DNA of 64,000 nt from Acidobacteriota bacterium (GTDB lineage: Bacteria; Acidobacteriota; Terriglobia; Versatilivoradales; Versatilivoraceae), in assembly GCA_022826755.1 (NCBI GenBank), contig JAJDUG010000033.1, positions 62,001-126,000 on the forward strand. The letters run 5' to 3'. The position numbers were made by a program, and so were the translations under genes. The notes below the pieces were generated by a model. That model made no database searches. It saw only the letters and a list, made by a program, of their open reading frames with translations, and was not told the DNA's origin. The first letter of the stretch is position 1. Every line of letters begins with the position of its first letter. Shown here in pieces: positions 1 to 64,000 of the stretch.

Positions 1-65
1 AAGAGGCCCTGAAGGAGGCCGTGGAGGTGATTGCGGAGGTCCTGGAGCAGGAGTTGAGTTCATGA
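1..65 (+). CDS. 3' end of an unidentified upstream gene (partial)
   Basis: The frame that starts at base 3 reads EALKEAVEVIAEVLEQELSS and stops with TGA at 63-65. The stop overlaps the ATG of the next gene (ATGA, 62-65), the usual sign of translational coupling. The tail is a short amphipathic helix, as seen at the C-terminus of many fold-type I aminotransferases, but twenty residues are too few to name the family. The rest of the gene lies outside the window. Confidence 0.6.
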   Translation, partial: EALKEAVEVIAEVLEQELSS

Positions 66-832
66 CAGGGCGCTTGACCGTGGACCTGGAAGGACGCACT
101 GCCCTGGTGACCGGCGGCGGCACGGGAATCGGCCGGGCCATCTCGCTGGGCCTGGCCCGTTGCGGCGCCCGGGTGGTGGTGAACTATTCCCGCAGCGCCG
201 CGGAGGCGGAGGCCACCGTGGAGGAAATTGCCGCCCAAGGGGGGCAGGCCTTGGCCCTTCGCGCCGACGTCACCGATGAGGACCAGGTCAGCCACGCCGT
301 GGCGACCGCGGTGCAGACTTACGGCGGGCTGGACATCCTGATGGCAAATGCCGGGGGGCCTACCGAGCGGTGCTCCACCGCCGACCTGTCCAGCCAGGAC
401 TGGGACGCCGGGTTGAACCTGAATTGCAAGTCGGTTTTCCTGTGCGTCAAGCACGCCGCGCCCCACCTGCCGGACGGCCGGGGACGGATCCTGATTACCT
501 CTTCCATCAGCGCCCGCAGCGGCGGCGGCCCCGGAACCATCACCTATACGGCCGCCAAGGGAGCCCTGAACAACCTGGTGCGGGGATGGGCCAAGGAGTT
601 CGCGCCGCGCGGCATCACCGTCAACGCCATCGCTCCCGGCATCATCCGGACCCGCATCCACCAGCAGCGGACCCCTCCCGAGGTCTACCGGGGACTGATC
701 CAGCGCGTCCCCTTGGGCCGAGACGGCCAGCCGGAAGACTGCGTGGGCGCGGCCCTCTTCCTGGCCAGCCAGGACGCCTCCTACATCACCGGACAGATCC
801 TGGAAGTCAACGGCGGAATGCTGATGCCGTAG
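62..832 (+). CDS. SDR family NAD(P)-dependent oxidoreductase
   Basis: A 256-residue classical short-chain dehydrogenase/reductase. The Rossmann cofactor motif TGGGTGIG is at residues 17-24, the NAG motif at 96-98, the catalytic serine pair in ITSSIS around 147-148, and the YxxxK pair is Y162 and K166. The C-terminal SYITGQILEVNGG is the usual end of FabG-like members. Such enzymes oxidise or reduce a hydroxyl/keto group using NAD(H) or NADP(H) in the cytosol; the substrate cannot be read from sequence. The start overlaps the stop of the preceding gene (ATGA), so the two are probably one transcript. The acyl-carrier-protein reductase FabG is encoded separately at 52765, so this copy is more likely catabolic. 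The family is certain and the substrate unknown. Confidence 0.93.
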   Translation: MTGRLTVDLEGRTALVTGGGTGIGRAISLGLARCGARVVVNYSRSAAEAEATVEEIAAQGGQALALRADVTDEDQVSHAVATAVQTYGGLDILMANAGGPTERCSTADLSSQDWDAGLNLNCKSVFLCVKHAAPHLPDGRGRILITSSISARSGGGPGTITYTAAKGALNNLVRGWAKEFAPRGITVNAIAPGIIRTRIHQQRTPPEVYRGLIQRVPLGRDGQPEDCVGAALFLASQDASYITGQILEVNGGMLMP

Positions 833-840
833 AGCCGGGC

Positions 841-870
841 TGACCACTGATCACTGACCACTATCCACTG
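841..870. repeat. Short tandem array of 7-bp repeats
   Basis: Four consecutive heptamers read TGACCAC, TGATCAC, TGACCAC, TATCCAC, starting just after the SDR gene and running into the 3' end of the convergent nitrilase-family gene. The same 7-bp periodicity recurs in the larger elements at 49799-49943 and 52511-52690. No function is visible. Confidence 0.7.
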
Positions 871-1751
871 CCTTTTACCAACTCTCCGAACAGCTCGGGG
901 CGTCTCTGGCGCAGGGTGTAGTTGGGTTGGCTGCGGGCTTCCCAGAGCTTCTCGGGCAGCAGATCGGCGACCACCATCTCCTCCTCGATCTTCTCGAATG
1001 AGGTTCTGGCAGTGACCTCGCCCAGCGGGTCCACCACGATGCAGCCGCCGGCATGGTTGGGTTGATTGGGGCTGTCCTCGGGGTAGGTGTCGACGATGCC
1101 GGCTCGTCCGGCCTGATTGCAGAGCACGGTGAAGCAACTGTTTTCGTAGGCCCGGGCGGAAGCAATCATGCGGAAGTAGCTGCCCGAATAGGCGGCCGCC
1201 TCTCTCTCCGATTCCGGATCGTCGGTCCATGTCTTGAGCCGGGCGGCATGGGGCATGAGAAGCACGTCCGCTCCCTTCAGAGCCAGAATCCGAGGGACCT
1301 CGGGAAGGGAGTTGTCGTAGCAGATGATGGTTCCCACCCGGCATTTGCCGATATCGAAGACGGGCATCTCCGAGCCGCCCTCGTAGTGGATGACCTCGTC
1401 CCGGGAGAGGTGGATCTTTCTCTGGGCCCCGATGTAGCCCTGCGGGCCCACCAGCACCTGGGTGTTGTAGACGATATCCCGTTCCTTTTCGCTGAGGCCC
1501 ACGCTGAGATACAGATCCAGGGTCCGGGCCAGCAGGCAGAGATGGTCGACGCTGCGCCCGTCGGGTACGGCCTCGGCGGCGTACCAGGTATTGGGATCGT
1601 TGTGGCCGTGCACCACCAGTTCGGGGAAAAGGACCAGGTCGGCCCCCGAGTCCTTGGCGCGGGCCGCCCACTGGTCGATGGCGCGCAGATTATCGTCCGG
1701 CTGGCCCAGCAGCCCGTTCATGGCCACCGCCGCAATTTTCAGTGCTTGCAT
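861..1751 (-). CDS. Nitrilase/carbon-nitrogen hydrolase family protein
   Basis: A 296-residue member of the carbon-nitrogen hydrolase superfamily. The Glu-Lys-Cys triad is visible: E44 in LFPEL, K112 in QRKIHLS, and C144 in IICYDNSLPE. These enzymes cleave amide or nitrile C-N bonds through a cysteine thioester in the cytosol. The residues around the cysteine are closer to amidase/N-carbamoylase branches than to true nitrilases, but the exact substrate is not determinable. The length is normal for a single-domain member. It is convergent with the SDR gene and followed on the same strand by an aldo/keto reductase, which suggests a small-molecule catabolic neighbourhood. An ATG start at 1749-1751 is used. 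Confidence 0.9.
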   Translation of the reverse strand: MQALKIAAVAMNGLLGQPDDNLRAIDQWAARAKDSGADLVLFPELVVHGHNDPNTWYAAEAVPDGRSVDHLCLLARTLDLYLSVGLSEKERDIVYNTQVLVGPQGYIGAQRKIHLSRDEVIHYEGGSEMPVFDIGKCRVGTIICYDNSLPEVPRILALKGADVLLMPHAARLKTWTDDPESEREAAAYSGSYFRMIASARAYENSCFTVLCNQAGRAGIVDTYPEDSPNQPNHAGGCIVVDPLGEVTARTSFEKIEEEMVVADLLPEKLWEARSQPNYTLRQRRPELFGELVKGSG

Positions 1752-1884
1752 GGGAACTGATCTCCAATGGCGTGGGCCCGGCTCACGCCCACGGCTAAGT
1801 GCTGTTGCCGCCGTCGCGGCTTGGTGGAACCCCCGGGCCGGCGCCCGGGGACTGATTCTCAGGAGTCCTTGTTCCCGCCCGACC

Positions 1885-2895
1885 CTACTGCCAGGCTCTT
1901 AGCTTGGGCGCTCCGAAGTTCCACCGCAGGTCCATGGCCAGCGGGAAGAGCTCGTCGATCTTGTCCAGGTGCTCCTGGGGGATTTCCACCTCGGCCCCGC
2001 GGATCGAGCTTTCGAGCTGGGCCTGGTTGCGCATGCCCAGGATCACCGAGCTGATCTCGGGATGCCTCAAGGCCCAGCCGATGGAGTATTCGGCCAAGGT
2101 CACGCCCAGTTCGGCCGCCAGGCCCTTGACGACTTCGATCCTCTCCCAGATGGGGTCGGAAAGCGGACGCATCCAGCCCGGCGCTTCCGCCAGTCGGCTG
2201 CCGGCGGGAGTCTCTCCAGGCCGGTACTTGCCGCTCAGCCAGCCGCCGTGAAGCACCTGGTAGGGGGTGATGCCGACCCCGAACTTCTTGCAGAAACCGA
2301 TTTCGGAGATTTCGATGTCGCGGCGCAGCATGCTGTAGGGCGGTTCGTAGGCGATGAGCCGTTCCAGGGAGTTGCGGTCGCTCAGCCAGAGCAGTTCGCA
2401 CATCTGCCAGGCCAGGTAGTTGGAGACGCCGAAGTAGCGGATCTTGCCCTGTTTCACGAACAGGTCCAGGGTGCGCAGGCTCTCTTCGAAGGGGGTCTCC
2501 AGGTCGGGCCAGTGGAGCATCAGGATGTCCACGCAGTCGGTCTGGAGTCGCCGCAGGCAGCTCTCCAGCGTGTTCTGGAGATGAATTCTGGACCCGCCTT
2601 GCTGGTGGGGACCGGGACCCAGAGCGTTGGCGATCTTGGTCAACAGCACCACCTGGTCACGCTTGCCCTTGAGTATCCTTCCCAGGTACTCCTCGGCCAC
2701 GCCCCCCGGAGTTCCGACGCTGCGGTCGTAGCCCTCGTAGGAGCTGGCCGTGTCGATGAGGGTGACGCCCCGGTCGACGGCCTGGTGTATCAAGCGGGTG
2801 GCTTCCTGCTCCGTGGTCGGGTTCCCGAACAGCATGGTCCCGAAGCAGATGGGCGAAACCGAGACGCCGCTGGCCCCCAGTCTTCTAAGTTTCAT
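1885..2895 (-). CDS. Aldo/keto reductase
   Basis: A 336-residue TIM-barrel aldo/keto reductase. The catalytic tetrad can be placed as D48, Y53, K87 and H128 (in LMLHWPD). The NADPH-binding end of the barrel carries the usual late motif with SSVILGMRN. It resembles the YghZ/L-glyceraldehyde 3-phosphate reductase and voltage-gated K-channel beta-subunit-like branch (FGTMLFG start, GKIRYFGVSN, GWLSGKY). It would reduce aldehydes or sugars with NADPH in the cytosol. It is 133 bp upstream of the nitrilase-family gene on the same strand, so co-transcription is possible. The oriented intergenic region up to 3061 separates it from a divergently transcribed sugar-related fusion gene. Confidence 0.92.
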   Translation of the reverse strand: MKLRRLGASGVSVSPICFGTMLFGNPTTEQEATRLIHQAVDRGVTLIDTASSYEGYDRSVGTPGGVAEEYLGRILKGKRDQVVLLTKIANALGPGPHQQGGSRIHLQNTLESCLRRLQTDCVDILMLHWPDLETPFEESLRTLDLFVKQGKIRYFGVSNYLAWQMCELLWLSDRNSLERLIAYEPPYSMLRRDIEISEIGFCKKFGVGITPYQVLHGGWLSGKYRPGETPAGSRLAEAPGWMRPLSDPIWERIEVVKGLAAELGVTLAEYSIGWALRHPEISSVILGMRNQAQLESSIRGAEVEIPQEHLDKIDELFPLAMDLRWNFGAPKLRAWQ

Positions 2896-3060
2896 GGTCG
2901 ACTCCCAAAGTGGATGCTCGAGTGACGCAGACGGCCTGTCTTAGGATGAAGGACCGGCCGGATGGGATCCCGCCGCGCGGCCGGTTGACACTCGCATGCG
3001 GAGCCACTCATTATTGATGTTGCCCGGAGTCAAGTCAAGGCGGGCCGGTGGGCAAGGGTC

Positions 3061-4947
3061 ATGGAAAGCTTGTCGATTGCGATCGCGGGATGCGGCAGCT
3101 TCGGGCAGCATATGGCGGACCTTCTCGAAAGGCTGCCCGGCCTGAACATTGCCGCCGTCTGCGATCCGGATGCGGAGAAATCCCTGTCCCTGTCCCGGGA
3201 GGTCGGGGTCCCGTCCTACGCCTCGTTCCAGCGTTGTCTGGAAGAGAGCGAGGCCACTTCGGTGGCCCTGTTCACACCCAACCACCTGCACGCCCCCATG
3301 GCCATTGCGGCTGCCGAAGCCGGCAAGCACATCTTCTGCGAAAAGCCCATGGCCATGAACGTGGCCGAATGCTACGCCATGATCGAGGCAGCCGAGGCCA
3401 ACGGGGTGAAGCTGATGGTGGGCCACAAGCGGCGCCTGCGTCCCCAGTACGTCAAAATGGCCGAGATCGTGCGCGGCCAGCGCTACGGCAGGCCCCTGGC
3501 GGTTCAGGTCAACGGGTTCTATGGCCGTGAGCTCTGGGACTGGTGGACGCGAAGAGCGTCGGGTGGGGGTCTGCTGTTTCACGCGGGGGTCCACGACCTG
3601 GATTTCCTGCGGTACGCCTGCGGGGAAGTCGGGACCGTCTTTGCGCGAAGCCCGGTCAAGACCGACCACGGCACCGATTTCGAGGACGCCCTGGCGCTGC
3701 TGATTCAGTTCGAATCGGGCACGGTGGCCACCCTGCAGGTCAGTCCTTTCTCGCCCCAACGGACCTTCCGCCAGGCTTTTGGCGTCCACTTCGTCCTGGA
3801 GCGGGGAGACCTCATCTATGACCCGGCGGAGACGACGGTGACCGTGCAGGGTCGAGGGGAGTCTCCGCAACGGTTCCGATTCGACAACCAGGCCGGCTTT
3901 GAACAGGCCTACCGCACCGAGCTGGAGAGCTTTGCCGCCTGGGTACTTCGGGATGCCGAGCCGGTGCTGACCGGTTGGGACGGATTGCGCTGCGTCGAGA
4001 TCATGGAGGCGGCCCAACTCTCGGCCTACAGCGGCAGGCAGGTGCAGCTTCCCCTCCCACGAAGCCAGGCCCGGCGGGAGTGGTTGGGGAGGCCTGCCCT
4101 GACTCGGGAAATGGCGGAGCCGACGCTCTTCGCTCGGGGCCTCTCCATGGCCGAGGGACCGGCCTTCGACCGGCAGGGTCACCTGTTTGTGGCCAATTGC
4201 CGGGCCCGGCATCTCTCCAGGATTTCCCCCGGCGGGGAAGTCAGCCGCTTCCTCTCCACGGGAGGGAAGCCTCAGGGGGTGGTGGTCGCGCCCGAAGGAC
4301 ACCTGTTCATCAGCGACAATCAGAAACGCATGATCTTTAGGGCCGATGCCGGTGGGGGGCTGGAAGAGTTCTGCGGCAGCTACCGGGACGGCAGCCGGCT
4401 GCGGGGTCCCAATGAGATCGCCCTGGGGCCCGATGGAGGGATCTACTTCACCGACCCCGGCAAGGCCTGGCGCGGCCGGCCGGAGGGGGCCCTCTCCCGG
4501 GTGGATGGGATGGGTCGGGCCGAGTTGCTGGCGGAGGGCCTGGAGTTCACCAATGGATTGGACTTCACCCCCGACGGAAGGGAGATCCGTGTGGTGGAAA
4601 CCACCACCGGGAAAGTGCTGCGGGCGGCGTTGGCTGCCGACGGAACCCTGGCCGAACCCCTGCGCGAATTCGTTCGCTTCGAGGGCAGCGTCGGACCCGA
4701 CGGGATCCGCTTCGCCGCCAGCGGCAACCTCTACGTCACCCTATTCGGGCGGGGCCAGGTGGCGGTGGTGAGCCCGGAAGGCCAAGTGATCGACCGCCTG
4801 CGGGTTCCGGGCCTGTTCCCGACCAACGTCATCTTCCTGGGGCGTTCCCTGCTGGTCTGCGAAGGCCAGACGGGGGCCATCTGGAAGCTGGAGGTGGGAG
4901 AGGAGGGGGTTCCCACCTACTCCCAGAGGGTGTGGCAGAAGCGCTGA
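3061..4947 (+). CDS. Fusion protein: Gfo/Idh/MocA oxidoreductase + SMP-30/gluconolactonase
   Basis: 628 residues containing two complete domains. Residues 1 to about 340 form a Gfo/Idh/MocA dehydrogenase, with the nucleotide motif AGCGSFG near residue 9 and the EKPM catalytic-lysine motif near residue 95. Residues about 350-628 form a six-bladed SMP-30/gluconolactonase/LRE-like propeller. Its metal-site motifs AEGPAF, GPNEIAL, TNGLDF and PDGIRF occur in the order expected for the Glu, Asn, Asn and Asp ligands. A sugar oxidised by the first half to a lactone could be hydrolysed by the second, giving two consecutive steps in one chain; that pathway is inference. There is no stop or frameshift between the domains. 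The start codon is the ATG after a purine-rich GGGCAAGGG. Divergent from the aldo/keto reductase. Confidence 0.9.
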   Translation: MESLSIAIAGCGSFGQHMADLLERLPGLNIAAVCDPDAEKSLSLSREVGVPSYASFQRCLEESEATSVALFTPNHLHAPMAIAAAEAGKHIFCEKPMAMNVAECYAMIEAAEANGVKLMVGHKRRLRPQYVKMAEIVRGQRYGRPLAVQVNGFYGRELWDWWTRRASGGGLLFHAGVHDLDFLRYACGEVGTVFARSPVKTDHGTDFEDALALLIQFESGTVATLQVSPFSPQRTFRQAFGVHFVLERGDLIYDPAETTVTVQGRGESPQRFRFDNQAGFEQAYRTELESFAAWVLRDAEPVLTGWDGLRCVEIMEAAQLSAYSGRQVQLPLPRSQARREWLGRPALTREMAEPTLFARGLSMAEGPAFDRQGHLFVANCRARHLSRISPGGEVSRFLSTGGKPQGVVVAPEGHLFISDNQKRMIFRADAGGGLEEFCGSYRDGSRLRGPNEIALGPDGGIYFTDPGKAWRGRPEGALSRVDGMGRAELLAEGLEFTNGLDFTPDGREIRVVETTTGKVLRAALAADGTLAEPLREFVRFEGSVGPDGIRFAASGNLYVTLFGRGQVAVVSPEGQVIDRLRVPGLFPTNVIFLGRSLLVCEGQTGAIWKLEVGEEGVPTYSQRVWQKR

Positions 4948-5066
4948 AGCGCCATCAGGCCCTGGATGAGCGACAGGGACCAAAACGGAATTTCAGCCAA
5001 GTAAAGCCTCTGCCCTGGTGGAAGATCATTCGAGGAAGAAACTGGCGATCGTTTTTAAAGACGAAC

Positions 5067-5096
5067 CACGAATGAACACGAATAGACACGAATACC
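5067..5096. repeat. 10-bp tandem repeat (CACGAATnnn x3)
   Basis: Three adjacent units read CACGAATGAA, CACGAATAGA and CACGAATACC. Arrays of this CACGAA type are common junk-like intergenic sequences in several phyla; no function is evident. Confidence 0.75.
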
Positions 5097-5137
5097 GATG
5101 GACCTCCTTTGGCGCGACAACGTCAAGGGATGAAGCC

Positions 5138-5166
5138 CCCCGGGAGCGCGGGCGTTCCGCCCGCAC
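5138..5166 (+). repeat. Dispersed CG hairpin repeat, copy 1
   Basis: The core CCCGGGAGCGCGGGCG followed by TTCCGCCCGCA can fold as GCGGGCG pairing with CGCCCGC-like bases. The same core occurs at 26161 in this orientation, and inverted at 5481, 59425 and 61441. Confidence 0.8.
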
Positions 5167-5263
5167 CATTCCGGGCACAGCCCCGCCCATCTCCGCTACC
5201 TGGATCGAACGGCAACGGCGCCGGGGAACCGACATTTTTTGAACATCGATGCAGCCTGGATTC

Positions 5264-5443
5264 GAGTCGAGCGGCGAAGCCGCGGCAGCACTTCGCCTCG
5301 CTGGTGAAGCTGGAGGTTCCTTGGGGCCTCCCCGTTCGGCAAAAAAAGCAACGTCCCCTTGGGAACGGCAGCGTAAGCCCATGGGAAAGGGTTGGCGCGA
5401 GAGTCGAGCCGCGTAGGCGGCGACAGCACCTGCCCTCGGGTGC
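5264..5443 (+). repeat. Pair of direct repeats headed GAGTCGAGC
   Basis: Copy one starts at 5264 and copy two at 5401. Both begin GAGTCGAGC, continue with a GC-rich stem-like stretch (GGCGAAGCCGC versus CGCGTAGGCGG), then share GCAGCAC or ACAGCAC and a TCGCCTCG- or TGCCCTCG-like end. The variation in the stem-like stretch looks like paired substitutions, which would keep a hairpin. Whether this is a structured RNA or only a repeat cannot be decided here. Confidence 0.5.
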
Positions 5444-5480
5444 AAGCCCGAAGGCGGTGGCGGAAGCATCGGAAGGAAGA

Positions 5481-5512
5481 GGATGCGGGCGGGACGCCCG
5501 CGCTCCCGGGGG
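5481..5512 (-). repeat. Dispersed CG hairpin repeat, copy 2
   Basis: Reads GGATGCGGGCGGGACGCCCG followed by CGCTCCCGGG, the inverse orientation of copy 1. GCGGGCG and CGCCCGC form the stem. Confidence 0.8.
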
Positions 5513-5546
5513 GCACGACCCTTCCCGGTAACAACTCCTGCACCCT

Positions 5547-5567
5547 CCCGAATTTTACAAAAGGCTC
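5547..5567 (-). repeat. GAGCCTTTTGCAAAA-type repeat, copy 1
   Basis: On the minus strand this reads AGAGCCTTTTGTAAAATTCGG. It is related to the copies near 13457 and 15078. Confidence 0.6.
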
Positions 5568-5903
5568 TATTGAACATGGATATACAGGATGCACAGGATC
5601 ATCAGGACGAGACGCTGTTGCACTGGAAGTTGACTCGCTCGATGATCCGATGAGCCTTCGAGGACATCCACTCCCGTCTTTCTTGGTAATCCTTCTCGGG
5701 CCCCTTTCGAGTCTTCTCCAACCCTCCGGAGTCCCCTGGCGGATTCATCCTGTACCCACGAAACCGATGCTTCAGCGCCCTTGGTGGAAATCTCTTCCCC
5801 CTGCCCGACCCTTGGCGGATACCTCTTGACTTTCCTCCAACCCCTTGGTGGCCCTTCGTCTTTCTTCGTGTGCCTTCGTGGATCACTCTTTTTTGTTGTT
5901 GCT

Positions 5904-6998
5904 TCAGGAGGAGCCGGTTCTCAGGAACGCCTGCAGGGCCTCCTTGCTCATTCCGGAGATTCCCAGTCGATCCACGCCGCGGCCCTCTTTCCAGGCGTCG
6001 AAGCCCATGACGATGGATCCGATGTCGACCAGGCTTCGCATGGTGGGTGTCGGCACCCCGTAGTGGCTTCCCACCGATGACCAGGCGCCCAGGCCGTAGG
6101 GGATGTCTTCGGTCAGCCAGCGGCTCTCCAGGGTCCCGGGGGCCTTCAGGCGGGTCAGCATCCAGCTTCCGTTGATGGCGGCCCACAAATCCCCCCGGGG
6201 TCCGAAGCCGGCCTGGTGGAAGGCCTCCTCCACGGGACAGAGGTCGTAGCCCAGGGCCCCGGCCACCGCGCGGCGCTCCTCATCCACCTGCTGAATGACC
6301 TTGACCACCGAGGGCGTGACGCCCTCCTCATAGAAGTAGAAATCGCCCTTGGAGTATTCCACTCTCCCGGCATTGAGGAGGACTCCGGCGGGATGGACCA
6401 CGGGATTCATGGCGGCCAGACCGCAGGCCATGACATCGGGATAGGTCTGCATGCCGGGAAAGAGCGGCTCCAGCGCCTCCCGCACCCTGGCGGTTTCCGA
6501 TGCCGGCAGCACGCCCAGCCCCAGGCCGCTCACCACCCCCCAGATGGTGGCCGTGTCGGGCGCCGTCTTGCGGCAGACATAAGGCGCGGTGTCCACCTCG
6601 GCCAGGGTGGCCTGGGCTGCTCCCCGGAGTCGCAGGATCTGCGACCATTCCAGCGCGCCCAGGGTGCCCGGCATCAGCACCACCGTGTGGCGGGGGGTGA
6701 GGTGGGGAGCGCAGACTTCCGCGAAGGGCTTGTGGGCGTAGGCCGGGACGATCAGGAGAACCAGCTCGGAAGCCGCCAGCGCTTCCTCGATGTCGGTGGT
6801 CAGACACCGGATCCTGGCGGGACCCTGGCCATATTCCCCCAACAGGTGGATGGTGCTCGACTCGCGGACGGGATCCAGGGAAGCCTCAAAGCCCTCGATC
6901 TCGAACAGGGTGACCTCGAACCCGCGCAGGGTGAGGCTGGCGGCGGTCGAGAAGGCGGTGTTGCCTCCTCCCAGGATGGTGACGGATGCCTGTGGCAT
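5904..6998 (-). CDS. NAD/NADP octopine/nopaline dehydrogenase family protein
   Basis: 364 residues. The N-terminal Rossmann motif ILGGGNTAF is at residues 8-16. The C-terminal all-helical opine dehydrogenase domain contains MNPVVHPAGVLLN with the likely catalytic H202 and the following GDFYFYEEG segment. The family reductively condenses an amino acid with a keto acid, or catalyses the reverse reaction, using NAD(P)H. The start at 6998 is chosen because GCGAGGTCC sits just upstream as a ribosome binding site. The longer frame to 7064 runs through a dispersed repeat (7034-7090). The substrates are unknown. The gene is isolated between repeat-rich regions, so context does not help. Confidence 0.85.
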   Translation of the reverse strand: MPQASVTILGGGNTAFSTAASLTLRGFEVTLFEIEGFEASLDPVRESSTIHLLGEYGQGPARIRCLTTDIEEALAASELVLLIVPAYAHKPFAEVCAPHLTPRHTVVLMPGTLGALEWSQILRLRGAAQATLAEVDTAPYVCRKTAPDTATIWGVVSGLGLGVLPASETARVREALEPLFPGMQTYPDVMACGLAAMNPVVHPAGVLLNAGRVEYSKGDFYFYEEGVTPSVVKVIQQVDEERRAVAGALGYDLCPVEEAFHQAGFGPRGDLWAAINGSWMLTRLKAPGTLESRWLTEDIPYGLGAWSSVGSHYGVPTPTMRSLVDIGSIVMGFDAWKEGRGVDRLGISGMSKEALQAFLRTGSS

Positions 6999-7033
6999 GG
7001 GATGGACCTCGCTGTCCTTTCGCAGTAGAAAAT

Positions 7034-7090
7034 CACTCCCACCTTGAGGGGGAGTCGCCCACAAGGCGAAGGCCGATGCGGTGGGGGGTG
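7034..7090 (+). repeat. Dispersed CTCCCnCCTTGAGGGGGAG element, copy 1
   Basis: Begins with an inverted repeat (CTCCCACCTTGAGGGGGAG), then GTCGCCC, then GGCGAAGGCCGATGCGGTGG. The same order of blocks is found at 55347 and, on the other strand, at 48471. This copy lacks the AGCCGAGCCGAAT segment present in the other two. Confidence 0.75.
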
Positions 7091-7142
7091 GACGCCGACC
7101 TGCCGGACTGCAATCCGCGGCCTCTGCCGTCCCGCACGCTCC

Positions 7143-7973
7143 TCAGGGGGCGTGGCCGTGTTCCCGCAGGAACCCGTCGATCAGCCGGCGGGCGATGCTG
7201 GCGGGGGAGGGGAGCCCGGGCAGGTCGGGTGGACGGCACCAGAGGGCATCCTCCAGCTCCTCCGGGTCCATCTTCAGCTCGCCTCCGGCGTATTCCGCCC
7301 GAAAGCCCAGCATCAACGAATGAGGGAAGGGCCAGGGCTGGCTGGCCACGTAGCGGATGTTTCTGACCCGAAGGCCCACCTCTTCGGCGATTTCCCGTTC
7401 AACCGCCTCCTCCAGGGTTTCTCCCGGCTCGACAAAGCCGGCCAGAACGCTGTACACGCCGGCCGGAAAATGGGGAGATCGGCTCAGGAGCAGCTCTTCC
7501 CCTCGGGCGATGAGCACAATGACAGCCGGAGACAGGCGGGGGAAACTTTCCAGTCCGCACTGCGGACAGGTCCGCGACCGGTCCCGCTCGTGAGCGACCG
7601 TGGCCGCACCGCATCGACCGCAGAACTGGTGGTTGCGGTCCCAGTCCACGATCTGCTTGGCGCGGCCCGCCAGGGCGAAGAGCCGGTCTCCCAGGGAGGG
7701 ATAGAGGGCGCGCAGGTTGTCGAAGGCCATTCCGGAAGCCGGCCGGCTCTCCTGGTGCAATTCCGCCGAGAAACAGTGTCTGCCGTCCAGCACGCCCAGA
7801 TACTGACTTCGCAGGCAGCGCAGGCTCAGGTCCTGGGGGTGGCGCAGCAGGGGAATGGAAGGCGAGCCGTTGCGGACCCGGACCAGCAGGAGCTCTCCAC
7901 GGAAGGCGAACCACCAGGCGGGAGCCGGAAGGTTCTCGGGAGGCGTGACGGCAGGCAGGAAAGAGTCGGGCAT
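7143..7973 (-). CDS. nudC: NADH pyrophosphatase (NAD(+) diphosphatase) NudC-like
   Basis: 276 residues from the ATG at 7971-7973. Features in order are an N-terminal NUDIX-like domain, a zinc ribbon with CGRCG and CPQCG, a Nudix box (GETLEEAVEREIAEEVGL, with the EE pair), and the NudC-specific SQPWPFPHS sequence just after it. The enzyme hydrolyses NAD(H) to NMN(H) and AMP, and in other bacteria removes NAD caps from RNA 5' ends. The longer frame to 8090 would overlap the upstream gene by 77 bp and adds proline/arginine-rich sequence unlike the family, so the internal start is preferred. It lies 40 bp downstream of the sialidase-like gene on the same strand. Confidence 0.88.
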   Translation of the reverse strand: MPDSFLPAVTPPENLPAPAWWFAFRGELLLVRVRNGSPSIPLLRHPQDLSLRCLRSQYLGVLDGRHCFSAELHQESRPASGMAFDNLRALYPSLGDRLFALAGRAKQIVDWDRNHQFCGRCGAATVAHERDRSRTCPQCGLESFPRLSPAVIVLIARGEELLLSRSPHFPAGVYSVLAGFVEPGETLEEAVEREIAEEVGLRVRNIRYVASQPWPFPHSLMLGFRAEYAGGELKMDPEELEDALWCRPPDLPGLPSPASIARRLIDGFLREHGHAP

Positions 7974-8013
7974 TGGTTCTGGAAGACTTCCCGGCAGCGG
8001 TTCCCGGCGCGCC

Positions 8014-9261
8014 TCAGTCAAGGGTCCAGCGGGCCTGTCGCAGCACGGCCAGATCCGGGCGGGAGGCCATCTCCAGGTGCCGCTGGACACGTTCCTGGGA
8101 GGGGGGTGCCTTGGGCACAGGGTTATCCATCACTTCATACCAGGCCGTCAGCAGGGAGCCGTCGTTCAACTCCACCGTGGAAGGGTAGCCCAGGTCGCTG
8201 GAGATGCCGTCTCCGGAAATGGTGATGGCGTCGGACCAGGTACGGCCCTGATCCTCGCTGACGCGGGCCTGGTTTCCATAAGGGGGCCGGCGATGGCCGT
8301 AAGACATCACCAGGCGCCCGTCCCGCAGCCTCAGCAGGTGGGACGGCAGTCCCCACACCCCGATCTCGCGGGGAACCGACCAGGTCTTGCCCCCGTCGGT
8401 GGACCGGCTCTGCAGCGTCTCCCTTTCGTTGGCGGTGTTGTGGTTGCGGACGTGGGCGATCAGGGTTCCGTCGGTGGCTTCCACGGCATGCAGCTCATGG
8501 TAGCCGTCCAGCCCGTCTCCCTTGCGGGTCGGGATTTCCGCCAGCCAGCGCCAGCTCTGGCCGTCGTCGCTGGACTCGCACACCCCGATGCGTCCCTCGG
8601 ATTGTCCGCTGGGGCCGTACCAGAAGATCTTGCCGGCGTAGAGCAGCCGTCCGTCGGAAAGCTGGATGGGGCCGTGGGGGCTGTTGACCGGGCAGCGGTA
8701 GGGCGACGACCAGCTACGGCCGCCGTCGGTGGAGCGGATCATCCAACTGCCCAGCTCGATTTCGCGTTCCGCGGCCGTGATGCGGCGGTGGATGGCCTGC
8801 CAGCGCTCCAGTTTCTCTCGGGTCCAGATGCCCTTCCCCTGGGATTCCAGCTCTTCGGCCCGGGCCAGGATGTCGGCATAGCCGATCGAGGTGAAGGTGG
8901 TGACCAGCAGCGACCCCTCGGCGGTTTCCACCACGCCTGCATCCCGGTCGTCGATGGGACCGTCGATCAACACCCGCGGAAAACTCCAGTGCCGCCCCTC
9001 GTCCCGCGAGCGCATCAGCTCCACCCGGCCGAAGGGGCAGACATGGGATTCCCGCCCGCCCGAGCACACCAGCAGCAGCTCGCCGTTGCGGCGCCTGGCC
9101 AAGGTGGGCCAGCCGTGATAGAGCCGGGGTTGCATGCTGATCACCCGCTTGGCGTGAACGCGGGCGCCGGCGAGAGCCGCCAATGGGGAGCCTGAGGCCA
9201 GTCCGACAGCCAGAGCGCCCATCCCCTGAAGTATTTGCCGGCGAGTGGCTGTGCCGTGCAT
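8014..9261 (-). CDS. Sialidase/neuraminidase-family (BNR/Asp-box) exported protein
   Basis: 415 residues. The N-terminus ATRRQILQGMGALAVGLA is a twin-arginine (Tat) signal with a hydrophobic core and an ALAGA cleavage region near residue 32, so a folded, exported protein is predicted. Five Asp-box repeats follow in a six-bladed-propeller pattern: SRDEGRHW, STDGGRSW, SSDDGQSW, STDGGKTW and SEDQGRTW. The family includes exo-sialidases and related glycoside hydrolases, but many Tat-exported members have no shown sialidase activity. A ribosome binding site (GGAGGACAACC) and a strong promoter at 9303-9331 precede it, and nudC follows. Family confident, substrate not. Confidence 0.87.
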   Translation of the reverse strand: MHGTATRRQILQGMGALAVGLASGSPLAALAGARVHAKRVISMQPRLYHGWPTLARRRNGELLLVCSGGRESHVCPFGRVELMRSRDEGRHWSFPRVLIDGPIDDRDAGVVETAEGSLLVTTFTSIGYADILARAEELESQGKGIWTREKLERWQAIHRRITAAEREIELGSWMIRSTDGGRSWSSPYRCPVNSPHGPIQLSDGRLLYAGKIFWYGPSGQSEGRIGVCESSDDGQSWRWLAEIPTRKGDGLDGYHELHAVEATDGTLIAHVRNHNTANERETLQSRSTDGGKTWSVPREIGVWGLPSHLLRLRDGRLVMSYGHRRPPYGNQARVSEDQGRTWSDAITISGDGISSDLGYPSTVELNDGSLLTAWYEVMDNPVPKAPPSQERVQRHLEMASRPDLAVLRQARWTLD

Positions 9262-9302
9262 GGTTGTCCTCCATCTCTTGTGGGCTTGGGAACCAGGCTA
9301 GC

Positions 9303-9331
9303 AGTATAGGCTCAAGCCACGGGAGCATCAA
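9303..9331 (-). promoter_or_regulatory. Sigma-70-type promoter for the sialidase-like gene
   Basis: Read on the minus strand: TTGATG (9326-9331), a 17-bp spacer and TATACT (9303-9308). Transcription would begin about 35 bases before the ATG at 9261. The fit to consensus and the position are good; no experimental support is available from sequence. Confidence 0.65.
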
Positions 9332-9430
9332 GCCTGTTGCACCGATTCGAACTCGGAGTGACCTTGGCTCCGAGATGATGTGCTCACCGCAGGAGACGCG
9401 GTTTCATGGCAGGCCTGTCGACCGGAATTC

Positions 9431-10546
9431 CTATTCGTGGGAGAGGGCCTTGACGGGATCGCTGGCCGCCGCCTTGAGGGCCGGGTAGAGTCCCCCGATT
9501 ATCCCGCTGACGGAGACGAAGAGGACCGTGTACACGACCCAGAGAGGTGGAATCAGGAGTATCTGAGCGGGATGGAGGACCCGGAGGATCTGCACGCCCA
9601 GGAAAGTCAGCAGGAATCCGACCAGAAGCCCGGTCAGGCAGAGTACCAGTATTTCCATCATCACCAGGTTGACGATGTAGCCTTTGCGGGCTCCCAGAGA
9701 TTTCAGGATGCCGATTTCCCGGGTTCGCTCCGCGATGGTGGTATACATGGACAGGAAGCAGGCAAAAGAGCCGATGGAGATGGCCAGGCCGATCACCCCG
9801 GTGATGAAGGTGGTGTAAGCGGGGGGGCGACCGTTTCTCAGCAGGGAAACCCACTCCCGCATGGAGGTGACGTTGATGTTGGGGACCAGATCCCGCATCT
9901 GGGCCATGGCTGCCTGCAACTGCCCGGAATCGTACAGCTTGGCCAGAAAGGTGGAAGCCTGGCCGGCCTTGTCGGTGACGGTTTGCAGGCTCCTGATGGG
10001 AACGTAGATTCGGCCTCCGATGCCGTTGCGGTAGATGCCCACTACCTGGAAGGACTGGCCTTTCAGATCGAAACGATCGCCCACGGCCAGGCCGTTCGAT
10101 CTGGCGTGCCGGTCGTCGATGATGGCCTCCCGGGCTTCGGGCCCGCTGAAGCGGCGGCCCTCCAGGAACTCCAGGCTGCCGGCCACGGCTTCGAAGCTCG
10201 GCAGGTCGATGCCGTAGATGGTCCTCCAGCCTCCCCGCAGTTGAGCCAGGAAGAGAATGGGCGTCACCTCCCGTACCGAATCCAGCCGGGTCAAGGTCTC
10301 GGCCACGGCCTCGGGAATGATGGTGCTGCCGGTGGTGAAAAAGAGCGGGGGCGCATTGGCCGGTCGAACGATGACGTCGGCGCCCAGGCTTTCCTGGCGG
10401 TCGGCGTTGTCTTCAATCATGCCGTAGGCGATGCCCATCACCAACAGAATCAGCACGACTTCGAGGCTGATGGCCAGAACGCTGACGCAAGCCCGGACCG
10501 GGCGGTGTAGGACGTTTGTGAAGACCAGTTTATGGGCTGTCATCAA
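9431..10546 (-). CDS. ABC transporter permease, FtsX/MacB type
   Basis: 371 residues. A transmembrane helix at about residues 20-42 is followed by a large extracytoplasmic MacB-like periplasmic core domain. Three C-terminal helices (about 245-268, 298-322, 335-355) include the FtsX-domain signature TREIGILKSLGARKGYIV, and the protein ends with YPALKAAASDPVKALSHE. Such permeases pair with a LolD/MacB-type ATPase and act in export or lipoprotein handling. No ATPase or membrane-fusion gene is adjacent, so it is an orphan half-transporter here. A 34-codon frame (10543-10647) lies between hflX and this gene, ending in ATGA overlap with the permease start after AAGGAG. It may be a leader or chance. 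Position suggests read-through from the miaA-hfq-hflX operon. Confidence 0.85.
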   Translation of the reverse strand: MMTAHKLVFTNVLHRPVRACVSVLAISLEVVLILLVMGIAYGMIEDNADRQESLGADVIVRPANAPPLFFTTGSTIIPEAVAETLTRLDSVREVTPILFLAQLRGGWRTIYGIDLPSFEAVAGSLEFLEGRRFSGPEAREAIIDDRHARSNGLAVGDRFDLKGQSFQVVGIYRNGIGGRIYVPIRSLQTVTDKAGQASTFLAKLYDSGQLQAAMAQMRDLVPNINVTSMREWVSLLRNGRPPAYTTFITGVIGLAISIGSFACFLSMYTTIAERTREIGILKSLGARKGYIVNLVMMEILVLCLTGLLVGFLLTFLGVQILRVLHPAQILLIPPLWVVYTVLFVSVSGIIGGLYPALKAAASDPVKALSHE

Positions 10547-10660
10547 TCGGCGGTGAGGGTGGGCCCCGTCATCGAGGTGGGCTGGACCGGATAGAGGGCC
10601 GTCGGAACGTGCCTGCCGGTCCCATCCATTTTAGCATGACTGTCCATGCACCGGGGCTCC

Positions 10661-11956
10661 TTACCCCGGTTCCCCCGACCGGCAATCGAACTTCCTGAGC
10701 TGTTCCACCACCGAGCGCGGGGCTTCCACTTCCAGCAGGACCTGGTTGCCGCGAACCTCCCGGCGGACCAGCCGGCCCTTGGCATGGATCTGCGCCAGCA
10801 GTTCCCCCTGCCGGGCCTCTACCCGGAAACGCGCCCGGACCAGTGGATCTCCGTAGATGGACTCGTCGATCCTCTCCAGAAGTCCGGAGATCCCCTGGCG
10901 TCGCAATGCCGATACCCTCAGGACATTCTCCCCCGGGGGAAGCCGGGGCGGCTGCTCCAGCAGGTCGGTCTTGTTGTAGACCTCCAGGGTCGGCTTGCCC
11001 GAATCCCCCAGCTCTTCCAGGACCTTGAGCACCGAGGATCGCTGGTGGTCGGCCCGCGGACTGGAGCTGTCGATCACATGCAGCAGTAGTTGCGCTTCTC
11101 CGATTTCCTCGAGGGTGGCCCGAAAGGCCGAAACCAGGGTGGCGGGAAGCTTGCTGATGAAACCGACCGTGTCGGACAGGATCACCTCCCGCTTGGAGGG
11201 CAGCCGGATGCGGCGAAGCAGTGGGTCCAGAGTGGCGAAGAGCTGGCGGGAGGCCAGGGTGTCCGATCGGGTCAGGGCATTGAAGAGGGTGGATTTGCCG
11301 GCATTGGTGTATCCGACCAGCGAGACGGTGGGAACGGGAACGGATTGGCGAAAGGAGCGGTGCAACTGCCGGTGCGCCCTCACCCGCTGGAGATCGCGCT
11401 TGATCTTGTGAATTCTCTGGTGGATCTTGCGTTGATCCGTCTCCAGCTTGGTCTCACCCGGCCCGCGCGTCCCGATTCCTCCTCCCAGGCGTGACAGCTC
11501 CACTCCCCGTCCCCCCAATCGAGGCAGCCAGTAGTCGAGCTGGGCCAGCTCGACCTGCAGCTTCCCCTCCCGGGTCCGCGCACGGCTGGCGAAGATGTCC
11601 AGGATGAGCTGGGTTCGGTCGACCACCTTGCAATCGAGTGCGCGCTCGATGTTTCGTTGCTGGGCCGGAGAGAGGTTGTCATCGAAGATCACGGTATCGG
11701 CCCGGTGCCGGTCCAGCAGTCCTTTCAACCGCTCCACCTTGCCCTTGCCGATCAGGTAGGCCGGATCATAGCGGGACCGCTGCTGAAGCATGCGGGCGGA
11801 CACCCTGGCTCGGGCGGCGGAAGCCAGGGCCGCCAGCTCATCCAGAGATTCCTCCAGGCTGAGGCCGGCTCCCCTGGCGGCAGCCGCGGCGACCGATCGC
11901 TTCAGCTCGCATCCCACCAGGATGACGTTCTCTTTGTCCGGGGCGGCGACGTCCAT
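10661..11956 (-). CDS. hflX: GTPase HflX (ribosome-splitting factor)
   Basis: 431 residues with the HflX layout. The N-terminal HflX domain includes GKGKVERLK and VIFDDNLSPAQQRNIE, followed by a glycine-rich GGRGVELSRLGGGIGTRGPGE linker and a GTPase domain. The GTPase motifs are GYTNAGKST (G1), DTVGF (G3) and NKTD (G4). HflX binds the 50S subunit and splits stalled or stressed 70S ribosomes. It starts one base after the hfq stop, so the pair is tightly coupled, as in the widely conserved miaA-hfq-hflX order. A small perfect stem (CCGGGG/CCCCGG, 10651-10669) surrounds the stop codon but lacks a T-run. Confidence 0.96.
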   Translation of the reverse strand: MDVAAPDKENVILVGCELKRSVAAAAARGAGLSLEESLDELAALASAARARVSARMLQQRSRYDPAYLIGKGKVERLKGLLDRHRADTVIFDDNLSPAQQRNIERALDCKVVDRTQLILDIFASRARTREGKLQVELAQLDYWLPRLGGRGVELSRLGGGIGTRGPGETKLETDQRKIHQRIHKIKRDLQRVRAHRQLHRSFRQSVPVPTVSLVGYTNAGKSTLFNALTRSDTLASRQLFATLDPLLRRIRLPSKREVILSDTVGFISKLPATLVSAFRATLEEIGEAQLLLHVIDSSSPRADHQRSSVLKVLEELGDSGKPTLEVYNKTDLLEQPPRLPPGENVLRVSALRRQGISGLLERIDESIYGDPLVRARFRVEARQGELLAQIHAKGRLVRREVRGNQVLLEVEAPRSVVEQLRKFDCRSGEPG

Positions 11957-11957
11957 T

Positions 11958-12251
11958 TCAGTTCGAGGGTTCCGCCTTGGTCGCGTCGGTCGCCGGCGGG
12001 GGAGGCTTGGAAGGCGATGAGGGTGGAGCCGAAGCGGCCGGGGCCGACCTGGTTGTCACAACGGTCGAGATGGCATGTTTGAAGATGAGCTGGTCCCGTT
12101 GGCCGGACTCCAGAATGACCGCGTACTTGTCGAAGCTCTTGATCCGGCCGGCCAGCTTGACCCCGCTCATCAGGAAGACGGTCACCGCCAGCTTTTCCCT
12201 GCGGAGATGGTTGAGAAAGACGTCCTGAATGTTGTGCGGTTGCTTTTCCAT
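11958..12251 (-). CDS. hfq: RNA chaperone Hfq
   Basis: 97 residues. The Sm1 region contains [13 protein letters not shown] near residues 7-19 (the Q/D/F residues of the proximal uridine site), and the Sm2 motif IFKHAIST is near residue 56, corresponding to YKHAIST in E. coli. Residues about 67-97 form a proline/serine/alanine-rich, probably disordered tail. Hfq forms a hexameric ring that pairs small RNAs with mRNAs. A clear ribosome binding site (CAGGAGTTTC) precedes the ATG. The gene sits between miaA and hflX, the classical arrangement. The core is intact and no key Sm residue is obviously missing. Confidence 0.96.
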
Positions 12252-12319
12252 GAAACTCCTGATTCTCCTGAGTATCCTTCGGGTTCAGGGCCGTTTCGGC
12301 AAGGCAGCCCCCGAGCCCT

Positions 12320-13309
12320 CTAGGGGGCGGACAAGAGGGCCGGGCGGGTGGGTTTCCCCGAAGGCTGCCTGGTCCCCGCCCGGATGAAATCCGCCACCTG
12401 AGCTTCAACGTCGGACCCGAGGGAATCGTCATCCCCGAATCCCGGAAACCAAGTCACGTTCTCTTCCTTTCGAAACCAGGTCAACTGTCGCTTGGCGTAG
12501 TTCCGTGTGGCCTGTTTGGTCGCGTCCGCGGCGGCCTGCAAGGGTATCTCTCCTTGCAGAAACCGTGCCGCCTGAAGGTACCCGAGCGATTGGAGAGGCT
12601 TGCAGCCGGGAGAATAGCCCTTGGCCAGGATGGACCGGACCTCCTCCACCAGTCCTGCGGCGAACATGCGGTCGACGCGCTCTTCGATTCTCCGGTAGAG
12701 GCGGTCCCGCGCCGGGCCGATCCCGATCTTCAGCAGTCGGAACCCCTTCAGCTTCTCGGTGGCGGTCCGGAAATGAAGCGAGATGGGCTTGGCGGTCAGG
12801 AAATAGACCTCCAGGGCCCGGATGATCTTGGGCCGGTCCCCGGGCGGGATGCGCCGGGCCGAGTCCGGGTCCACTTTCGCCAGCAAGCGGTGGAGATGAG
12901 TGTCCCCCTTGCTCCGGGCCTGCTGTTGCAGGCGCCCTCTCAGCGATTCACAGCGGGAGGGTCCGTCGAAGAGGCCGTTGAGCAGTGCGCGGAGGTAGAG
13001 CCCGGTGCCCCCCACCACCAGAGGCAGAGTTCCCCGCTGCCCGATTTCCGACAGGACCGCGCGGCCCAGAGCCATGTACTGACCGGCAGTGAACTCCTCG
13101 TCCGGATTGAGAAAGTCGATCAGGTGGTGAGGGATGCCGGCCTGATCGCGCTTCAGCACCTTGGAGCTGCCAATGTCCAGAAACCGGTAGACCTGCACCG
13201 AATCGCAACCGACGATCTCACCCCGGAATCGACGGGCAAGCCGGAGCGCCAGGTTGGATTTTCCGCTTGCGGTCGGTCCCAGGACGGCGATGAGGGGTGG
13301 ATTCGTCAA
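12320..13309 (-). CDS. miaA: tRNA dimethylallyltransferase MiaA (TTG start)
   Basis: 329 residues from a TTG at 13307-13309. The P-loop GPTASGKSN is near residue 10, followed by CDSVQVYRFLDIGSSK, PHHLID and VGGTGLYLRALL, all diagnostic for MiaA, which adds the dimethylallyl group to A37 of tRNAs reading codons starting with U. The open frame continues upstream to 13648, but that part is repeat DNA (GCACAAAAG array, GAGCCnTTTGCAAAA element) and makes a protein over 100 residues too long. The TTG overlaps the stop of a 30-codon ORF (TTGA), which supports it as the coupled start. hfq follows after 68 bp and hflX after that. Confidence 0.93.
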   Translation of the reverse strand: MTNPPLIAVLGPTASGKSNLALRLARRFRGEIVGCDSVQVYRFLDIGSSKVLKRDQAGIPHHLIDFLNPDEEFTAGQYMALGRAVLSEIGQRGTLPLVVGGTGLYLRALLNGLFDGPSRCESLRGRLQQQARSKGDTHLHRLLAKVDPDSARRIPPGDRPKIIRALEVYFLTAKPISLHFRTATEKLKGFRLLKIGIGPARDRLYRRIEERVDRMFAAGLVEEVRSILAKGYSPGCKPLQSLGYLQAARFLQGEIPLQAAADATKQATRNYAKRQLTWFRKEENVTWFPGFGDDDSLGSDVEAQVADFIRAGTRQPSGKPTRPALLSAP

Positions 13310-13398
13310 GACCAGAGCCAGATGCGAAGGGCCAGGTAGGCAAACAGGAGCGTCGCCAGTATGCAGAGCCCCAACAGTTGCACTCGCGACGGCTTCAT
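13306..13398 (-). CDS. 30-residue single-pass membrane peptide, coupled to miaA
   Basis: The ORF encodes MKPSRVQLLGLCILATLLFA followed by ten more residues ending in RIWLWS. It is almost entirely one hydrophobic helix with a basic N-terminus, hence a predicted inner-membrane peptide. Support for reality: AGGA eight bases before the ATG, a promoter-like sequence at 13425-13453 placed correctly for it, and a TTGA overlap between its stop and the miaA start. I do not recognise a family. It could be a functional small protein or a translated leader that feeds ribosomes to the weak TTG of miaA. It is too short for usual gene calling. Confidence 0.6.
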   Translation of the reverse strand: MKPSRVQLLGLCILATLLFAYLALRIWLWS

Positions 13399-13424
13399 GA
13401 CCCGATTCCTGCCCGGAATCAAAA

Positions 13425-13453
13425 AATCTACTCCATCCCGGTTCCAATGTAAA
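13425..13453 (-). promoter_or_regulatory. Sigma-70-type promoter of the small ORF-miaA-hfq-hflX operon
   Basis: On the minus strand: TTTACA (13448-13453), a 17-bp spacer, then TAGATT (13425-13430). The predicted start of transcription is about 20 bases before the ATG of the 30-codon ORF. There are five and four matches to the two consensus hexamers. Confidence 0.5.
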
Positions 13454-13456
13454 CAG

Positions 13457-13480
13457 TCTGAGCCCTTTGCAAAATTCGGA
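13457..13480 (+). repeat. GAGCCTTTTGCAAAA-type repeat, copy 2
   Basis: Reads GAGCCCTTTGCAAAATTCGG near 13457. It is related to the inverted copy near 5550 and the palindromic copy at 15078. Confidence 0.55.
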
Positions 13481-13600
13481 ATCGAGCATCTCCATGAAAC
13501 AACAGAGAGCGAACTTGTCCCGCGAGTGACCGCTCCCCTGGCTTCTCCCGGGAAAGCTCCCGCTGCCCAGCCAATGGGGTAAACGGCTGAACCACAAAAA

Positions 13601-13627
13601 GCACAAAAGGCACAAAAGGCACAAAAC
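13601..13627. repeat. 9-bp tandem repeat (GCACAAAAG x3)
   Basis: Three adjacent units GCACAAAAG, GCACAAAAG and GCACAAAAC are preceded by a degenerate ACCACAAAAA. They encode the artificial CAFCAFCAF run in the upstream extension of the miaA frame, evidence that the extension is not coding. Confidence 0.75.
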
Positions 13628-13783
13628 AAGGCTCCTGTCTTGCCCCATCCCGTTTTTGTGCCGAGGTGGGTTGAATACGCTTCTGTGCCCGGTCCCGGAC
13701 CGGCATCGCCGCCCGGCCCCGCTCGCCCAGACCTTTTCCGGTCCGATGCACTATTTCATGCTAACCTTGCTGTGAGAGGGGAC

Positions 13784-15031
13784 ATGAGCAAACGGACCAA
13801 AGTCTACGGGTTCTTGATCCTGCTGGTGGTATTGGCGGGCGCCGCCCACCTGCTCAGGCAGAAGCCGGAAACCCCGGCCGCTTCCGCCAAGGGGTCCCCG
13901 TCCGGCTCCGGCGGCGGGGAGAACGGCGCCGCGGCCGCCCCGGTGGAACTGGCCCAGGCCAGACGGGACCGGATCACCCACCAGCTTTCCTCCACTTCCA
14001 ATCTGAGGCCCCTGAGAGAAGTCGAGGTCAAGGCGCAGACCGAGGGAATCGTCCAGAGCCTGCTGGTGGAGGAAGGGGACCTCGTCAGGCAGGGGCAGCT
14101 CCTGGGGCGCCTGGATGACCGCTCTCTTCGGATCCAGTTGGAGCTGACCCGGGAAAAGCTGGCCCAGGCGAAATTGCAGTTGGAAAAAGCCCGCATCCGG
14201 CGGGAGAAGGCCAAGGTTCAGATCGCCAACACCGAGAACGAACGCCAGCGCCTGCAGGAAGCCTACGAGGAACAGCTCATCAGCGAGCGGGAGTACGACC
14301 AGGTGAGGTATCAACTGGACGAGCTGGGGCACGACGAGCGGGTCTCGGCCTCCGAGACCCGGGAACTTTTTCACCGCGTGCAGGAGCTGGAAGCGGAGAT
14401 CCGCAAGTCCGAGCTCGAGATCTCCCATACCCGGATCACAGCTCCCTTCGGCGGGCGGATCACCGAGCGCACCATGGAGCTGGGGAAGAGCATTCGCAAC
14501 GCCGACAAGCTGTTCAAGCTGGGAGCCTTCTCTCCCCTTTATGCCGACGTCTTCCTGTCGGAGCGGGAGGCACGCCGGGTTCGTGCCGGACAGGCGGCCG
14601 CGGTGCGCCTGGGTGCCGATGAGGCCGTTGAGGGTGCGGGACGCGTGGTGCGGGTCAGTCCGGTGGTCGACACCTCCAGCGGCACGGTAAAGGTTACGGT
14701 GGAACTCACCCCCGCAACCGAGGGATTCATGCCGGGCGGGTTTGTCAGGGTGGCCATTCAGACCGACGTGCGTCCGGATGCCGTCCTGGTTCCCAAGCGG
14801 GCCGTGATGGAACGGGACGGGGAGACCTTCGTCTTTCTGGCCGACAATGGCGTGGCCCGGCGGGTTCCCGTGCAACTCGGCTATGAAGAGGATGGAAATA
14901 TCGAGATCTTGAAGGGGATTTCCGCCGGGGATCGAGTGGTGGTCGCCGGACAGGGCGCGTTGGAGGAGGGGGCCGAGATCAGGAAGGTCGGGGAAGAATC
15001 CTCAAACGGCCTGGCGGAAGGAACCACCTGA
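13784..15031 (+). CDS. RND efflux periplasmic adaptor (membrane fusion protein)
   Basis: 415 residues from the ATG at 13784, preceded by GAGAGGGGAC. A signal/anchor helix (about residues 7-25) is followed by a low-complexity Gly/Ser/Ala linker and a first half of the lipoyl domain (VEVKAQTEGIVQSLLVEEGD). Then come a long helical hairpin (about 105-215) and the second lipoyl half ending ITAPFGGRI. A beta-barrel and membrane-proximal domain (VPKRAVMERDGETFVFL) complete the protein. It belongs to the HlyD/AcrA-like adaptors that bridge an RND pump to an outer-membrane channel. The two downstream RND genes are its obvious partners. A TolC-like gene is not in the window. Confidence 0.9.
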   Translation: MSKRTKVYGFLILLVVLAGAAHLLRQKPETPAASAKGSPSGSGGGENGAAAAPVELAQARRDRITHQLSSTSNLRPLREVEVKAQTEGIVQSLLVEEGDLVRQGQLLGRLDDRSLRIQLELTREKLAQAKLQLEKARIRREKAKVQIANTENERQRLQEAYEEQLISEREYDQVRYQLDELGHDERVSASETRELFHRVQELEAEIRKSELEISHTRITAPFGGRITERTMELGKSIRNADKLFKLGAFSPLYADVFLSEREARRVRAGQAAAVRLGADEAVEGAGRVVRVSPVVDTSSGTVKVTVELTPATEGFMPGGFVRVAIQTDVRPDAVLVPKRAVMERDGETFVFLADNGVARRVPVQLGYEEDGNIEILKGISAGDRVVVAGQGALEEGAEIRKVGEESSNGLAEGTT

Positions 15032-15077
15032 AATCCGCGCCGCCTGCCCCGGCGTACCCCGGCGGCAATAGCTCTAT

Positions 15078-15097
15078 GAGCCTTTTGCAAAAGGCTC
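15078..15097. repeat. Perfect 20-bp palindrome GAGCCTTTTGCAAAAGGCTC
   Basis: The sequence GAGCCTTTTGCAAAAGGCTC is its own reverse complement and lies in the 196-bp gap between the adaptor and the first RND gene. Its left half is shared with dispersed copies near 5550 and 13457. It could be a repeat-family end-to-end junction or a protein-binding site. Confidence 0.7.
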
Positions 15098-15227
15098 CTC
15101 TGTCAACCGGGTTTGCAGGGCAAACAACCCGCTCCTGGACTCGCCCCGGCCCGTCATCTCACGCCCCTGCCGGAATGCCCCCGTGCCACGTCCCCTTCCG
15201 TGTCATGAACCTCTAGCCTTCTGAGCC

Positions 15228-18200
15228 ATGATCCAGCTTGCCATTCGGCGTCCTGTGACCGTCTGCATGTTTGTGGTGGCGGTGGCCCTTTTCGGTCTGG
15301 TCTCCCTGCAGCGGATGGCCCTCAACCTGCTGCCGGAGATCGCCTATCCCGCCCTCACCATCCTGACCGACTACGAGGACGCGGCTCCCGAAGAGATCGA
15401 AAACCTGATCACCCGCCCCATCGAGGAGGTGGTCGGGGTCGTTGGAGGCCTGACCAGGGTGGAGTCGGTATCGCGCTCGGGTCAATCGGAGGTCGTCCTC
15501 GAGTTCACCTGGCGGACCAACATGGACGTAGCCACCCTGGAAGTCAGGGAAAAGCTGGACCTGTTGCAGTTGCCGCGGGACGTGGAGCGGCCGGTGCTGT
15601 TGCGCTTCGATCCTTCCTACGATCCCGTCATGCGCCTTCAGTTCTGGGGCGAAGCCAGCCTCAGCCGCCTGCGCTACCTGGCCGACGAGGAGTTGAAGAA
15701 GAGCCTGGAGTCCACCGAAGGCGTGGCGGCCATCAAGGTGGTGGGCGGCCTCGAGGAACAGATTCGCATTGAAATCGACGAGAAGCGGCTGGCCGAGCTG
15801 AGGATCCCCATTACCGATGTGACCCAGGTGCTCATCCGGGAGAACCTGAACCAGGCGTCCGGGAGCCTGTACGACCTGGATGCCAACTACATGGTTCGCC
15901 TGCTGAACCAGTTCCGCTCGGTGGACGAGATCGAACGGATCATCCTGCGGGATTCGGAAGGCAGAAGGGTCGTCCTGGGCGAGGTGGCCGAGGTGTGGCG
16001 GGGCTCCAAGGACCGGGAGGTGATCGCCCGCATCGACGGCCGCGAGAGCGTGGAGCTGGCGGTCTACAAGGAGGGCGACGCCAATACGGTGATGGTGGCC
16101 CGGGCCGTGGAGGCCAAGCTGGAGAAGCTGCGCAAGGACGGCGTTCTTTCGGGCAGCCTCCAGGTGCGCACCGTATTCAACCAGGCCCGATTCATTCAGC
16201 AGGCCGTGGACAACGTGCTCTGGTCGGCGGTGCTGGGAGCGGTGTTGGCCACGCTGGTCCTCTACCTGTTCCTGCGCCACCTGAGAAGCACCCTGCTGGT
16301 GGCTTTTTCCATTCCCATTTCCGTCCTGGCCACCTTCGCCCTGATGTACCAGGTGGATGTGTCCCTGAACATCATGTCCCTGGGCGGGATCGCCCTGGGC
16401 GTGGGCATGCTGGTGGACAACTCCATCGTGGTCCTGGAGGCGGTGCATCGCCAGGACCGCTCCCGAACCACCCTGCCGGAAGCCGTCTACCGGGGGACTC
16501 GCGAAGTCGGAACCGCGGTCTCGGCCTCCACGTTGACCACCTTGGCCGTCTTCCTGCCCCTGGTCTTCGTGGAGGGCATCGCGGGGCAGCTCTTCAAGGA
16601 CCAGGCCCTGACCATCATCTTTTCCCTTTCGGCCTCGCTCCTGGTGGCGTTGACCTTCATTCCCATGGTGCTGGCGCTGCAGATCCAGCCGCCTCCTCCG
16701 GTTTCCGGGAAGGCCCTTCCGGATGCCGAGCCAAAGACCCTCGCCTCCGGGTCCGTGGGGGCCGCCGGACGCGTCCTGGCCTTTTCCCGGAGAGCCCTTC
16801 GACGCACCCTGGCCTTTCTGTTTGTGGACCTGCTTACCGTGGTGCTGGTGGACCTCCGCGCCGGCCTGCACTGGCTGGGCCGGGGCCTTCTGCGCCTGCT
16901 GGCTCCGGTCCTGAGTGGCTTCGAGGCGGCCCTGGAGCTGGTGAGGGAGCGTTATCCCGTTTGGCTCGAGTGGGTGCTCGACCACAAGGTAAGGGTACTG
17001 GCGGCGACCGGTCTGCTGGTCGCCGGGGCCATGGCTGCCTCCTTCCGGCTGGGAGCCGAATTGATCCCGCCCCTGACCCAGGGAGAGTTCGCCTTCGAAA
17101 TCCGCTTGCCGGAGGGCACGCCGCTGGCCCGGACGGACCGGCTCCTGAGCGAGGTCGAAAGGCAGGTGGCTGAATTCGAGGGGGTGGAAACGGTCTTCTC
17201 CAGCGCGGGGGGCAGCAACCGGAACCAGTTCGCCAGGCAGCTCGAGGAAGAGCACGTCGGCCAGCTTCACGTGGTCATGGAGGATCGTCGGGACAGGCAG
17301 GCGGAGTTCGAGGTCATCGAGCGCCTCCGCGGCCGGCTGAGCCAATACCCGGAGGTGACCCATGACTTTCGGCGGCCCACCCTGTTCAGCTTCACCACCC
17401 CGATCGAAGTGGAGATATTCGGCTACGACCTGGGCGAGCTGCAGGCGGCCGCCAGCCAGGTGGCAGCCCGCATGGAAGGGATCGCCGGGCTCAAGGACGT
17501 CAAGACCACGACCCGGCTGGGGAATCCGGAGATCCAGGTGCGTTTCGATCGGGAGCGGCTGGCCCGCCTCAACCTGGACGAAAATTCCATTGCCGGCATC
17601 CTGAGAAACAAGATCCGCGGGGACGTGGCTTCCCGCTACCGCGAAGAGGACAAGCAGATCGACATTCTGGTCCGGGCGGCCGAATCGGACCGTGACGCCA
17701 TCCAGGATCTGAGGGAACTGGTCATCAACATGGGAACGAGGGCCTTTTCCGGAACAGGCGGCCAATCCAACTCGGGGGCGGCTTCCGGCGACGGCGCCTC
17801 CGACGGGTCCGGGTCCGGCGCCGAGGGGGTAGCCGCCCAAGACGCCGAGTCGGACTCCCAGGCCGCCGCCACCGTTCCCATTCGCTTGAGCTCGGTGGCG
17901 GACATCGACATCGGCAGGGGGCCCGGGGAAGTCAGGCGTATCGGTTCCCAGCGGGCGGCAGTGGTATCGGCCAACCTGAGCGGCTTGGATCTCAGCCGGG
18001 CCTCCCGGTCGATCGAGGCCGAGCTGCAGGACCTTGGCGGGCGGCTTCCGGCAACGGTGAGCCTGTCTTTGGCCGGGCAGAACCGGGAGCTGGAGACCTC
18101 CTATCGGAGCTTGCTCATGGCCCTGGCCCTGGCCGTCTTTCTGGTCTACCTGGTGATGGCCTCCCAGTTCGAATCCTTCATTCATCCTCTCATCATCATG

Positions 18201-18650
18201 TTCACGGTTCCTCTGGGCCTGGTCGGGGTGGTCCTGGCCCTGGTCGTGACGGGCACCGCGCTCAGCGTGGTGGTGCTGCTGGGCTTGATCATCCTGTCGG
18301 GAATCATGGTCAACAACGCCATACTCCTGGTGGACTACGCCAACAAGCTCCGCCGGGCCGGACGGGACAGGCGGGGCGCCCTGCTGCAGGCGGGCCAGGT
18401 CCGGCTCCGGCCCATCCTGATGACCACCCTCACCACCGTCCTGGGGCTGATCCCCATGGCTCTCGGCTGGGGAGAGGGAGCGGAAATTCGGGCCCCCATG
18501 GCCATCGCGGTGATGGGGGGACTGCTGTTCTCGGCGCTGCTGACGCTGTTCTTCATTCCGGCGGTCTACGAGCTGGTCGATCGAAGGAGCCTGCGCGGTG
18601 GCGCTGCTGCCGCCCTCGGCAACGGAACGGTCGTGACTGAAACGGAGTGA
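15228..18650 (+). CDS. RND efflux permease, HAE1/CusA-like (first of two)
   Basis: 1140 residues with RND architecture: TM1 at about 10-28, a large periplasmic loop, TM2-TM6 (about 325-480), TM7, a second periplasmic loop, and TM8-TM12 (about 960-1110). The TM4 motif GMLVDNSIVVLEA carries the proton-relay aspartate. Two unusual inserts are present. One is a roughly 100-residue cytoplasmic loop between TM6 and TM7 with extra hydrophobic helices (AFLFVDLLTVVLVDL). The other is a Gly/Ser/Asp/Ala-rich stretch at about residues 838-882 in the second periplasmic loop. It exports drugs, lipophiles or metals using proton motive force; the substrate is unknown. The second permease starts 46 bp downstream, probably in the same transcript. 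Confidence 0.92.
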   Translation: MIQLAIRRPVTVCMFVVAVALFGLVSLQRMALNLLPEIAYPALTILTDYEDAAPEEIENLITRPIEEVVGVVGGLTRVESVSRSGQSEVVLEFTWRTNMDVATLEVREKLDLLQLPRDVERPVLLRFDPSYDPVMRLQFWGEASLSRLRYLADEELKKSLESTEGVAAIKVVGGLEEQIRIEIDEKRLAELRIPITDVTQVLIRENLNQASGSLYDLDANYMVRLLNQFRSVDEIERIILRDSEGRRVVLGEVAEVWRGSKDREVIARIDGRESVELAVYKEGDANTVMVARAVEAKLEKLRKDGVLSGSLQVRTVFNQARFIQQAVDNVLWSAVLGAVLATLVLYLFLRHLRSTLLVAFSIPISVLATFALMYQVDVSLNIMSLGGIALGVGMLVDNSIVVLEAVHRQDRSRTTLPEAVYRGTREVGTAVSASTLTTLAVFLPLVFVEGIAGQLFKDQALTIIFSLSASLLVALTFIPMVLALQIQPPPPVSGKALPDAEPKTLASGSVGAAGRVLAFSRRALRRTLAFLFVDLLTVVLVDLRAGLHWLGRGLLRLLAPVLSGFEAALELVRERYPVWLEWVLDHKVRVLAATGLLVAGAMAASFRLGAELIPPLTQGEFAFEIRLPEGTPLARTDRLLSEVERQVAEFEGVETVFSSAGGSNRNQFARQLEEEHVGQLHVVMEDRRDRQAEFEVIERLRGRLSQYPEVTHDFRRPTLFSFTTPIEVEIFGYDLGELQAAASQVAARMEGIAGLKDVKTTTRLGNPEIQVRFDRERLARLNLDENSIAGILRNKIRGDVASRYREEDKQIDILVRAAESDRDAIQDLRELVINMGTRAFSGTGGQSNSGAASGDGASDGSGSGAEGVAAQDAESDSQAAATVPIRLSSVADIDIGRGPGEVRRIGSQRAAVVSANLSGLDLSRASRSIEAELQDLGGRLPATVSLSLAGQNRELETSYRSLLMALALAVFLVYLVMASQFESFIHPLIIMFTVPLGLVGVVLALVVTGTALSVVVLLGLIILSGIMVNNAILLVDYANKLRRAGRDRRGALLQAGQVRLRPILMTTLTTVLGLIPMALGWGEGAEIRAPMAIAVMGGLLFSALLTLFFIPAVYELVDRRSLRGGAAAALGNGTVVTETE

Positions 18651-18696
18651 GAACACCGGGAGCCATTGCGTCCAAGCTGGATTGAGGAGATAGAGA

Positions 18697-21600
18697 GTGG
18701 CCGAAAAAGTGCCTGAAGGTTTGAACCGCTCTTCCGGTGGCCCCTCCGGGTCCGGAATGAGGCTTGCCGACTTTTCCATTCGCTACCCGGTGACCATCTT
18801 CATGCTCTGCCTCTGCCTGCTGGTTCTGGGGGGCATCTCCCTCACCCGGATCCCGCTGGTGCTGACCCCCGACATCGACTTTCCGGGCGTCTTCGTGCAT
18901 GTCCCCTACGCCAATGCCACTCCGGGCCAGGTGCAGGAGTCCATTACCCGTCCCCTGGAGGAGGTGCTGGCAACCATTCCCGACGTTCAACGGATGGTGT
19001 CCCGGTCTTCCGCCAACCAGGCCATGATCCAGATGTTTTTCGGTTGGGACAGCAACGTGGACTGGCTGCGGTCGGAGGTCCGGGACAAGGTGGAACAGGC
19101 GCGGTCCGAGCTTCCGGACGACGTGGAACGGGTCCTGGTAAACAATTTCAGCACCACCGACTTTCCCATCATCCGGGGCCAGATCTCCTCCGGGCGCGAC
19201 CTTCGCGGCTCCTTCGATTTCCTGGATGCCAGGATCCGAACGCCGCTGGAGCGCCTCCCGGGAGTGGCCGAAGCCGAAATCAGCGGAGCGGGACGCCAGG
19301 AGGTCAACATCTACCTCCGGCTGGATGACATCAAGCGCTATCGGGTCGACGTGGCGCAGATGTTCCAGCGCATGGACGGCGCCAATATCAACCTTTCCCT
19401 GGGCCGAATGCAGGACGGCGGCACCCGCTACGGGGCCATGGCCCGGGGTTCCCTGACCTCGCTGCAACAGATTGCCGACTTCCCGGTCAATCAACGGGGG
19501 CTGCGGCTGCAAGAGGTGGCCGACATCTATTACGGCAGTCGTCCCGTAAACTCCGGCAAGCACCTGAACGGGGAATCGGCCGTCGAGCTGCAGATCCGCA
19601 AGACCTCGGAGGCCAACACGGTGGAAACGGTCAACGGGGTCATGGCCGTACTGGATCAACTGCATCGGGATTCGGCCTTGGAAGGCATCGAGGTCCAGGT
19701 CTGGCACAATGCCGGCAGGGAGATTGTCCGGGCGCTTACCGGGCTGCTGAACGCGGGCACGCTGGGAGCCCTGTTGGCCATGGGAGTCCTCTACCTGTTT
19801 CTGAGGCGGCTGGGAGCGACGCTGACCATCGGCTTCGCCATTCCCTTTTCCATCGTGGCCACCATCGGATTCCTCTATCTCTTCGGCAGGACTCTCAATG
19901 TTCTTTCCATGATGGGACTGATGTTGGCCGCGGGGATGCTGGTGGACAACGCCGTGGTGGTGCTGGAGTCCATCTATCAGTGGCTGGAGAAGGGCTACGA
20001 TCGGGTGACGGCCGCCAGTCGCGGGACCCAGGCGGTGGCCATGGCGGTGCTGGCGGCCACCCTGACCTCCATCATCATCTTTGTGCCCCTGGTGTTCGGC
20101 ACCACCAGCGCCTACTCGATCTGGTTGGCTGATGTGGGGGCCGCCATCATGATCGCCCTGCTGTGTTCCCTGATTATTTCGCTGACCCTCATTCCGCTGG
20201 GGGCTGCCAGGTTGTTCAAGGGCAGATCTTCCCGGAGTACCGGTCAAGCCTCCCGGGCCGCTCCCGCCATTGGGGTCGGCGAACCATCCCCCCGGGGCGA
20301 GGATGGCCCGCCGCCGGGTTCCGGAAAGACCCGGCCGGGGTGGGGCGAGCTGGCGGTGGAACGCTACCTGCGCCTGATGAGCTGGCCCCTTCGGCATCGC
20401 TTTCTGGTGGGTCTGTGCATCGTGCCGCTGGCGGTTGGCGGTTCGACGATGGCTCTCATTCATTGGGTCCCCGACAGCTCGCCCGAGGCGCGGGACCTGC
20501 AGAACCTGGATATTCGCTACGACTTCACCGAGAACTACCACTACGCCAAGATCGAGAGAGACTTCCTGGGGCCCGTGGAAGACTTCCTGATGGATCACCG
20601 GGAACCCTTCAAGATCAGGAACATCTCCAGCAGCTTCAGCAACAACAGCGCTTCCACCCAGGTCTATTTCGACAACGAGAAGTTGACCCTGGAGGAGTTG
20701 ATCGACATCCGCGGGGAGATCCGGGAGCGGCTGCCGGTCATTCCGGGCGCGGAGATCGAGCTGGGGCGGCAGGCGGGGGCCGAGTCTCAGACCTTTATCA
20801 GTGTCAACCTGTACGGAGACGACAACGTCCGGCTGCAGGAGTTGGCCCGGGAGGCCAGGCGCCGGCTGATGGACCGGGGGGACTTCAACGAAATCCGGGC
20901 CGGGAACGAACGCGCCCGCGAGGAAGTCCAGATTGTTCTGAAACGGGACCTGGCCCAACGCTACGGGGTCTCTCCCCAGTCAGTGGCGCGACTGCTGGGC
21001 ATCGTCATCCGCGGACGGGAGATCCGGGGCTACCGCACGCCCGAGGGAGAAGTGGAGATCTGGCTGTGGCTGCAGCCCGGAGACCGGGAAGACCTGGAAG
21101 ACCTGAAGTCGGTGGTGGTGGGGAACGGACCGGGAGGGCAGGAGATCGTGCTCTCCCAGGTGGCCGAATTCCGTCGCATCGACACGCCCTCCGTCATTCG
21201 CCGGGAGGACCGCCGGACCTATACCGAGATCGGCGTGAGCTATTCCGGCGGCAAGAAGGAGGAGGGGAAGAAACTGATGAGCGAGGTGATGGACAGCCTG
21301 GACTACCCCGCCGGCTACGGATGGACCTACGGATTCTGGACGCAGCGGCAGGAGCAGGACAACATCGACTTCATGCTCAATCTGCTGCTGGCCTTCCTGA
21401 TGGTCTATTTCGTGATGGCTTCGCTGTTCGAGTCCCTGGCCCACCCCTTCGCCATCATGTTCTCGCTTCCTTTTGCCCTGGTGGGGGTCACCTGGTTTCT
21501 CTTCCTGACCGGAACTCCCTTCAACATCATGTCCCAGATCGGCCTCATGGTGCTGTTGGGGATCGTGGTGAACAACGGCATCGTGCTCATCGCCCACATC

Positions 21601-21900
21601 AACAACCTCAGGCGCCAGGGGCTGCCGCGCTCCGAGGCGATCCGGACCGGGTGTCGAGAGCGGTTCCGCCCCATTCTGATGACGGCCGCCACCACCGTGG
21701 TGGGACTCATTCCCCTGGCGCTGGGCACCACCGGAATGTTCGAGCTTCGCTACTTCCCGCTGGCCCGCACCGTCATGGGAGGCCTGATCTCCTCGACCCT
21801 CCTCACCCTGGTGGTCCTGCCCGCCTACTACACCCTCTTCGACGACCTGGCCGTATGGCTCAAGCGCATCTGGTGGCAGAGCACTCCGTCCCGTTCGTGA
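18697..21900 (+). CDS. RND efflux permease (second of two, GTG start)
   Basis: 1067 residues starting at GTG 18697 behind GAGGAG with an eight-base spacer. It shows standard RND layout with TM1 at about 29-47, TM2-6 around 345-500, TM7 near 565 and TM8-12 at about 895-1055. The TM4 motif GMLVDNAVVVLES contains the conserved aspartate. A proline/glycine/arginine-rich linker (about 510-545) joins the two halves. It differs clearly from the first permease, so the pair may form a heteromeric pump as in MdtBC, or two pumps sharing one adaptor; both are inference. It is convergent with the symporter gene, whose stop is 13 bp away. Confidence 0.92.
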   Translation: MAEKVPEGLNRSSGGPSGSGMRLADFSIRYPVTIFMLCLCLLVLGGISLTRIPLVLTPDIDFPGVFVHVPYANATPGQVQESITRPLEEVLATIPDVQRMVSRSSANQAMIQMFFGWDSNVDWLRSEVRDKVEQARSELPDDVERVLVNNFSTTDFPIIRGQISSGRDLRGSFDFLDARIRTPLERLPGVAEAEISGAGRQEVNIYLRLDDIKRYRVDVAQMFQRMDGANINLSLGRMQDGGTRYGAMARGSLTSLQQIADFPVNQRGLRLQEVADIYYGSRPVNSGKHLNGESAVELQIRKTSEANTVETVNGVMAVLDQLHRDSALEGIEVQVWHNAGREIVRALTGLLNAGTLGALLAMGVLYLFLRRLGATLTIGFAIPFSIVATIGFLYLFGRTLNVLSMMGLMLAAGMLVDNAVVVLESIYQWLEKGYDRVTAASRGTQAVAMAVLAATLTSIIIFVPLVFGTTSAYSIWLADVGAAIMIALLCSLIISLTLIPLGAARLFKGRSSRSTGQASRAAPAIGVGEPSPRGEDGPPPGSGKTRPGWGELAVERYLRLMSWPLRHRFLVGLCIVPLAVGGSTMALIHWVPDSSPEARDLQNLDIRYDFTENYHYAKIERDFLGPVEDFLMDHREPFKIRNISSSFSNNSASTQVYFDNEKLTLEELIDIRGEIRERLPVIPGAEIELGRQAGAESQTFISVNLYGDDNVRLQELAREARRRLMDRGDFNEIRAGNERAREEVQIVLKRDLAQRYGVSPQSVARLLGIVIRGREIRGYRTPEGEVEIWLWLQPGDREDLEDLKSVVVGNGPGGQEIVLSQVAEFRRIDTPSVIRREDRRTYTEIGVSYSGGKKEEGKKLMSEVMDSLDYPAGYGWTYGFWTQRQEQDNIDFMLNLLLAFLMVYFVMASLFESLAHPFAIMFSLPFALVGVTWFLFLTGTPFNIMSQIGLMVLLGIVVNNGIVLIAHINNLRRQGLPRSEAIRTGCRERFRPILMTAATTVVGLIPLALGTTGMFELRYFPLARTVMGGLISSTLLTLVVLPAYYTLFDDLAVWLKRIWWQSTPSRS

Positions 21901-21913
21901 GCAGGGAGGCAGA

Positions 21914-23671
21914 TCACCAGAAGACCACAAACGTCAGAACGCATCCCACCGCCAGGGCCAGCAGGCTGAGCAGGGCCGGCAGCCGTTGGTCTCGATGAGC
22001 GCGCCGGGCGACCCCGTCCTGAATCTGCCTGATCTTGAGCTGGCTGGAGCGCAGCCAGGCGCTTTTCTCCTGGCGGCCGGTCAGGTCGAAGGCGCTGCCG
22101 CTGTCCCATCCGGCGATCAGGGAGACCACTACCATGGTTCCGGCCGTCACCAGCATGCTGAAGGGGTAGGCGGCGTAGGTGTTCATCATGGCCGGCGGCA
22201 ACAGGACCCAACCCGCCTGTTCGGCCGCCAGAGGGGCAGCCAGGCGCAGCATGCCGTAGCAGGCGCCCGCCAGCAGGCCGATCAGTCCGCTCCAGCGGTG
22301 GACCCGGGTGAAGGTCCCCATGAGGTAGATGGTCAGCAGGGGAATGACGAAGGCGCTGGTCAAGTCGAGATAGTAGAGGACCATGCCGCCTCTCAGCAGG
22401 CCGGGGACGTAGAGAAAGGAGACACCGATCACCGCCGGGGTCAGCCACTGGCTGATCCGCAGGTAGTGACGGTCGTCCCGCCCCGGAACCAGCAGGCGGG
22501 CATAGACGTCGCGGGTGAGCAGGGCCGAGAGCGCCGAGCCGATGGAGTCGTAGGTCGAGAGGGAGGCCGCCAGGATGCCGGCCACCACGATGCCTTTCAG
22601 CCCCACCGTCTCGACCTGGCTGACCAGCAGGGGATAGATGGCGTCCTGGCGTCCGTCGGGCAGGGCGCTCTGCACCGGGTAGAGGGCCCGTCCCATCACG
22701 CCCATGGACAGGTTGAAGAAGGTCATCACCATGGTTACGGAACTGGCCGCGAACACCGACATCTTCAGGTCCCATTCGCTGCGGGCGGCAAACATCCTCA
22801 TCACCTGGGTATGGTTGACGATGGCATAGGCCATCCCCATGATCACCAGGGCCAGGGTCACCAGCCAGCCGGGGCTGTGGTGCCGGATGGTCTCCGAGGC
22901 CGCGTCGTAGTCTCCGCCCAGGAAGAGCTTCCTCTGAATGTCCTCGGAAGACTGGCCGGCAACCGTCTCGGTCCGGATGTCTTCGTGGCCCATGTGCAGC
23001 AGCCGGGCCGCCACGGCCGGATCGTGGTCGTTGAGGCGCTGCTCCAGACCCTCCCAGCCTCCCACCTGTCCCCAGACCAGGAGCCAGATGATGAGGCCGG
23101 CAGCGGTCATGACCAGGAATTGCAGGCTGTCGGTCATAGCCACCGACCGCAGTCCCCCGAAGGCCGTGTAGATGGCGGCCAGGGCGGCGATCAGACCCAC
23201 CACCGTCCAGGCAGCCGCATCCGACAGGCCGCACACGATCGAAAGGGTCAGGAAGAGGGTGGTGGCGATGATTCCCAGCACCAGCGTCCGGTACTGCACC
23301 TGGACGAAGGCGCAGATGACCCGAACCGGGGTGCCGTAACGGGCTTCCAGGTACTCGGCGTTGGTGTAGAGGCCTGCCCGATACATGGGCAGGCAGATGA
23401 AGAAGGCTGCCAGGGTCCAGCCCAGCACCGATCCCACCCAGTTGGTGGCGAAGTAGCTGAATCCCAGCAGGTAGGTGCCGCCGGCGTCGGCCACCAGGTC
23501 GCTGGAGTCGATGGCGGTGGCATACATCGAAAAACCCACCAGCCACCAGGGCAGGCTGCGTCCCGCCAGGAACCAGTCGGCGCTGGAGCGCACCCCCCGG
23601 CTCAGGGTGAACCCGTAGAGGATGATGACTCCGTTGAGCGCAATCGCCAGCGTCCAGTCCCAGGGGCTCAT
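21914..23671 (-). CDS. Sodium:solute symporter family protein
   Basis: 585 residues from ATG 23669-23671, preceded by AAAGG with a nine-base spacer. It has about 13-14 predicted transmembrane helices and the SSS-family start: TM1, then RSSADWFLAGRSLPWW and the sodium-site region around DSSDLVADAGGTY. The later AASLSTYDSIGSALSALLTRD is the family signature in TM8. It would import a sugar, organic acid or similar solute with Na+. A cytoplasmic insertion near residues 235-290 is longer than in PutP-type members. The open frame reaches 23785, but the extra N-terminus is Arg/Pro-rich and unlike the family. The upstream gene is divergent. Confidence 0.9.
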   Translation of the reverse strand: MSPWDWTLAIALNGVIILYGFTLSRGVRSSADWFLAGRSLPWWLVGFSMYATAIDSSDLVADAGGTYLLGFSYFATNWVGSVLGWTLAAFFICLPMYRAGLYTNAEYLEARYGTPVRVICAFVQVQYRTLVLGIIATTLFLTLSIVCGLSDAAAWTVVGLIAALAAIYTAFGGLRSVAMTDSLQFLVMTAAGLIIWLLVWGQVGGWEGLEQRLNDHDPAVAARLLHMGHEDIRTETVAGQSSEDIQRKLFLGGDYDAASETIRHHSPGWLVTLALVIMGMAYAIVNHTQVMRMFAARSEWDLKMSVFAASSVTMVMTFFNLSMGVMGRALYPVQSALPDGRQDAIYPLLVSQVETVGLKGIVVAGILAASLSTYDSIGSALSALLTRDVYARLLVPGRDDRHYLRISQWLTPAVIGVSFLYVPGLLRGGMVLYYLDLTSAFVIPLLTIYLMGTFTRVHRWSGLIGLLAGACYGMLRLAAPLAAEQAGWVLLPPAMMNTYAAYPFSMLVTAGTMVVVSLIAGWDSGSAFDLTGRQEKSAWLRSSQLKIRQIQDGVARRAHRDQRLPALLSLLALAVGCVLTFVVFW

Positions 23672-23942
23672 GATCGCGACCTTTCGGGTGGGAATGCCCG
23701 GGGCGGCCGGTTCCCGGTTTCCGGGTGAACCGGCAGACATCCCCAAGCGTCCGACCATTCTGCAAGAGAACGGCCGCCAACTCAAGCGCGCAACCGGCCG
23801 GGGTTGGGCGGGAGCGCTTGGGCGGAAGGCCGCATCCCCCTATGGTATGCTGTGGCCCTTTTGAGCTGCCGCGCGGGCCGGCGTTTACCTCTCCCCAGAG
23901 TTTGCCCGCCGGCCCGCTCCCCTTGAGTTGAGGAGACAATCG

Positions 23943-24875
23943 ATGAGACTGGCGACATTGAGTAAGGGCAGTGACAGTTGTGTGGCGGCGATCAACCAGG
24001 ATGGGAACAAGCTGATCGATCTGCAGCAGGCAGCCAAGGAGGCGGGATTTCCCACCGAGCTGTTCGACGACATGATCGCTTTATTGGAGAGCGGGGCCGA
24101 GGGAAGGTCGCTGGCCGGCAGGCTGATCGATCACGGGCTGGCCGAGGGGCGGGGAAGGGATTTCCGGATGGAGGAGCTGCTGGCCCCGGTGCCCTGTCCG
24201 CGAAAACTCTTCTGCCTGGCCGGCAACTACCTGGAGCACATCGAGGAGGGAGGGGGAGTGGCGGCTCCCCAGGACAAGGAGACCCCCCGGATCTTCATAA
24301 AGCCCCCTTCCAGCACCGTGGTGGGGCCGGGCGCGGACATCCGCATTTCGCCGGTGTGCCGGGCCATTGACTGGGAAGGGGAGCTGGCCGTGGTCATGGG
24401 GCGGCGGGTCAAGGCCGTCAAGGCTGACCGGGCCCTCGACACCGTGGCCGGCTACACCATCGTGAACGACGTCTCGGAACGGGAACTGAAGATCTGGGAC
24501 CGGTCCGAAAACCGTTCCGAGGACTCGTTCTTCGACTGGCTCAACGGCAAGTGGTACGACACCTTTGCCCCCATGGGGCCCTGGCTCGTCACCACCGACG
24601 ACATCCCCGACCCCCAGGCGCTGCAGCTCAGCACCTACGTCAACCAGGAACGCAAGCAGCACTGCAGCACCGCCCAGATGATCTTCCCGGTAGCCATGAT
24701 CATCGAGTACCTGTCCACCATGGTGACCCTGGAGCCCGGGGATGTCATCAGCACCGGCACGGTCGCCGGCGTGGGAGCCGTCAGCGGGCAGTACCTGAAG
24801 GCCGGAGATCGGGTCAGGGTGGCCATCAGCGGAATCGGGCAACTCGACAACCAGGTGGTGGACAGCCCCGATTAG
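23943..24875 (+). CDS. Fumarylacetoacetate hydrolase family protein
   Basis: 310 residues from the ATG at 23943, which follows a strong ribosome binding site (GAGGAGACAATCG). The FAH fold is marked by AGNYLEHIEE, DWEGELAVVMGRR with the two metal-binding glutamate positions, and VNDVSERELK with the aspartate. The GDVISTGTVAGVG segment follows near the C-terminus. Members cleave C-C bonds in acylpyruvates or dehydrate sugar acids with Mg2+ or Mn2+. The family is clear; the reaction is not. It is followed after 42 bp by an amidase on the same strand, suggesting a two-gene operon of a degradation pathway. Confidence 0.9.
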   Translation: MRLATLSKGSDSCVAAINQDGNKLIDLQQAAKEAGFPTELFDDMIALLESGAEGRSLAGRLIDHGLAEGRGRDFRMEELLAPVPCPRKLFCLAGNYLEHIEEGGGVAAPQDKETPRIFIKPPSSTVVGPGADIRISPVCRAIDWEGELAVVMGRRVKAVKADRALDTVAGYTIVNDVSERELKIWDRSENRSEDSFFDWLNGKWYDTFAPMGPWLVTTDDIPDPQALQLSTYVNQERKQHCSTAQMIFPVAMIIEYLSTMVTLEPGDVISTGTVAGVGAVSGQYLKAGDRVRVAISGIGQLDNQVVDSPD

Positions 24876-24917
24876 ACCGGCCCCGTGGGCGGATCGGATT
24901 GGTGCAGGAGAAAAGAC

Positions 24918-26123
24918 GTGAACGACACTCGGATGCCCCCGGACGACAGGCTCAACGCCTTCTGCCCGGACAGCCGGGCCTACCTTCAAGGGGCGGACGA
25001 GGGCCCTCTGGCCGGACTGACGTTCGCCGCCAAGGACATCTTCGACGTCAAGGGCCACGTGACCGGCGGGGGCAATCCCGACTGGAAGGCCAGCCAGAGG
25101 GCCGCCGAAGCCACCGCTTGGGCGGTGGAGGTCCTGGTCGGCGCCGGGGCCACCATGGTGGGGAAGACCCACACCGATGAGTTGACCCGGGGCATTCTGG
25201 GCGTCAACGCCCACTACGGAACTCCCCTGAACCCCAGGGCCGCGGGCCGGGTGCCCGGGGGCTCCTCCAGCGGCTCGGCGGCCGCGGTGGCGGGCGGGCT
25301 GGTCGATTTCGCCCTGGGCTCCGACACCGGCGGCTCGGTGCGGATTCCGGCCAGCTTCTGCGGCCTCTACGGGCTGCGGCCCACCCATGGGCGCATTCCC
25401 CTGGACGGGATGTTGCTGCAGGCACGCAGCTACGACACGGTGGGTTGGTTTGCCCGGGACCCGGACCTGTTTGCCCGGGTGGGTTCGGTGCTGTTGCAGA
25501 CCCGGATCGGTTCGGCCCGGCCGCGCTGGCTGGTGGTGGCGGAGGATGCCTTCGAGGTGGCTGACCGGTCGGTCCGGGAAGCCCTGGAGCCCGTGGTGGA
25601 GCGCCTGGCTTCCTTGATTGGCCTCTCCAGCCGGGAGCGGCTGGCTCCCACCGGACTCTCGGACTGGGCTGCCGGGCAGCGGGTGCGGGCGAGCAGCGAG
25701 TCCTGGGAAGTGGTCAGGGAATGGATCGACCGCACGAATCCCAGGATGAGCTTTCAGGTGGCCGAGAGTTGCCTGGCCGGCAGAAGCCTGACCTCCGCGG
25801 AGGTGGCCGGCGCCCTGGCGGAGCGGAAAAAGGTGATGGCCCGCATGAGGACGCTGCTGGCCGGGGATACGGTGGTCTGTCTGCCCACCGCGCCCACCAC
25901 GGCTCCGCCCCGGTCGCAAACCATGTCCGAACGTCTCCCCCTGACCTCCCGCATCGTCCAATTGACCTGCCCCGCCGGAACCATTGGAGCGCCTCAGATC
26001 AACCTGCCCTGGGCCGAGGCGGAGGGGCTGCCGGCAGGACTCTCCCTGCTGGGGGCTCCGGGATCGGACGAGATGCTGATCGCCTTCGCCCGCGAGGCCG
26101 CCGAACTTCTACAGGTCGAATAG
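24918..26123 (+). CDS. Amidase (amidase-signature family, GTG start)
   Basis: 401 residues from GTG 24918, chosen because GCAGGAG sits eight bases upstream. The Ser-cisSer-Lys triad is visible: Lys in FAAKDIFDVKG, cis-Ser in PGGSSSGSAA and the nucleophile in SDTGGSVRIPASFCGLYG. The enzyme hydrolyses amides to acid and ammonia in the cytosol. The length is short compared with GatA (about 480), and no gatB/C is nearby, so it is a catabolic amidase rather than a tRNA amidotransferase subunit. It is probably co-transcribed with the fumarylacetoacetase-family gene. A CG hairpin repeat follows it and the accessory island begins about 140 bp downstream. Confidence 0.92.
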   Translation: MNDTRMPPDDRLNAFCPDSRAYLQGADEGPLAGLTFAAKDIFDVKGHVTGGGNPDWKASQRAAEATAWAVEVLVGAGATMVGKTHTDELTRGILGVNAHYGTPLNPRAAGRVPGGSSSGSAAAVAGGLVDFALGSDTGGSVRIPASFCGLYGLRPTHGRIPLDGMLLQARSYDTVGWFARDPDLFARVGSVLLQTRIGSARPRWLVVAEDAFEVADRSVREALEPVVERLASLIGLSSRERLAPTGLSDWAAGQRVRASSESWEVVREWIDRTNPRMSFQVAESCLAGRSLTSAEVAGALAERKKVMARMRTLLAGDTVVCLPTAPTTAPPRSQTMSERLPLTSRIVQLTCPAGTIGAPQINLPWAEAEGLPAGLSLLGAPGSDEMLIAFAREAAELLQVE

Positions 26124-26160
26124 AACGGTCCCGCCAACACACCCCCGGCAGGCTCCCATC

Positions 26161-26189
26161 CCCCGGGAGCGCGGGCGCCCCGCCCGCAC
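26161..26189 (+). repeat. Dispersed CG hairpin repeat, copy 3
   Basis: Reads CCCCGGGAGCGCGGGCG followed by CCCCGCCCGCA. It is in the same orientation as copy 1 and sits at the left edge of the accessory island. Confidence 0.8.
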
Positions 26190-26262
26190 ATGGCCTGGCA
26201 CCGCGGCCCCTGCCTCCCCTACTTCGATCAACCAGTCCACAGATCGGGCGCAGAACCGTAAC

Positions 26263-26354
26263 GTTGCAATCGGACGCATTCTAAACTTGCAAATAGCCGA
26301 TCCTTAACCTTGCAATCAGACGCATTAAAAAGTTACGATTGGCCGATGAATATT
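26263..26354 (+). promoter_or_regulatory. Tandem repeats (46 bp x2, four 23-bp half-units) over the start of the DUF4143 ATPase gene
   Basis: Two 46-bp units start at 26263 and 26309. Their first halves share TTGCAATCnGACGCATT. Their second halves are more diverged but share a CCGAT core (ATAGCCGAT and TTGGCCGAT). The array ends on the ATG (26346) of the AAA gene, so protein bound there would block transcription or translation. An autoregulatory operator is the simplest idea; a mobile-element end or a target for the adjacent GIY-YIG protein are alternatives. The periodicity is seen directly; the role is inference. Confidence 0.6.
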
Positions 26355-27695
26355 TCTCACTTCTACCCTCGATATGTCGAGCGCCGACTGGCGGAGGCTT
26401 TGGAAGACTCGCCAGTGGTGCTCATTCACGGCCCACGCCAGTGCGGCAAGACGACTCTGGCCCAGTTCGCATGTGCGCCGAATTACCTGAAATGGGGTGA
26501 TGACTACTTCACCTGGGGTGAAGAGCGCTTTGGCTTCGGGGTGTCTCAACAGCATCGGGACTACAAATACGTCACCTTCGATGACGCTGTCGCACGAGAC
26601 GGCGCGCAGGCCGATCCCATGGGCTTTGTCGCCGACCTGCCGGAGCGTGTCATTCTGGACGAGATACAGCGGGTCCCGAACCTGTTCTCAGCGCTCAAGC
26701 TGGAAGTAGATCGCCGGCGCACGCCGGGGCGCTTCATCCTGATCGGCTCGACCAATGTGCTTCTCATCCCAACGCTGTCGGACTCTCTGGCGGGACGACT
26801 GCAAATTATTCCACTCCATCCGTTGGCGCAACGGGAGCTGATGGGTCCGTCCGGGTCCGTCCATGCTTCACGCAATCCCCCCGGGTTTCTGGATGCCTTG
26901 TTCGGGGATGGATTCGAGGTCCGGCAGACCGAGCGGCTGGGGAGACATCTGATCGAACGGATAGTCGCCGGAGGATTCCCGGCGGCGCTGACGCGTCCGA
27001 CCGCCCGACGTCAGGCCAACTGGTATCGCGATTACGTTGGAGCCCAGCTCCAGCGGGACGTGAGGGACATGGCGCGAATCCGAATGCTCGAGGTGCTGCC
27101 CCGGCTTCTGAGCGCGGCCGCTTCCCAGACCGCCAGACTGTTCAACCTCACCGACCTGGCTTCGCCCTTTCAGCTCAGCCGTCCGACCATCGGCGATTAC
27201 GTCGAACTTCTCGAGAGACTATTCCTGCTGAAACAGCTCCCTCCCTGGCACAGCAATCGCCTGAGCCGATTGGTGAAGACACCGAAACTGCATGTGGGCG
27301 ATTCCGGACTTGCTTCGGCGCTGCTCGGAGCCGACACCGCCTCGCTGGCTGCCGACCGAGCCTTGCTTGGGCAACTTCTGGAAACGTTCGTGTTTCAGGA
27401 GCTGTTACGGCAGGCAAGTTGGCAGGATGCGCCCACAAGCTTCTTTCACTTTCGGGACAAGGACGGCGCGGAAGTGGACGTTGTCATCGAGCGCGAAGGC
27501 CGAACCGTTGCAGGTGTGGAGGTCAAGGCGGCGGCGACGGTGACACAGGGAGACTTTCGCGGCCTGCGCAAGCTTGCCAGAGTCTCCGGCGACCGCTTCG
27601 CCGCGGGTGTCGTGCTCTACGACGGAGAGACCTGCACGCGCTTCGGCGACGGCCTCTATGCCGTCCCGGTCCGCCGATTGTGGGAGACATTATGA
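26346..27695 (+). CDS. AAA+ ATPase with DUF4143 domain
   Basis: 449 residues from ATG 26346. The Walker A motif HGPRQCGKTTL is at residues 28-38 and the Walker B VILDEIQRVP around 101. The middle AAA lid is followed by a C-terminal DUF4143 domain with a nuclease-like tail: FHFRDKDGAEVDVVIE, then VAGVEVKAAATV (D...ExK pattern of PD-(D/E)XK folds). Members are frequent in accessory regions of bacteria and archaea; their cellular role is not settled. The frame could start at TTG 26310, but that lies inside the tandem repeat. The stop overlaps a 20-codon ORF (ATGA) that leads to a GIY-YIG gene. Confidence 0.9.
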   Translation: MNISHFYPRYVERRLAEALEDSPVVLIHGPRQCGKTTLAQFACAPNYLKWGDDYFTWGEERFGFGVSQQHRDYKYVTFDDAVARDGAQADPMGFVADLPERVILDEIQRVPNLFSALKLEVDRRRTPGRFILIGSTNVLLIPTLSDSLAGRLQIIPLHPLAQRELMGPSGSVHASRNPPGFLDALFGDGFEVRQTERLGRHLIERIVAGGFPAALTRPTARRQANWYRDYVGAQLQRDVRDMARIRMLEVLPRLLSAAASQTARLFNLTDLASPFQLSRPTIGDYVELLERLFLLKQLPPWHSNRLSRLVKTPKLHVGDSGLASALLGADTASLAADRALLGQLLETFVFQELLRQASWQDAPTSFFHFRDKDGAEVDVVIEREGRTVAGVEVKAAATVTQGDFRGLRKLARVSGDRFAAGVVLYDGETCTRFGDGLYAVPVRRLWETL

Positions 27696-27754
27696 GAGTT
27701 TTTGTCTTCCAGGTGATCCAGGTCGTTCAAGGTTTCGTGGGAGGTAGGGAATGA
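27692..27754 (+). CDS. 20-codon ORF bridging the AAA gene and the GIY-YIG gene
   Basis: The ORF reads MRVFVFQVIQVVQGFVGGRE. Its ATG overlaps the stop of the AAA gene, and its stop overlaps the ATG of the GIY-YIG gene, both as ATGA. This double coupling would let ribosomes travel through without release. The peptide has no recognisable family. It may serve only to place the ribosome at the next ribosome binding site (GGGAGGTAGGGA). Whether it is selected or accidental cannot be told from one sequence. Confidence 0.35.
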   Translation: MRVFVFQVIQVVQGFVGGRE

Positions 27755-28059
27755 CTATAGTAGCCAGAGATCACAGATTTAATCATCAATCCATTGAGAG
27801 CCATGCTCCCCACGGCCCTGGGGTCTATTTGATCTACAGGCCTCTGGAAGGAGGGCCGGATATCGAAATCTACGTGGGACAGTCCGACGACATCTCCCGC
27901 CAGCTACTGGAACACTGCCGTGGGAGATCAGTTGAGTCCGCGTGTATTCAGCAATACCACCCCACCCGCTTTGCTTACGAGTTGGTCTGGGGGGGAGACA
28001 AAGCGAGAAGGGAGAAAGAGAGAGAATGGATTGATTTGTGCGGTCCGATCTGCAAGTGA
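27751..28059 (+). CDS. Small GIY-YIG nuclease-like protein
   Basis: 102 residues. GPGVYLIYR (GVY at 24-26) and EIYVGQSDDISRQLLEH (YVG at 41-43, R50) match the GIY-YIG core: two tyrosines and the helix arginine. A glutamate in RREKEREWIDL (90-92) is positioned as the metal ligand. The usual C-terminal asparagine is not evident. GIY-YIG folds are nicking or double-strand nucleases. Here the domain is free-standing with no DNA-binding module, directly behind an AAA/DUF4143 gene with which it is coupled. An involvement in the same accessory function is likely. The family assignment rests on motif reading only. Confidence 0.7.
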   Translation: MTIVARDHRFNHQSIESHAPHGPGVYLIYRPLEGGPDIEIYVGQSDDISRQLLEHCRGRSVESACIQQYHPTRFAYELVWGGDKARREKEREWIDLCGPICK

Positions 28060-28403
28060 ACGCGCTACAAGATTGAGAGAAGAACTTAGATAACACAGGG
28101 GACGCAGTAACCGTAGCTTTAGATACTCTCACTTTGTCATTCGGTGGTCTGCCCACATCAGTACGACCTTACGCTATTTTAGGCCAAAATCCAGCTCAAG
28201 CGTTCGCGTTTTGGCCGCCACTCGGACGCTGAAAGAAATCTTGTTCTGGGCACCGTTCGTGTCCACCTGATGGGCAGCATCCGTCGTCCGGAGTTCTCGT
28301 TGCGACCCCGGCAAAGGACTGCGATACCTCCTTTATATCGCAGCCCTTACACTTATTCCCCCGCCGTTTTTCTCCCGAATACTTCTGAAGGGTGACTGGC
28401 TCA
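28060..28403. other. Intergenic region between convergent GIY-YIG and hsdR genes
   Basis: 344 bp. It contains a hairpin at 28316-28346 and, on the minus strand, an 86-codon frame (28196-28456) overlapping the hsdR 3' end. That frame reads CKGCDIKEVSQSFAG and then GCCPSGGHERCPEQDFF. The cysteine-rich text looks protein-like, but no good start and ribosome binding site can be assigned, so it is not called as a gene. Confidence 0.5.
28316..28346. terminator. Hairpin, possible bidirectional terminator downstream of hsdR
   Basis: GGACTGCGATA and TATCGCAGCCC pair over 11 positions (one G-T wobble) around a nine-base loop. In the hsdR direction it is followed by a short CCTTTG, in the other by CCTTACACTT. 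The loop on the hsdR-sense strand contains AAAGGAGG, which looks like a ribosome binding site. The T-tract is weak, so termination is uncertain. Confidence 0.45.
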
Positions 28404-31400
28404 TCACGCTGCCCTTTCAAAATGACCGCTGACGGCCTGTTGCCAGACATGCGCATAGACCTGGGCCGCGGCTGCCTTCTTCTCTTCGGCAGTGAATGGC
28501 GGGGTCGGCAGGCTGTCGTACACCCGGTCTAGAATGAAGACCTCCACATCCGCTTTGGTCTGTTCCTTCTCCCAAAAACGGTCGAGATCGGAGAGACGCG
28601 TCTTGATTGAGGCCAGCAAATTGCGGCTCGCCTGTTTAACCCGCTCCCGCTCAGTCTTGGCCAGATTGTCCTTCTTGAGCAAGTCGAACAGCGCGAGCTC
28701 ATCCTCATCGAGGCCTTCCTGCACGGCGCGCTTCTGCTCCTCGTCCAACTCGTCCATGAGTTCCATCAGCCTGCGGAAGGTCTCCTCGATGGTGACGCGG
28801 TCCTGCTCTCGATTGTAGTCGGCGACGATCTCCTCATATTTCTGCTGATAGTCCATGCGAGACGGGTTGAGCTTCAGCATCATGGCAAGCTTCTGCGCAA
28901 CGACGTCGCGAATGTCCTGAAGGGCCGTGGCCTTGTGCCGGACCTTCTTTGCGAACTCTTCACGAAGCTTTTCCATGTCGATCCGGCTGAGGTCAAAGGT
29001 CAGGCCCTCGGCCTGGTCATCGCCCGGCGCCCGTGTGCGAATGGCCTCGTTGACGATCCGGTGCAGCGCCTTCAGGAGCTCTGTAACATCTGCCGTATCT
29101 CGCCGCTCCGTCAGCTTCCTGTAGATGGCCTCGAGATTGTCGTGCCGCTCGGCGAAGGCAAAAGCCGAAGGCTCCATCAGCAATGCCTTGAAACGGTCGA
29201 ACACCTGCCGGGCCAGGATTTCGAATCGGCGCTTGGCCTTGTCGCTGGAATAGACGGCCTCCACCGCGTCTTTCAGTCCCTTGATGCGGGCGAAACCGGT
29301 GGAGCCGAGGAGCGTCGCCGGATCGAAGCCCAGCTTGCGCAGATGGGCCTCGGCCATCTCGATGGCCTCCAACAGGGCCTGCACGCGCTCCTCGACCGGC
29401 GCGACGATCTCCTCGCCGCCGTCGCCGTCATCGCCGAGCGCATACTGCGCCAGTGCCTCCCGCAAACTCTTCAGCATGCCGTTGTAGTCGACGATCAGGC
29501 CGAAATCCTTGCCGGGATACACCCGGTTGGCCCGCGCGATGGCCTGCATCAGGGTGTGCGCCTTCATCGGCTTGTCGATGTATAGCGTTGATAGGCACTC
29601 CACATCGAAACCGGTCAGCCACATGGCGCAGACGATGGCGACACGAAAGGGATGAGCCGGGGTCTTGAAGGCGGTTTCCACATCCATCGGCTTCCCGTCG
29701 GCCGTTTGGAAGCCCCTATTCATGAGGGACCGGTGCGGGATTATGTCGAAGCCCCATTTTGCGAAGTCTTTGACCTCCTTCTGCGCCTCGCTGATGATGA
29801 TCTCAACGATGGTTTCATCCAGCCAGGCCGCTTGGGCTTCCAGATGCGTCGCCTCCTCCTCAAGCTTGGCGCGGCGGGTCTGGTTGGCTGCTGCCGGAGC
29901 CTGCGCGCGCTTCGCCTCGGCCGCTGCCCTTACCGACACCGCCTTGGCTTTCCATCGTGGAACGATCAACTGCAGCATCCGGGCACAGGTGATCTTGTCG
30001 ATGCAGACCAGCATCGACTTACCCGATTCCCAGCGGGTCGCGCAGTGCTCGACGAAATCGTCCGCAATCCTGTCAAGGCGTTCGTCGGCGGTGATGACTT
30101 CGTAGTCCTTCCCCAGCAGCTTATCCAGCAGCGCCTCCCGGTCGGGATCGAGCTCGGCCTCTTCGATCTTGGCCGCGATGCGGTCGTTCAGATCCACGCG
30201 CGCCACTCCCAGCTTTTCGCCCCGGTTCTCGTAGACCAGCTTCACGGTGGCGCCGTCCTCCTCGGACCGCTTGAAGTCGTATCGAGAGACGTACTTCCCG
30301 AAGATGCGTTTGGTGAGCTCGTCCTGCTTGAAAAGCGGTGTGCCGGTGAAGCCGATGAAGGCCGCGTTGGGCAGCGCCAGCCGCATGTTGCGCGCCAAGC
30401 GCCCCGCCTGTGTGCGGTGAGCCTCGTCCGAGATCACGATGATGTCGTCGCGCCGGCTGTAGGGCTGCGTCGGATCGACATTCTTCTTGAACTTGTGGAT
30501 CAGGCTGAACAGGTAGCGGTGGTTCTCCTTCAGCAGCTTTTCCAGATCGTCGCCTGATCTGGCTCGAGGCGTCTTGTCGTTGGCAATGCCGCATCCGACG
30601 AAGGTCTTGTAAATCTGGCCGTCGAGATCTTTTCGGTCGGTCATCAGCAGGAAGGTGAAATTCCCTTCCAGCTTCCGCCGGACCTTCTCAGCGAAGAAGG
30701 CCATGGAATAGGATTTGCCGCTGCCCTGAGTGTGCCAGAAGACGCCGAGCCGGCCGAGTTCGGGATGGGCCCGCTCGATGATGTCGACCGGCCCCTTGGG
30801 AACGTAAGACGGTTGCACCTCGGCCGCCCTCCCCGGCGCCGCTACGTAGTCCGCGGGCGCACGGGATTCGAGCGGCAGTTCGACCACGCGATGGCGTAAC
30901 CGTTTTTCCGGAGGCAACTCCCGTTTCAACGCTTCCTGCCACGCCACCGAGTCCACCGCCCGGTTTACGCCCAGCACCTGGTGGTTCCTCGCAATGACCT
31001 TCCTGGTGCGACCCGGCTTGCTCTCGTCGAACAGGATGAAGTTCTCCACGATGTCCAGCAGCCGGCGGTGCGCCAGCATGCCGTTCAGCAGCACCTCGGC
31101 TTCCAGGCTGCCCTGGTCCGCCTCATCCAGCCGCTTCCACTCGGAAAAGTGCCCCCACTCGGCGGTGATGGAGCCGTAACGGGCGCGATCGCCGTTTGAA
31201 ACGACCAGAAAGGCGTTGTGATGGAAGGCGTGGGCGATGACGTTCTCGTTCATGTAGTCGGAGAGGTTGTTGTCGAGGCCCTCGCGGATGTTCCTGTAGA
31301 CCGCCTTCAGCTCGATGAAGACCAGCGGCAGGCCGTTGACGAAACAGACCAGGTCGGCGCGTCGGTTGTAATTGGGGGTACGGATCCCGGTGAGCTTCAG

Positions 31401-31820
31401 TTCGCGCACGGCAAGGAAGCGGTTCGAACCGGGCGCGTTGTCGAAGTCGATCACGCGGGCGCGGGCGGATTTCCGGCGCCCCTGCGCGTCCCGGAATTCC
31501 ACGGGTACGCCGTTGCGGAGCAACCGGTATAAGTCGCGGTTGTGCTGCACCATCGAGCGGCTGACGTCGTACACGGTCAGGTCCCGCACGGCGTCGTCAA
31601 TGGCGGAGGCCGGCAGCTCGGGGTTCAACCGCTCCAGTGCCGCCCTCAGGTCGCGGGTCAGCACCGCTTGCCTGGTATCGGCACGACCGAGGGTGCCATT
31701 GGGTCCGAAGGTCTCCTCGTTCCAGGCATAGAGGCTTTCCCAGCCCAAAACACTATCCAGATGCTCGGCAAAGGTTGCCTGCACCAGCCGGTCCTCGCTG
31801 TTGATTCCGGTTATTGCCAT
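28404..31820 (-). CDS. hsdR: Type I restriction endonuclease subunit R (HsdR)
   Basis: 1138 residues. The N-terminal PD-(D/E)XK nuclease has D156 in RRADLVCF and E170/K172 in VFIELK. It is followed by superfamily 2 helicase motifs HTQGSGKSYSM (motif I), SDEAHRTQAG (motif II) and GFTGTPLF (motif III), then a long helical C-terminus with DUF3387-like sequence. HsdR translocates DNA and cuts it at distance when the HsdM/HsdS complex finds an unmethylated target. The start ATG follows AAGGGACGCTGG. It is the last gene of the hsdM-hsdS-HEPN-hsdR operon, 26 bp after the HEPN-like gene. All catalytic motifs are intact. Confidence 0.96.
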   Translation of the reverse strand: MAITGINSEDRLVQATFAEHLDSVLGWESLYAWNEETFGPNGTLGRADTRQAVLTRDLRAALERLNPELPASAIDDAVRDLTVYDVSRSMVQHNRDLYRLLRNGVPVEFRDAQGRRKSARARVIDFDNAPGSNRFLAVRELKLTGIRTPNYNRRADLVCFVNGLPLVFIELKAVYRNIREGLDNNLSDYMNENVIAHAFHHNAFLVVSNGDRARYGSITAEWGHFSEWKRLDEADQGSLEAEVLLNGMLAHRRLLDIVENFILFDESKPGRTRKVIARNHQVLGVNRAVDSVAWQEALKRELPPEKRLRHRVVELPLESRAPADYVAAPGRAAEVQPSYVPKGPVDIIERAHPELGRLGVFWHTQGSGKSYSMAFFAEKVRRKLEGNFTFLLMTDRKDLDGQIYKTFVGCGIANDKTPRARSGDDLEKLLKENHRYLFSLIHKFKKNVDPTQPYSRRDDIIVISDEAHRTQAGRLARNMRLALPNAAFIGFTGTPLFKQDELTKRIFGKYVSRYDFKRSEEDGATVKLVYENRGEKLGVARVDLNDRIAAKIEEAELDPDREALLDKLLGKDYEVITADERLDRIADDFVEHCATRWESGKSMLVCIDKITCARMLQLIVPRWKAKAVSVRAAAEAKRAQAPAAANQTRRAKLEEEATHLEAQAAWLDETIVEIIISEAQKEVKDFAKWGFDIIPHRSLMNRGFQTADGKPMDVETAFKTPAHPFRVAIVCAMWLTGFDVECLSTLYIDKPMKAHTLMQAIARANRVYPGKDFGLIVDYNGMLKSLREALAQYALGDDGDGGEEIVAPVEERVQALLEAIEMAEAHLRKLGFDPATLLGSTGFARIKGLKDAVEAVYSSDKAKRRFEILARQVFDRFKALLMEPSAFAFAERHDNLEAIYRKLTERRDTADVTELLKALHRIVNEAIRTRAPGDDQAEGLTFDLSRIDMEKLREEFAKKVRHKATALQDIRDVVAQKLAMMLKLNPSRMDYQQKYEEIVADYNREQDRVTIEETFRRLMELMDELDEEQKRAVQEGLDEDELALFDLLKKDNLAKTERERVKQASRNLLASIKTRLSDLDRFWEKEQTKADVEVFILDRVYDSLPTPPFTAEEKKAAAAQVYAHVWQQAVSGHFERAA

Positions 31821-31846
31821 CCAGCGTCCCTTAGAACCCTTCTCTG

Positions 31847-32646
31847 TCAGCCCTGTCCTCGCTTCTGATAGGCGCCGACGCCTTCAAGCACTTCATCGAT
31901 TGTTGTGAGGCAGTGCTGAACGAAATCGGCGCTCATGTAGAAAATCCAAGGTTCGCCGCCGGTTGTTGACTTCCGAAACCACCCAGCAGGCCAATCCCCG
32001 GAGTGGACACGTTTGTCAAACTTGATCCGCTCTTCCATGGGCCACTCGAAACCAAGGTGAAATATCCTGTTACGATAAGCGAAAAGTGCCGACAGCATTG
32101 TGTCGTAACCGGAGGGCAGATATTCCGACAATCCGATTGTATGCGCGAGTTGCCCGATTCCGGCAACAAGGTCGCGACGTCGGCCTCCTGGGTGGAATAC
32201 GAAATGAGGGTCCCAGAATTCGTAATTTGAGGCGCTGATCCTGGGGTCGTCACTTGACGCATTGTTCTTGCTCTGCTCGTGTTCCCGCAAACCACTGAAG
32301 ATCGAGACGAAGAGCGATTCAACGAAGGGCGCCAGCATGCCTACAGCCGCCATACTGTAGGCGGCATCTTGAAAGACAGTGCCATGCAAAGCATCGATCC
32401 AGTTGCCCTCAAGATGCATCTGGTATTCTTCGTCACCACCGGCATAGGCGCGTAACTGTTCTTCAAGCTCCTTTATCTTCTCTACCACTACAGCATCTGA
32501 CTGCCGGTTTTGTTCAAGCGCAGCCCTGATGGCAATCAATTGGGCTTCGAGATCGAACTCACGGATCAGAAACAACGCTTGATCGCGATTGCTCACCTCG
32601 AACCATGAAAAATCGTGGTCCTCGATTCCCTTCCAGAGGTCGTCGT

Positions 32647-32650
<4 letters not shown>
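31847..32650 (-). CDS. HEPN-like protein embedded in the type I RM operon (TTG start)
   Basis: 267 residues from a TTG at 32648-32650, which overlaps the hsdS stop (TTGA) and follows GGGGAG at eight bases. No named family is recognised. A coiled-coil-prone segment (about 35-70) precedes helices with GMLAPFVESLF (E111). Then comes AYRNRIFHLGF with R193-N-x3-H198, the Rx4-6H pattern of HEPN ribonucleases, and an acidic/aromatic C-terminus. HEPN proteins commonly cut RNA in toxin-antitoxin and abortive-infection systems. Placement between hsdS and hsdR recalls PrrC and the Rlo genes of other type I loci. An alternative is a non-catalytic HEPN-fold or a simple R-linked ORF. The family call rests on one motif. 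Confidence 0.55.
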
Positions 32651-33867
<1,217 letters not shown>

Positions 33868-34010
33868 CCACCAGCTCCTCAAAATTCTTGCCAATTGCTG
33901 CGGCCTGCGAATACACGTCGGCCACTGCCCGTATTCCTTACACGACAGTTCCGCCTCAATATCTATCAATAGTGGGCAATCTGCCTTTTAGGTCATCCAA
34001 CTTTGAGAAC
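33868..34010 (-). other. Spacer with a degenerate second copy of the hsdM 3' end
   Basis: On the minus strand the DNA just before the hsdS ATG encodes, in one frame, AVADVYSQAAAIGKNFEELV. The true hsdM end encodes KLAARIARNFEELGV. At base level AATTTTGAGGAGCTGGTGGA compares with AACTTTGAGGAGTTGGGGGT. The repeated GAGGAG serves as ribosome binding site for hsdS. This looks like a duplicated hsdM tail left by recombination when the specificity gene was exchanged. No full ORF is present. Confidence 0.45.
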
Positions 34011-36125
34011 TCAAACCCCCAACTCCTCAAAGTTCCTTGCTATTCGTGCCGCGAGTTTTGTCGCTTCCTCGTTTAATTTTTCTAATTCGACGTGGATTGA
34101 ACCCAGAGCCTCTTCAAAATCGAAATTCTCGTCCTCCTCCTCGGGCGCCACGCCGACATAGCGGCCGGGCGTCAAGCTCCAGTCGTGCGCCTTGATTTCG
34201 CTACGGTCCACCAGCCTTACCAACCCTTCTACATCGCGCAGTTCGGCTTCGGGAAACCGTTGCTGCAGCCAGTCGGCCTGCCGTACGAAATAGCGCGCTT
34301 GGCGAAGCACTTCGACGGCCCCGATCTTTGCTCCCGCCAGCTCCTTGCGCGCTTTGTTGATGTCGGCATTGTTCCAGAGGTCCGATTTCCGCGCCTCAAG
34401 TTCCTTTACCGAGATATCGATCGCCCGGCCAGCCAGCTTCGCCACCAGATCAATCGGTCTGGTCAGGTCCCGGCAGCTTTGGGCCATGCCGTGCAGGTCT
34501 TCTCGTGCCGCATGCAGGGCGGCATTGTTGCGCTCCCCTGTGTTCCTACCCTCGTTCCAGTCGGTGGCCCGGGCCGCAACGTCTGCGGCGAACCCAGCGA
34601 TGTCAGCCAGCAACGCGGCCCGTGCGTGGGTGAGCTCCTCCCAGGTCGTGGCCAGGGGGTCGGGATGTCGCTTCTCGGAAGCAAAGGGTTTGATCAAATC
34701 GATCAGCTTGCCGAGGGCATCCTTGAACGCCGCGAGCGGCTCGCCGGTCGCCTGCCCTTCCGCAACGGCCCGGTCGAGGTAGCTCTCGACCAGCTTGAGG
34801 AAGCGCTTCGACTGCCCCCGATAGAGCCAGACGATGGCGGCGATGTTTTTCTGCTGCTCGGGGGCGAAGTCGTAGATCCGGCGCGAGATCTTGCGATAGA
34901 TATTGCGCGCATCCAGCATCAGGATGTGATCAGCCCGCTCGGGGTTCCGCTCCTTCGCCCGGTCGAAGAACCAGAGTTGGCAGGGCACGGTGCGGGTGTA
35001 GAAGAAATTGCCGCGGATGTCGATCATCACGTCCACGGCGCCGGTCTCGACCATCCTCTGGCGGACCTTGGCCTCGTCTCGCCCGGCGCTGGAGGCCTGC
35101 GACGACATGACGACCCCGGCGCGACCGGTTTCGTTGAGGTAGCTGTAGAAATAGGAGAGCCACAGGTAGTTGGCGTTCGAGATCTTCTTGGCCTTGTTGA
35201 CGCCGGGCAGGCCGAATGGAAGGCGTCTGTCGCCCTTGACCTTCTCGGCGTCCACCTCATCCACGTTGAACGGGGGATTGGCCATCACGAAGTCGCACTT
35301 GCCGGCCAGCTCGTGAGGGTCCTTGTAGTAGGTGATGGCTTCGTTTCCGGCCCGGATGGCGCCCTGCAGACCATGAACGGCCAGGTTGATCTGGGCCAGC
35401 CTGGCGGTGGTCTCGTTCTTCTCGTGTCCATAGAAGGTCACTTGCTCCATGGTGTCTTGACCTTCGGCTTCGATGAAGTGGCTCGACTGCACGAACATCC
35501 CCCCGGAACCGGCAGCGGGATCGAACACGATGCCGTGGTCAGGTTCGATGACGTTGACGATGGTCTGGACTATCGAAGGCGGGGTGAAGAACTCGCCGTT
35601 GTCGTGTGCGCCCTGCTGTGCAAACTCCGCCAGGAAATATTCGTAGATGCGGCCGAACACGTCCCCCGAGGCCTCGCGCAGCGGCTCGGCATCGAAGGTC
35701 CGCATCATCTCTTCCAGCACGTCGTCCTCAAAGCGCTCGTAGTCCTTCGGGAGCTGGCCCGCCAGCGGCTGGAAGCGGTCTTCCACGGCTTCCATGGCGG
35801 CGGTCACGGCGGCGCCGAGATTGCCGTCCTTGCGCATCTCCAGCAGAACGTCGTAGCGCGCCTCTTGGGGCAGCATCAGGGCGCGGCGCCGGGTGAAGTC
35901 GGCCTCGACCAGCGGGCGCTCCGGCATCCTGGCTGCGGCTCTGTCTTCTTCAATTGCCTTTATCGCCTCGTAGTAGCGATTGGTGGCGTGCCGCAGGAAG
36001 ATCAGGCCGAGTATGGGCAAAAAATACTCGTTCGACGCCAGGTTCGAATTCGCCCGCAGGTTATCCGCAAGCTTCCAGAGGTCTGCCTCGAATTGCTCGA
36101 TACCCTTCAGGGAGTCTGAAATCAT
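34011..36125 (-). CDS. hsdM: Type I restriction-modification DNA methyltransferase (HsdM)
   Basis: 704 residues. The N-terminal HsdM helical domain (about 1-150) precedes an N6-adenine methylase core with DNGEFFTPPSIVQ and FDPAAGSGGMF (SAM motif I, 201-211). The catalytic NPPF is at 283-286. A long C-terminal helical region (about 470-704) ends ARNFEELGV. HsdM methylates adenine in the HsdS target, protecting the host, and forms M2S1 with HsdS and R2M2S1 with HsdR. It is longer than EcoKI-type HsdM (about 530 residues) because of the C-terminal extension. It is the first gene of the operon; no clear ribosome binding site or promoter could be assigned upstream. Confidence 0.95.
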   Translation of the reverse strand: MISDSLKGIEQFEADLWKLADNLRANSNLASNEYFLPILGLIFLRHATNRYYEAIKAIEEDRAAARMPERPLVEADFTRRRALMLPQEARYDVLLEMRKDGNLGAAVTAAMEAVEDRFQPLAGQLPKDYERFEDDVLEEMMRTFDAEPLREASGDVFGRIYEYFLAEFAQQGAHDNGEFFTPPSIVQTIVNVIEPDHGIVFDPAAGSGGMFVQSSHFIEAEGQDTMEQVTFYGHEKNETTARLAQINLAVHGLQGAIRAGNEAITYYKDPHELAGKCDFVMANPPFNVDEVDAEKVKGDRRLPFGLPGVNKAKKISNANYLWLSYFYSYLNETGRAGVVMSSQASSAGRDEAKVRQRMVETGAVDVMIDIRGNFFYTRTVPCQLWFFDRAKERNPERADHILMLDARNIYRKISRRIYDFAPEQQKNIAAIVWLYRGQSKRFLKLVESYLDRAVAEGQATGEPLAAFKDALGKLIDLIKPFASEKRHPDPLATTWEELTHARAALLADIAGFAADVAARATDWNEGRNTGERNNAALHAAREDLHGMAQSCRDLTRPIDLVAKLAGRAIDISVKELEARKSDLWNNADINKARKELAGAKIGAVEVLRQARYFVRQADWLQQRFPEAELRDVEGLVRLVDRSEIKAHDWSLTPGRYVGVAPEEEDENFDFEEALGSIHVELEKLNEEATKLAARIARNFEELGV

Positions 36126-36726
36126 CGGTTATTGGTCTTTTCTGTTCTCTGGTCTTCTTCTCCGGCACCGGCGCTTTCCGTGCCCTCAGCCACGGGTATT
36201 CCTCTACCGAGAGCACAACCACAACGGACCGCCCATGCCTGGCAACCGCGATCGGCGCGGGGTCTCGTTCCGCTTGGTGGACAGAATGTCGTGGCGTCTC
36301 AAACTCATTGACAGCGGCTGACTATTTGCAGCCGGTTGCAAGCAAAGTCATACCCGGGATGGAATACACCACACCCCGCGACAGGCAGGACAGACGAATA
36401 TTCTACGTCCACGAATCGATAAAATTCGAGTTGTTCCTTGATGACGATTATGTCGTATCGTTTCTTTCCGATGGTCTTTCCTCTGGTGAAAACTGTTTAT
36501 AATCTCCTTTAACACGAGTCGAGGGTGACAGCCTACACCCACGCTGATGGAATGGTCAGTGAGCAGTCACATCTGATCGCATGAACCAGCCGTTTGTGAC
36601 AACCTGAACGTGCTTGAAGCGATGCCCGTTCAAGGTGTGCGCCCTGGCCGACTGGCAGACTGTGAGGAATCGAACGGGCAGATGGCTGCACAATTCAAGT
36701 TGCCGTAAATTGATAAAATCCATCTT
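36126..36726. other. Divergent intergenic region between hsdM and the SMC-like ATPase gene
   Basis: About 600 bp, AT-richer than the flanks. One plus-strand frame ends in a protein-like segment of 47 codons (36359-36502; FYVHESIKFELFLDDDYVVS). It lacks a convincing ribosome binding site and may be a gene remnant. TTTATAAT occurs at 36496-36503 without a good -35. TAAAAT at 36714-36719 is placed eight bases before the ATG of the ATPase gene. No repeat or RNA gene was recognised. Confidence 0.5.
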
Positions 36727-37923
36727 ATGACGCCGCCACACACCGCACCGCCACGAATCGAGTACCTCAAGGTACGAAATTTTCGTGCGTTAAAAGACAT
36801 TGAATTCAAATACTTGACGCCGATGACTGTACTTCTCGGCCCCAACGGAAGTGGCAAGTCAACGGTGTTCGATGTGTTCGCGTTCCTGGCGGAGTGTTTC
36901 GAGTCCGGGCTTCGCCGCGCCTGGGACCGGCGCGGGCGAGCCAAGGAACTCAAGACCCGCGACGCCGAGGACGCGGTAGCCATTGAAATCAAGTATCGCG
37001 AACGACCGAAGACTCCATTGATTACGTACCATCTTTCCATCGACGAGGAGAAAGGTGCGCCGTTCGTCGTTCGCGAGTCACTGAGCTGGAAGCGAAAACG
37101 TTATGGTGCGCCGTTCCGTTTTCTTGACTTTCACCGCGGTCAGGGCGAGGCAACCAGCGGTGAGTTCCCCGATGAAGAAGATGAACGCGTGGACACACCG
37201 CTCAAATCACCTGACCTGTTGGCCGTGAATGCTCTGGGGCAGTTTCAGGAACACCCGCGCGTGGCGGCGCTTCGCGACTTCATCATGGGTTGGCACGTAT
37301 CCTACCTCTCGGCCGAGAGCACTCGGAGCCAGCCTGAAGCAGGTCCGCACGAACATCTGACCAGAACTGGTGAGAATCTGGCTAACGTCATTCAATACTT
37401 GGATGAGCAGCATCCAAAGCGCCTGGAACGCATCTTCGATACACTTCGAGCACGGGTGCCGCTTATTGATCGCGTGTTGGCCGAAGCCATGCCGGACGGT
37501 CGCTTATTGCTACAGTTCAAGGACGCTCCCTTTAAGCATCCGGTGATGGCCCGTTTCGCCTCCGACGGCACGTTGAAGATGCTGGCCTACCTGGTGCTGC
37601 TATATGACCCAGACCCTCCGGCCTTCATTGGAATCGAAGAGCCGGAAAACTTTTTGCATCCGCGGCTGCTTTACGACTTGGCCGAGGAATGCCGGGAAGC
37701 CACCGCGCGGACGCAATTACTGGTCACGACGCACTCACCGTTCTTTCTCGACGCACTACGACCCAAGGAAGTGCGCATTCTATGGCGGAACACGGACGGT
37801 TACACGCAAACCCGGTGCACAAATGACGTGCCGGGCGTGTCCAAGTTCATCGAAGCCGGCGCGCAACTCGGCGACTTGTGGATGGAGAGGCATTTTGGCG
37901 AAGGCGACCCATTGACGGGTTAG
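36727..37923 (+). CDS. SMC/OLD-like AAA ATPase of a two-gene defence-type module
   Basis: 398 residues. Walker [12 protein letters not shown] is near residues 36-46, an ABC-type signature-like region [15 protein letters not shown] near 277, and Walker [14 protein letters not shown] near 300. The switch histidine is in [14 protein letters not shown]. This is the AAA_21/OLD-type ATPase without the coiled-coil arms of true SMC proteins. Such ATPases act with an adjacent nuclease-like partner in PARIS, AbiL, Gabija and OLD-type systems. The partner here is the DUF4276 gene, which starts 35 bp downstream. No ribosome binding site is visible before the ATG, and a TAAAAT hexamer eight bases upstream suggests a leaderless mRNA. 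Confidence 0.82.
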
Positions 37924-37958
37924 GGCGTCCTGGAGATGAATTCACATTGGGAAAAGAA

Positions 37959-38576
37959 GTGACCGCGGCCCATCTCGAAGTGCTGACCGAAGAGCGCTCA
38001 ATGGAGGCGTTTCTGCAAACTCTCTTGCCTCGCCTTTTGCCCACACCCTCGACTTTTGACATACATTCCTTTCGGGGGAAGGCTGATCTGTTGAGAAAGC
38101 TGCTGAAACGACTGCGCGGTTACGCCAAGTGGATGCCTGAACATTATCGGTTGGTGGTCGTGGTCGACCGCGACAACGATGATTGCAGAGAACTCAAAGA
38201 ACAACTCGATGTCATCGCCCGTAATTCTGGATTAGTTACTCGGTCACTGGCTGGCCGCGGTCAGTGGCAGGTCGTCAATCGCATTGCGATTGAGGAATTG
38301 GAGGCGTGGTATTTCGGTGACTGGGACGCCGTATGTCAGGCCTATCCACGTGTACCGCGGAACATTCCCGGTCGAGCTCTCTATCGGGACCCCGACGCGA
38401 TTCGGGGCGGTACTTGGGAGGCATTCGAACGAATCATGCAGAGGCGCGGCTATTTCAGCCAAGGACTGGGAAAGGTCGGAGCAGCCCGCGCCATCGCGAA
38501 TCACATCGACCCGGAGCGTAACCGGTCTCCCAGCTTTGCGGCATTTCGCGATGCCCTTGCCGAGGCTGCGGCGTGA
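37959..38576 (+). CDS. DUF4276 family (TOPRIM-like) protein, partner of the ATPase
   Basis: 205 residues from GTG 37959. The start is chosen because GGGAAAA precedes it and the family begins right at the first beta strand. LEVLTEERSMEAFLQTLLPRL (E11/E12), VVVVDRDNDDC (D70, D72) and RIAIEELEAWYFGD fit the TOPRIM-like Glu plus DxD pattern of DUF4276/RloB-type proteins. A TOPRIM nuclease acting with an OLD-like ATPase is the probable mode; the family as such is uncharacterised. The reading frame is open upstream to 37878, overlapping the ATPase gene, so an overlapping longer form is possible. Activity and trigger are unknown. Confidence 0.75.
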   Translation: MTAAHLEVLTEERSMEAFLQTLLPRLLPTPSTFDIHSFRGKADLLRKLLKRLRGYAKWMPEHYRLVVVVDRDNDDCRELKEQLDVIARNSGLVTRSLAGRGQWQVVNRIAIEELEAWYFGDWDAVCQAYPRVPRNIPGRALYRDPDAIRGGTWEAFERIMQRRGYFSQGLGKVGAARAIANHIDPERNRSPSFAAFRDALAEAAA

Positions 38577-38872
38577 CCGAGACCGCGTGTGTCGGTCGCG
38601 ATTTTCGGCCATAACCGGATCCAAAGTGCACGCCGTCGCCCACCATCGGCCCGATTTCGCCTCAGAAACCGCAGGTTTCGTCGCCTGTGGGGAACCTGAG
38701 ATTTCGGTCTGGTCCGCCAACAAAAAGCCCGTAGGATGGCCTGTCCTGCACTCTCTCGGTTTCCGACGACCTGGAGCACCTCGGGTTTCAAGCGCCGAAC
38801 GGTTCGGAAGTAAAACTGTTGACAACGTGGGAGAGGAAAGGGCGGTCGTCCCGCGAGGGGGCCTGACCCTGA

Positions 38873-39004
38873 ATGTTGATTTCGATCCTGTTATGGACCC
38901 TGGCCCTGCTCTTGGTGGCGGTGGGGGTGGCGGGGACGATCATGCCGGGGCTGCCGGGAACGGTACTGGTACTGGCGGGCCTGGTGCTGGCTGCCTGGAT
39001 AGAC
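38873..39004 (+). repeat. 132-bp direct repeat, left copy (5' end of DUF456 gene)
   Basis: It matches 44905-45036 with 8 differences over 132 bp and no gaps. Similarity starts exactly at the ATG and ends after GGATAGAC. Six of the eight differences are synonymous. Confidence 0.9.
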
Positions 39005-39358
39005 GGGTTCTCCCGTGTCGGCGCCCCAACGGTCGTCGTCCTGGTGGGCCTCACTCTGCTGGCCTACGCGGCCGACTTTGTCGCCGGAGCCCTGGGGGCC
39101 AGGCGCTCGGGCGCCAGTGGGCGGGCCGCCGCCGGAGCCGGGCTGGGTGCGCTGGTGGGATTGTTCTTCGGCATTGTCGGAGTGCTGGTCGGTCCCTTCC
39201 TGGGGGCCGTGCTGGCTGAGCTGAGCCTCCACGGCAACCTGGAAAGGGCTGGCCGGGCGGGCATCGGCACCTGGCTGGGAATGGCCGTGGGCGCGGCGGT
39301 CAAGGTGTCGTTGGTCATCATGATGATTGCGGTCTTCCTGCTGGCCTACATCATTTGA
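38873..39358 (+). CDS. DUF456 family small membrane protein
   Basis: 161 residues, almost all hydrophobic: four to five transmembrane segments with glycine-rich loops (VGVAGTIMPGLPGTVLVLAG, GIVGVLVGPFLGAVLAEL). This is the DUF456 family of unknown function. The first 44 codons occur again at 44905 in a truncated copy, so this gene marks one edge of a duplicated boundary in the island. The ORF is complete. It ends 9 bp from the end of the convergent DUF262 gene. Its composition is as GC-rich as the core chromosome, unlike the neighbouring defence genes, so it may be an original resident of the locus. Confidence 0.8.
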   Translation: MLISILLWTLALLLVAVGVAGTIMPGLPGTVLVLAGLVLAAWIDGFSRVGAPTVVVLVGLTLLAYAADFVAGALGARRSGASGRAAAGAGLGALVGLFFGIVGVLVGPFLGAVLAELSLHGNLERAGRAGIGTWLGMAVGAAVKVSLVIMMIAVFLLAYII

Positions 39359-39367
39359 GAGACGGAA

Positions 39368-41194
39368 TTATCCAATACCATCTTCATAGTCTGCCGTATC
39401 GGATATGTGAACCACTTGCTTCCCCATGGCCACCTCGACGAGCCTACTCAATCGCCGCCGACGGTCTTCGACGAAGTCGTCGAACGCATCTTTCCGCAGC
39501 AGATGTGGTGCAAGTGCGTGGCTGCACAGCAGTTCATCCATTTCGGTGTCATTCAAGGCAACCTGTTTCTCTCTCTGGATCCTTAACAGGTAACGGGACG
39601 GTGCCTCACCTCCTACCTTTCGATTCGCCTTGTAGGAGATGGGGGTCTTGTTTAGGATGCTGTCATACTGGTTTCTTTCGATGCCCCGCTTTAAACACCA
39701 GTCCCGCGGAAAGATGTGGTGGATGTCAAGTGCGATTTCCTCGGCATCTAGATCCTTAATAGTAGTCTTCCAATACCAGTCCTTGGAACCCTCCCGAAGT
39801 ACAAGCACATTAATGCCTTTATAGGCAGCGCTCAGGCGCGAACGAAGCGTGTTTAGGCGGTCCGGCTGGAAGTTGGCCTCGCGAACTGTCCGCGGAAGCA
39901 AATCGTCGTCTTCAAACCAGATTAATAATTCCTCGTAGTCATTGGCCATGCGCGTCTCTACTGCACCGCCGTAGAGCTCGCCGAGCACACCAGACCAGAA
40001 CCACCGCGTTAGCTTGTCATATATGCGAGGTTCGAGCCAACGGTCGCCAAGGCGAGTAAGCACTGCCGCTAGGGGCACAAGTTGTGTGCGGTAGGGCAAC
40101 TCCCGCCGGTCGTAGAAGCATTGTCTGCGAAGAAAACGCGCAACGTTACGAAACCCTGCCTCTAGATCATCTGCCCACTGTGTCCACGCGCTGAGTGGAA
40201 TTTGCAGGACATCGGCCCGCTTGGCGCTGACCGGGCGCACCTGCTTACCGGTCTTGCCAGCGTCAATATCTGCCCGTCTCGTTTCGTGCGTACGTAACAG
40301 ACTAACTCCTTGGAGAAATTCCGTGGCCTCGATACCCTTGAGCAGTGCATCTTGTTCGAGGCGCTGTTTCCGAGATTCGACGTTGTGCGCCTTGGAACCA
40401 AACCAATCGTCACGCAGGTTATAGCCATCCGCCGCAAAGGTGGCCGTGATCAGCTCGAACACCGAGAGCGGTACCCCACCGGTGTTCACCTTCTCAAAAA
40501 CCAAACAGACGGCCTCTTTGGTGGTCTCTTTCAGTAGCTGAATGATGGGAATCTGGTATGTGCGAAACGCAGCGAGAACTATTTGCCGAAACTCCATGTA
40601 GGAGCCGAACTGATTTTGTGCCACCCGATTCAGGGTGACCTCCCAATCGTCCGAGTTCATGATCTGGTTGCAGGGAAAGTGCAGGTGCTGGCATTCCAGC
40701 TCGGTTGTGGACAGGTCCAAGTCCACCCTTCGGCCAAAATCACTTCGCAGCTGTCGATTCGCATCTACGGCCACAACAGCGTCATCAAGCGAATCGGGTG
40801 CGTCCAGGGCCTTGCGAATATCGAAGTAATAGTTGCGCTCAATCCGTTTACCCTTTGCGGTCCGCGTACGGACGGGCTTGTCGAGTGAGAGAGCCTGGGT
40901 CAGGGTCGTGAGGCGTTGTTGCCCATCGAGGATTAGCCTCTCTGGTTTGCGGTTTTTCGGCACTTTATCCTCCAGCCCCTCCACCGGTCTTGTCTGGAAT
41001 CGAACCTCTCCGCCTGCTTCAAGGAGCATCACCGCACCGATTGGAAAGGCTCGGGCAATACTAACCAGTAGATCGCGAATGTGGTCGTCGTCCCAAATCC
41101 AACCGCGCTGGAAATCCGGCAACTGGATCTTGCCTGCGTTGATTTCGCGAAGGAGGTCGCTTAGCAAAGCCTTTGTGCTGTCAAACGTCGTCAT
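39368..41194 (-). CDS. DUF262/HNH (GmrSD-like) protein
   Basis: 608 residues. The N-terminal DUF262 domain has LPDFQRGWIWDDD (25-37) and the ParB-like LILDGQQRLTTL (87-98). A helical middle follows, then a C-terminal DUF1524-type HNH motif with LDIHHIFPRDWCLKRG near residue 490. This single-chain arrangement is that of GmrSD and relatives, type IV restriction enzymes that cut modified (for example glucosylated hydroxymethylcytosine) phage DNA, and of BrxU. DUF262 hydrolyses nucleotides and the HNH cuts DNA. The ribosome binding site GAGGAACAAAC precedes the ATG. It stands between a DUF456 gene and an RloC-like gene. Substrate preference is not readable from the sequence. Confidence 0.88.
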   Translation of the reverse strand: MTTFDSTKALLSDLLREINAGKIQLPDFQRGWIWDDDHIRDLLVSIARAFPIGAVMLLEAGGEVRFQTRPVEGLEDKVPKNRKPERLILDGQQRLTTLTQALSLDKPVRTRTAKGKRIERNYYFDIRKALDAPDSLDDAVVAVDANRQLRSDFGRRVDLDLSTTELECQHLHFPCNQIMNSDDWEVTLNRVAQNQFGSYMEFRQIVLAAFRTYQIPIIQLLKETTKEAVCLVFEKVNTGGVPLSVFELITATFAADGYNLRDDWFGSKAHNVESRKQRLEQDALLKGIEATEFLQGVSLLRTHETRRADIDAGKTGKQVRPVSAKRADVLQIPLSAWTQWADDLEAGFRNVARFLRRQCFYDRRELPYRTQLVPLAAVLTRLGDRWLEPRIYDKLTRWFWSGVLGELYGGAVETRMANDYEELLIWFEDDDLLPRTVREANFQPDRLNTLRSRLSAAYKGINVLVLREGSKDWYWKTTIKDLDAEEIALDIHHIFPRDWCLKRGIERNQYDSILNKTPISYKANRKVGGEAPSRYLLRIQREKQVALNDTEMDELLCSHALAPHLLRKDAFDDFVEDRRRRLSRLVEVAMGKQVVHISDTADYEDGIG

Positions 41195-41792
41195 GTTTGT
41201 TCCTCACTGCCTACCCTTCATGTACAAGACTCTTGGCGGCAATCGGTCGACAGCACGCACCAAGCGCCACTCATCGTGTCGCTTGGTACGGTCGACTTGG
41301 CGTTGACGGGCAGGCGCCTATTGTTTCAGGTCTCAGGGCTACGATCAAGCGACCGACGACGTGCTTCTTCCTCTGATAGCCCCTCCTACGTCGCGGTAGC
41401 GTGTGAGTGTCTCAGGGAACGATCTGGCAGCCCTTTACCCAAGGGAAGTAATACTGATGCCACCGTTCTCGGTGGTTTTGCGTCGCAAGGGCAACGCTTG
41501 GCGAAAGTCACGGGACCGGGCCGAATGAGGCGCCAACCGGGGATGGCCAAAGGGAAGTCCAAAGCCTACGGCCTCCAGCCATTTCCATGACGAACGGGCG
41601 TCGGCAGGATTCAGAGTACTGCAAGAATTAGCGCAAACGACACAGGTTCTATTTTCCCGTACCATCAACATCTCGTCGATATAGCCCGGGAGACGCTCGG
41701 CAAGTCTATCAGTCTGGTGAATCTGACTGATCAGGAGGCTGCCGCTAGCTGAAAATGTATTGTAGTGTTGATCCTCGTAGCGCAAGTGGCAA
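41195..41792. other. Intergenic region between the RloC-like and DUF262 genes
   Basis: About 600 bp. On the minus strand a 129-codon frame (41435-41824) overlaps the end of the RloC-like gene and includes ENRTCVVCANSC, but it has no ribosome binding site and no recognised family, so it is not called. No repeat, RNA gene or strong promoter was seen. Confidence 0.5.
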
Positions 41793-44477
41793 TTAGGTCG
41801 TGGCTGCTTTTGGCGGCTTTTCAAGCCTCCTTCGTGTTTTCTCCGCAGCCCTGGATCGCTCGCGTAATTTGATCCGATACTTGTCCAGTTCGGTGACTTC
41901 TTTCTTCAAGTCCTCGATCTTTGGGACCGGTGCGTTCTTTGCCGCTGCCATGTCATGTCCGGAGCGTTCCGAGACACGTTTCATGGCCCAGAAGATTGTC
42001 TTGTAGTCCTCATCGTTCACCACGACCCTTTTCAAGCTCTGTGTCTTCACGTCTGACCCGAATCGCTCCACGACCCTGGAAAGCAATACCTCCTCAACAA
42101 GGCGCTCCCACGTTTCTCTTAGGTCTGTGAAGAACCCCTCCACCCCGTGGCGGTAAGCATCGCCATCTTTATCGACTATGGCCTCTATCGCCTTGATCTT
42201 CTTGCGAAGAAGATCGATACGCTTATTTGTTGTTTTCGCTTCCCAAGGTTCGTCATCCTCCTCAATGACTCCGAAGCCAAGGTCCGCAGCCTTGCGGACG
42301 ACGTTTGTTAGAACCGGAACCGGATTGGGCGTTTTAGCCGCTGCGAGCGACATCACTTCTGAAAAGAAAAGCAGGTTGTGCGTGAAGACAATCACCTGCC
42401 GGCCTGCGGCGGCTTCAGCCACAAGACGGTCAGCGACTCGCCTGATTCGAACGTGATCGAGCGATGAAACAGGGTCATCGACGATGATCCCATGTCTAAC
42501 CGGTTGCCCGTTTACATCCGCAAGGAAACAGGCGAGGCCGAGAGCCCGCTGTTCGCCTTCGCTCAGCACGTCCTGGCTCGCGACCTTCCGCTGAGCATTA
42601 AGCTTTACTGAAAAACGACTTTCACCCTTTCGGCTGGTTTCGTTGATCAGCAGTGGAATGTGCGCCAGATCAAGTACGTTAATTTCCTCACGAATGCGAT
42701 TGTTTAGATCCTCCGTGACGAGTTGCCTTCGCAGCGCACTCACTTGGTAAGAAACGGCATTGGTCTTGGTTTCGCCGACACAATCTAAGAGGCGAGCCCG
42801 CAGTTCGAGGTCATTGCGCCGCGCACGAATTGTTTCGAGGTTCTCTGATAGGCGTTTTTGATCCAGTAGCGAAGCGAGTTTGTTCTTGCGCTTCTCCCGG
42901 TCGGCATCATCTCCGGCTGCACGGTCAAAGGCAACCGCTTCAGCCTCCAGTGCCTTCTTCTCGGCACGCAGTTTTTCGATCACTGAGCCGTCGAGTTCAG
43001 CAATGCCTGAAGAATCGCCAGACTCGACTGCCGCTAACAGTTTCTTCCGGCGTTCATCTGCTGCCTTGACCAATTTCTCAACGGCAGCCGCGGTATCTGC
43101 TCGCGCATCACTCATGTCGGCATATTCCCCGAGCAGTGACTTGATATCCAATGATGAGCGTACCTGGAGCACCTTGATAGCTGCAGATTGTTCGTCCCGT
43201 ATTGCTGCGGCTTTCTCAGCGTCCTTTCTTGCTTCGCCGGTGACATAGTTTTCAAAGCGGCGAAGTCTTTCTGCTGCTTCCTCTGCCAATGGCTGCTGAC
43301 AGAGCACGCATAGATCGCTCTCACGTGTTGCGGGCGGCTCGATATCCGGATAGGCCAGCTTTGAGTATTCCTTGGCATGCTGAAACATCAGCTGCCAGGG
43401 ATCGGAGCCGATATGCGGCAAGGGATCAGCTTTGAACAACGTAGTCGCAGCAAGAGACGCAGCTTCGGCTGTTGCGCGTGCATGGCTCACAGCCCGGTCC
43501 AGTTCCTTTGCTTTGGCTTGAGAAAGCGTGTCTCGCGCTCTCGCCAGTTCCTCGATCAAGTTGGACACGATATTCCGAGCTCGGCGGCAGCGATCAGCGA
43601 GGACCTTGGTGTCGTTCCCGACGCTTTTCTGAAGCGTTGCCAAGTCCTGCGCGAGTTCAACGGTCCACGTGCCGAGGGCATTTACCTCCGCGATTGTCGG
43701 CAACTCTGCCAAGGGTGTCTCGGATGTCAGTCGATTGACGAGTGCGGATATAGGAGTGCCCGGTGTGTAGCCGGTTGGAAGATTGAATTTGAGGCGTTGG
43801 TCAACGACTTTAATTTCTGCCGAAAGATCTTCTTGAAGCTTGGCCAACAGTTGTCCAAAACGCGTAAGCAACTCGATTTGGTACGGGAGGTAATCAATCC
43901 GGTTTCGCGCGTCCACATAGAGCCGGGCATTGTGACTATCGAATACCGAAAGATGGGCGATGTCACCCGGCCCATCCGCGCCATCCCGCCACGTGGTTTC
44001 GCTTACGTTAGTTGCGCCCTCGACCTTGTAGCGGATGCGCGCCTCGGCAGGAGGAGGATTGCCGGGCGCAAACACGTTTGGGTAAATGGTGTCCTTGACG
44101 ATCGCACGGCAAAACTTCTTCAGAATGCGACAATAGCCGCTCTTGCCGGAGCCGTTGTGGCCATAGATTAAAGTGATTCCATTTAGCGCAAACCGCAGTG
44201 TCTGACCTGGAGCGAGACGGTTTGCATTCTTGATGTCGTCAATCGAACAAAGTTGAGCCAGAGGCGCTGTCCGGGCATCCGGTTGAAGGTGGTCTTTCTT
44301 GAGGGGCTGCGATTCCAATTGTCCATCTGGCGGTAATCCTTTTGCTTTCTTGAGGTTGGCCAGAATCGCCGAAGTATCCGCGTCCGCCAACTCCGTGGAA
44401 AGCGCCACCCGGCGAAGCGCATCCTGCTGCCAGTCGGGCTGCTTTGATGTCCACTCGATGATTAAGTCTAAGGCCAT
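41793..44477 (-). CDS. RloC/PrrC-like AAA ATPase with zinc hook
   Basis: 894 residues from ATG 44475-44477, preceded by GAGGTAAGTTGAAC. In order: an N-terminal segment (ALDLIIEW...PDWQQDALRR), Walker A IYGHNGSGKSG (about 104-114), and a long coiled-coil region interrupted near 390 by CVLCQQPL, a Rad50-like CxxC zinc hook. Then come the second ATPase half with IIVDDPVSSLDHVR (about 665) and FTHNLLFFSE, and a C-terminal helical domain. The latter has RETWE (R and E four apart, as R320/E324 in PrrC) and RVSERSGHD with a histidine. RloC and PrrC are anticodon nucleases held silent by type I restriction enzymes. That activity is inferred here; the ATPase plus hook is directly visible. Confidence 0.8.
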   Translation of the reverse strand: MALDLIIEWTSKQPDWQQDALRRVALSTELADADTSAILANLKKAKGLPPDGQLESQPLKKDHLQPDARTAPLAQLCSIDDIKNANRLAPGQTLRFALNGITLIYGHNGSGKSGYCRILKKFCRAIVKDTIYPNVFAPGNPPPAEARIRYKVEGATNVSETTWRDGADGPGDIAHLSVFDSHNARLYVDARNRIDYLPYQIELLTRFGQLLAKLQEDLSAEIKVVDQRLKFNLPTGYTPGTPISALVNRLTSETPLAELPTIAEVNALGTWTVELAQDLATLQKSVGNDTKVLADRCRRARNIVSNLIEELARARDTLSQAKAKELDRAVSHARATAEAASLAATTLFKADPLPHIGSDPWQLMFQHAKEYSKLAYPDIEPPATRESDLCVLCQQPLAEEAAERLRRFENYVTGEARKDAEKAAAIRDEQSAAIKVLQVRSSLDIKSLLGEYADMSDARADTAAAVEKLVKAADERRKKLLAAVESGDSSGIAELDGSVIEKLRAEKKALEAEAVAFDRAAGDDADREKRKNKLASLLDQKRLSENLETIRARRNDLELRARLLDCVGETKTNAVSYQVSALRRQLVTEDLNNRIREEINVLDLAHIPLLINETSRKGESRFSVKLNAQRKVASQDVLSEGEQRALGLACFLADVNGQPVRHGIIVDDPVSSLDHVRIRRVADRLVAEAAAGRQVIVFTHNLLFFSEVMSLAAAKTPNPVPVLTNVVRKAADLGFGVIEEDDEPWEAKTTNKRIDLLRKKIKAIEAIVDKDGDAYRHGVEGFFTDLRETWERLVEEVLLSRVVERFGSDVKTQSLKRVVVNDEDYKTIFWAMKRVSERSGHDMAAAKNAPVPKIEDLKKEVTELDKYRIKLRERSRAAEKTRRRLEKPPKAATT

Positions 44478-44904
44478 GTTCAACTTACCTCGCTGACCAC
44501 CCTGACGTGACGATATCTTGGCAACCGCCACTGTGAAGCATTAATGAGCAACCTCGATTCCGTACACCCTCAGTAAGATTTTAATCCATAAGAACTCTGG
44601 AGAAGTTCTCCTGGAAAATAGCTCACAGGTGAAAAGTGCCGGTTGCTAAGGCAAAGACGCTGATGAGACCGTTCAGTTCGTGAAGCGAATAGGGCAGGAG
44701 CATGATTCCGAAATATTGGACACATAGCTGACGCAGCCAGTGCGCGCGCAACAGCCCTTTTCTGGACGAAGAAAGACCTTGGTTGGGTGTAACTGTGGTG
44801 GGAACGGTAATGCCAGGATAGGCGGAAGCCGTCGTGGTTGCAGCCACCACAGCGACTCCACTCGGGAAAATAGAATCATGCGGAAGACGGTGGCACTACC
44901 CCAA
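44478..44904. other. Intergenic region upstream of the RloC-like gene
   Basis: About 430 bp. It contains a short palindrome (44599-44611) about 120 bp before the RloC-like start. No ORF, RNA gene or dispersed repeat was recognised. It ends where the truncated DUF456 copy begins. Confidence 0.5.
44599..44611. promoter_or_regulatory. Palindrome GGAGAAGTTCTCC upstream of the RloC-like gene
   Basis: Two six-base arms (GGAGAA, TTCTCC) around one base, next to AT-rich DNA (TTAAAAT on the minus strand at about 44579-44585) that could be a -10. It could be an operator site for the toxic ATPase gene; this is speculative. Confidence 0.25.
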
Positions 44905-45036
44905 ATGCTGATTTCGATTCTGTTATTGACCCCGGCCCTGCTGCTGGTGGCGGTGGGGGTGGCGGGGACGATCATGCCGGGGCTGCCGGGCACGGTGCTG
45001 GTACTGGCGGGCCTGGTGCTGGCTGCCTGGATAGAC
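44905..45036 (+). pseudogene. Truncated copy of the DUF456 gene (right 132-bp repeat)
   Basis: The first 44 codons of the DUF456 gene at 38873 are repeated here with 8 base differences. After GGATAGAC the sequence diverges and runs into two UUCG hairpins instead of the rest of the gene. The two amino-acid changes are a Trp-to-Leu and a Leu-to-Pro in the first helix. No ribosome binding site precedes the ATG. It is a broken gene end and the right boundary of the duplicated segment. Confidence 0.85.
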
Positions 45037-45051
45037 TCTCTCTACACCCCT

Positions 45052-45101
45052 TGCGGTTTCGACCGCAGGGCGCGGGGCCTCTTCGGAGGCCCCTGCTTTT
45101 T
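45052..45101 (+). terminator. Two tandem UUCG hairpins; the second is a Rho-independent terminator
   Basis: Hairpin one: TGCGGT-TTCG-ACCGCA (45052-45067). Hairpin two: GGGGCCTC-TTCG-GAGGCCCC (45074-45093), followed by TGCTTTTT. Both have the very stable UUCG tetraloop. It would stop plus-strand transcription just before the convergent CreD-like gene and just after the truncated DUF456 copy. It may be the original terminator of that gene's transcript. Confidence 0.8.
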
Positions 45102-45128
45102 GGGGCGGGCATCGATGCGGGCCGAGTC

Positions 45129-46478
45129 TCAGGACTTGTGTTTCAGGGCGCGCCAGTCCAGGCGGCGGGTCAGGTACATGGTGACGGCCAGCGCCAGGAA
45201 GAGCCCGAGGGTGCCGACCAGCAGGGCGTAGTCCTGGTTGCGAAGCAGGACATAGAGGTATCCGTACAGGAGCCCCAGGATGACGGCTATCAGGGCCGCC
45301 CCGCGGGGCTTGCCCAACACCGAAAGGCTGTAGCTGGCGAGCAATACCACGGTGGAAGCGCTGGCCAGGACATAGGCCGGGCCGAAACCCAGGTGCTCGG
45401 AAAGGGACAGCACCAGCAGGTAGAACAGGCACAGGCCCGCGCCCAGAAGCAGGTATTGCAGCGTGTGAATCCGCAACCCCGAGAGAACCTCGTAGAGCCA
45501 CAGGGTGATGAAGGTGAAAGCCAGGAACAGGATGGCGTACTTGACACTGCGATCGACCATTCGATAGGGGTCGACCGGTGTTGCCAGGGTCAGGCCGAAC
45601 CGGGAAGGTGAAATCGAGGGCGGGTCTGTTTGGGACGTCCACCTCTGAGGGTAGCCGCGTCCCAGGAATGGAATGCTCCAGGTGGCCTCGAATCCCCCGT
45701 CCGTCACCGTGCGCTCGGTGGGGAGCCAGTTTCCCTGAAAGCTGGGATGGGGCCAGTTCGACTGGAGATCGACGGTAGTCTGATTGCCGAAGGGCGCAAA
45801 GAAAATCGCCTCGCTGCCGTTGAGCTCCAGCGGAAACTTGAACTCGAAGGCCGTTCCCTTCAGCCGCTCCCGCAGGCTGGCCTGAATTCCGGGATGGTTG
45901 CTGCTGGACTCGCCCGATCCGGGATGAAAGGGGAGGCTCTCGCCATTCCAGGAAAGCGCGGCTGCATTCTGTATGGCTCGCGCATCGGAGATATTCACCG
46001 AGAGGTGGGCGCGGTCCCAGAGGATATCCTCCGGCCGGACTCCCCATTCGCTGAAGTCGGGCGCGGCGAAGGCGCCCTCCAGTTCCAGGGCCAATCGATA
46101 CACCGGAACCTCGTAGATGCCCCGATAGCGCAGGTGGGTTTCGGCCCTGCCGGCGACCGTGAGTGTCTCCGCCAGGAAGTGGCCATAGTTCACCTCGGTG
46201 CGGGTGGAGGGCTCGCCCTCGGGGGTTTTCTCGCTTCGGTGTTCCAGGTAGGGAATGACAATCCTGGGGCCGGCCAGCGACTGCTCCTTGCCCCATTTGG
46301 AAGTGACGTCCTGTGTCGCTTCCTGCTGTCTCGTCCGGCGCTCCGAGACCACGCCGTGAATCAGCAGGATGGGAATATGCAGCAGAAGCACCAGCAGCGC
46401 CAGCAGGCAGGCGCGCAAGATCGGTGAGTTCAGAACGGACTGCCGATTGATCAGAAATCTGGGCGTTTCAGTTGACAT
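45129..46478 (-). CDS. creD: CreD-like inner membrane protein
   Basis: 449 residues. TM1 at about 24-44 is followed by a large periplasmic domain (about 45-315; IPYLEHR, SVNISDARAIQ, SFQGNWLPTERTV). Then a cluster of five C-terminal helices includes VKYAILFLAFTFITLWLYEVLSGLRIHTLQYLLLG, the CreD hallmark. In enterobacteria CreD belongs to the CreBC (carbon source responsive) regulon and influences envelope integrity and colicin sensitivity. No creB/creC is nearby. A ribosome binding site GAGGAGACTTCCCG precedes the ATG. It lies just outside the accessory island, convergent with the terminator at 45074. Confidence 0.9.
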   Translation of the reverse strand: MSTETPRFLINRQSVLNSPILRACLLALLVLLLHIPILLIHGVVSERRTRQQEATQDVTSKWGKEQSLAGPRIVIPYLEHRSEKTPEGEPSTRTEVNYGHFLAETLTVAGRAETHLRYRGIYEVPVYRLALELEGAFAAPDFSEWGVRPEDILWDRAHLSVNISDARAIQNAAALSWNGESLPFHPGSGESSSNHPGIQASLRERLKGTAFEFKFPLELNGSEAIFFAPFGNQTTVDLQSNWPHPSFQGNWLPTERTVTDGGFEATWSIPFLGRGYPQRWTSQTDPPSISPSRFGLTLATPVDPYRMVDRSVKYAILFLAFTFITLWLYEVLSGLRIHTLQYLLLGAGLCLFYLLVLSLSEHLGFGPAYVLASASTVVLLASYSLSVLGKPRGAALIAVILGLLYGYLYVLLRNQDYALLVGTLGLFLALAVTMYLTRRLDWRALKHKS

Positions 46479-46697
46479 CGGGAAGTCTCCTCAGCAAGAC
46501 ATCTTTCATTTTCTTCAGGTTCAGACAGGCGCGCAGGCTGCCCCGGTAGAGATAATGGGACCGGGCCTCAACTTTCTGTGAGCAATCCCGGCCAACTTGA
46601 TATAGTGTGGGCCACTCAACTGAAGGTTGCCAGGTTTTCGGCAGGTAGCCGAGCTTGAAATCCGTCCCCGATCACAGGGACTCCGGAGATCGTAATC

Positions 46698-48455
46698 ATG
46701 CCAAACGCACTCTTAGTTTACCCTGAATTCCCACCATCCTACTGGGGCGGCAAGTTTGCCCTGGAGTTTGTCGGGAAGAAGGCGGGCTTTCCCGCCCTGG
46801 GCCTGCTCACCATCGCCGGCATGTTCCCCTCCAGATACGACCTCCGCGTCGTGGATCTGAACGTGACCACCCTGAAGGAATCGGATCTGCAGTGGGCCGA
46901 CGTCGTGTTTACCTCCACCATGATCGTTCAACGCGATTCCCTGGACTCGGTGGTCGAGCAGTGCAACCGGGCCGGTGTTCCGGTGGTGGCCGGAGGACCT
47001 CACCCCACCACCTATCACGATGAGATTCAAGGAGTTGATCACTTTCTCCTGGACGAAGTCGAGGAAATCCTGCCCCAGTTTCTGCGGGACCTGGAAACCG
47101 GAACCGCCAAGGCCATCTACCGGGCGCCTGAAAAACCCGATGTGACCCGCACGCCGCCTCCGCGCTTCGATCTGGTCGACATGAAGGACTACTACTCGAT
47201 GTGCCTGCAGTTTTCGCGGGGATGCCCCTTCGACTGCGAGTTCTGCGACATCACCAAGCTGTTCGGGCGGGTGCCGCGGACCAAGACGCCGCAACAGATG
47301 CTGGGTGAGTTCGACACCCTCTATGAGCTGGGTTGGCGGGGCAACGTCTTCCTGGTGGACGACAACTTCATCGGCAACAAGCGGGAGGCGCTGGAACTCC
47401 TGCCCGTGGTGGCCGAGTGGCAGAGGGAGCGCCGCTATCCCTTCGCCCTCTTCACCGAGGCCAGCGTCAACCTGGCCCGAAACGACGAATTGATGGAGGC
47501 CATGATCGAGGCCGGTTTCGACTGGGTGTTCCTGGGAATCGAGACTCCCAATCCCAAGGCTCTGATCAAGACCAAGAAGGCGCAGAACACCAGCAAGAAA
47601 CAGGAGGAAAACTATCTGCTGAGCGCCGTTCGCAAGATCCAGCAGAAGGGGATGGAGGTCAGCGGTGGATTCATCCTGGGCCTGGACGGCGACGACGAAG
47701 GGGTGTTCGACGCCCAGATCGACTTCATACAGGAGGCCGGCATTCCCATGGCCATGGTGGGGCTGTTGACGGCGCTCAAGGGCACCGACCTTTATGATCG
47801 TCTCAAGAGGGAAGACCGGCTGCTGGAGGAGACCACCGGGACCAGCGTCAACGTCGTTCTCAACTACAAGCCCGAGATGGATCCCCAGACCCTGATCGAG
47901 GGCTATCGACGAGTCCTGACCACCATCTACGACCCGACGCTGGAGAACTATTTCAGGCGCTGCCTGAACATGATGGAGCATGTCAAGCCCAGCCCCTACG
48001 TTTCCAAGCCGGTGGGCATGAACGAGGTGCGGGCCATCGGGAAATCGTTGCGCCGGCAGCTCTTTTCCAGGCAGGGACCGGCCTACCTCAAGTTCATCGC
48101 CAAGGTCGCCAGGGACCATCCACGCATGCTCACCCAGGCTTTCCACCTGGCCGTCATGGGCTACCACTTCGAGAAGGTCACCAGCCAGCAGATCGAAATC
48201 CACGACTTCAAGGAGTTCCTGGAAGCCGAACTGGATTCGTTCAAGGATGCGCTTTCGCACTCGGTTCGTTCCGGCGCAAGGGAAGTGGAGGAACTCAGGG
48301 TCCAGGTGCAGGAATTGTTCTCCCGAGTCCATTCCCGCTACGAGTCCCTGCACGACGACCTTCGCTATGGCGTCGAGGATGCCCTGGAGTCGTTCCGTTC
48401 GTCCGTGAACGCCCAGGTGGACCAGTTTGCGCGCCTGGCGGTGGCCGGCGCCTAG
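46698..48455 (+). CDS. B12-binding domain radical SAM protein (DUF4070 type)
   Basis: 585 residues. The N-terminal cobalamin-binding-like domain (about 1-140; LVYPEFPPSYW, VVAGGPHPT) is followed by a radical SAM domain with C176-x3-C180-x2-C183 in RGCPFDCEFC. A C-terminal DUF4070-like region (about 390-530) and a coiled-coil-prone helical tail (about 525-580) complete it. The classical histidine for base-off B12 binding is not obvious in the first domain. Relatives include the hopanoid C-2 methylase HpnP and other methyltransferases. The hpn assignment would need neighbours such as shc, which are absent. It contains one 4Fe-4S cluster and generates the 5'-deoxyadenosyl radical from SAM. Substrate unknown. 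Confidence 0.88.
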   Translation: MPNALLVYPEFPPSYWGGKFALEFVGKKAGFPALGLLTIAGMFPSRYDLRVVDLNVTTLKESDLQWADVVFTSTMIVQRDSLDSVVEQCNRAGVPVVAGGPHPTTYHDEIQGVDHFLLDEVEEILPQFLRDLETGTAKAIYRAPEKPDVTRTPPPRFDLVDMKDYYSMCLQFSRGCPFDCEFCDITKLFGRVPRTKTPQQMLGEFDTLYELGWRGNVFLVDDNFIGNKREALELLPVVAEWQRERRYPFALFTEASVNLARNDELMEAMIEAGFDWVFLGIETPNPKALIKTKKAQNTSKKQEENYLLSAVRKIQQKGMEVSGGFILGLDGDDEGVFDAQIDFIQEAGIPMAMVGLLTALKGTDLYDRLKREDRLLEETTGTSVNVVLNYKPEMDPQTLIEGYRRVLTTIYDPTLENYFRRCLNMMEHVKPSPYVSKPVGMNEVRAIGKSLRRQLFSRQGPAYLKFIAKVARDHPRMLTQAFHLAVMGYHFEKVTSQQIEIHDFKEFLEAELDSFKDALSHSVRSGAREVEELRVQVQELFSRVHSRYESLHDDLRYGVEDALESFRSSVNAQVDQFARLAVAGA

Positions 48456-48470
48456 CCCGGCCGCACGCCT

Positions 48471-48528
48471 TCCATCCTCCCCACCGCACCAGCCTTCGCC
48501 ATTCGGCTCGACTTCGGCGACTCCTGAC
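48471..48528 (-). repeat. Dispersed CTCCCCCTTGAGGGGGAG element, copy 2 (partial)
   Basis: On the minus strand: GGAGTCGCCGAAGTCGAGCC, GAATGGCGAAGGCTGGTGCG, then GTGGGG. It lacks the leading inverted repeat but shares the rest with the element at 55347. Confidence 0.75.
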
Positions 48529-48589
48529 GGCTTTGGGCCGCGTCCCCGAACGCACAGTTTGCCGTGGGTGTAAGCCCGTGTAAATTCCC

Positions 48590-49774
48590 ATGAAAATCAA
48601 GGTCGATGAGCTGCAGGCCTCTCTGCTGAGCTCGCCGTTGCCCCATCCGCTCCGGCGGCCGGTTCAGGGAGGCCAGGTCACCATCTACAAGCGCGATTGC
48701 CTGCTGGTTCGGGCCCGCGCCAATCAGGGGCAGGTGGGTTGCGGGGTCGGGACCCCCTCTCCCAACGTGGCTCAGTTGATCAATCGAAATCTGCGTGCGG
48801 CCGTGGTGGGCCTCAACCCGGGAAACCTGGCCGGCCTGCGCAGGAAAGTGTTCCAGCGCCGCCCGCGGTACCCTGGCCTGGTGCAGGCCTTCGCTGCGGT
48901 GGAAATGGCTTTGTTGGACCTTCAGGGACAGATCGCAGGGTGTCCCCTGTCGGAGCTCCTGGGTGGGCGGGTGCGCGCACGAATCGGAATCTATGCCAGT
49001 GGCGGGGTCTACCTCGACGGCCAGGAGAGTGTCAGGGAGGCGGGTTTGTGGGCCGGTTCGGGATTCTCCGCCTGCAAGCTGGAACTGGGGAGATCACCCC
49101 GGCAGGACTTGCAGACCGTCCGCGAACTGCGCCAAGCCTTTCCGCCGCCTTGGGGAATCATGGTGGACGCCAGGGCCTGGCGCGGGGAGCACTACGGGTT
49201 GGAGGAGACCGCGCGGTTGCTGCGGGAGATGGCTCCCAGCCGGCTCGAGTGGGTTGAAGACCCGGTGGCGAGGGAGAATGCCGGGGCGCTTCGGCAGTTG
49301 ATGAAGCACCGTGGGGTTCCCATCTCGGGAGGGGGTAGCGAGACCTCCCTGGAAGGATGGCGGGACCTGGCGGGAAAGGATTGGCCGGACGTCCTGCAGT
49401 TGGACGTGCTGCATCTTGGGGGACTGGTCGACGGTCACCGGGTTTTGCGGGAGGTGCAGCCGCTTGGCCGGCGCGTGGCCATCGGACGGCTTTCGACTCC
49501 TCTGGAAGCAGCGGCCCTGGCCCAGTTGGCCAGTTGTTTCGGACCCGACCTGGTGGGTTGGATGGAGTGGCCGCAATACTCCGGCGAAGGCAGGTCCGGC
49601 ACCTACCCCTTTCGGCTGTCCGAGCAAATGCTCAACACTCCCCTTTGGATCGACAAGGGAGAACTGATCGTTCCTGAAGCCGCGGGGCTGGGAGTCAAGA
49701 TCAATGAATCGGTGATCCGGCGATTCCCTTATCGCACCGGACCCTGCTCGAGTTTCCAGCCGACCGGTCCCTGA
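48590..49774 (+). CDS. Enolase-superfamily (mandelate racemase/muconate lactonizing) protein
   Basis: 394 residues. The N-terminal capping domain (1 to about 125) precedes the TIM barrel. Metal ligand D193 is in MVDARAW and E223 in WVEDPV; a third position is in SGGGSET. The second-strand motif, KxK in many members, reads K163-L-E165 here, so the second lysine is missing. The family abstracts a proton alpha to a carboxylate; members are dehydratases, racemases or cycloisomerases of sugar acids and aromatics. No ribosome binding site is evident. No partner gene hints at the substrate, though sugar-acid dehydration would fit the catabolic genes elsewhere in the window. Confidence 0.85.
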   Translation: MKIKVDELQASLLSSPLPHPLRRPVQGGQVTIYKRDCLLVRARANQGQVGCGVGTPSPNVAQLINRNLRAAVVGLNPGNLAGLRRKVFQRRPRYPGLVQAFAAVEMALLDLQGQIAGCPLSELLGGRVRARIGIYASGGVYLDGQESVREAGLWAGSGFSACKLELGRSPRQDLQTVRELRQAFPPPWGIMVDARAWRGEHYGLEETARLLREMAPSRLEWVEDPVARENAGALRQLMKHRGVPISGGGSETSLEGWRDLAGKDWPDVLQLDVLHLGGLVDGHRVLREVQPLGRRVAIGRLSTPLEAAALAQLASCFGPDLVGWMEWPQYSGEGRSGTYPFRLSEQMLNTPLWIDKGELIVPEAAGLGVKINESVIRRFPYRTGPCSSFQPTGP

Positions 49775-49798
49775 CGACAGCCGCCGGTGTTTCGAGCA

Positions 49799-49943
49799 AG
49801 TGAAGAGTGGAGAGTGAAGAGTTTCGGGAACAGGCAAGCGCCTTGTGACGTGGCCGCACTCTTATAACATCTGTGCCAAGATCAACAAGATGCTGAACGT
49901 GTCGATCACGAGACTCTTCACTCTCCACTAGCCACTCTTCACT
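49799..49943. repeat. Element with inverted 7-bp repeat arrays, copy 1
   Basis: The left end has AGTGAAG, AGTGGAG, AGTGAAG (49799-49819). The right end (49913-49943) has the complementary heptamers CTCTTCA, CTCTCCA, CTAGCCA, CTCTTCA. The ends can pair as a long stem. The core (49881-49910) contains ACAAGATGCTGAACGTGTC, similar to ACCAGATGCTTGACGTGTC in the second element at 52511. A miniature inverted-repeat element or a decayed small gene with repeat ends are both possible. Confidence 0.6.
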
Positions 49944-49968
49944 GTCGTTTTAGACAATCCGAAAAGGG

Positions 49969-49997
49969 TTGGATTGCGGTTCCTTTCTTCTTATAAT
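49969..49997 (+). promoter_or_regulatory. Possible promoter for the 147-aa protein gene
   Basis: TTGGAT (49969-49974), 17 bp, TATAAT (49992-49997), 45 bases before the ATG at 50042. The -10 is perfect, the -35 weak. Confidence 0.4.
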
Positions 49998-50041
49998 CCA
50001 GTCGCAAATCGGGAAAGACCTCATAGAGGCAGGGGCCGCAA

Positions 50042-50485
50042 ATGAAAGTAACCATTCTGACCGTATATTCCAGTGCCGGCGTGATCAAGGAACTGGAGAA
50101 GTTGATCCTGCAGATGACCGAGGAGGAGCCGGAGATCTACACGGACCTCAATATGGATGACGAGGAAGGAACGTTCACGGCCGAGTGGTTTCATCCCGAT
50201 CTGGGCGAGAAGAATCTGGACTACCGGGAGAAGCTCTACTGGAAGATTCGCGAATATCTGCCGGAATCGCATCTGGCCATCATCGAGGACGAGGAGAGCG
50301 AGGAGATCATGACGGTCGGAGACCTGAGTTTCTTCAAGAACGTCATCAAGCGCGCCAGAGACATGGAGGAGCTCGAAGAGATCCAGGAGCGGATCGAGCA
50401 GACCGAAATCGGCAATCCTCTTCTCCAGATCATCCTGAACAAGTCCTACGAGGCCAGGGTCAAGTCCCTGCAGCCGTCTGCCTGA
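50042..50485 (+). CDS. Conserved-looking hypothetical protein, acidic
   Basis: 147 residues, not recognised. It begins with a beta strand (MKVTILTVYSSAGVI), is strongly acidic (EEEPEIY, EDEESEEIM), and has a helical C-terminus (DMEELEEIQERIEQTE). There are no transmembrane segments or cysteines, so it is a cytosolic soluble protein. A purine-rich AGAGGCAGGGG precedes the ATG, and the codon choice matches the neighbouring housekeeping genes. It is immediately upstream of the promoter of the DUF177-rpmF-fab operon. Function unknown. Confidence 0.75.
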   Translation: MKVTILTVYSSAGVIKELEKLILQMTEEEPEIYTDLNMDDEEGTFTAEWFHPDLGEKNLDYREKLYWKIREYLPESHLAIIEDEESEEIMTVGDLSFFKNVIKRARDMEELEEIQERIEQTEIGNPLLQIILNKSYEARVKSLQPSA

Positions 50486-50545
50486 TCTTCCGATTGCGAT
50501 CAGTTGCGTCTCTCCCCCTTGCAGCCACCTCACCGCCATTTGACA

Positions 50546-50573
50546 TTGACATCCCGATTGCCCCGGCTATAAT
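50546..50573 (+). promoter_or_regulatory. Near-consensus sigma-70 promoter of the DUF177-rpmF-fab operon
   Basis: TTGACA at 50546-50551, a 16-bp spacer and TATAAT at 50568-50573. A second TTGACA lies directly before it (50540-50545). Both hexamers are perfect. Transcription would start near 50580, giving a leader of about 60 bases before the DUF177 gene. Confidence 0.75.
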
Positions 50574-50639
50574 GAAGTGCTTTGGTTTTGAGGCACTTAA
50601 AGGCCTTTCCCGCCTGCAGGCCGGATCGGCGCAAAGCTG

Positions 50640-51167
50640 ATGAACCCGTTGCGAATCGACGTCAGGGAATTGGAGCGGGGGCCGCGCTCCTTGAAGGCCG
50701 GCCTGACCGCCCGCCAGTTGAATCTGGATGAAGGGCAGGTTCGCGTTTCCGGCAAGGTGGCAGTGCATTTGACTGCCGAAAGACAGTCTCAGGGCGGCGT
50801 GCGGGTGCGTGGCGAGTTGGGCGTTGAAATGGAACTGACCTGTGCCCGCTGTCTGGAGGCGCTGTCTCGTCCTCTGACAGCCCATTTCAATCAGTACTAT
50901 CAATCCAACGCCCACCATTCGCTGACCGGGGAGATCGCGCTGCAGAAGAAAGATCTGGAAGTGGGGTTTTTCACTGGCGACTTTATCGATGTGAGCGACA
51001 TCGTTCGCGAGCAGATCGTTTTGAGCTTGCCGATGAAACCCCTTTGCCAGGAGGACTGCCGGGGTCTGTGTCCGGCCTGCGGGCGGAACAGGAACCGCGA
51101 CCGTTGCCGCTGCGGCCCGGTAGTCAGCGACCCTCGATTGGCCCCGCTGCTGAAGTTCAGGAACTGA
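50640..51167 (+). CDS. YceD/DUF177 family protein
   Basis: 175 residues. The DUF177 core contains VEMELTCARCLEALSRPL (CxxC) and FIDVSDIVREQIVLSLPMKPLC, followed by a C-terminal cysteine cluster (CQEDCRGLCPACGRN, CRC) that may bind zinc. In E. coli YceD is needed for normal 23S rRNA accumulation, and the gene nearly always precedes rpmF, as here (27 bp before it). It starts about 60 bases after a near-consensus promoter. The ribosome binding site is weak. Confidence 0.92.
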   Translation: MNPLRIDVRELERGPRSLKAGLTARQLNLDEGQVRVSGKVAVHLTAERQSQGGVRVRGELGVEMELTCARCLEALSRPLTAHFNQYYQSNAHHSLTGEIALQKKDLEVGFFTGDFIDVSDIVREQIVLSLPMKPLCQEDCRGLCPACGRNRNRDRCRCGPVVSDPRLAPLLKFRN

Positions 51168-51194
51168 GGGTCCATTCGATCCGGGGGAACCGTT

Positions 51195-51377
51195 ATGCCG
51201 AATCCGAAACGCCGTCACTCCAAGTCCCGCCGCAACAAGAGACGGTCCCACGATTTTCTGACCGTGCGATCCACCTCGGCGTGTCCCGATTGCCACGAGA
51301 CCAAGCTGCCCCACCGGGTCTGTCCGCGCTGCGGCTACTACCGCGGGCGCGAGGTGATTGAAGTGGACGAGAAGTAG
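51195..51377 (+). CDS. rpmF: 50S ribosomal protein L32
   Basis: 60 residues: a basic start MPNPKRRHSKSRRNKRRSHD, then a CxxC...CxxC zinc motif (CPDCHETK, CPRCGYY). This is the complete L32 with the zinc ligands retained. A GGGGGAACC precedes the ATG. It lies between the DUF177 gene and fabD; the usual plsX and fabH are not between them. Confidence 0.97.
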   Translation: MPNPKRRHSKSRRNKRRSHDFLTVRSTSACPDCHETKLPHRVCPRCGYYRGREVIEVDEK

Positions 51378-51499
51378 GCTCCACAGGCTCCGGGCACGAC
51401 CCATCCCGAGGTCCGTCGGATCCGGCAACCCACCGCACCTGTTTGCCGGCGCTCGCCGGCTTTCACCGGTTCCCGCGGCCCCCTCCCTGATCGGCTCTC

Positions 51500-52444
51500 A
51501 TGAACCATCCTATCGCCTTCATTTTTCCCGGACAGGCTTCACAATACCCGGGAATGGGCCGGGAATTGACGGACGCGTTCCCGGAAGCCGGGGCCGTGCT
51601 GTCGGAAGCCGACCGGGCGCTGGGGTTCTCCATTGGACGGCTGTGCTTTGAGGGCAGGCCCGAAGAGCTGCAACTCACCGAGTTCGCCCAGCCTGCCATC
51701 CTGGCGGTTTCAGTGGCGGCCCATGCCGTGTTGTCGGCTCGAGGGATCCGGCCCCGGTTCGTGGCCGGTCACAGCCTGGGGGAATACAGCGCCATCGTGG
51801 CCGCCGGCGGTCTCTCGCTGGCCGATGCCGTTGCCACGGTCAGGAAGCGCGGCCAGTACATGCAGGAGGCCGTCCCCGTAGGTCAGGGCGCGATGGCCGC
51901 TCTGCTGGGGATGCCTCTGGAGTCGGTGGAGTCCCTTTGCCGGGAAGCCGCTCAGGGGCAGGTGTTGGAGGCTGCAAACCTCAACTCTCCGGTTCAGATC
52001 GTAATTGCCGGTGATGCCGCGGCGGTTGGGCGAGCCGTCCAACTGGCGCCACAACGGGGAGCCAGGCGGGCCATTCCCCTGCCGGTCAGCGCTCCCTTCC
52101 ATTGCGCCTTGATGCAACCGGCCCGGGACCGCCTGCAAGAGGACCTGCGTCAACTGCAATTTCGGGACCTTCAGTGCCCCCTGGTGACCAACTGCGAGGC
52201 CGCCGCAATCCAGCAGGGCAGCGAGGTGGCGGGGGCACTGCTTCGGCAGGTGTGCGCTCCGGTTCGCTGGAGCGAGACCATACAGCTCCTGCGGGATAGA
52301 GGGGTGCGCAGATTCGTGGAGGTAGGGCCGGGCCGGGTGTTGTCGGGACTGGTCCGCCAAACCGACCGGTCGCTGCAGGTTCTCAACGTGGAAGACGTCC
52401 GGAGCCTTGAAAAGACCTTGGCCGCCATAGGAGCCGATGCCTGA
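51500..52444 (+). CDS. fabD: Malonyl-CoA:ACP transacylase FabD
   Basis: 314 residues. The N-terminal IAFIFPGQASQYPGMG, the nucleophile motif GHSLGEYSA with S92, the arginine in VRKRGQYMQ, and the histidine in PVSAPFHCALM complete the transacylase site. It transfers malonyl from CoA to acyl carrier protein, feeding chain elongation. It is the first fatty-acid gene after rpmF in this operon. A repeat element of about 180 bp (52511-52690) separates it from fabG, so read-through may be partial. Confidence 0.96.
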   Translation: MNHPIAFIFPGQASQYPGMGRELTDAFPEAGAVLSEADRALGFSIGRLCFEGRPEELQLTEFAQPAILAVSVAAHAVLSARGIRPRFVAGHSLGEYSAIVAAGGLSLADAVATVRKRGQYMQEAVPVGQGAMAALLGMPLESVESLCREAAQGQVLEAANLNSPVQIVIAGDAAAVGRAVQLAPQRGARRAIPLPVSAPFHCALMQPARDRLQEDLRQLQFRDLQCPLVTNCEAAAIQQGSEVAGALLRQVCAPVRWSETIQLLRDRGVRRFVEVGPGRVLSGLVRQTDRSLQVLNVEDVRSLEKTLAAIGADA

Positions 52445-52510
52445 TGAGCAACGCCCCGGCATCCCACCGCCTGGCGGAACATACGGCGTGATACGAGGAT
52501 GTTTTGGGTT

Positions 52511-52690
52511 AGTGGAGAGTGAAGAGTGAAGAGTGAAGAGGGGGAAGGGGAGAGTGGTCAGCAGAGGGTTCCGCGAGGCAGTAAGCCCCAGATGCCCGGA
52601 GTACTTCATTAAGTGATCCCTCCGAGGTCGACCAGATGCTTGACGTGTCTATTCAATCACTATTCACTATTCACTCTCCACTACTCACCT
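52511..52690. repeat. Element with inverted 7-bp repeat arrays, copy 2
   Basis: Left array AGTGGAG then AGTGAAG x3; right array CTATTCA, CTATTCA, CTCTCCA, CTACTCA. The core includes ACCAGATGCTTGACGTGTC, like the first element. In one frame the right end reads EVDQMLDVSIQSLFTIH and the first element reads KINKMLNVSITRLFTLH, so a common coding ancestor is possible. It is inserted inside the fabD-fabG spacer. Confidence 0.6.
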
Positions 52691-52764
52691 AGCCACGCCC
52701 GAGTTCCACACTGCGCGGCGTTTTATTCCGGGTGAAACAGAGGTGTTCCCGGCAAGGAGGTTCG

Positions 52765-53505
52765 ATGTCGCTTCAAGGTAAGGTTGCCTTTGTCACCGGC
52801 GGATCGCGGGGGATCGGGAGGGCCTGCGCCCTGGTTCTGGCCGAGGCCGGCGCCGATGTGGCCGCGGGTGGAAGGGATGAGGCCCGGCTGAGCGCGGTGG
52901 CTGCCGAAATCGAAGGGTTGGGGCGGAAGGCCCTGCCGGTCGTGGTGGACCTGACGCAACCGGATCGGATCAAGACGGCTTTTGAGCAGGTCATGAGCGC
53001 CTTCGGCCGGCTGGATATCCTGGTGAACAACGCCGGGGTCACCCGGGACGGACTGCTGCTGCGGATGAAGCCGGCAGACTGGTCGGAAGTGCTGCAGACC
53101 AATCTGACCGCCACCTTTCTGTGCACCCAGGCGGCAGTCAAGATCATGTTGAGGCAGCGATACGGTCGCATCGTGAACCTCTCTTCGGTGGTGGGATTGA
53201 CGGGCAATGCCGGTCAGGCCAACTACGTGGCCTCAAAGGCGGGGATCATCGGCTTGACCAAGACGGTGGCCCAGGAGGTGGCCAAACGGAACATCACGGT
53301 CAACGCGGTGGCGCCGGGCTTCGTGGACACTGCCATGACCCAGGCGCTCCCCGAGGCTGCCAGAGCCAAGCTGCTGGAACGCATTCCGATGGGCAGGGTC
53401 GGGCTGGATCGGGAAATCGCCCTGGGGGTCAGGTTCCTGGCTTCGGATGAAGCCGGCTATGTGACCGGCCAGGTGCTGCACATCAATGGAGGGTTGTACA
53501 TGTGA
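52765..53505 (+). CDS. fabG: 3-oxoacyl-ACP reductase FabG
   Basis: 246 residues from ATG 52765, preceded by a perfect AAGGAGG. Motifs are TGGSRGIG (11-18), NNAG (88-91), NLSSVVG, and Y154/K158 in YVASK. The C-terminus is VTGQVLHINGGLYM. FabG reduces beta-ketoacyl-ACP with NADPH in each elongation cycle. It is followed by acpP, as is typical. The longer frame back to 52732 lacks support. Confidence 0.95.
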   Translation: MSLQGKVAFVTGGSRGIGRACALVLAEAGADVAAGGRDEARLSAVAAEIEGLGRKALPVVVDLTQPDRIKTAFEQVMSAFGRLDILVNNAGVTRDGLLLRMKPADWSEVLQTNLTATFLCTQAAVKIMLRQRYGRIVNLSSVVGLTGNAGQANYVASKAGIIGLTKTVAQEVAKRNITVNAVAPGFVDTAMTQALPEAARAKLLERIPMGRVGLDREIALGVRFLASDEAGYVTGQVLHINGGLYM

Positions 53506-53742
53506 GGTCCCCTATTTGGGATCCCGGGCAGGCCGGTTCCGGCGGGATGGCGCCCCCAATGGTTCGCTTGCCTTTTTCGAACGCTGATGGCAACATGAGC
53601 CTTTTTTGCGGCGGGGCTGAGAGTGACGGCGCCTTTTGGCGGAAACGGCCTTGCGGTCTCCGAGCCGGCGATAACGCCAAGGGCTCGGGTGTCATTCGGC
53701 GGACAAAGTCTAAATCCGATTTCAATCGAGGAGGATATGGGG

Positions 53743-53988
53743 ATGGCTGATTCGGGCGTGGAGGACAAGGTCAAGCAGATCATCGTGGAGCAACTGGGGG
53801 TCGACGAATCGGAAGTGACCTCTACCGCTTCCTTTGTGGACGACTTGGGTGCGGATTCCCTCGATACGGTGGAACTGGTCATGGCATTCGAGGAGGGTTT
53901 CGGAATCGAGATTCCCGACGAGGATGCAGAGAAGATCCAGACGGTCAAGGACGCGATTGCCTACGTGGAGACCCACGCCAAGGGTTGA
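53743..53988 (+). CDS. acpP: Acyl carrier protein
   Basis: 81 residues from ATG 53743, eight bases after GAGGAG. The phosphopantetheine serine is S39 in [12 protein letters not shown], and helix II and III are conserved ([20 protein letters not shown]). An ATG at 53737 is in frame but only two bases from the ribosome binding site. The longer frame to 53623 is not ACP-like. It is preceded by fabG and followed by fabF. Confidence 0.97.
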
Positions 53989-54078
53989 ATCGGAAGCCGC
54001 GTTGCTGTACGACCGCAGGACTGTCCTGGTTGAGGGAAAGTGGCCAGGCAGCCGGTTCGGTTGCGGGAGGATGGGGTA

Positions 54079-55320
54079 TTGAAACGGAGAGTGGCAGTCA
54101 CCGGTATCGGCGTGGTATCCGCGCTGGCCATAGGGACCCGGGGAAACTGGGAGGCCCTGGTCGCGGGAGAAGCCGGTATCAAGCCCATCACCCGCTTCGA
54201 CACGGGGCCCTTTGCAGTCAAGATCGCGGGAGAGGTCAAGGGATTCGATCCGCTCAACTGGATCACCAAAAAAGACGTCAAGAAGATGGATCCCTTCATC
54301 CAGTACGCGGTGGCGGCCTCCGATTTCGCCATGGAGTCGTCGGGACTGGAGGTGACGCCTGAGCTGGCGACCCGGTTCGGGGTGCATGTCGGATCGGGGA
54401 TCGGAGGATTCTCCACCATCGAGCGCGAGCACAGCGCGCTTCTGCGAGGCGGTCCCAAGCGGATTTCTCCCTTCTTCATTCCCTCGTCCATTATCAATCT
54501 GGCAGCCGGGCAGCTCTCCATCCGGTTCGGGGCCAAGGGTCCCAACACGGCCACCTGCACCGCCTGCTCCTCGGGATCCCATGCCATCGGAGACTCGTTC
54601 AGGATCATTGCCCGAGGGGAAGCCGACGCCATGCTCTGCGGCGGGTCGGAAGCCGCCATTACCCCCATGAGCGTGGGCGGATTTGCTTCCATGCGGGCTC
54701 TGTCCACCCGGAACGAAGAACCGGAGAAAGCCTGTCGTCCATTCGACCGAGACCGGGATGGATTCGTCATCGGAGAAGGGGCGGGAATCCTGGTGCTGGA
54801 AGAGATGCAGAGGGCAGAGCGCCGCGGCGCCACCATCTACGCCGAGATTGTGGGTTACGGCATGTCCGGGGATGCCTACCACATCACCCAGCCCTCCGGA
54901 GACGGCGAAGGGGCATGCCAGGTCATGACCAACGCGGTTCAGGATGCCGGCATTCGGCCGGAACAGGTCGACTACATCAACGCTCACGGCACCTCCACGC
55001 CCTTCAATGACCGATTGGAGACCAAGGCCATCAAGCTCGCCTTCGGCCGGCACGCCCACCGGATGCTGGTGAGTTCCACCAAGTCCATGACCGGCCACCT
55101 GCTGGGAGCAGCCGGCGGTCTGGAGGGGGCCATTTCGGTTCTGGCTCTCCACCATCAAACCGCTCCACCCACCATCAACTACGAAAACCCCGATCCCGAG
55201 TGCGACCTGGACTATGTGCCCAACCAGGCGCGCAAACAGCCGCTGGAGTATGCGCTCTCGAACTCCTTCGGCTTCGGGGGAACCAACGCCACCCTCTTGT
55301 TCCGCCGCTATCAGGAATAG
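54079..55320 (+). CDS. fabF: Beta-ketoacyl-ACP synthase II FabF (TTG start)
   Basis: 413 residues from TTG 54079, which follows GGGAGGATGGGG and gives the standard KRRVAVTGIGVVS start and family length. The catalytic triad is C163 (TACSSGSHA), the first histidine in NAHGTSTPFND and the second in TGHLLGAAG. It condenses malonyl-ACP with acyl-ACP. The frame could start at 54040, but that part has no ketosynthase similarity. It ends the fatty-acid group; a dispersed repeat follows. Confidence 0.95.
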   Translation: MKRRVAVTGIGVVSALAIGTRGNWEALVAGEAGIKPITRFDTGPFAVKIAGEVKGFDPLNWITKKDVKKMDPFIQYAVAASDFAMESSGLEVTPELATRFGVHVGSGIGGFSTIEREHSALLRGGPKRISPFFIPSSIINLAAGQLSIRFGAKGPNTATCTACSSGSHAIGDSFRIIARGEADAMLCGGSEAAITPMSVGGFASMRALSTRNEEPEKACRPFDRDRDGFVIGEGAGILVLEEMQRAERRGATIYAEIVGYGMSGDAYHITQPSGDGEGACQVMTNAVQDAGIRPEQVDYINAHGTSTPFNDRLETKAIKLAFGRHAHRMLVSSTKSMTGHLLGAAGGLEGAISVLALHHQTAPPTINYENPDPECDLDYVPNQARKQPLEYALSNSFGFGGTNATLLFRRYQE

Positions 55321-55346
55321 CAGGACGCCCAGTGCAAGCCTCGTAT

Positions 55347-55412
55347 CACTCCCCCCTTGAGGGGGAGTCGCAGGAGCCGAGCCGAATGGCGAAGGCTGAT
55401 GCGGTGGGGGGG
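55347..55412 (+). repeat. Dispersed CTCCCCCTTGAGGGGGAG element, copy 3 (complete)
   Basis: The leading inverted repeat CTCCCCCCTTGAGGGGGAG is followed by TCGCAGGAGCCGAGCC, GAATGGCGAAGGCTGATGCG and GTGGGGGGG. This is the most complete of three copies and lies directly downstream of fabF. Confidence 0.8.
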
Positions 55413-55555
55413 CCATACGCCCAGCCGCGTAGCTGCGGCAGCGCATTGTAGTGGGCGCAATCAACTGGTTCGTGCCGCGCAAGCGTCAATTTCAGGCGTG
55501 ATAAACTCGGGCTGGAGACGGGCCGGGGATTGTTTGTGCGGGTGGAGCGACAACG

Positions 55556-57550
<1,995 letters not shown>

Positions 57551-57669
57551 GAGGTTGGAATGGAGAGACTTCGATACAGGTGCAGGCGGCTGTGCAGAGT
57601 GGCCGGCAGCCACGGACCGACCTGGCTTCCCAGGGGCGCCCCCGCAACCCCTCCCCGCGCCGGAGACCC

Positions 57670-59343
57670 ATGACGATGGCAGATTCTACCGAGGTATTTC
57701 GCAGCGCGGTCGACCGTCGCGACCCTCGATTTCAGAGGCGCCAGCGGGCGATGGAAGCGCTGGTGGCCCGGATGCGCCGGGACGAGGACTCCATCCGTCA
57801 GGGGGGAGGCGCCGAGGCTGCAGGCAGGCAGCATGCCAAGGGCCGCCTGACCGCTCGGGAGAGGATCCGACACCTCATCGATCCCGATCCCCCATTCCTG
57901 GAGCTGGGTATCTACGCGGCCCACCGGATGTACGCGGAGTGGGGAGGGGCTCCGGCCGCCGGCGTGATCGCGGGGATCGCCAAGATCTGCGGGCGTCACT
58001 TCATGGTCATCGCCAACGACGCCACCGTCAAGGCGGGGTCCTTCTTCCCCATGACCGCCAAGAAGGTGCTGCGGGCCCAGACCGTCTCGCTGGAGAACCG
58101 TCTGCCCATAGTCTACCTGGTGGACTCCGCCGGCATTTTTCTGCCTCTGCAGGAGGACGTGTTCCCCGACACCGACGACTTCGGCCGGGTCTTCTACAAC
58201 AACGCCGTCCTGTCTGCCCGGGGGATTCCGCAGATAACGGCCGTCATGGGCTCCTGCGTGGCCGGCGGAGCCTATCTGCCGGTGATGTGCGACAAGCTGC
58301 TCATGACCGAGGGAAGCGGGCTCTATCTGGCCGGACCGGCTCTGGTCAAGGCAGCCATCGGGCAGGAGGTGACCAGCGAGGAACTGGGCGGCGCCGAGGT
58401 GCACGCCAGCCTCAGCGGCACCGTCGACTTCCGGGAAAAGGACGATCTCAGGTGCCTGGGCCGCATTCGCGAGTTGGTGGACAAGATGGGCCGGCGGAGG
58501 GGTTCCGGTCCGGATTGCCGCCCGTCGGTGGAGCCCCGCCATGACCCGGCGGAGCTTGGGGGAGTCTTCTCCGCCGATCCCGCCGGCGAGTATGAGATGC
58601 GGGAAGTGATTGCGCGCCTGGTGGACGACAGCCGATTCACCGAGTACCGGAAAGAATACGGCCAGACCCTGGTCACCGGGTATGCACGGCTGGGCGGGTT
58701 TGCCGTGGGCCTGGTGGCCAATCAGAGGCAGCATCGGCAGAGACACGACGGTCGCCTGGAAGTCGGCGGCGTGATCTATGCCGAGAGCGCCAACAAGGCG
58801 GCGCGCTTCATGATGGACTGCAACCAGAACGGCATCCCGCTCATTTTTCTTCACGATGTCAACGGCTTCATGGTGGGGAAGGAGGCCGAGCACGGGGGCA
58901 TCATCAAGGCCGGAGCCAGGATGGTGAACGTGGTCTCCAACAGTGTCGTTCCCAAGATCACGGTGATCCTGGGCGGCAGCTTCGGAGCCGGCCATTACGC
59001 CATGTGCGGCAGAGCCTATGGGCCCAGGTTCCTCTACGCCTGGCCCAGCGCCCGCTACGGGGTCATGGGCGGGGAGCAGGCGGCCCGCACCCTGGTGGAT
59101 GTCCGACTCGCTCAGAAGGAACGGGAAGGAGCCGGGTTGACGGATGAGCAGCGCCGGGAACTGGCGGCCGAGGTCCGGGAGACCCTTGAACACCAGGCCG
59201 ACCCCCGCTACGGGGCAGCCCGGCTGTGGGTGGACGCTCTGATCGATCCGGCCCGTACCCGGGAGGTGCTCATTCGAAGCCTCCAGGTGGCCGCCCTCGA
59301 TCCGGACTCGCCCCCCTTCAAGCTGGGATTGCTGCAGACCTGA
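57670..59343 (+). CDS. Acyl-CoA carboxylase, carboxyltransferase (beta) subunit
   Basis: 557 residues from ATG 57670. There are two crotonase-fold halves: GRLTARERI and the oxyanion region SVSL.../GSCVAGGAYLPVM in the N half, and EVGGVIYAESANKAARF and GGSFGAGHYAMCGRAY in the C half. The latter is typical of methylcrotonyl-CoA, geranyl-CoA or propionyl-CoA carboxylases. It transfers CO2 from biotin to an acyl-CoA. The matching biotin carboxylase/biotin carrier gene is not adjacent, so the partner must be elsewhere. The extended frame to 57580 is not family-like. Confidence 0.9.
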   Translation: MTMADSTEVFRSAVDRRDPRFQRRQRAMEALVARMRRDEDSIRQGGGAEAAGRQHAKGRLTARERIRHLIDPDPPFLELGIYAAHRMYAEWGGAPAAGVIAGIAKICGRHFMVIANDATVKAGSFFPMTAKKVLRAQTVSLENRLPIVYLVDSAGIFLPLQEDVFPDTDDFGRVFYNNAVLSARGIPQITAVMGSCVAGGAYLPVMCDKLLMTEGSGLYLAGPALVKAAIGQEVTSEELGGAEVHASLSGTVDFREKDDLRCLGRIRELVDKMGRRRGSGPDCRPSVEPRHDPAELGGVFSADPAGEYEMREVIARLVDDSRFTEYRKEYGQTLVTGYARLGGFAVGLVANQRQHRQRHDGRLEVGGVIYAESANKAARFMMDCNQNGIPLIFLHDVNGFMVGKEAEHGGIIKAGARMVNVVSNSVVPKITVILGGSFGAGHYAMCGRAYGPRFLYAWPSARYGVMGGEQAARTLVDVRLAQKEREGAGLTDEQRRELAAEVRETLEHQADPRYGAARLWVDALIDPARTREVLIRSLQVAALDPDSPPFKLGLLQT

Positions 59344-59424
59344 GCGGCCGCGCCTCAGACCGACAGGCAGGGATCGGGATATCCGTGGGAGAAAACGGCG
59401 AACCACCAATGGAATCAGGCATAA

Positions 59425-59457
59425 GGATGCGGGCGGGACGCCCGCGTTCCCGGGGGG
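59425..59457 (-). repeat. Dispersed CG hairpin repeat, copy 4
   Basis: GGATGCGGGCGGGACGCCCG followed by CGTTCCCGGG, in the same orientation as copy 2. It lies between the convergent carboxyltransferase and alcohol dehydrogenase genes. A CTTCAAACTTCAAACTTC simple repeat lies just downstream (59491-59508). Confidence 0.8.
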
Positions 59458-59527
59458 GCGCGCCCTTCGGGCGGCCCTTCACCCTTCCTCCTTCAAACTT
59501 CAAACTTCCCCCTCCACCCTTCAAACT

Positions 59528-60493
59528 TCACGGCCGCAGCAGCACCTTCAGCGCCCCGGGGGATCGAGCCAGTCGGAACGCCTCGACCGCCCTGGTCAGA
59601 GGCAGGGACTCCCGGATCAGTCGGCTGGGGCGGATGCGCTTGCGGACCAGCAGATCGAGGGCCGGTTCGAAGCGGCCGCAGCGAGACCCCAACAGGGTGA
59701 TTTCGTCCACCACCACCGAGGCCGGATCGAAGGACTGCCGTCCATGAAAGGTCGACTTCAGGACTACCGTGCCACGCGGTTTCACGAGTCGAAGGGCAAG
59801 GTCCAGTCCCGACGGCGAACCGGTGGCTTCCACCACCAGCTCGAAGGAACGGGCCGCCGCTTGGGCCGAGCCCAGGGGGAGAGGACTGACCCCCAGGTCC
59901 TCGACCAGGCGCATTTTCTCCGGATGCTTGCCGATCAGGGTCACGGGAGGTTGGCCGGCAGGCCTGGCCTGGTGCAGGACCATGGCGATCAGCAGTCCCA
60001 GCTTTCCGTCTCCCAGGACGGCGATCTTTTCCACCCTCCGGATGTCGACTTGGTCTAGAATCTCACAGGCGGCGGCGACCGGTTCCACAAGGACCGCGTC
60101 GTCGTCGGAGACCGAGTCGGGAACCGGATGGAGATTCTGCTCCGGAAGGGTAAAGTACTCGCGAAAGGCGCCGTCCCGGTTCAGAATTCCCAGAACCGAG
60201 CGTTGAGGGCAGTGTCTGCCCCAACCGGATCGGCAGAACTCGCACCGGCAGCAGGAGGCGTTGATTTCTCCGACCACCCGGACGCCCACCAGTGACGGAG
60301 TCCTGGAGGACTCGACTCTTCCGACGAACTCGTGGCCCAACACGCCCTTGAATCCGAAGTACCCTCTGGTGATTTCTAGATCGGTGTTGCAAATTCCGGC
60401 CTGGACCAGGCGCACCACGCTCTCGTCCCCGGTGAAAACCGGCTTGGACGTGTCCACGACTTCAAGCTTCCGATCGAAAACAACCGCCTTCAT
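59528..60493 (-). CDS. Zinc-dependent alcohol dehydrogenase family protein
   Basis: 321 residues from ATG 60491-60493, preceded by CCGGAGCGATC. The N-terminal GroES-like domain has the catalytic zinc ligands C (GICNTD) and H-E (LGHEFVG) and a structural cysteine cluster (CCRCEFCRSGWGRHC). The nucleotide-binding domain has VLGDGKLGLLIA near residue 155. The MDR superfamily member resembles sorbitol/threonine-type dehydrogenases with a GHE motif. The substrate is a sugar alcohol or alcohol; NAD or NADP is undecided. It is slightly short because the C-terminal part is compact. Convergent with the carboxyltransferase gene. Confidence 0.88.
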   Translation of the reverse strand: MKAVVFDRKLEVVDTSKPVFTGDESVVRLVQAGICNTDLEITRGYFGFKGVLGHEFVGRVESSRTPSLVGVRVVGEINASCCRCEFCRSGWGRHCPQRSVLGILNRDGAFREYFTLPEQNLHPVPDSVSDDDAVLVEPVAAACEILDQVDIRRVEKIAVLGDGKLGLLIAMVLHQARPAGQPPVTLIGKHPEKMRLVEDLGVSPLPLGSAQAAARSFELVVEATGSPSGLDLALRLVKPRGTVVLKSTFHGRQSFDPASVVVDEITLLGSRCGRFEPALDLLVRKRIRPSRLIRESLPLTRAVEAFRLARSPGALKVLLRP

Positions 60494-60666
60494 GATCGCT
60501 CCGGGGCACGGATGGGCTTGAAAGCGGGAACAGGTTTCTTCCCCGGGGACGCCGGTCCCTCGGCCAGTCGGACCGATCTCCGCCGGAAACGGCCTCCCGC
60601 TGTCAGGGAACCGCAAGCACCGGACTAATTCTAAGGCAGTTCAGAATCCGTCGAGAGGACAATTCA

Positions 60667-61395
60667 ATGAGGCTTTCCAAGCGCGCCAAAAAATGGCTCA
60701 TCTGGGCGGCCGTGCTGACGGCCCTGATGGCTCTCCGCGTGGGCTGGATGCTTTACGACCGCAGCCGCCCCGTCACTCCCAAAAACGCGGCCTCCAAGAA
60801 AATTCAGCGGGATTACCTGGTCCGGCTTCCCCGGTTCTACATCTCGGGGTTCGAGGATGCCAAGCGGTTGGTGGGGAAGCCGATTTGGGTGAAGAAGGCA
60901 TTTCAGTTGTCCCACTTCCCTGTTGGCAAGGGCGGGAAGTCGGGGGCCGGAGGTAGGGCAGGGCGGCTCCTCGCCCTGGAAGAGCTGGTGGTGAAGGGTG
61001 TGGTGGAGCAGCCCTCCCCGGGCGGGTCGGGAGACAGGCAGGTCGTGGCCGTCTTCGAGAAGGACGGGGCGGCCATGGGAACCGTCATCGGCAGATTTGA
61101 CGGGAAACGGCAACTCTACCAGATGGTCTTGGACCAGTTCTTCTATGCCAAGGACCCCCGGGAGCTCTACTCGCACTGGAACGAGAATACCTGGAGGCTC
61201 ATCCGGGAACACGAGTTGGCATTGGACATGACCTTTGCCCAGGTCGCACTCTCCATCGGAGACGGCAGGCTGGTTACCCGGGAGGCGGGAGACGTTCAGG
61301 TGTATGAGTTCAGGCGCAGGCCGGGGGGAGCAGGAGGGCGTTGCCGGGTACGCTTCAAGGGAGGACGGGTGGCGGAGTTCAAGGTGCTGGAGTAG
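60667..61395 (+). CDS. Hypothetical single-pass membrane protein
   Basis: 242 residues, not recognised. A basic start (MRLSKRAKKW) and one transmembrane helix (about 10-28) anchor an extracytoplasmic domain with many beta-strand-like segments (VVAVFEKDGAAMGTVIGRFDG, CRVRFKGGRVAEFKVLE). There are no cysteine or nuclease motifs. The ribosome binding site is GAGAGGACA before the ATG. It is divergent from the alcohol dehydrogenase and followed by a repeat and the Na/Pi cotransporter. Envelope localisation is the only safe statement. Confidence 0.7.
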   Translation: MRLSKRAKKWLIWAAVLTALMALRVGWMLYDRSRPVTPKNAASKKIQRDYLVRLPRFYISGFEDAKRLVGKPIWVKKAFQLSHFPVGKGGKSGAGGRAGRLLALEELVVKGVVEQPSPGGSGDRQVVAVFEKDGAAMGTVIGRFDGKRQLYQMVLDQFFYAKDPRELYSHWNENTWRLIREHELALDMTFAQVALSIGDGRLVTREAGDVQVYEFRRRPGGAGGRCRVRFKGGRVAEFKVLE

Positions 61396-61421
61396 GCCCC
61401 GGCATCCCGCTTCACCCCTGG

Positions 61422-61507
61422 CCCCGTGGGCGCGAGGAGGAAGAGGTTGCGGGCGAGACGCCCGCGTTCCCGGGTGGCCTGACCCCGTGGTCGCGAGGAG
61501 AAAGAGC
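61422..61507. repeat. Imperfect 25-bp direct repeat flanking the CG hairpin (copy 5)
   Basis: Left copy CCCCGTGGGCGCGAGGAGGA (61422 on) and right copy CCCCGTGGTCGCGAGGAGAA (61483 on) bracket the hairpin repeat at 61441-61476 (inverted orientation, GCGGGCGAGACGCCCGCG). The right copy carries the GAGGAG that precedes the Na/Pi cotransporter start. This is the arrangement expected from insertion with duplication of the flank. Confidence 0.7.
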
Positions 61508-61508
61508 C

Positions 61509-62600
61509 ATCACCCTTCAACCATTTCTCCGCAAGCCGATCCTGAGAGTGCTGCTGCTGGTGGTGCTGCTCTACCTGTTCTTTCTGAGCATCTCCCTGAT
61601 GGGGGCGTCCTTCAAGTTTTTCGGCCGTGGATTCGCCGAGCAACTGCTGGCCACCACCGCCAATCCGTTTCTGGGCCTGTTTATCGGAATTCTGGCCACC
61701 AGCATGGTGCAGAGCTCCTCGACGGTTACCGCCATGACGGTGGGACTGGTAGCCGGGGGAGCCCTGGATATTCAGGGGGCCATCCCCATCATCCTGGGTT
61801 CCAACGTGGGCACCAGCGTCACCAACACGCTGGTCTCGGTGGGCCACCTCTCTCGACCCGACGAGTTCAGACGCGCCTTTGCGGCGGCCACGGTCCACGA
61901 CTTTTTCAACCTCATGCTGGTCGTGGTCTTTTTCCCCCTGCAGTTGTTCACCAACGTTCTGGGACACGCTTCTTCCGTACTGACTGACGCACTCAAGGAG
62001 CTGGGTGGGCTGCAGTTGGTCAATCCGATCAAGACCATCGTGGGTCCTGCAGTGCAGGCCATCGGTCGAGCCACCTCGGAGTCGGGCGCCGTCATGCTGC
62101 TGATCGCGGTGGCCCTCCTTTTCCTCTCGCTGCGCTACCTGGTGGTCGTGCTGAAATCCCTCGTCATCGGCAGAATCGAAGGTTTCTTCAACCAGATGCT
62201 GTTCAAGACGGCGCCCAGAGCCCTGGTCCTGGGTGTTCTGTTGACCATCGCAGTCCAGAGCAGCTCGATCACCACTTCCCTGGTTATCCCGCTGGCGGGC
62301 GCCGGGATTCTGTCGCTGAGGCGGATCTTTCCCTTTACGCTGGGAGCCAACATCGGAACCACCGTCACCGCCATTCTGGCCTCGCTGGTGACGGGCAACC
62401 CGGCGGCCGTGACGGTCGCCCTGGCCCACCTGCTGGTCAACCTGCTCGGGGTGGCGCTGGTCTGGCCCCTCCGGCGCATCCCCATGACCATGGCCGAGGT
62501 GCTGGCCGAGTGGTCACTCAAATCCAGACTGGTCCCCCCGGTCTACGTGGGGACGACCTTCTTTCTGATACCCCTGGCGTTGATCCATTTCGCGCGATAG
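61509..62600 (+). CDS. Na/Pi cotransporter family protein (start uncertain)
   Basis: 363 residues if translation begins at ATC 61509, eight bases after GAGGAG (61495-61500). It has two inverted NptA/PhoU-family halves, each with a QSSS motif (MVQSSSTVTAMT and AVQSSSITTSL), and about eight to nine transmembrane helices. It takes up phosphate with sodium. No ATG, GTG or TTG lies at a suitable distance from this ribosome binding site; the next in-frame GTG is 61548, inside the first hydrophobic helix. The frame extends back to 61341, but that part overlaps a repeat and another gene. The C-terminal PhoU-like domain of longer family members is absent. Confidence 0.85.
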   Translation: MTLQPFLRKPILRVLLLVVLLYLFFLSISLMGASFKFFGRGFAEQLLATTANPFLGLFIGILATSMVQSSSTVTAMTVGLVAGGALDIQGAIPIILGSNVGTSVTNTLVSVGHLSRPDEFRRAFAAATVHDFFNLMLVVVFFPLQLFTNVLGHASSVLTDALKELGGLQLVNPIKTIVGPAVQAIGRATSESGAVMLLIAVALLFLSLRYLVVVLKSLVIGRIEGFFNQMLFKTAPRALVLGVLLTIAVQSSSITTSLVIPLAGAGILSLRRIFPFTLGANIGTTVTAILASLVTGNPAAVTVALAHLLVNLLGVALVWPLRRIPMTMAEVLAEWSLKSRLVPPVYVGTTFFLIPLALIHFAR

Positions 62601-62665
62601 ATCTTGACTGGGAGCGAATGGGCGAATAGTCCGTCATATATGTAGGATCATATAGCTGTAGCCGT

Positions 62666-64000
62666 TCATGCCTTCAAGGAAGTAGGCGTACGCAGGGTGC
62701 CCGCCAGGCAGCAGCCGAAATTCACCAGCAGGCCGACGACGCCGGCATGGAATCCCCACAGGCGGGGATAGCCCAGCCAAGTCAGTCCCAGGCCCACCAG
62801 CAAGCCCGCCAGCATGCCCGTCAGGACGGTTTGCCCCCGGAGCCGTTTCCAATAGAGGCCCAGGAAAAAGCAGGGAGCGATCTGGATGAGCACCTCGAAC
62901 TTGAGCTCGAGGAGGCGGATCAGCGTTTTCTCGGTCCCGATGGCGATGACCACCAGAACGGTGACGATGATCCAGGAGCACCATTTGCCGACAGCGGTCA
63001 GTTCGGCCTCGTTGCCTTGGGGACGGAAATAGACCTGGTAGATGTCCTTGGTGATCATGGAGGAGATGGAGAGCAGGGCCGAGTCGGCCGTCGACATCAG
63101 GGCCGCCAGGGCGGCCGCAAAGATGAGGACCACCAGCCAATACCCCGCGGTGGACTGGTTCATGATGAGGCTGCAGATGCGGGCCAGCACCTGGTCGGTC
63201 TCTCCGAGCGCCAGGTCGGGAAGCACAACGCTTCCGGTCACCCCGCAAATCATGGCGATGAGCGCGGTGGTGAAGGGCATGATGGTCATCAGAGCCAGGG
63301 ACCGTTTGAGCACCCGGGTGGACCGGCTGGCGTAGAGGCGTTGGATGGCCTGGGGGTAGATGGCCGCCCCGAATCCAAAGAGGAACACGTAGCTGATCCA
63401 GTTCATGCATCCCTCCAGTGTCGGCGCCTGAACCTTGGCGGGGTCGATGCGGCTGAGATGCTCCACCACCGCGGGCAGGCCGCCCGCCAGGCCGGGCACC
63501 ATGAAGAGGAGCATCAGGAAACCCGACAGCAGCAGGATGCCCTGGATCATGTCGGTCCAGGCTACACTGCGCATGCCTCCCAGGGTCTCATAGACCACCA
63601 TGATGACGGCCAGGGTGATGATGCCGTAGGCGGAGGGTACGGCTCCGTTGGTCAGGCCCTCGACGGCGGCTCCTATGGCCCTCAGTTGGGCCAGGGTATA
63701 GTTGGCCAGGGCGTAGATCATCAGCAGCGTACTGAGCAGGGTGAGCCGGGGCGAGCCGAAGCGGTGGGCGATGTAGTCTCCGGGGGTAATGAACTTCTGC
63801 TTGCGGGAGAGGGCCACCAGCCGCGGCGCGAACAGCAGGTACCCGGTGATTACCGAGAACATGAACAGGATGGAGGCGGTCCAACTGAAGCCGATACGGT
63901 AGGAGATCCCGGTGTAGCCGAAGAGGGTATTGCCGCTGTATTGAGTGGAGTAAAGAGTGAGAAAGAGAGCCAGAAAGCCGAGGGATCGTCCCGCCAGGTA
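62666..64000 (-). CDS. Sodium:solute symporter family protein (5' end outside window)
   Basis: The frame runs from the stop at 62666 to the end of the window; the start lies beyond base 64000. The 445 residues seen start with YLAGRSLGFLALFLTLYSTQ (the SSS TM2 region), then GYTGISYRIGFS, ALNSxx-like ALAALMSTADSALLSISSMITKD in TM8, and about 12 helices. The later LLSISSMITKD signature is typical for the SSS family. It would import a solute with sodium. A second SSS protein is at 21914; the two are clearly different paralogues. Convergent with the Na/Pi cotransporter, 65 bp apart. Confidence 0.9.
   Translation of the reverse strand, partial: YLAGRSLGFLALFLTLYSTQYSGNTLFGYTGISYRIGFSWTASILFMFSVITGYLLFAPRLVALSRKQKFITPGDYIAHRFGSPRLTLLSTLLMIYALANYTLAQLRAIGAAVEGLTNGAVPSAYGIITLAVIMVVYETLGGMRSVAWTDMIQGILLLSGFLMLLFMVPGLAGGLPAVVEHLSRIDPAKVQAPTLEGCMNWISYVFLFGFGAAIYPQAIQRLYASRSTRVLKRSLALMTIMPFTTALIAMICGVTGSVVLPDLALGETDQVLARICSLIMNQSTAGYWLVVLIFAAALAALMSTADSALLSISSMITKDIYQVYFRPQGNEAELTAVGKWCSWIIVTVLVVIAIGTEKTLIRLLELKFEVLIQIAPCFFLGLYWKRLRGQTVLTGMLAGLLVGLGLTWLGYPRLWGFHAGVVGLLVNFGCCLAGTLRTPTSLKA

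Follow-up and report, generated by a model that had tools for sequence, protein, structure and literature searches.

The 132-bp direct repeat around a defence cassette in this Acidobacteriota genome is an ordinary recombination scar in a modular defence hotspot and does not mark where a mobile element ends. Its right-hand copy, the first 44 codons of a DUF456 gene, has in our judgement about an even chance of being the leftover of an import beside the resident DUF456 gene, subsequently cut down to its present length. On a small scale, the site illustrates how recombination around conserved genes drives the turnover of defence islands in uncultured bacteria, with no visible dedicated mobile element, and it cautions that a direct repeat flanking a defence cassette need not be an attachment site.

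The window, by which we mean the whole 64-kb stretch of DNA that was analysed, was compared with six relatives of the same genus (G001 to G006), giving a set of seven genomes in which the contigs of some relatives end inside the site of interest. The named records of the genus that we found are all metagenome-assembled Acidobacteriota, one of them Candidatus Versatilivorator vitaminiformans, and a literature search on the genus name Versatilivorator returned nothing. The features discussed below are collected in Table 1.

Table 1. Features of the DUF456 site and its neighbours, in positions of the window.
Feature	Position	Strand	Remark
Amidase gene	24885..26123	+	Conserved left neighbour of hotspot; adjoins DUF456 in G003 and G005
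HEC-01A/HEC-01B pair (AAA_21 + DUF4276)	36727..38576	+	97.7% identical to G006
Intact DUF456 gene, 161 aa	38873..39358	+	Kept in 7/7 genomes of the genus; opens with the left repeat copy (132 bp)
Left repeat copy	38873..39004	+	First 32 bp and 46 bp before ATG nearly identical to G006
GmrSD_N/DUF262 protein, 608 aa	39368..41194	-	88.8% DNA identity to G001 copy
SbcC/YhaN-like AAA_27 gene, 3'-end remnant	41580..41749	+	Frameshifted; intact copy and SbcD-like partner here in G001
AAA_13 RloC-like ATPase, 912 aa	41793..44531	-	PADLOC PDC-S06
Junction zone J1	44640..44757	.	Cassette end (G001-similar to about 44640) to DUF456 leader
DUF456-type leader of truncated copy	44757..44904	+	44757-44837 resembles G002 leader
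Right repeat copy	44905..45036	+	Truncated DUF456, codons 1-44, with W8L and L10P
Junction J2	45037..45044	.	DUF456 codon 44 to ancestral terminator/intergenic before creD
creD	45129..46478	-	Conserved right neighbour of hotspot

The repeat copies, each of 132 bp and corresponding to codons 1-44 of DUF456, are 94% identical and form the strongest repeat within the window (blastn E 5e-52, which rules out a chance repeat); the genome contains these two copies only. On the right their similarity stops at codon 44, on the left it is gradually lost within about 16 bp upstream of the ATG, and the longest exact runs common to both are 46 and 39 bp. They differ at 8 positions, of which six are synonymous (codons 2, 5, 13, 14, 29 and 31) and two are not (codon 8, W/L, and codon 10, L/P). 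The first-pass annotation had these coordinates and counts correct to the base, and it was also right that the copies are not a recent slip: they differ by 6.1%, as compared with a divergence of 5.6% from the sister species G006, which fits a donor at sister-species distance rather than a fresh duplication.

Judged from the empty or differently filled sites in the relatives, the site is a hotspot with the layout amidase, variable part, DUF456, variable part, creD. The intact gene encodes a DUF456 protein (PF04306, E 1e-34), and all six relatives have one full-length DUF456 each. In G002, G003, G004 and G006 it is followed by sequence leading into creD within about 30-100 bp, with no defence genes between, and in the record of G005 other sequence begins beyond the same terminator. 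On the other side, DUF456 of G003 and G005 is immediately preceded by the conserved amidase gene, leaving that side empty, and in G006 HEC-01 directly precedes DUF456 as it does in the window. The filling of the hotspot varies accordingly: it is empty in G003, holds HEC-01 in G006 and a DUF4143 gene in G004, and in G001 consists of a type I restriction-modification system plus GmrSD, SbcCD-like and PDC-S06 genes. In the window, HEC-01A/B and a type I restriction system are found to the left of the intact DUF456, and creD to the right of the cassette. By Pfam and PADLOC prediction the contents are defence genes (type I RM, HEC-01A/B, GmrSD_N and PDC-S06, with predicted activity), and the same flanking genes enclose different defence content among the relatives. 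No Rfam match to a structured RNA was found in the region. The place of HEC-01 in the window, between hsdM and DUF456, is taken in G001 by three other genes (L014:547-5098), one with a SEC-C motif and one weakly similar to PDC-M32A.

Defence hotspots bounded by core genes have been described as the core defense hotspots of Pseudomonas aeruginosa (PMC10250203) and the variable defence locus of Streptococcus suis (PMC5398294). The present site is like them in that conserved neighbours, here amidase, DUF456 and creD, enclose variable defence modules which differ from relative to relative. It is unlike them in that a conserved gene, DUF456, stands in the middle of the site with modules on both its sides, and in that only seven genomes are compared here.

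The repeat does not define the cassette, since G001, a single-contig genome, has the same cassette with no second DUF456 copy around it. The order there is DUF456, GmrSD, SbcD-like, SbcC/YhaN-like, PDC-S06 and creD; the left junction falls on the same base in both genomes, namely the DUF456 TGA followed by GAGACGGA, and the right end passes into a native DUF456-creD spacer resembling that of G005. The claim that the repeat brackets the segment is thus not supported. Between GmrSD and PDC-S06, G001 has an intact SbcCD-like pair (L013:12639-17458); the window has lost these two genes, and only the 3' remnant of the second is kept. The identity of the cassette between the window and G001 is 89%, which equals that of the backbone (88-89%), and it is therefore possible that the two cassettes descend from a common ancestor. 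Under common descent, the sister species G006 would possibly have become devoid of the cassette by loss or replacement; a transfer of the cassette from a different species within the genus is just as possible.

A crossover between the two copies would remove 6,032 bp, and DUF456 would then break off at codon 44 in front of the creD terminator. It is physically possible given the 46-bp exact run, and shows no sign of use. This product is found in none of the six relatives, all of which keep the gene at full length, and where the cassette is absent the site carries the full DUF456. The removal route and the segment-less junction that had been suggested on the strength of the repeat are accordingly not what the relatives display. 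One could imagine that the repeat serves as the working end of a defence element capable of excision, and 132-bp direct repeats with exact runs of 46 bp could presumably recombine via RecA. We nevertheless consider such an element very improbable indeed, and disfavoured both by the cassette without repeats in G001 and by the empty sites: its excision would cut a gene kept by every relative, and there is no recombinase gene among those examined. The repeats do not form element ends matched by an empty site, as the cassette begins beyond the stop codon of DUF456, and no integrase, transposase or recombinase domain was found in the island genes scanned, among which small ORFs were covered only in part.

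The truncated copy is the 5' end of a DUF456 gene with its own leader and with the 3' part missing, because a G002-like leader lies upstream of it and the creD terminator is joined at codon 44. The match of this leader to the DUF456 leader of G002 has 70% identity over 91 columns (E 1.6e-6), and the two leaders lie at nearly equal distance from the start codon. To the right of J2, homology to the relatives resumes at 45041-45045, and the frame of the truncated copy stays open through another 64 codons of unrelated sequence, which cross the terminator and run antisense to the end of creD. Joints of this kind could be an assembly artefact or a chimera of strains. The window genome is a draft in 81 contigs and probably metagenome-derived, as are all the named records that we found for the genus. 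Such an error is quite improbable, however, as neither junction shows the long shared sequence that is usually needed for misjoins, and both flanks are ordered as expected from the relatives. As to the source of the truncated copy, each of the sampled relatives was rejected: the leader matches G002 only, and weakly, and the tree of the 132 bp is unresolved.

When the 8 differences between the copies are polarised against the six relatives, the numbers being small, four fall on the intact copy (sites 4, 39, 40 and 93, all synonymous and two of them common to G006 only), three on the truncated copy (site 15, synonymous, and sites 23 and 29, which give W8L and L10P) and one, site 87, is left unpolarised. 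The synonymous excess (6/8, p 0.016) lies on the intact copy and reflects divergence between functional alleles; it does not testify to selection on the truncated copy after its truncation. The latter has the look of a fragment in decay, as two of its three private changes are nonsynonymous and hit residues that do not vary among the relatives. That both copies had been under coding selection, as the first-pass annotation would have it, is not supported, the synonymous excess being on the intact copy.

The differences are also unevenly spread. The copies are identical over sites 41-86 and 94-132 and share a G at site 105 that is found in no relative, and six of the eight differences fall in sites 1-40, a part in which the left copy resembles G006. 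Both observations agree with an internal duplication, in which leader and DUF456 would have been placed to the right of the cassette by a tandem duplication or a templated insertion, followed by a deletion of the remainder of the second unit and by a later import of HEC-01 that overwrote the left copy's leader and 5' end. We hold this to be somewhat unlikely, as it requires three events, the intact tandem is present in no relative, and the two differences in sites 41-132 could also be reached with a donor diverged by 5.6% (p 0.11). The identical last 39 bp and the shared G do speak against import, being explained more simply by duplication within a single lineage.

A recent event took place beside the left copy. 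The fourfold-site divergence from G006 is 0.040 in HEC-01 as against 0.122 in backbone genes (Fisher p 4e-6), and the HEC-01A/B module (36416-38581) is 97.7% identical to G006, with the flanking backbone at about 94.5%. HEC-01 was recently exchanged, either with the lineage of G006 or with a donor common to both. The near-identity also covers the 46 bp of leader and the start of DUF456 as far as bp 32, and the 3' part of the left copy is slightly nearer to G001; a break in the sister grouping of the DUF456 3' part with G006 is not significant (AU p 0.15), and 5.6% of backbone windows are equally diverged. Such a mosaic, with a G006-like 5' end and a 3' part closer to G001, would suit a Campbell-type integration, where one crossover within the resident DUF456 brings in a circular molecule with DUF456 and the cassette and the right copy is later truncated, and which would yield direct DUF456 repeats around the cassette. 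It is improbable all the same, as no plasmid or integrase genes are found among the island genes scanned, and the same insertion exists in G001 without repeats.

The explanation that we prefer takes DUF456 as a conserved gene in a defence hotspot, with modules that are gained and lost on both its sides. An incoming block with its own DUF456 and the GmrSD-like/RloC-like cassette would have recombined onto a chromosome still holding the resident leader, DUF456 and creD, either upstream of the resident DUF456 or across it, anchored by homology at or near DUF456 on one side and joined illegitimately on the other (J1), with two DUF456 copies as the outcome. The redundant right-hand copy would then have lost codons 45 to stop by deletion (J2) and decayed. 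We infer the order of events, the direction of transfer and the mechanism of the joins; the illegitimate joints J1 and J2 are visible, and the homologous crossover in the 5' end of DUF456 is only suggested by the mosaic sites. Import is favoured because the relatives have a single full DUF456 each and empty or differently filled sites, because the cassette of G001 shares the left junction and lacks the repeat, because the leader of the truncated copy sits where that of G002 does and the copy joins the ancestral creD terminator, and because HEC-01 beside the left copy was exchanged recently. Against it, the hsdM-DUF456 spacer of G002 has about 300 bp that are found on neither side of the presumed point of insertion, and the joint does not close cleanly. 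Two full-length tandem DUF456 paralogues without the defence genes, the arrangement that had been named beforehand as contradicting import, were searched for in the relatives and not found; none of the six has two full copies. The import first proposed, of DNA from a relative that had a DUF456 of its own, thus stands as the likeliest origin, although G001 does not bear out the part of the proposal in which the repeat brackets the segment.

A comparable process is known from the T6SS immunity arrays of V. cholerae, where homology-facilitated illegitimate recombination leaves orphan genes (PMC5361080). The likeness lies in a module that is anchored by homology on one side and illegitimately joined on the other, with the old gene orphaned downstream; the difference is that what is left over here amounts to 44 codons of a membrane-protein gene, and that the mechanism is only deduced. 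It is a tentative and rather unlikely generalisation that DUF456 serves as a recurrent anchor, with Acidobacteriota species of this genus exchanging whole defence modules on either side of it and dead 5' fragments marking the exchanges.

Two smaller observations concern short repeats. About 246 bp between HEC-01B and DUF456 (38581-38827) are absent in G006, and parts of this stretch match dispersed short repeats elsewhere in the window genome and in the relatives. A 46-bp inverted dispersed repeat (91%) occurs at 48479-48524 and 55364-55409, with related copies in the relatives.
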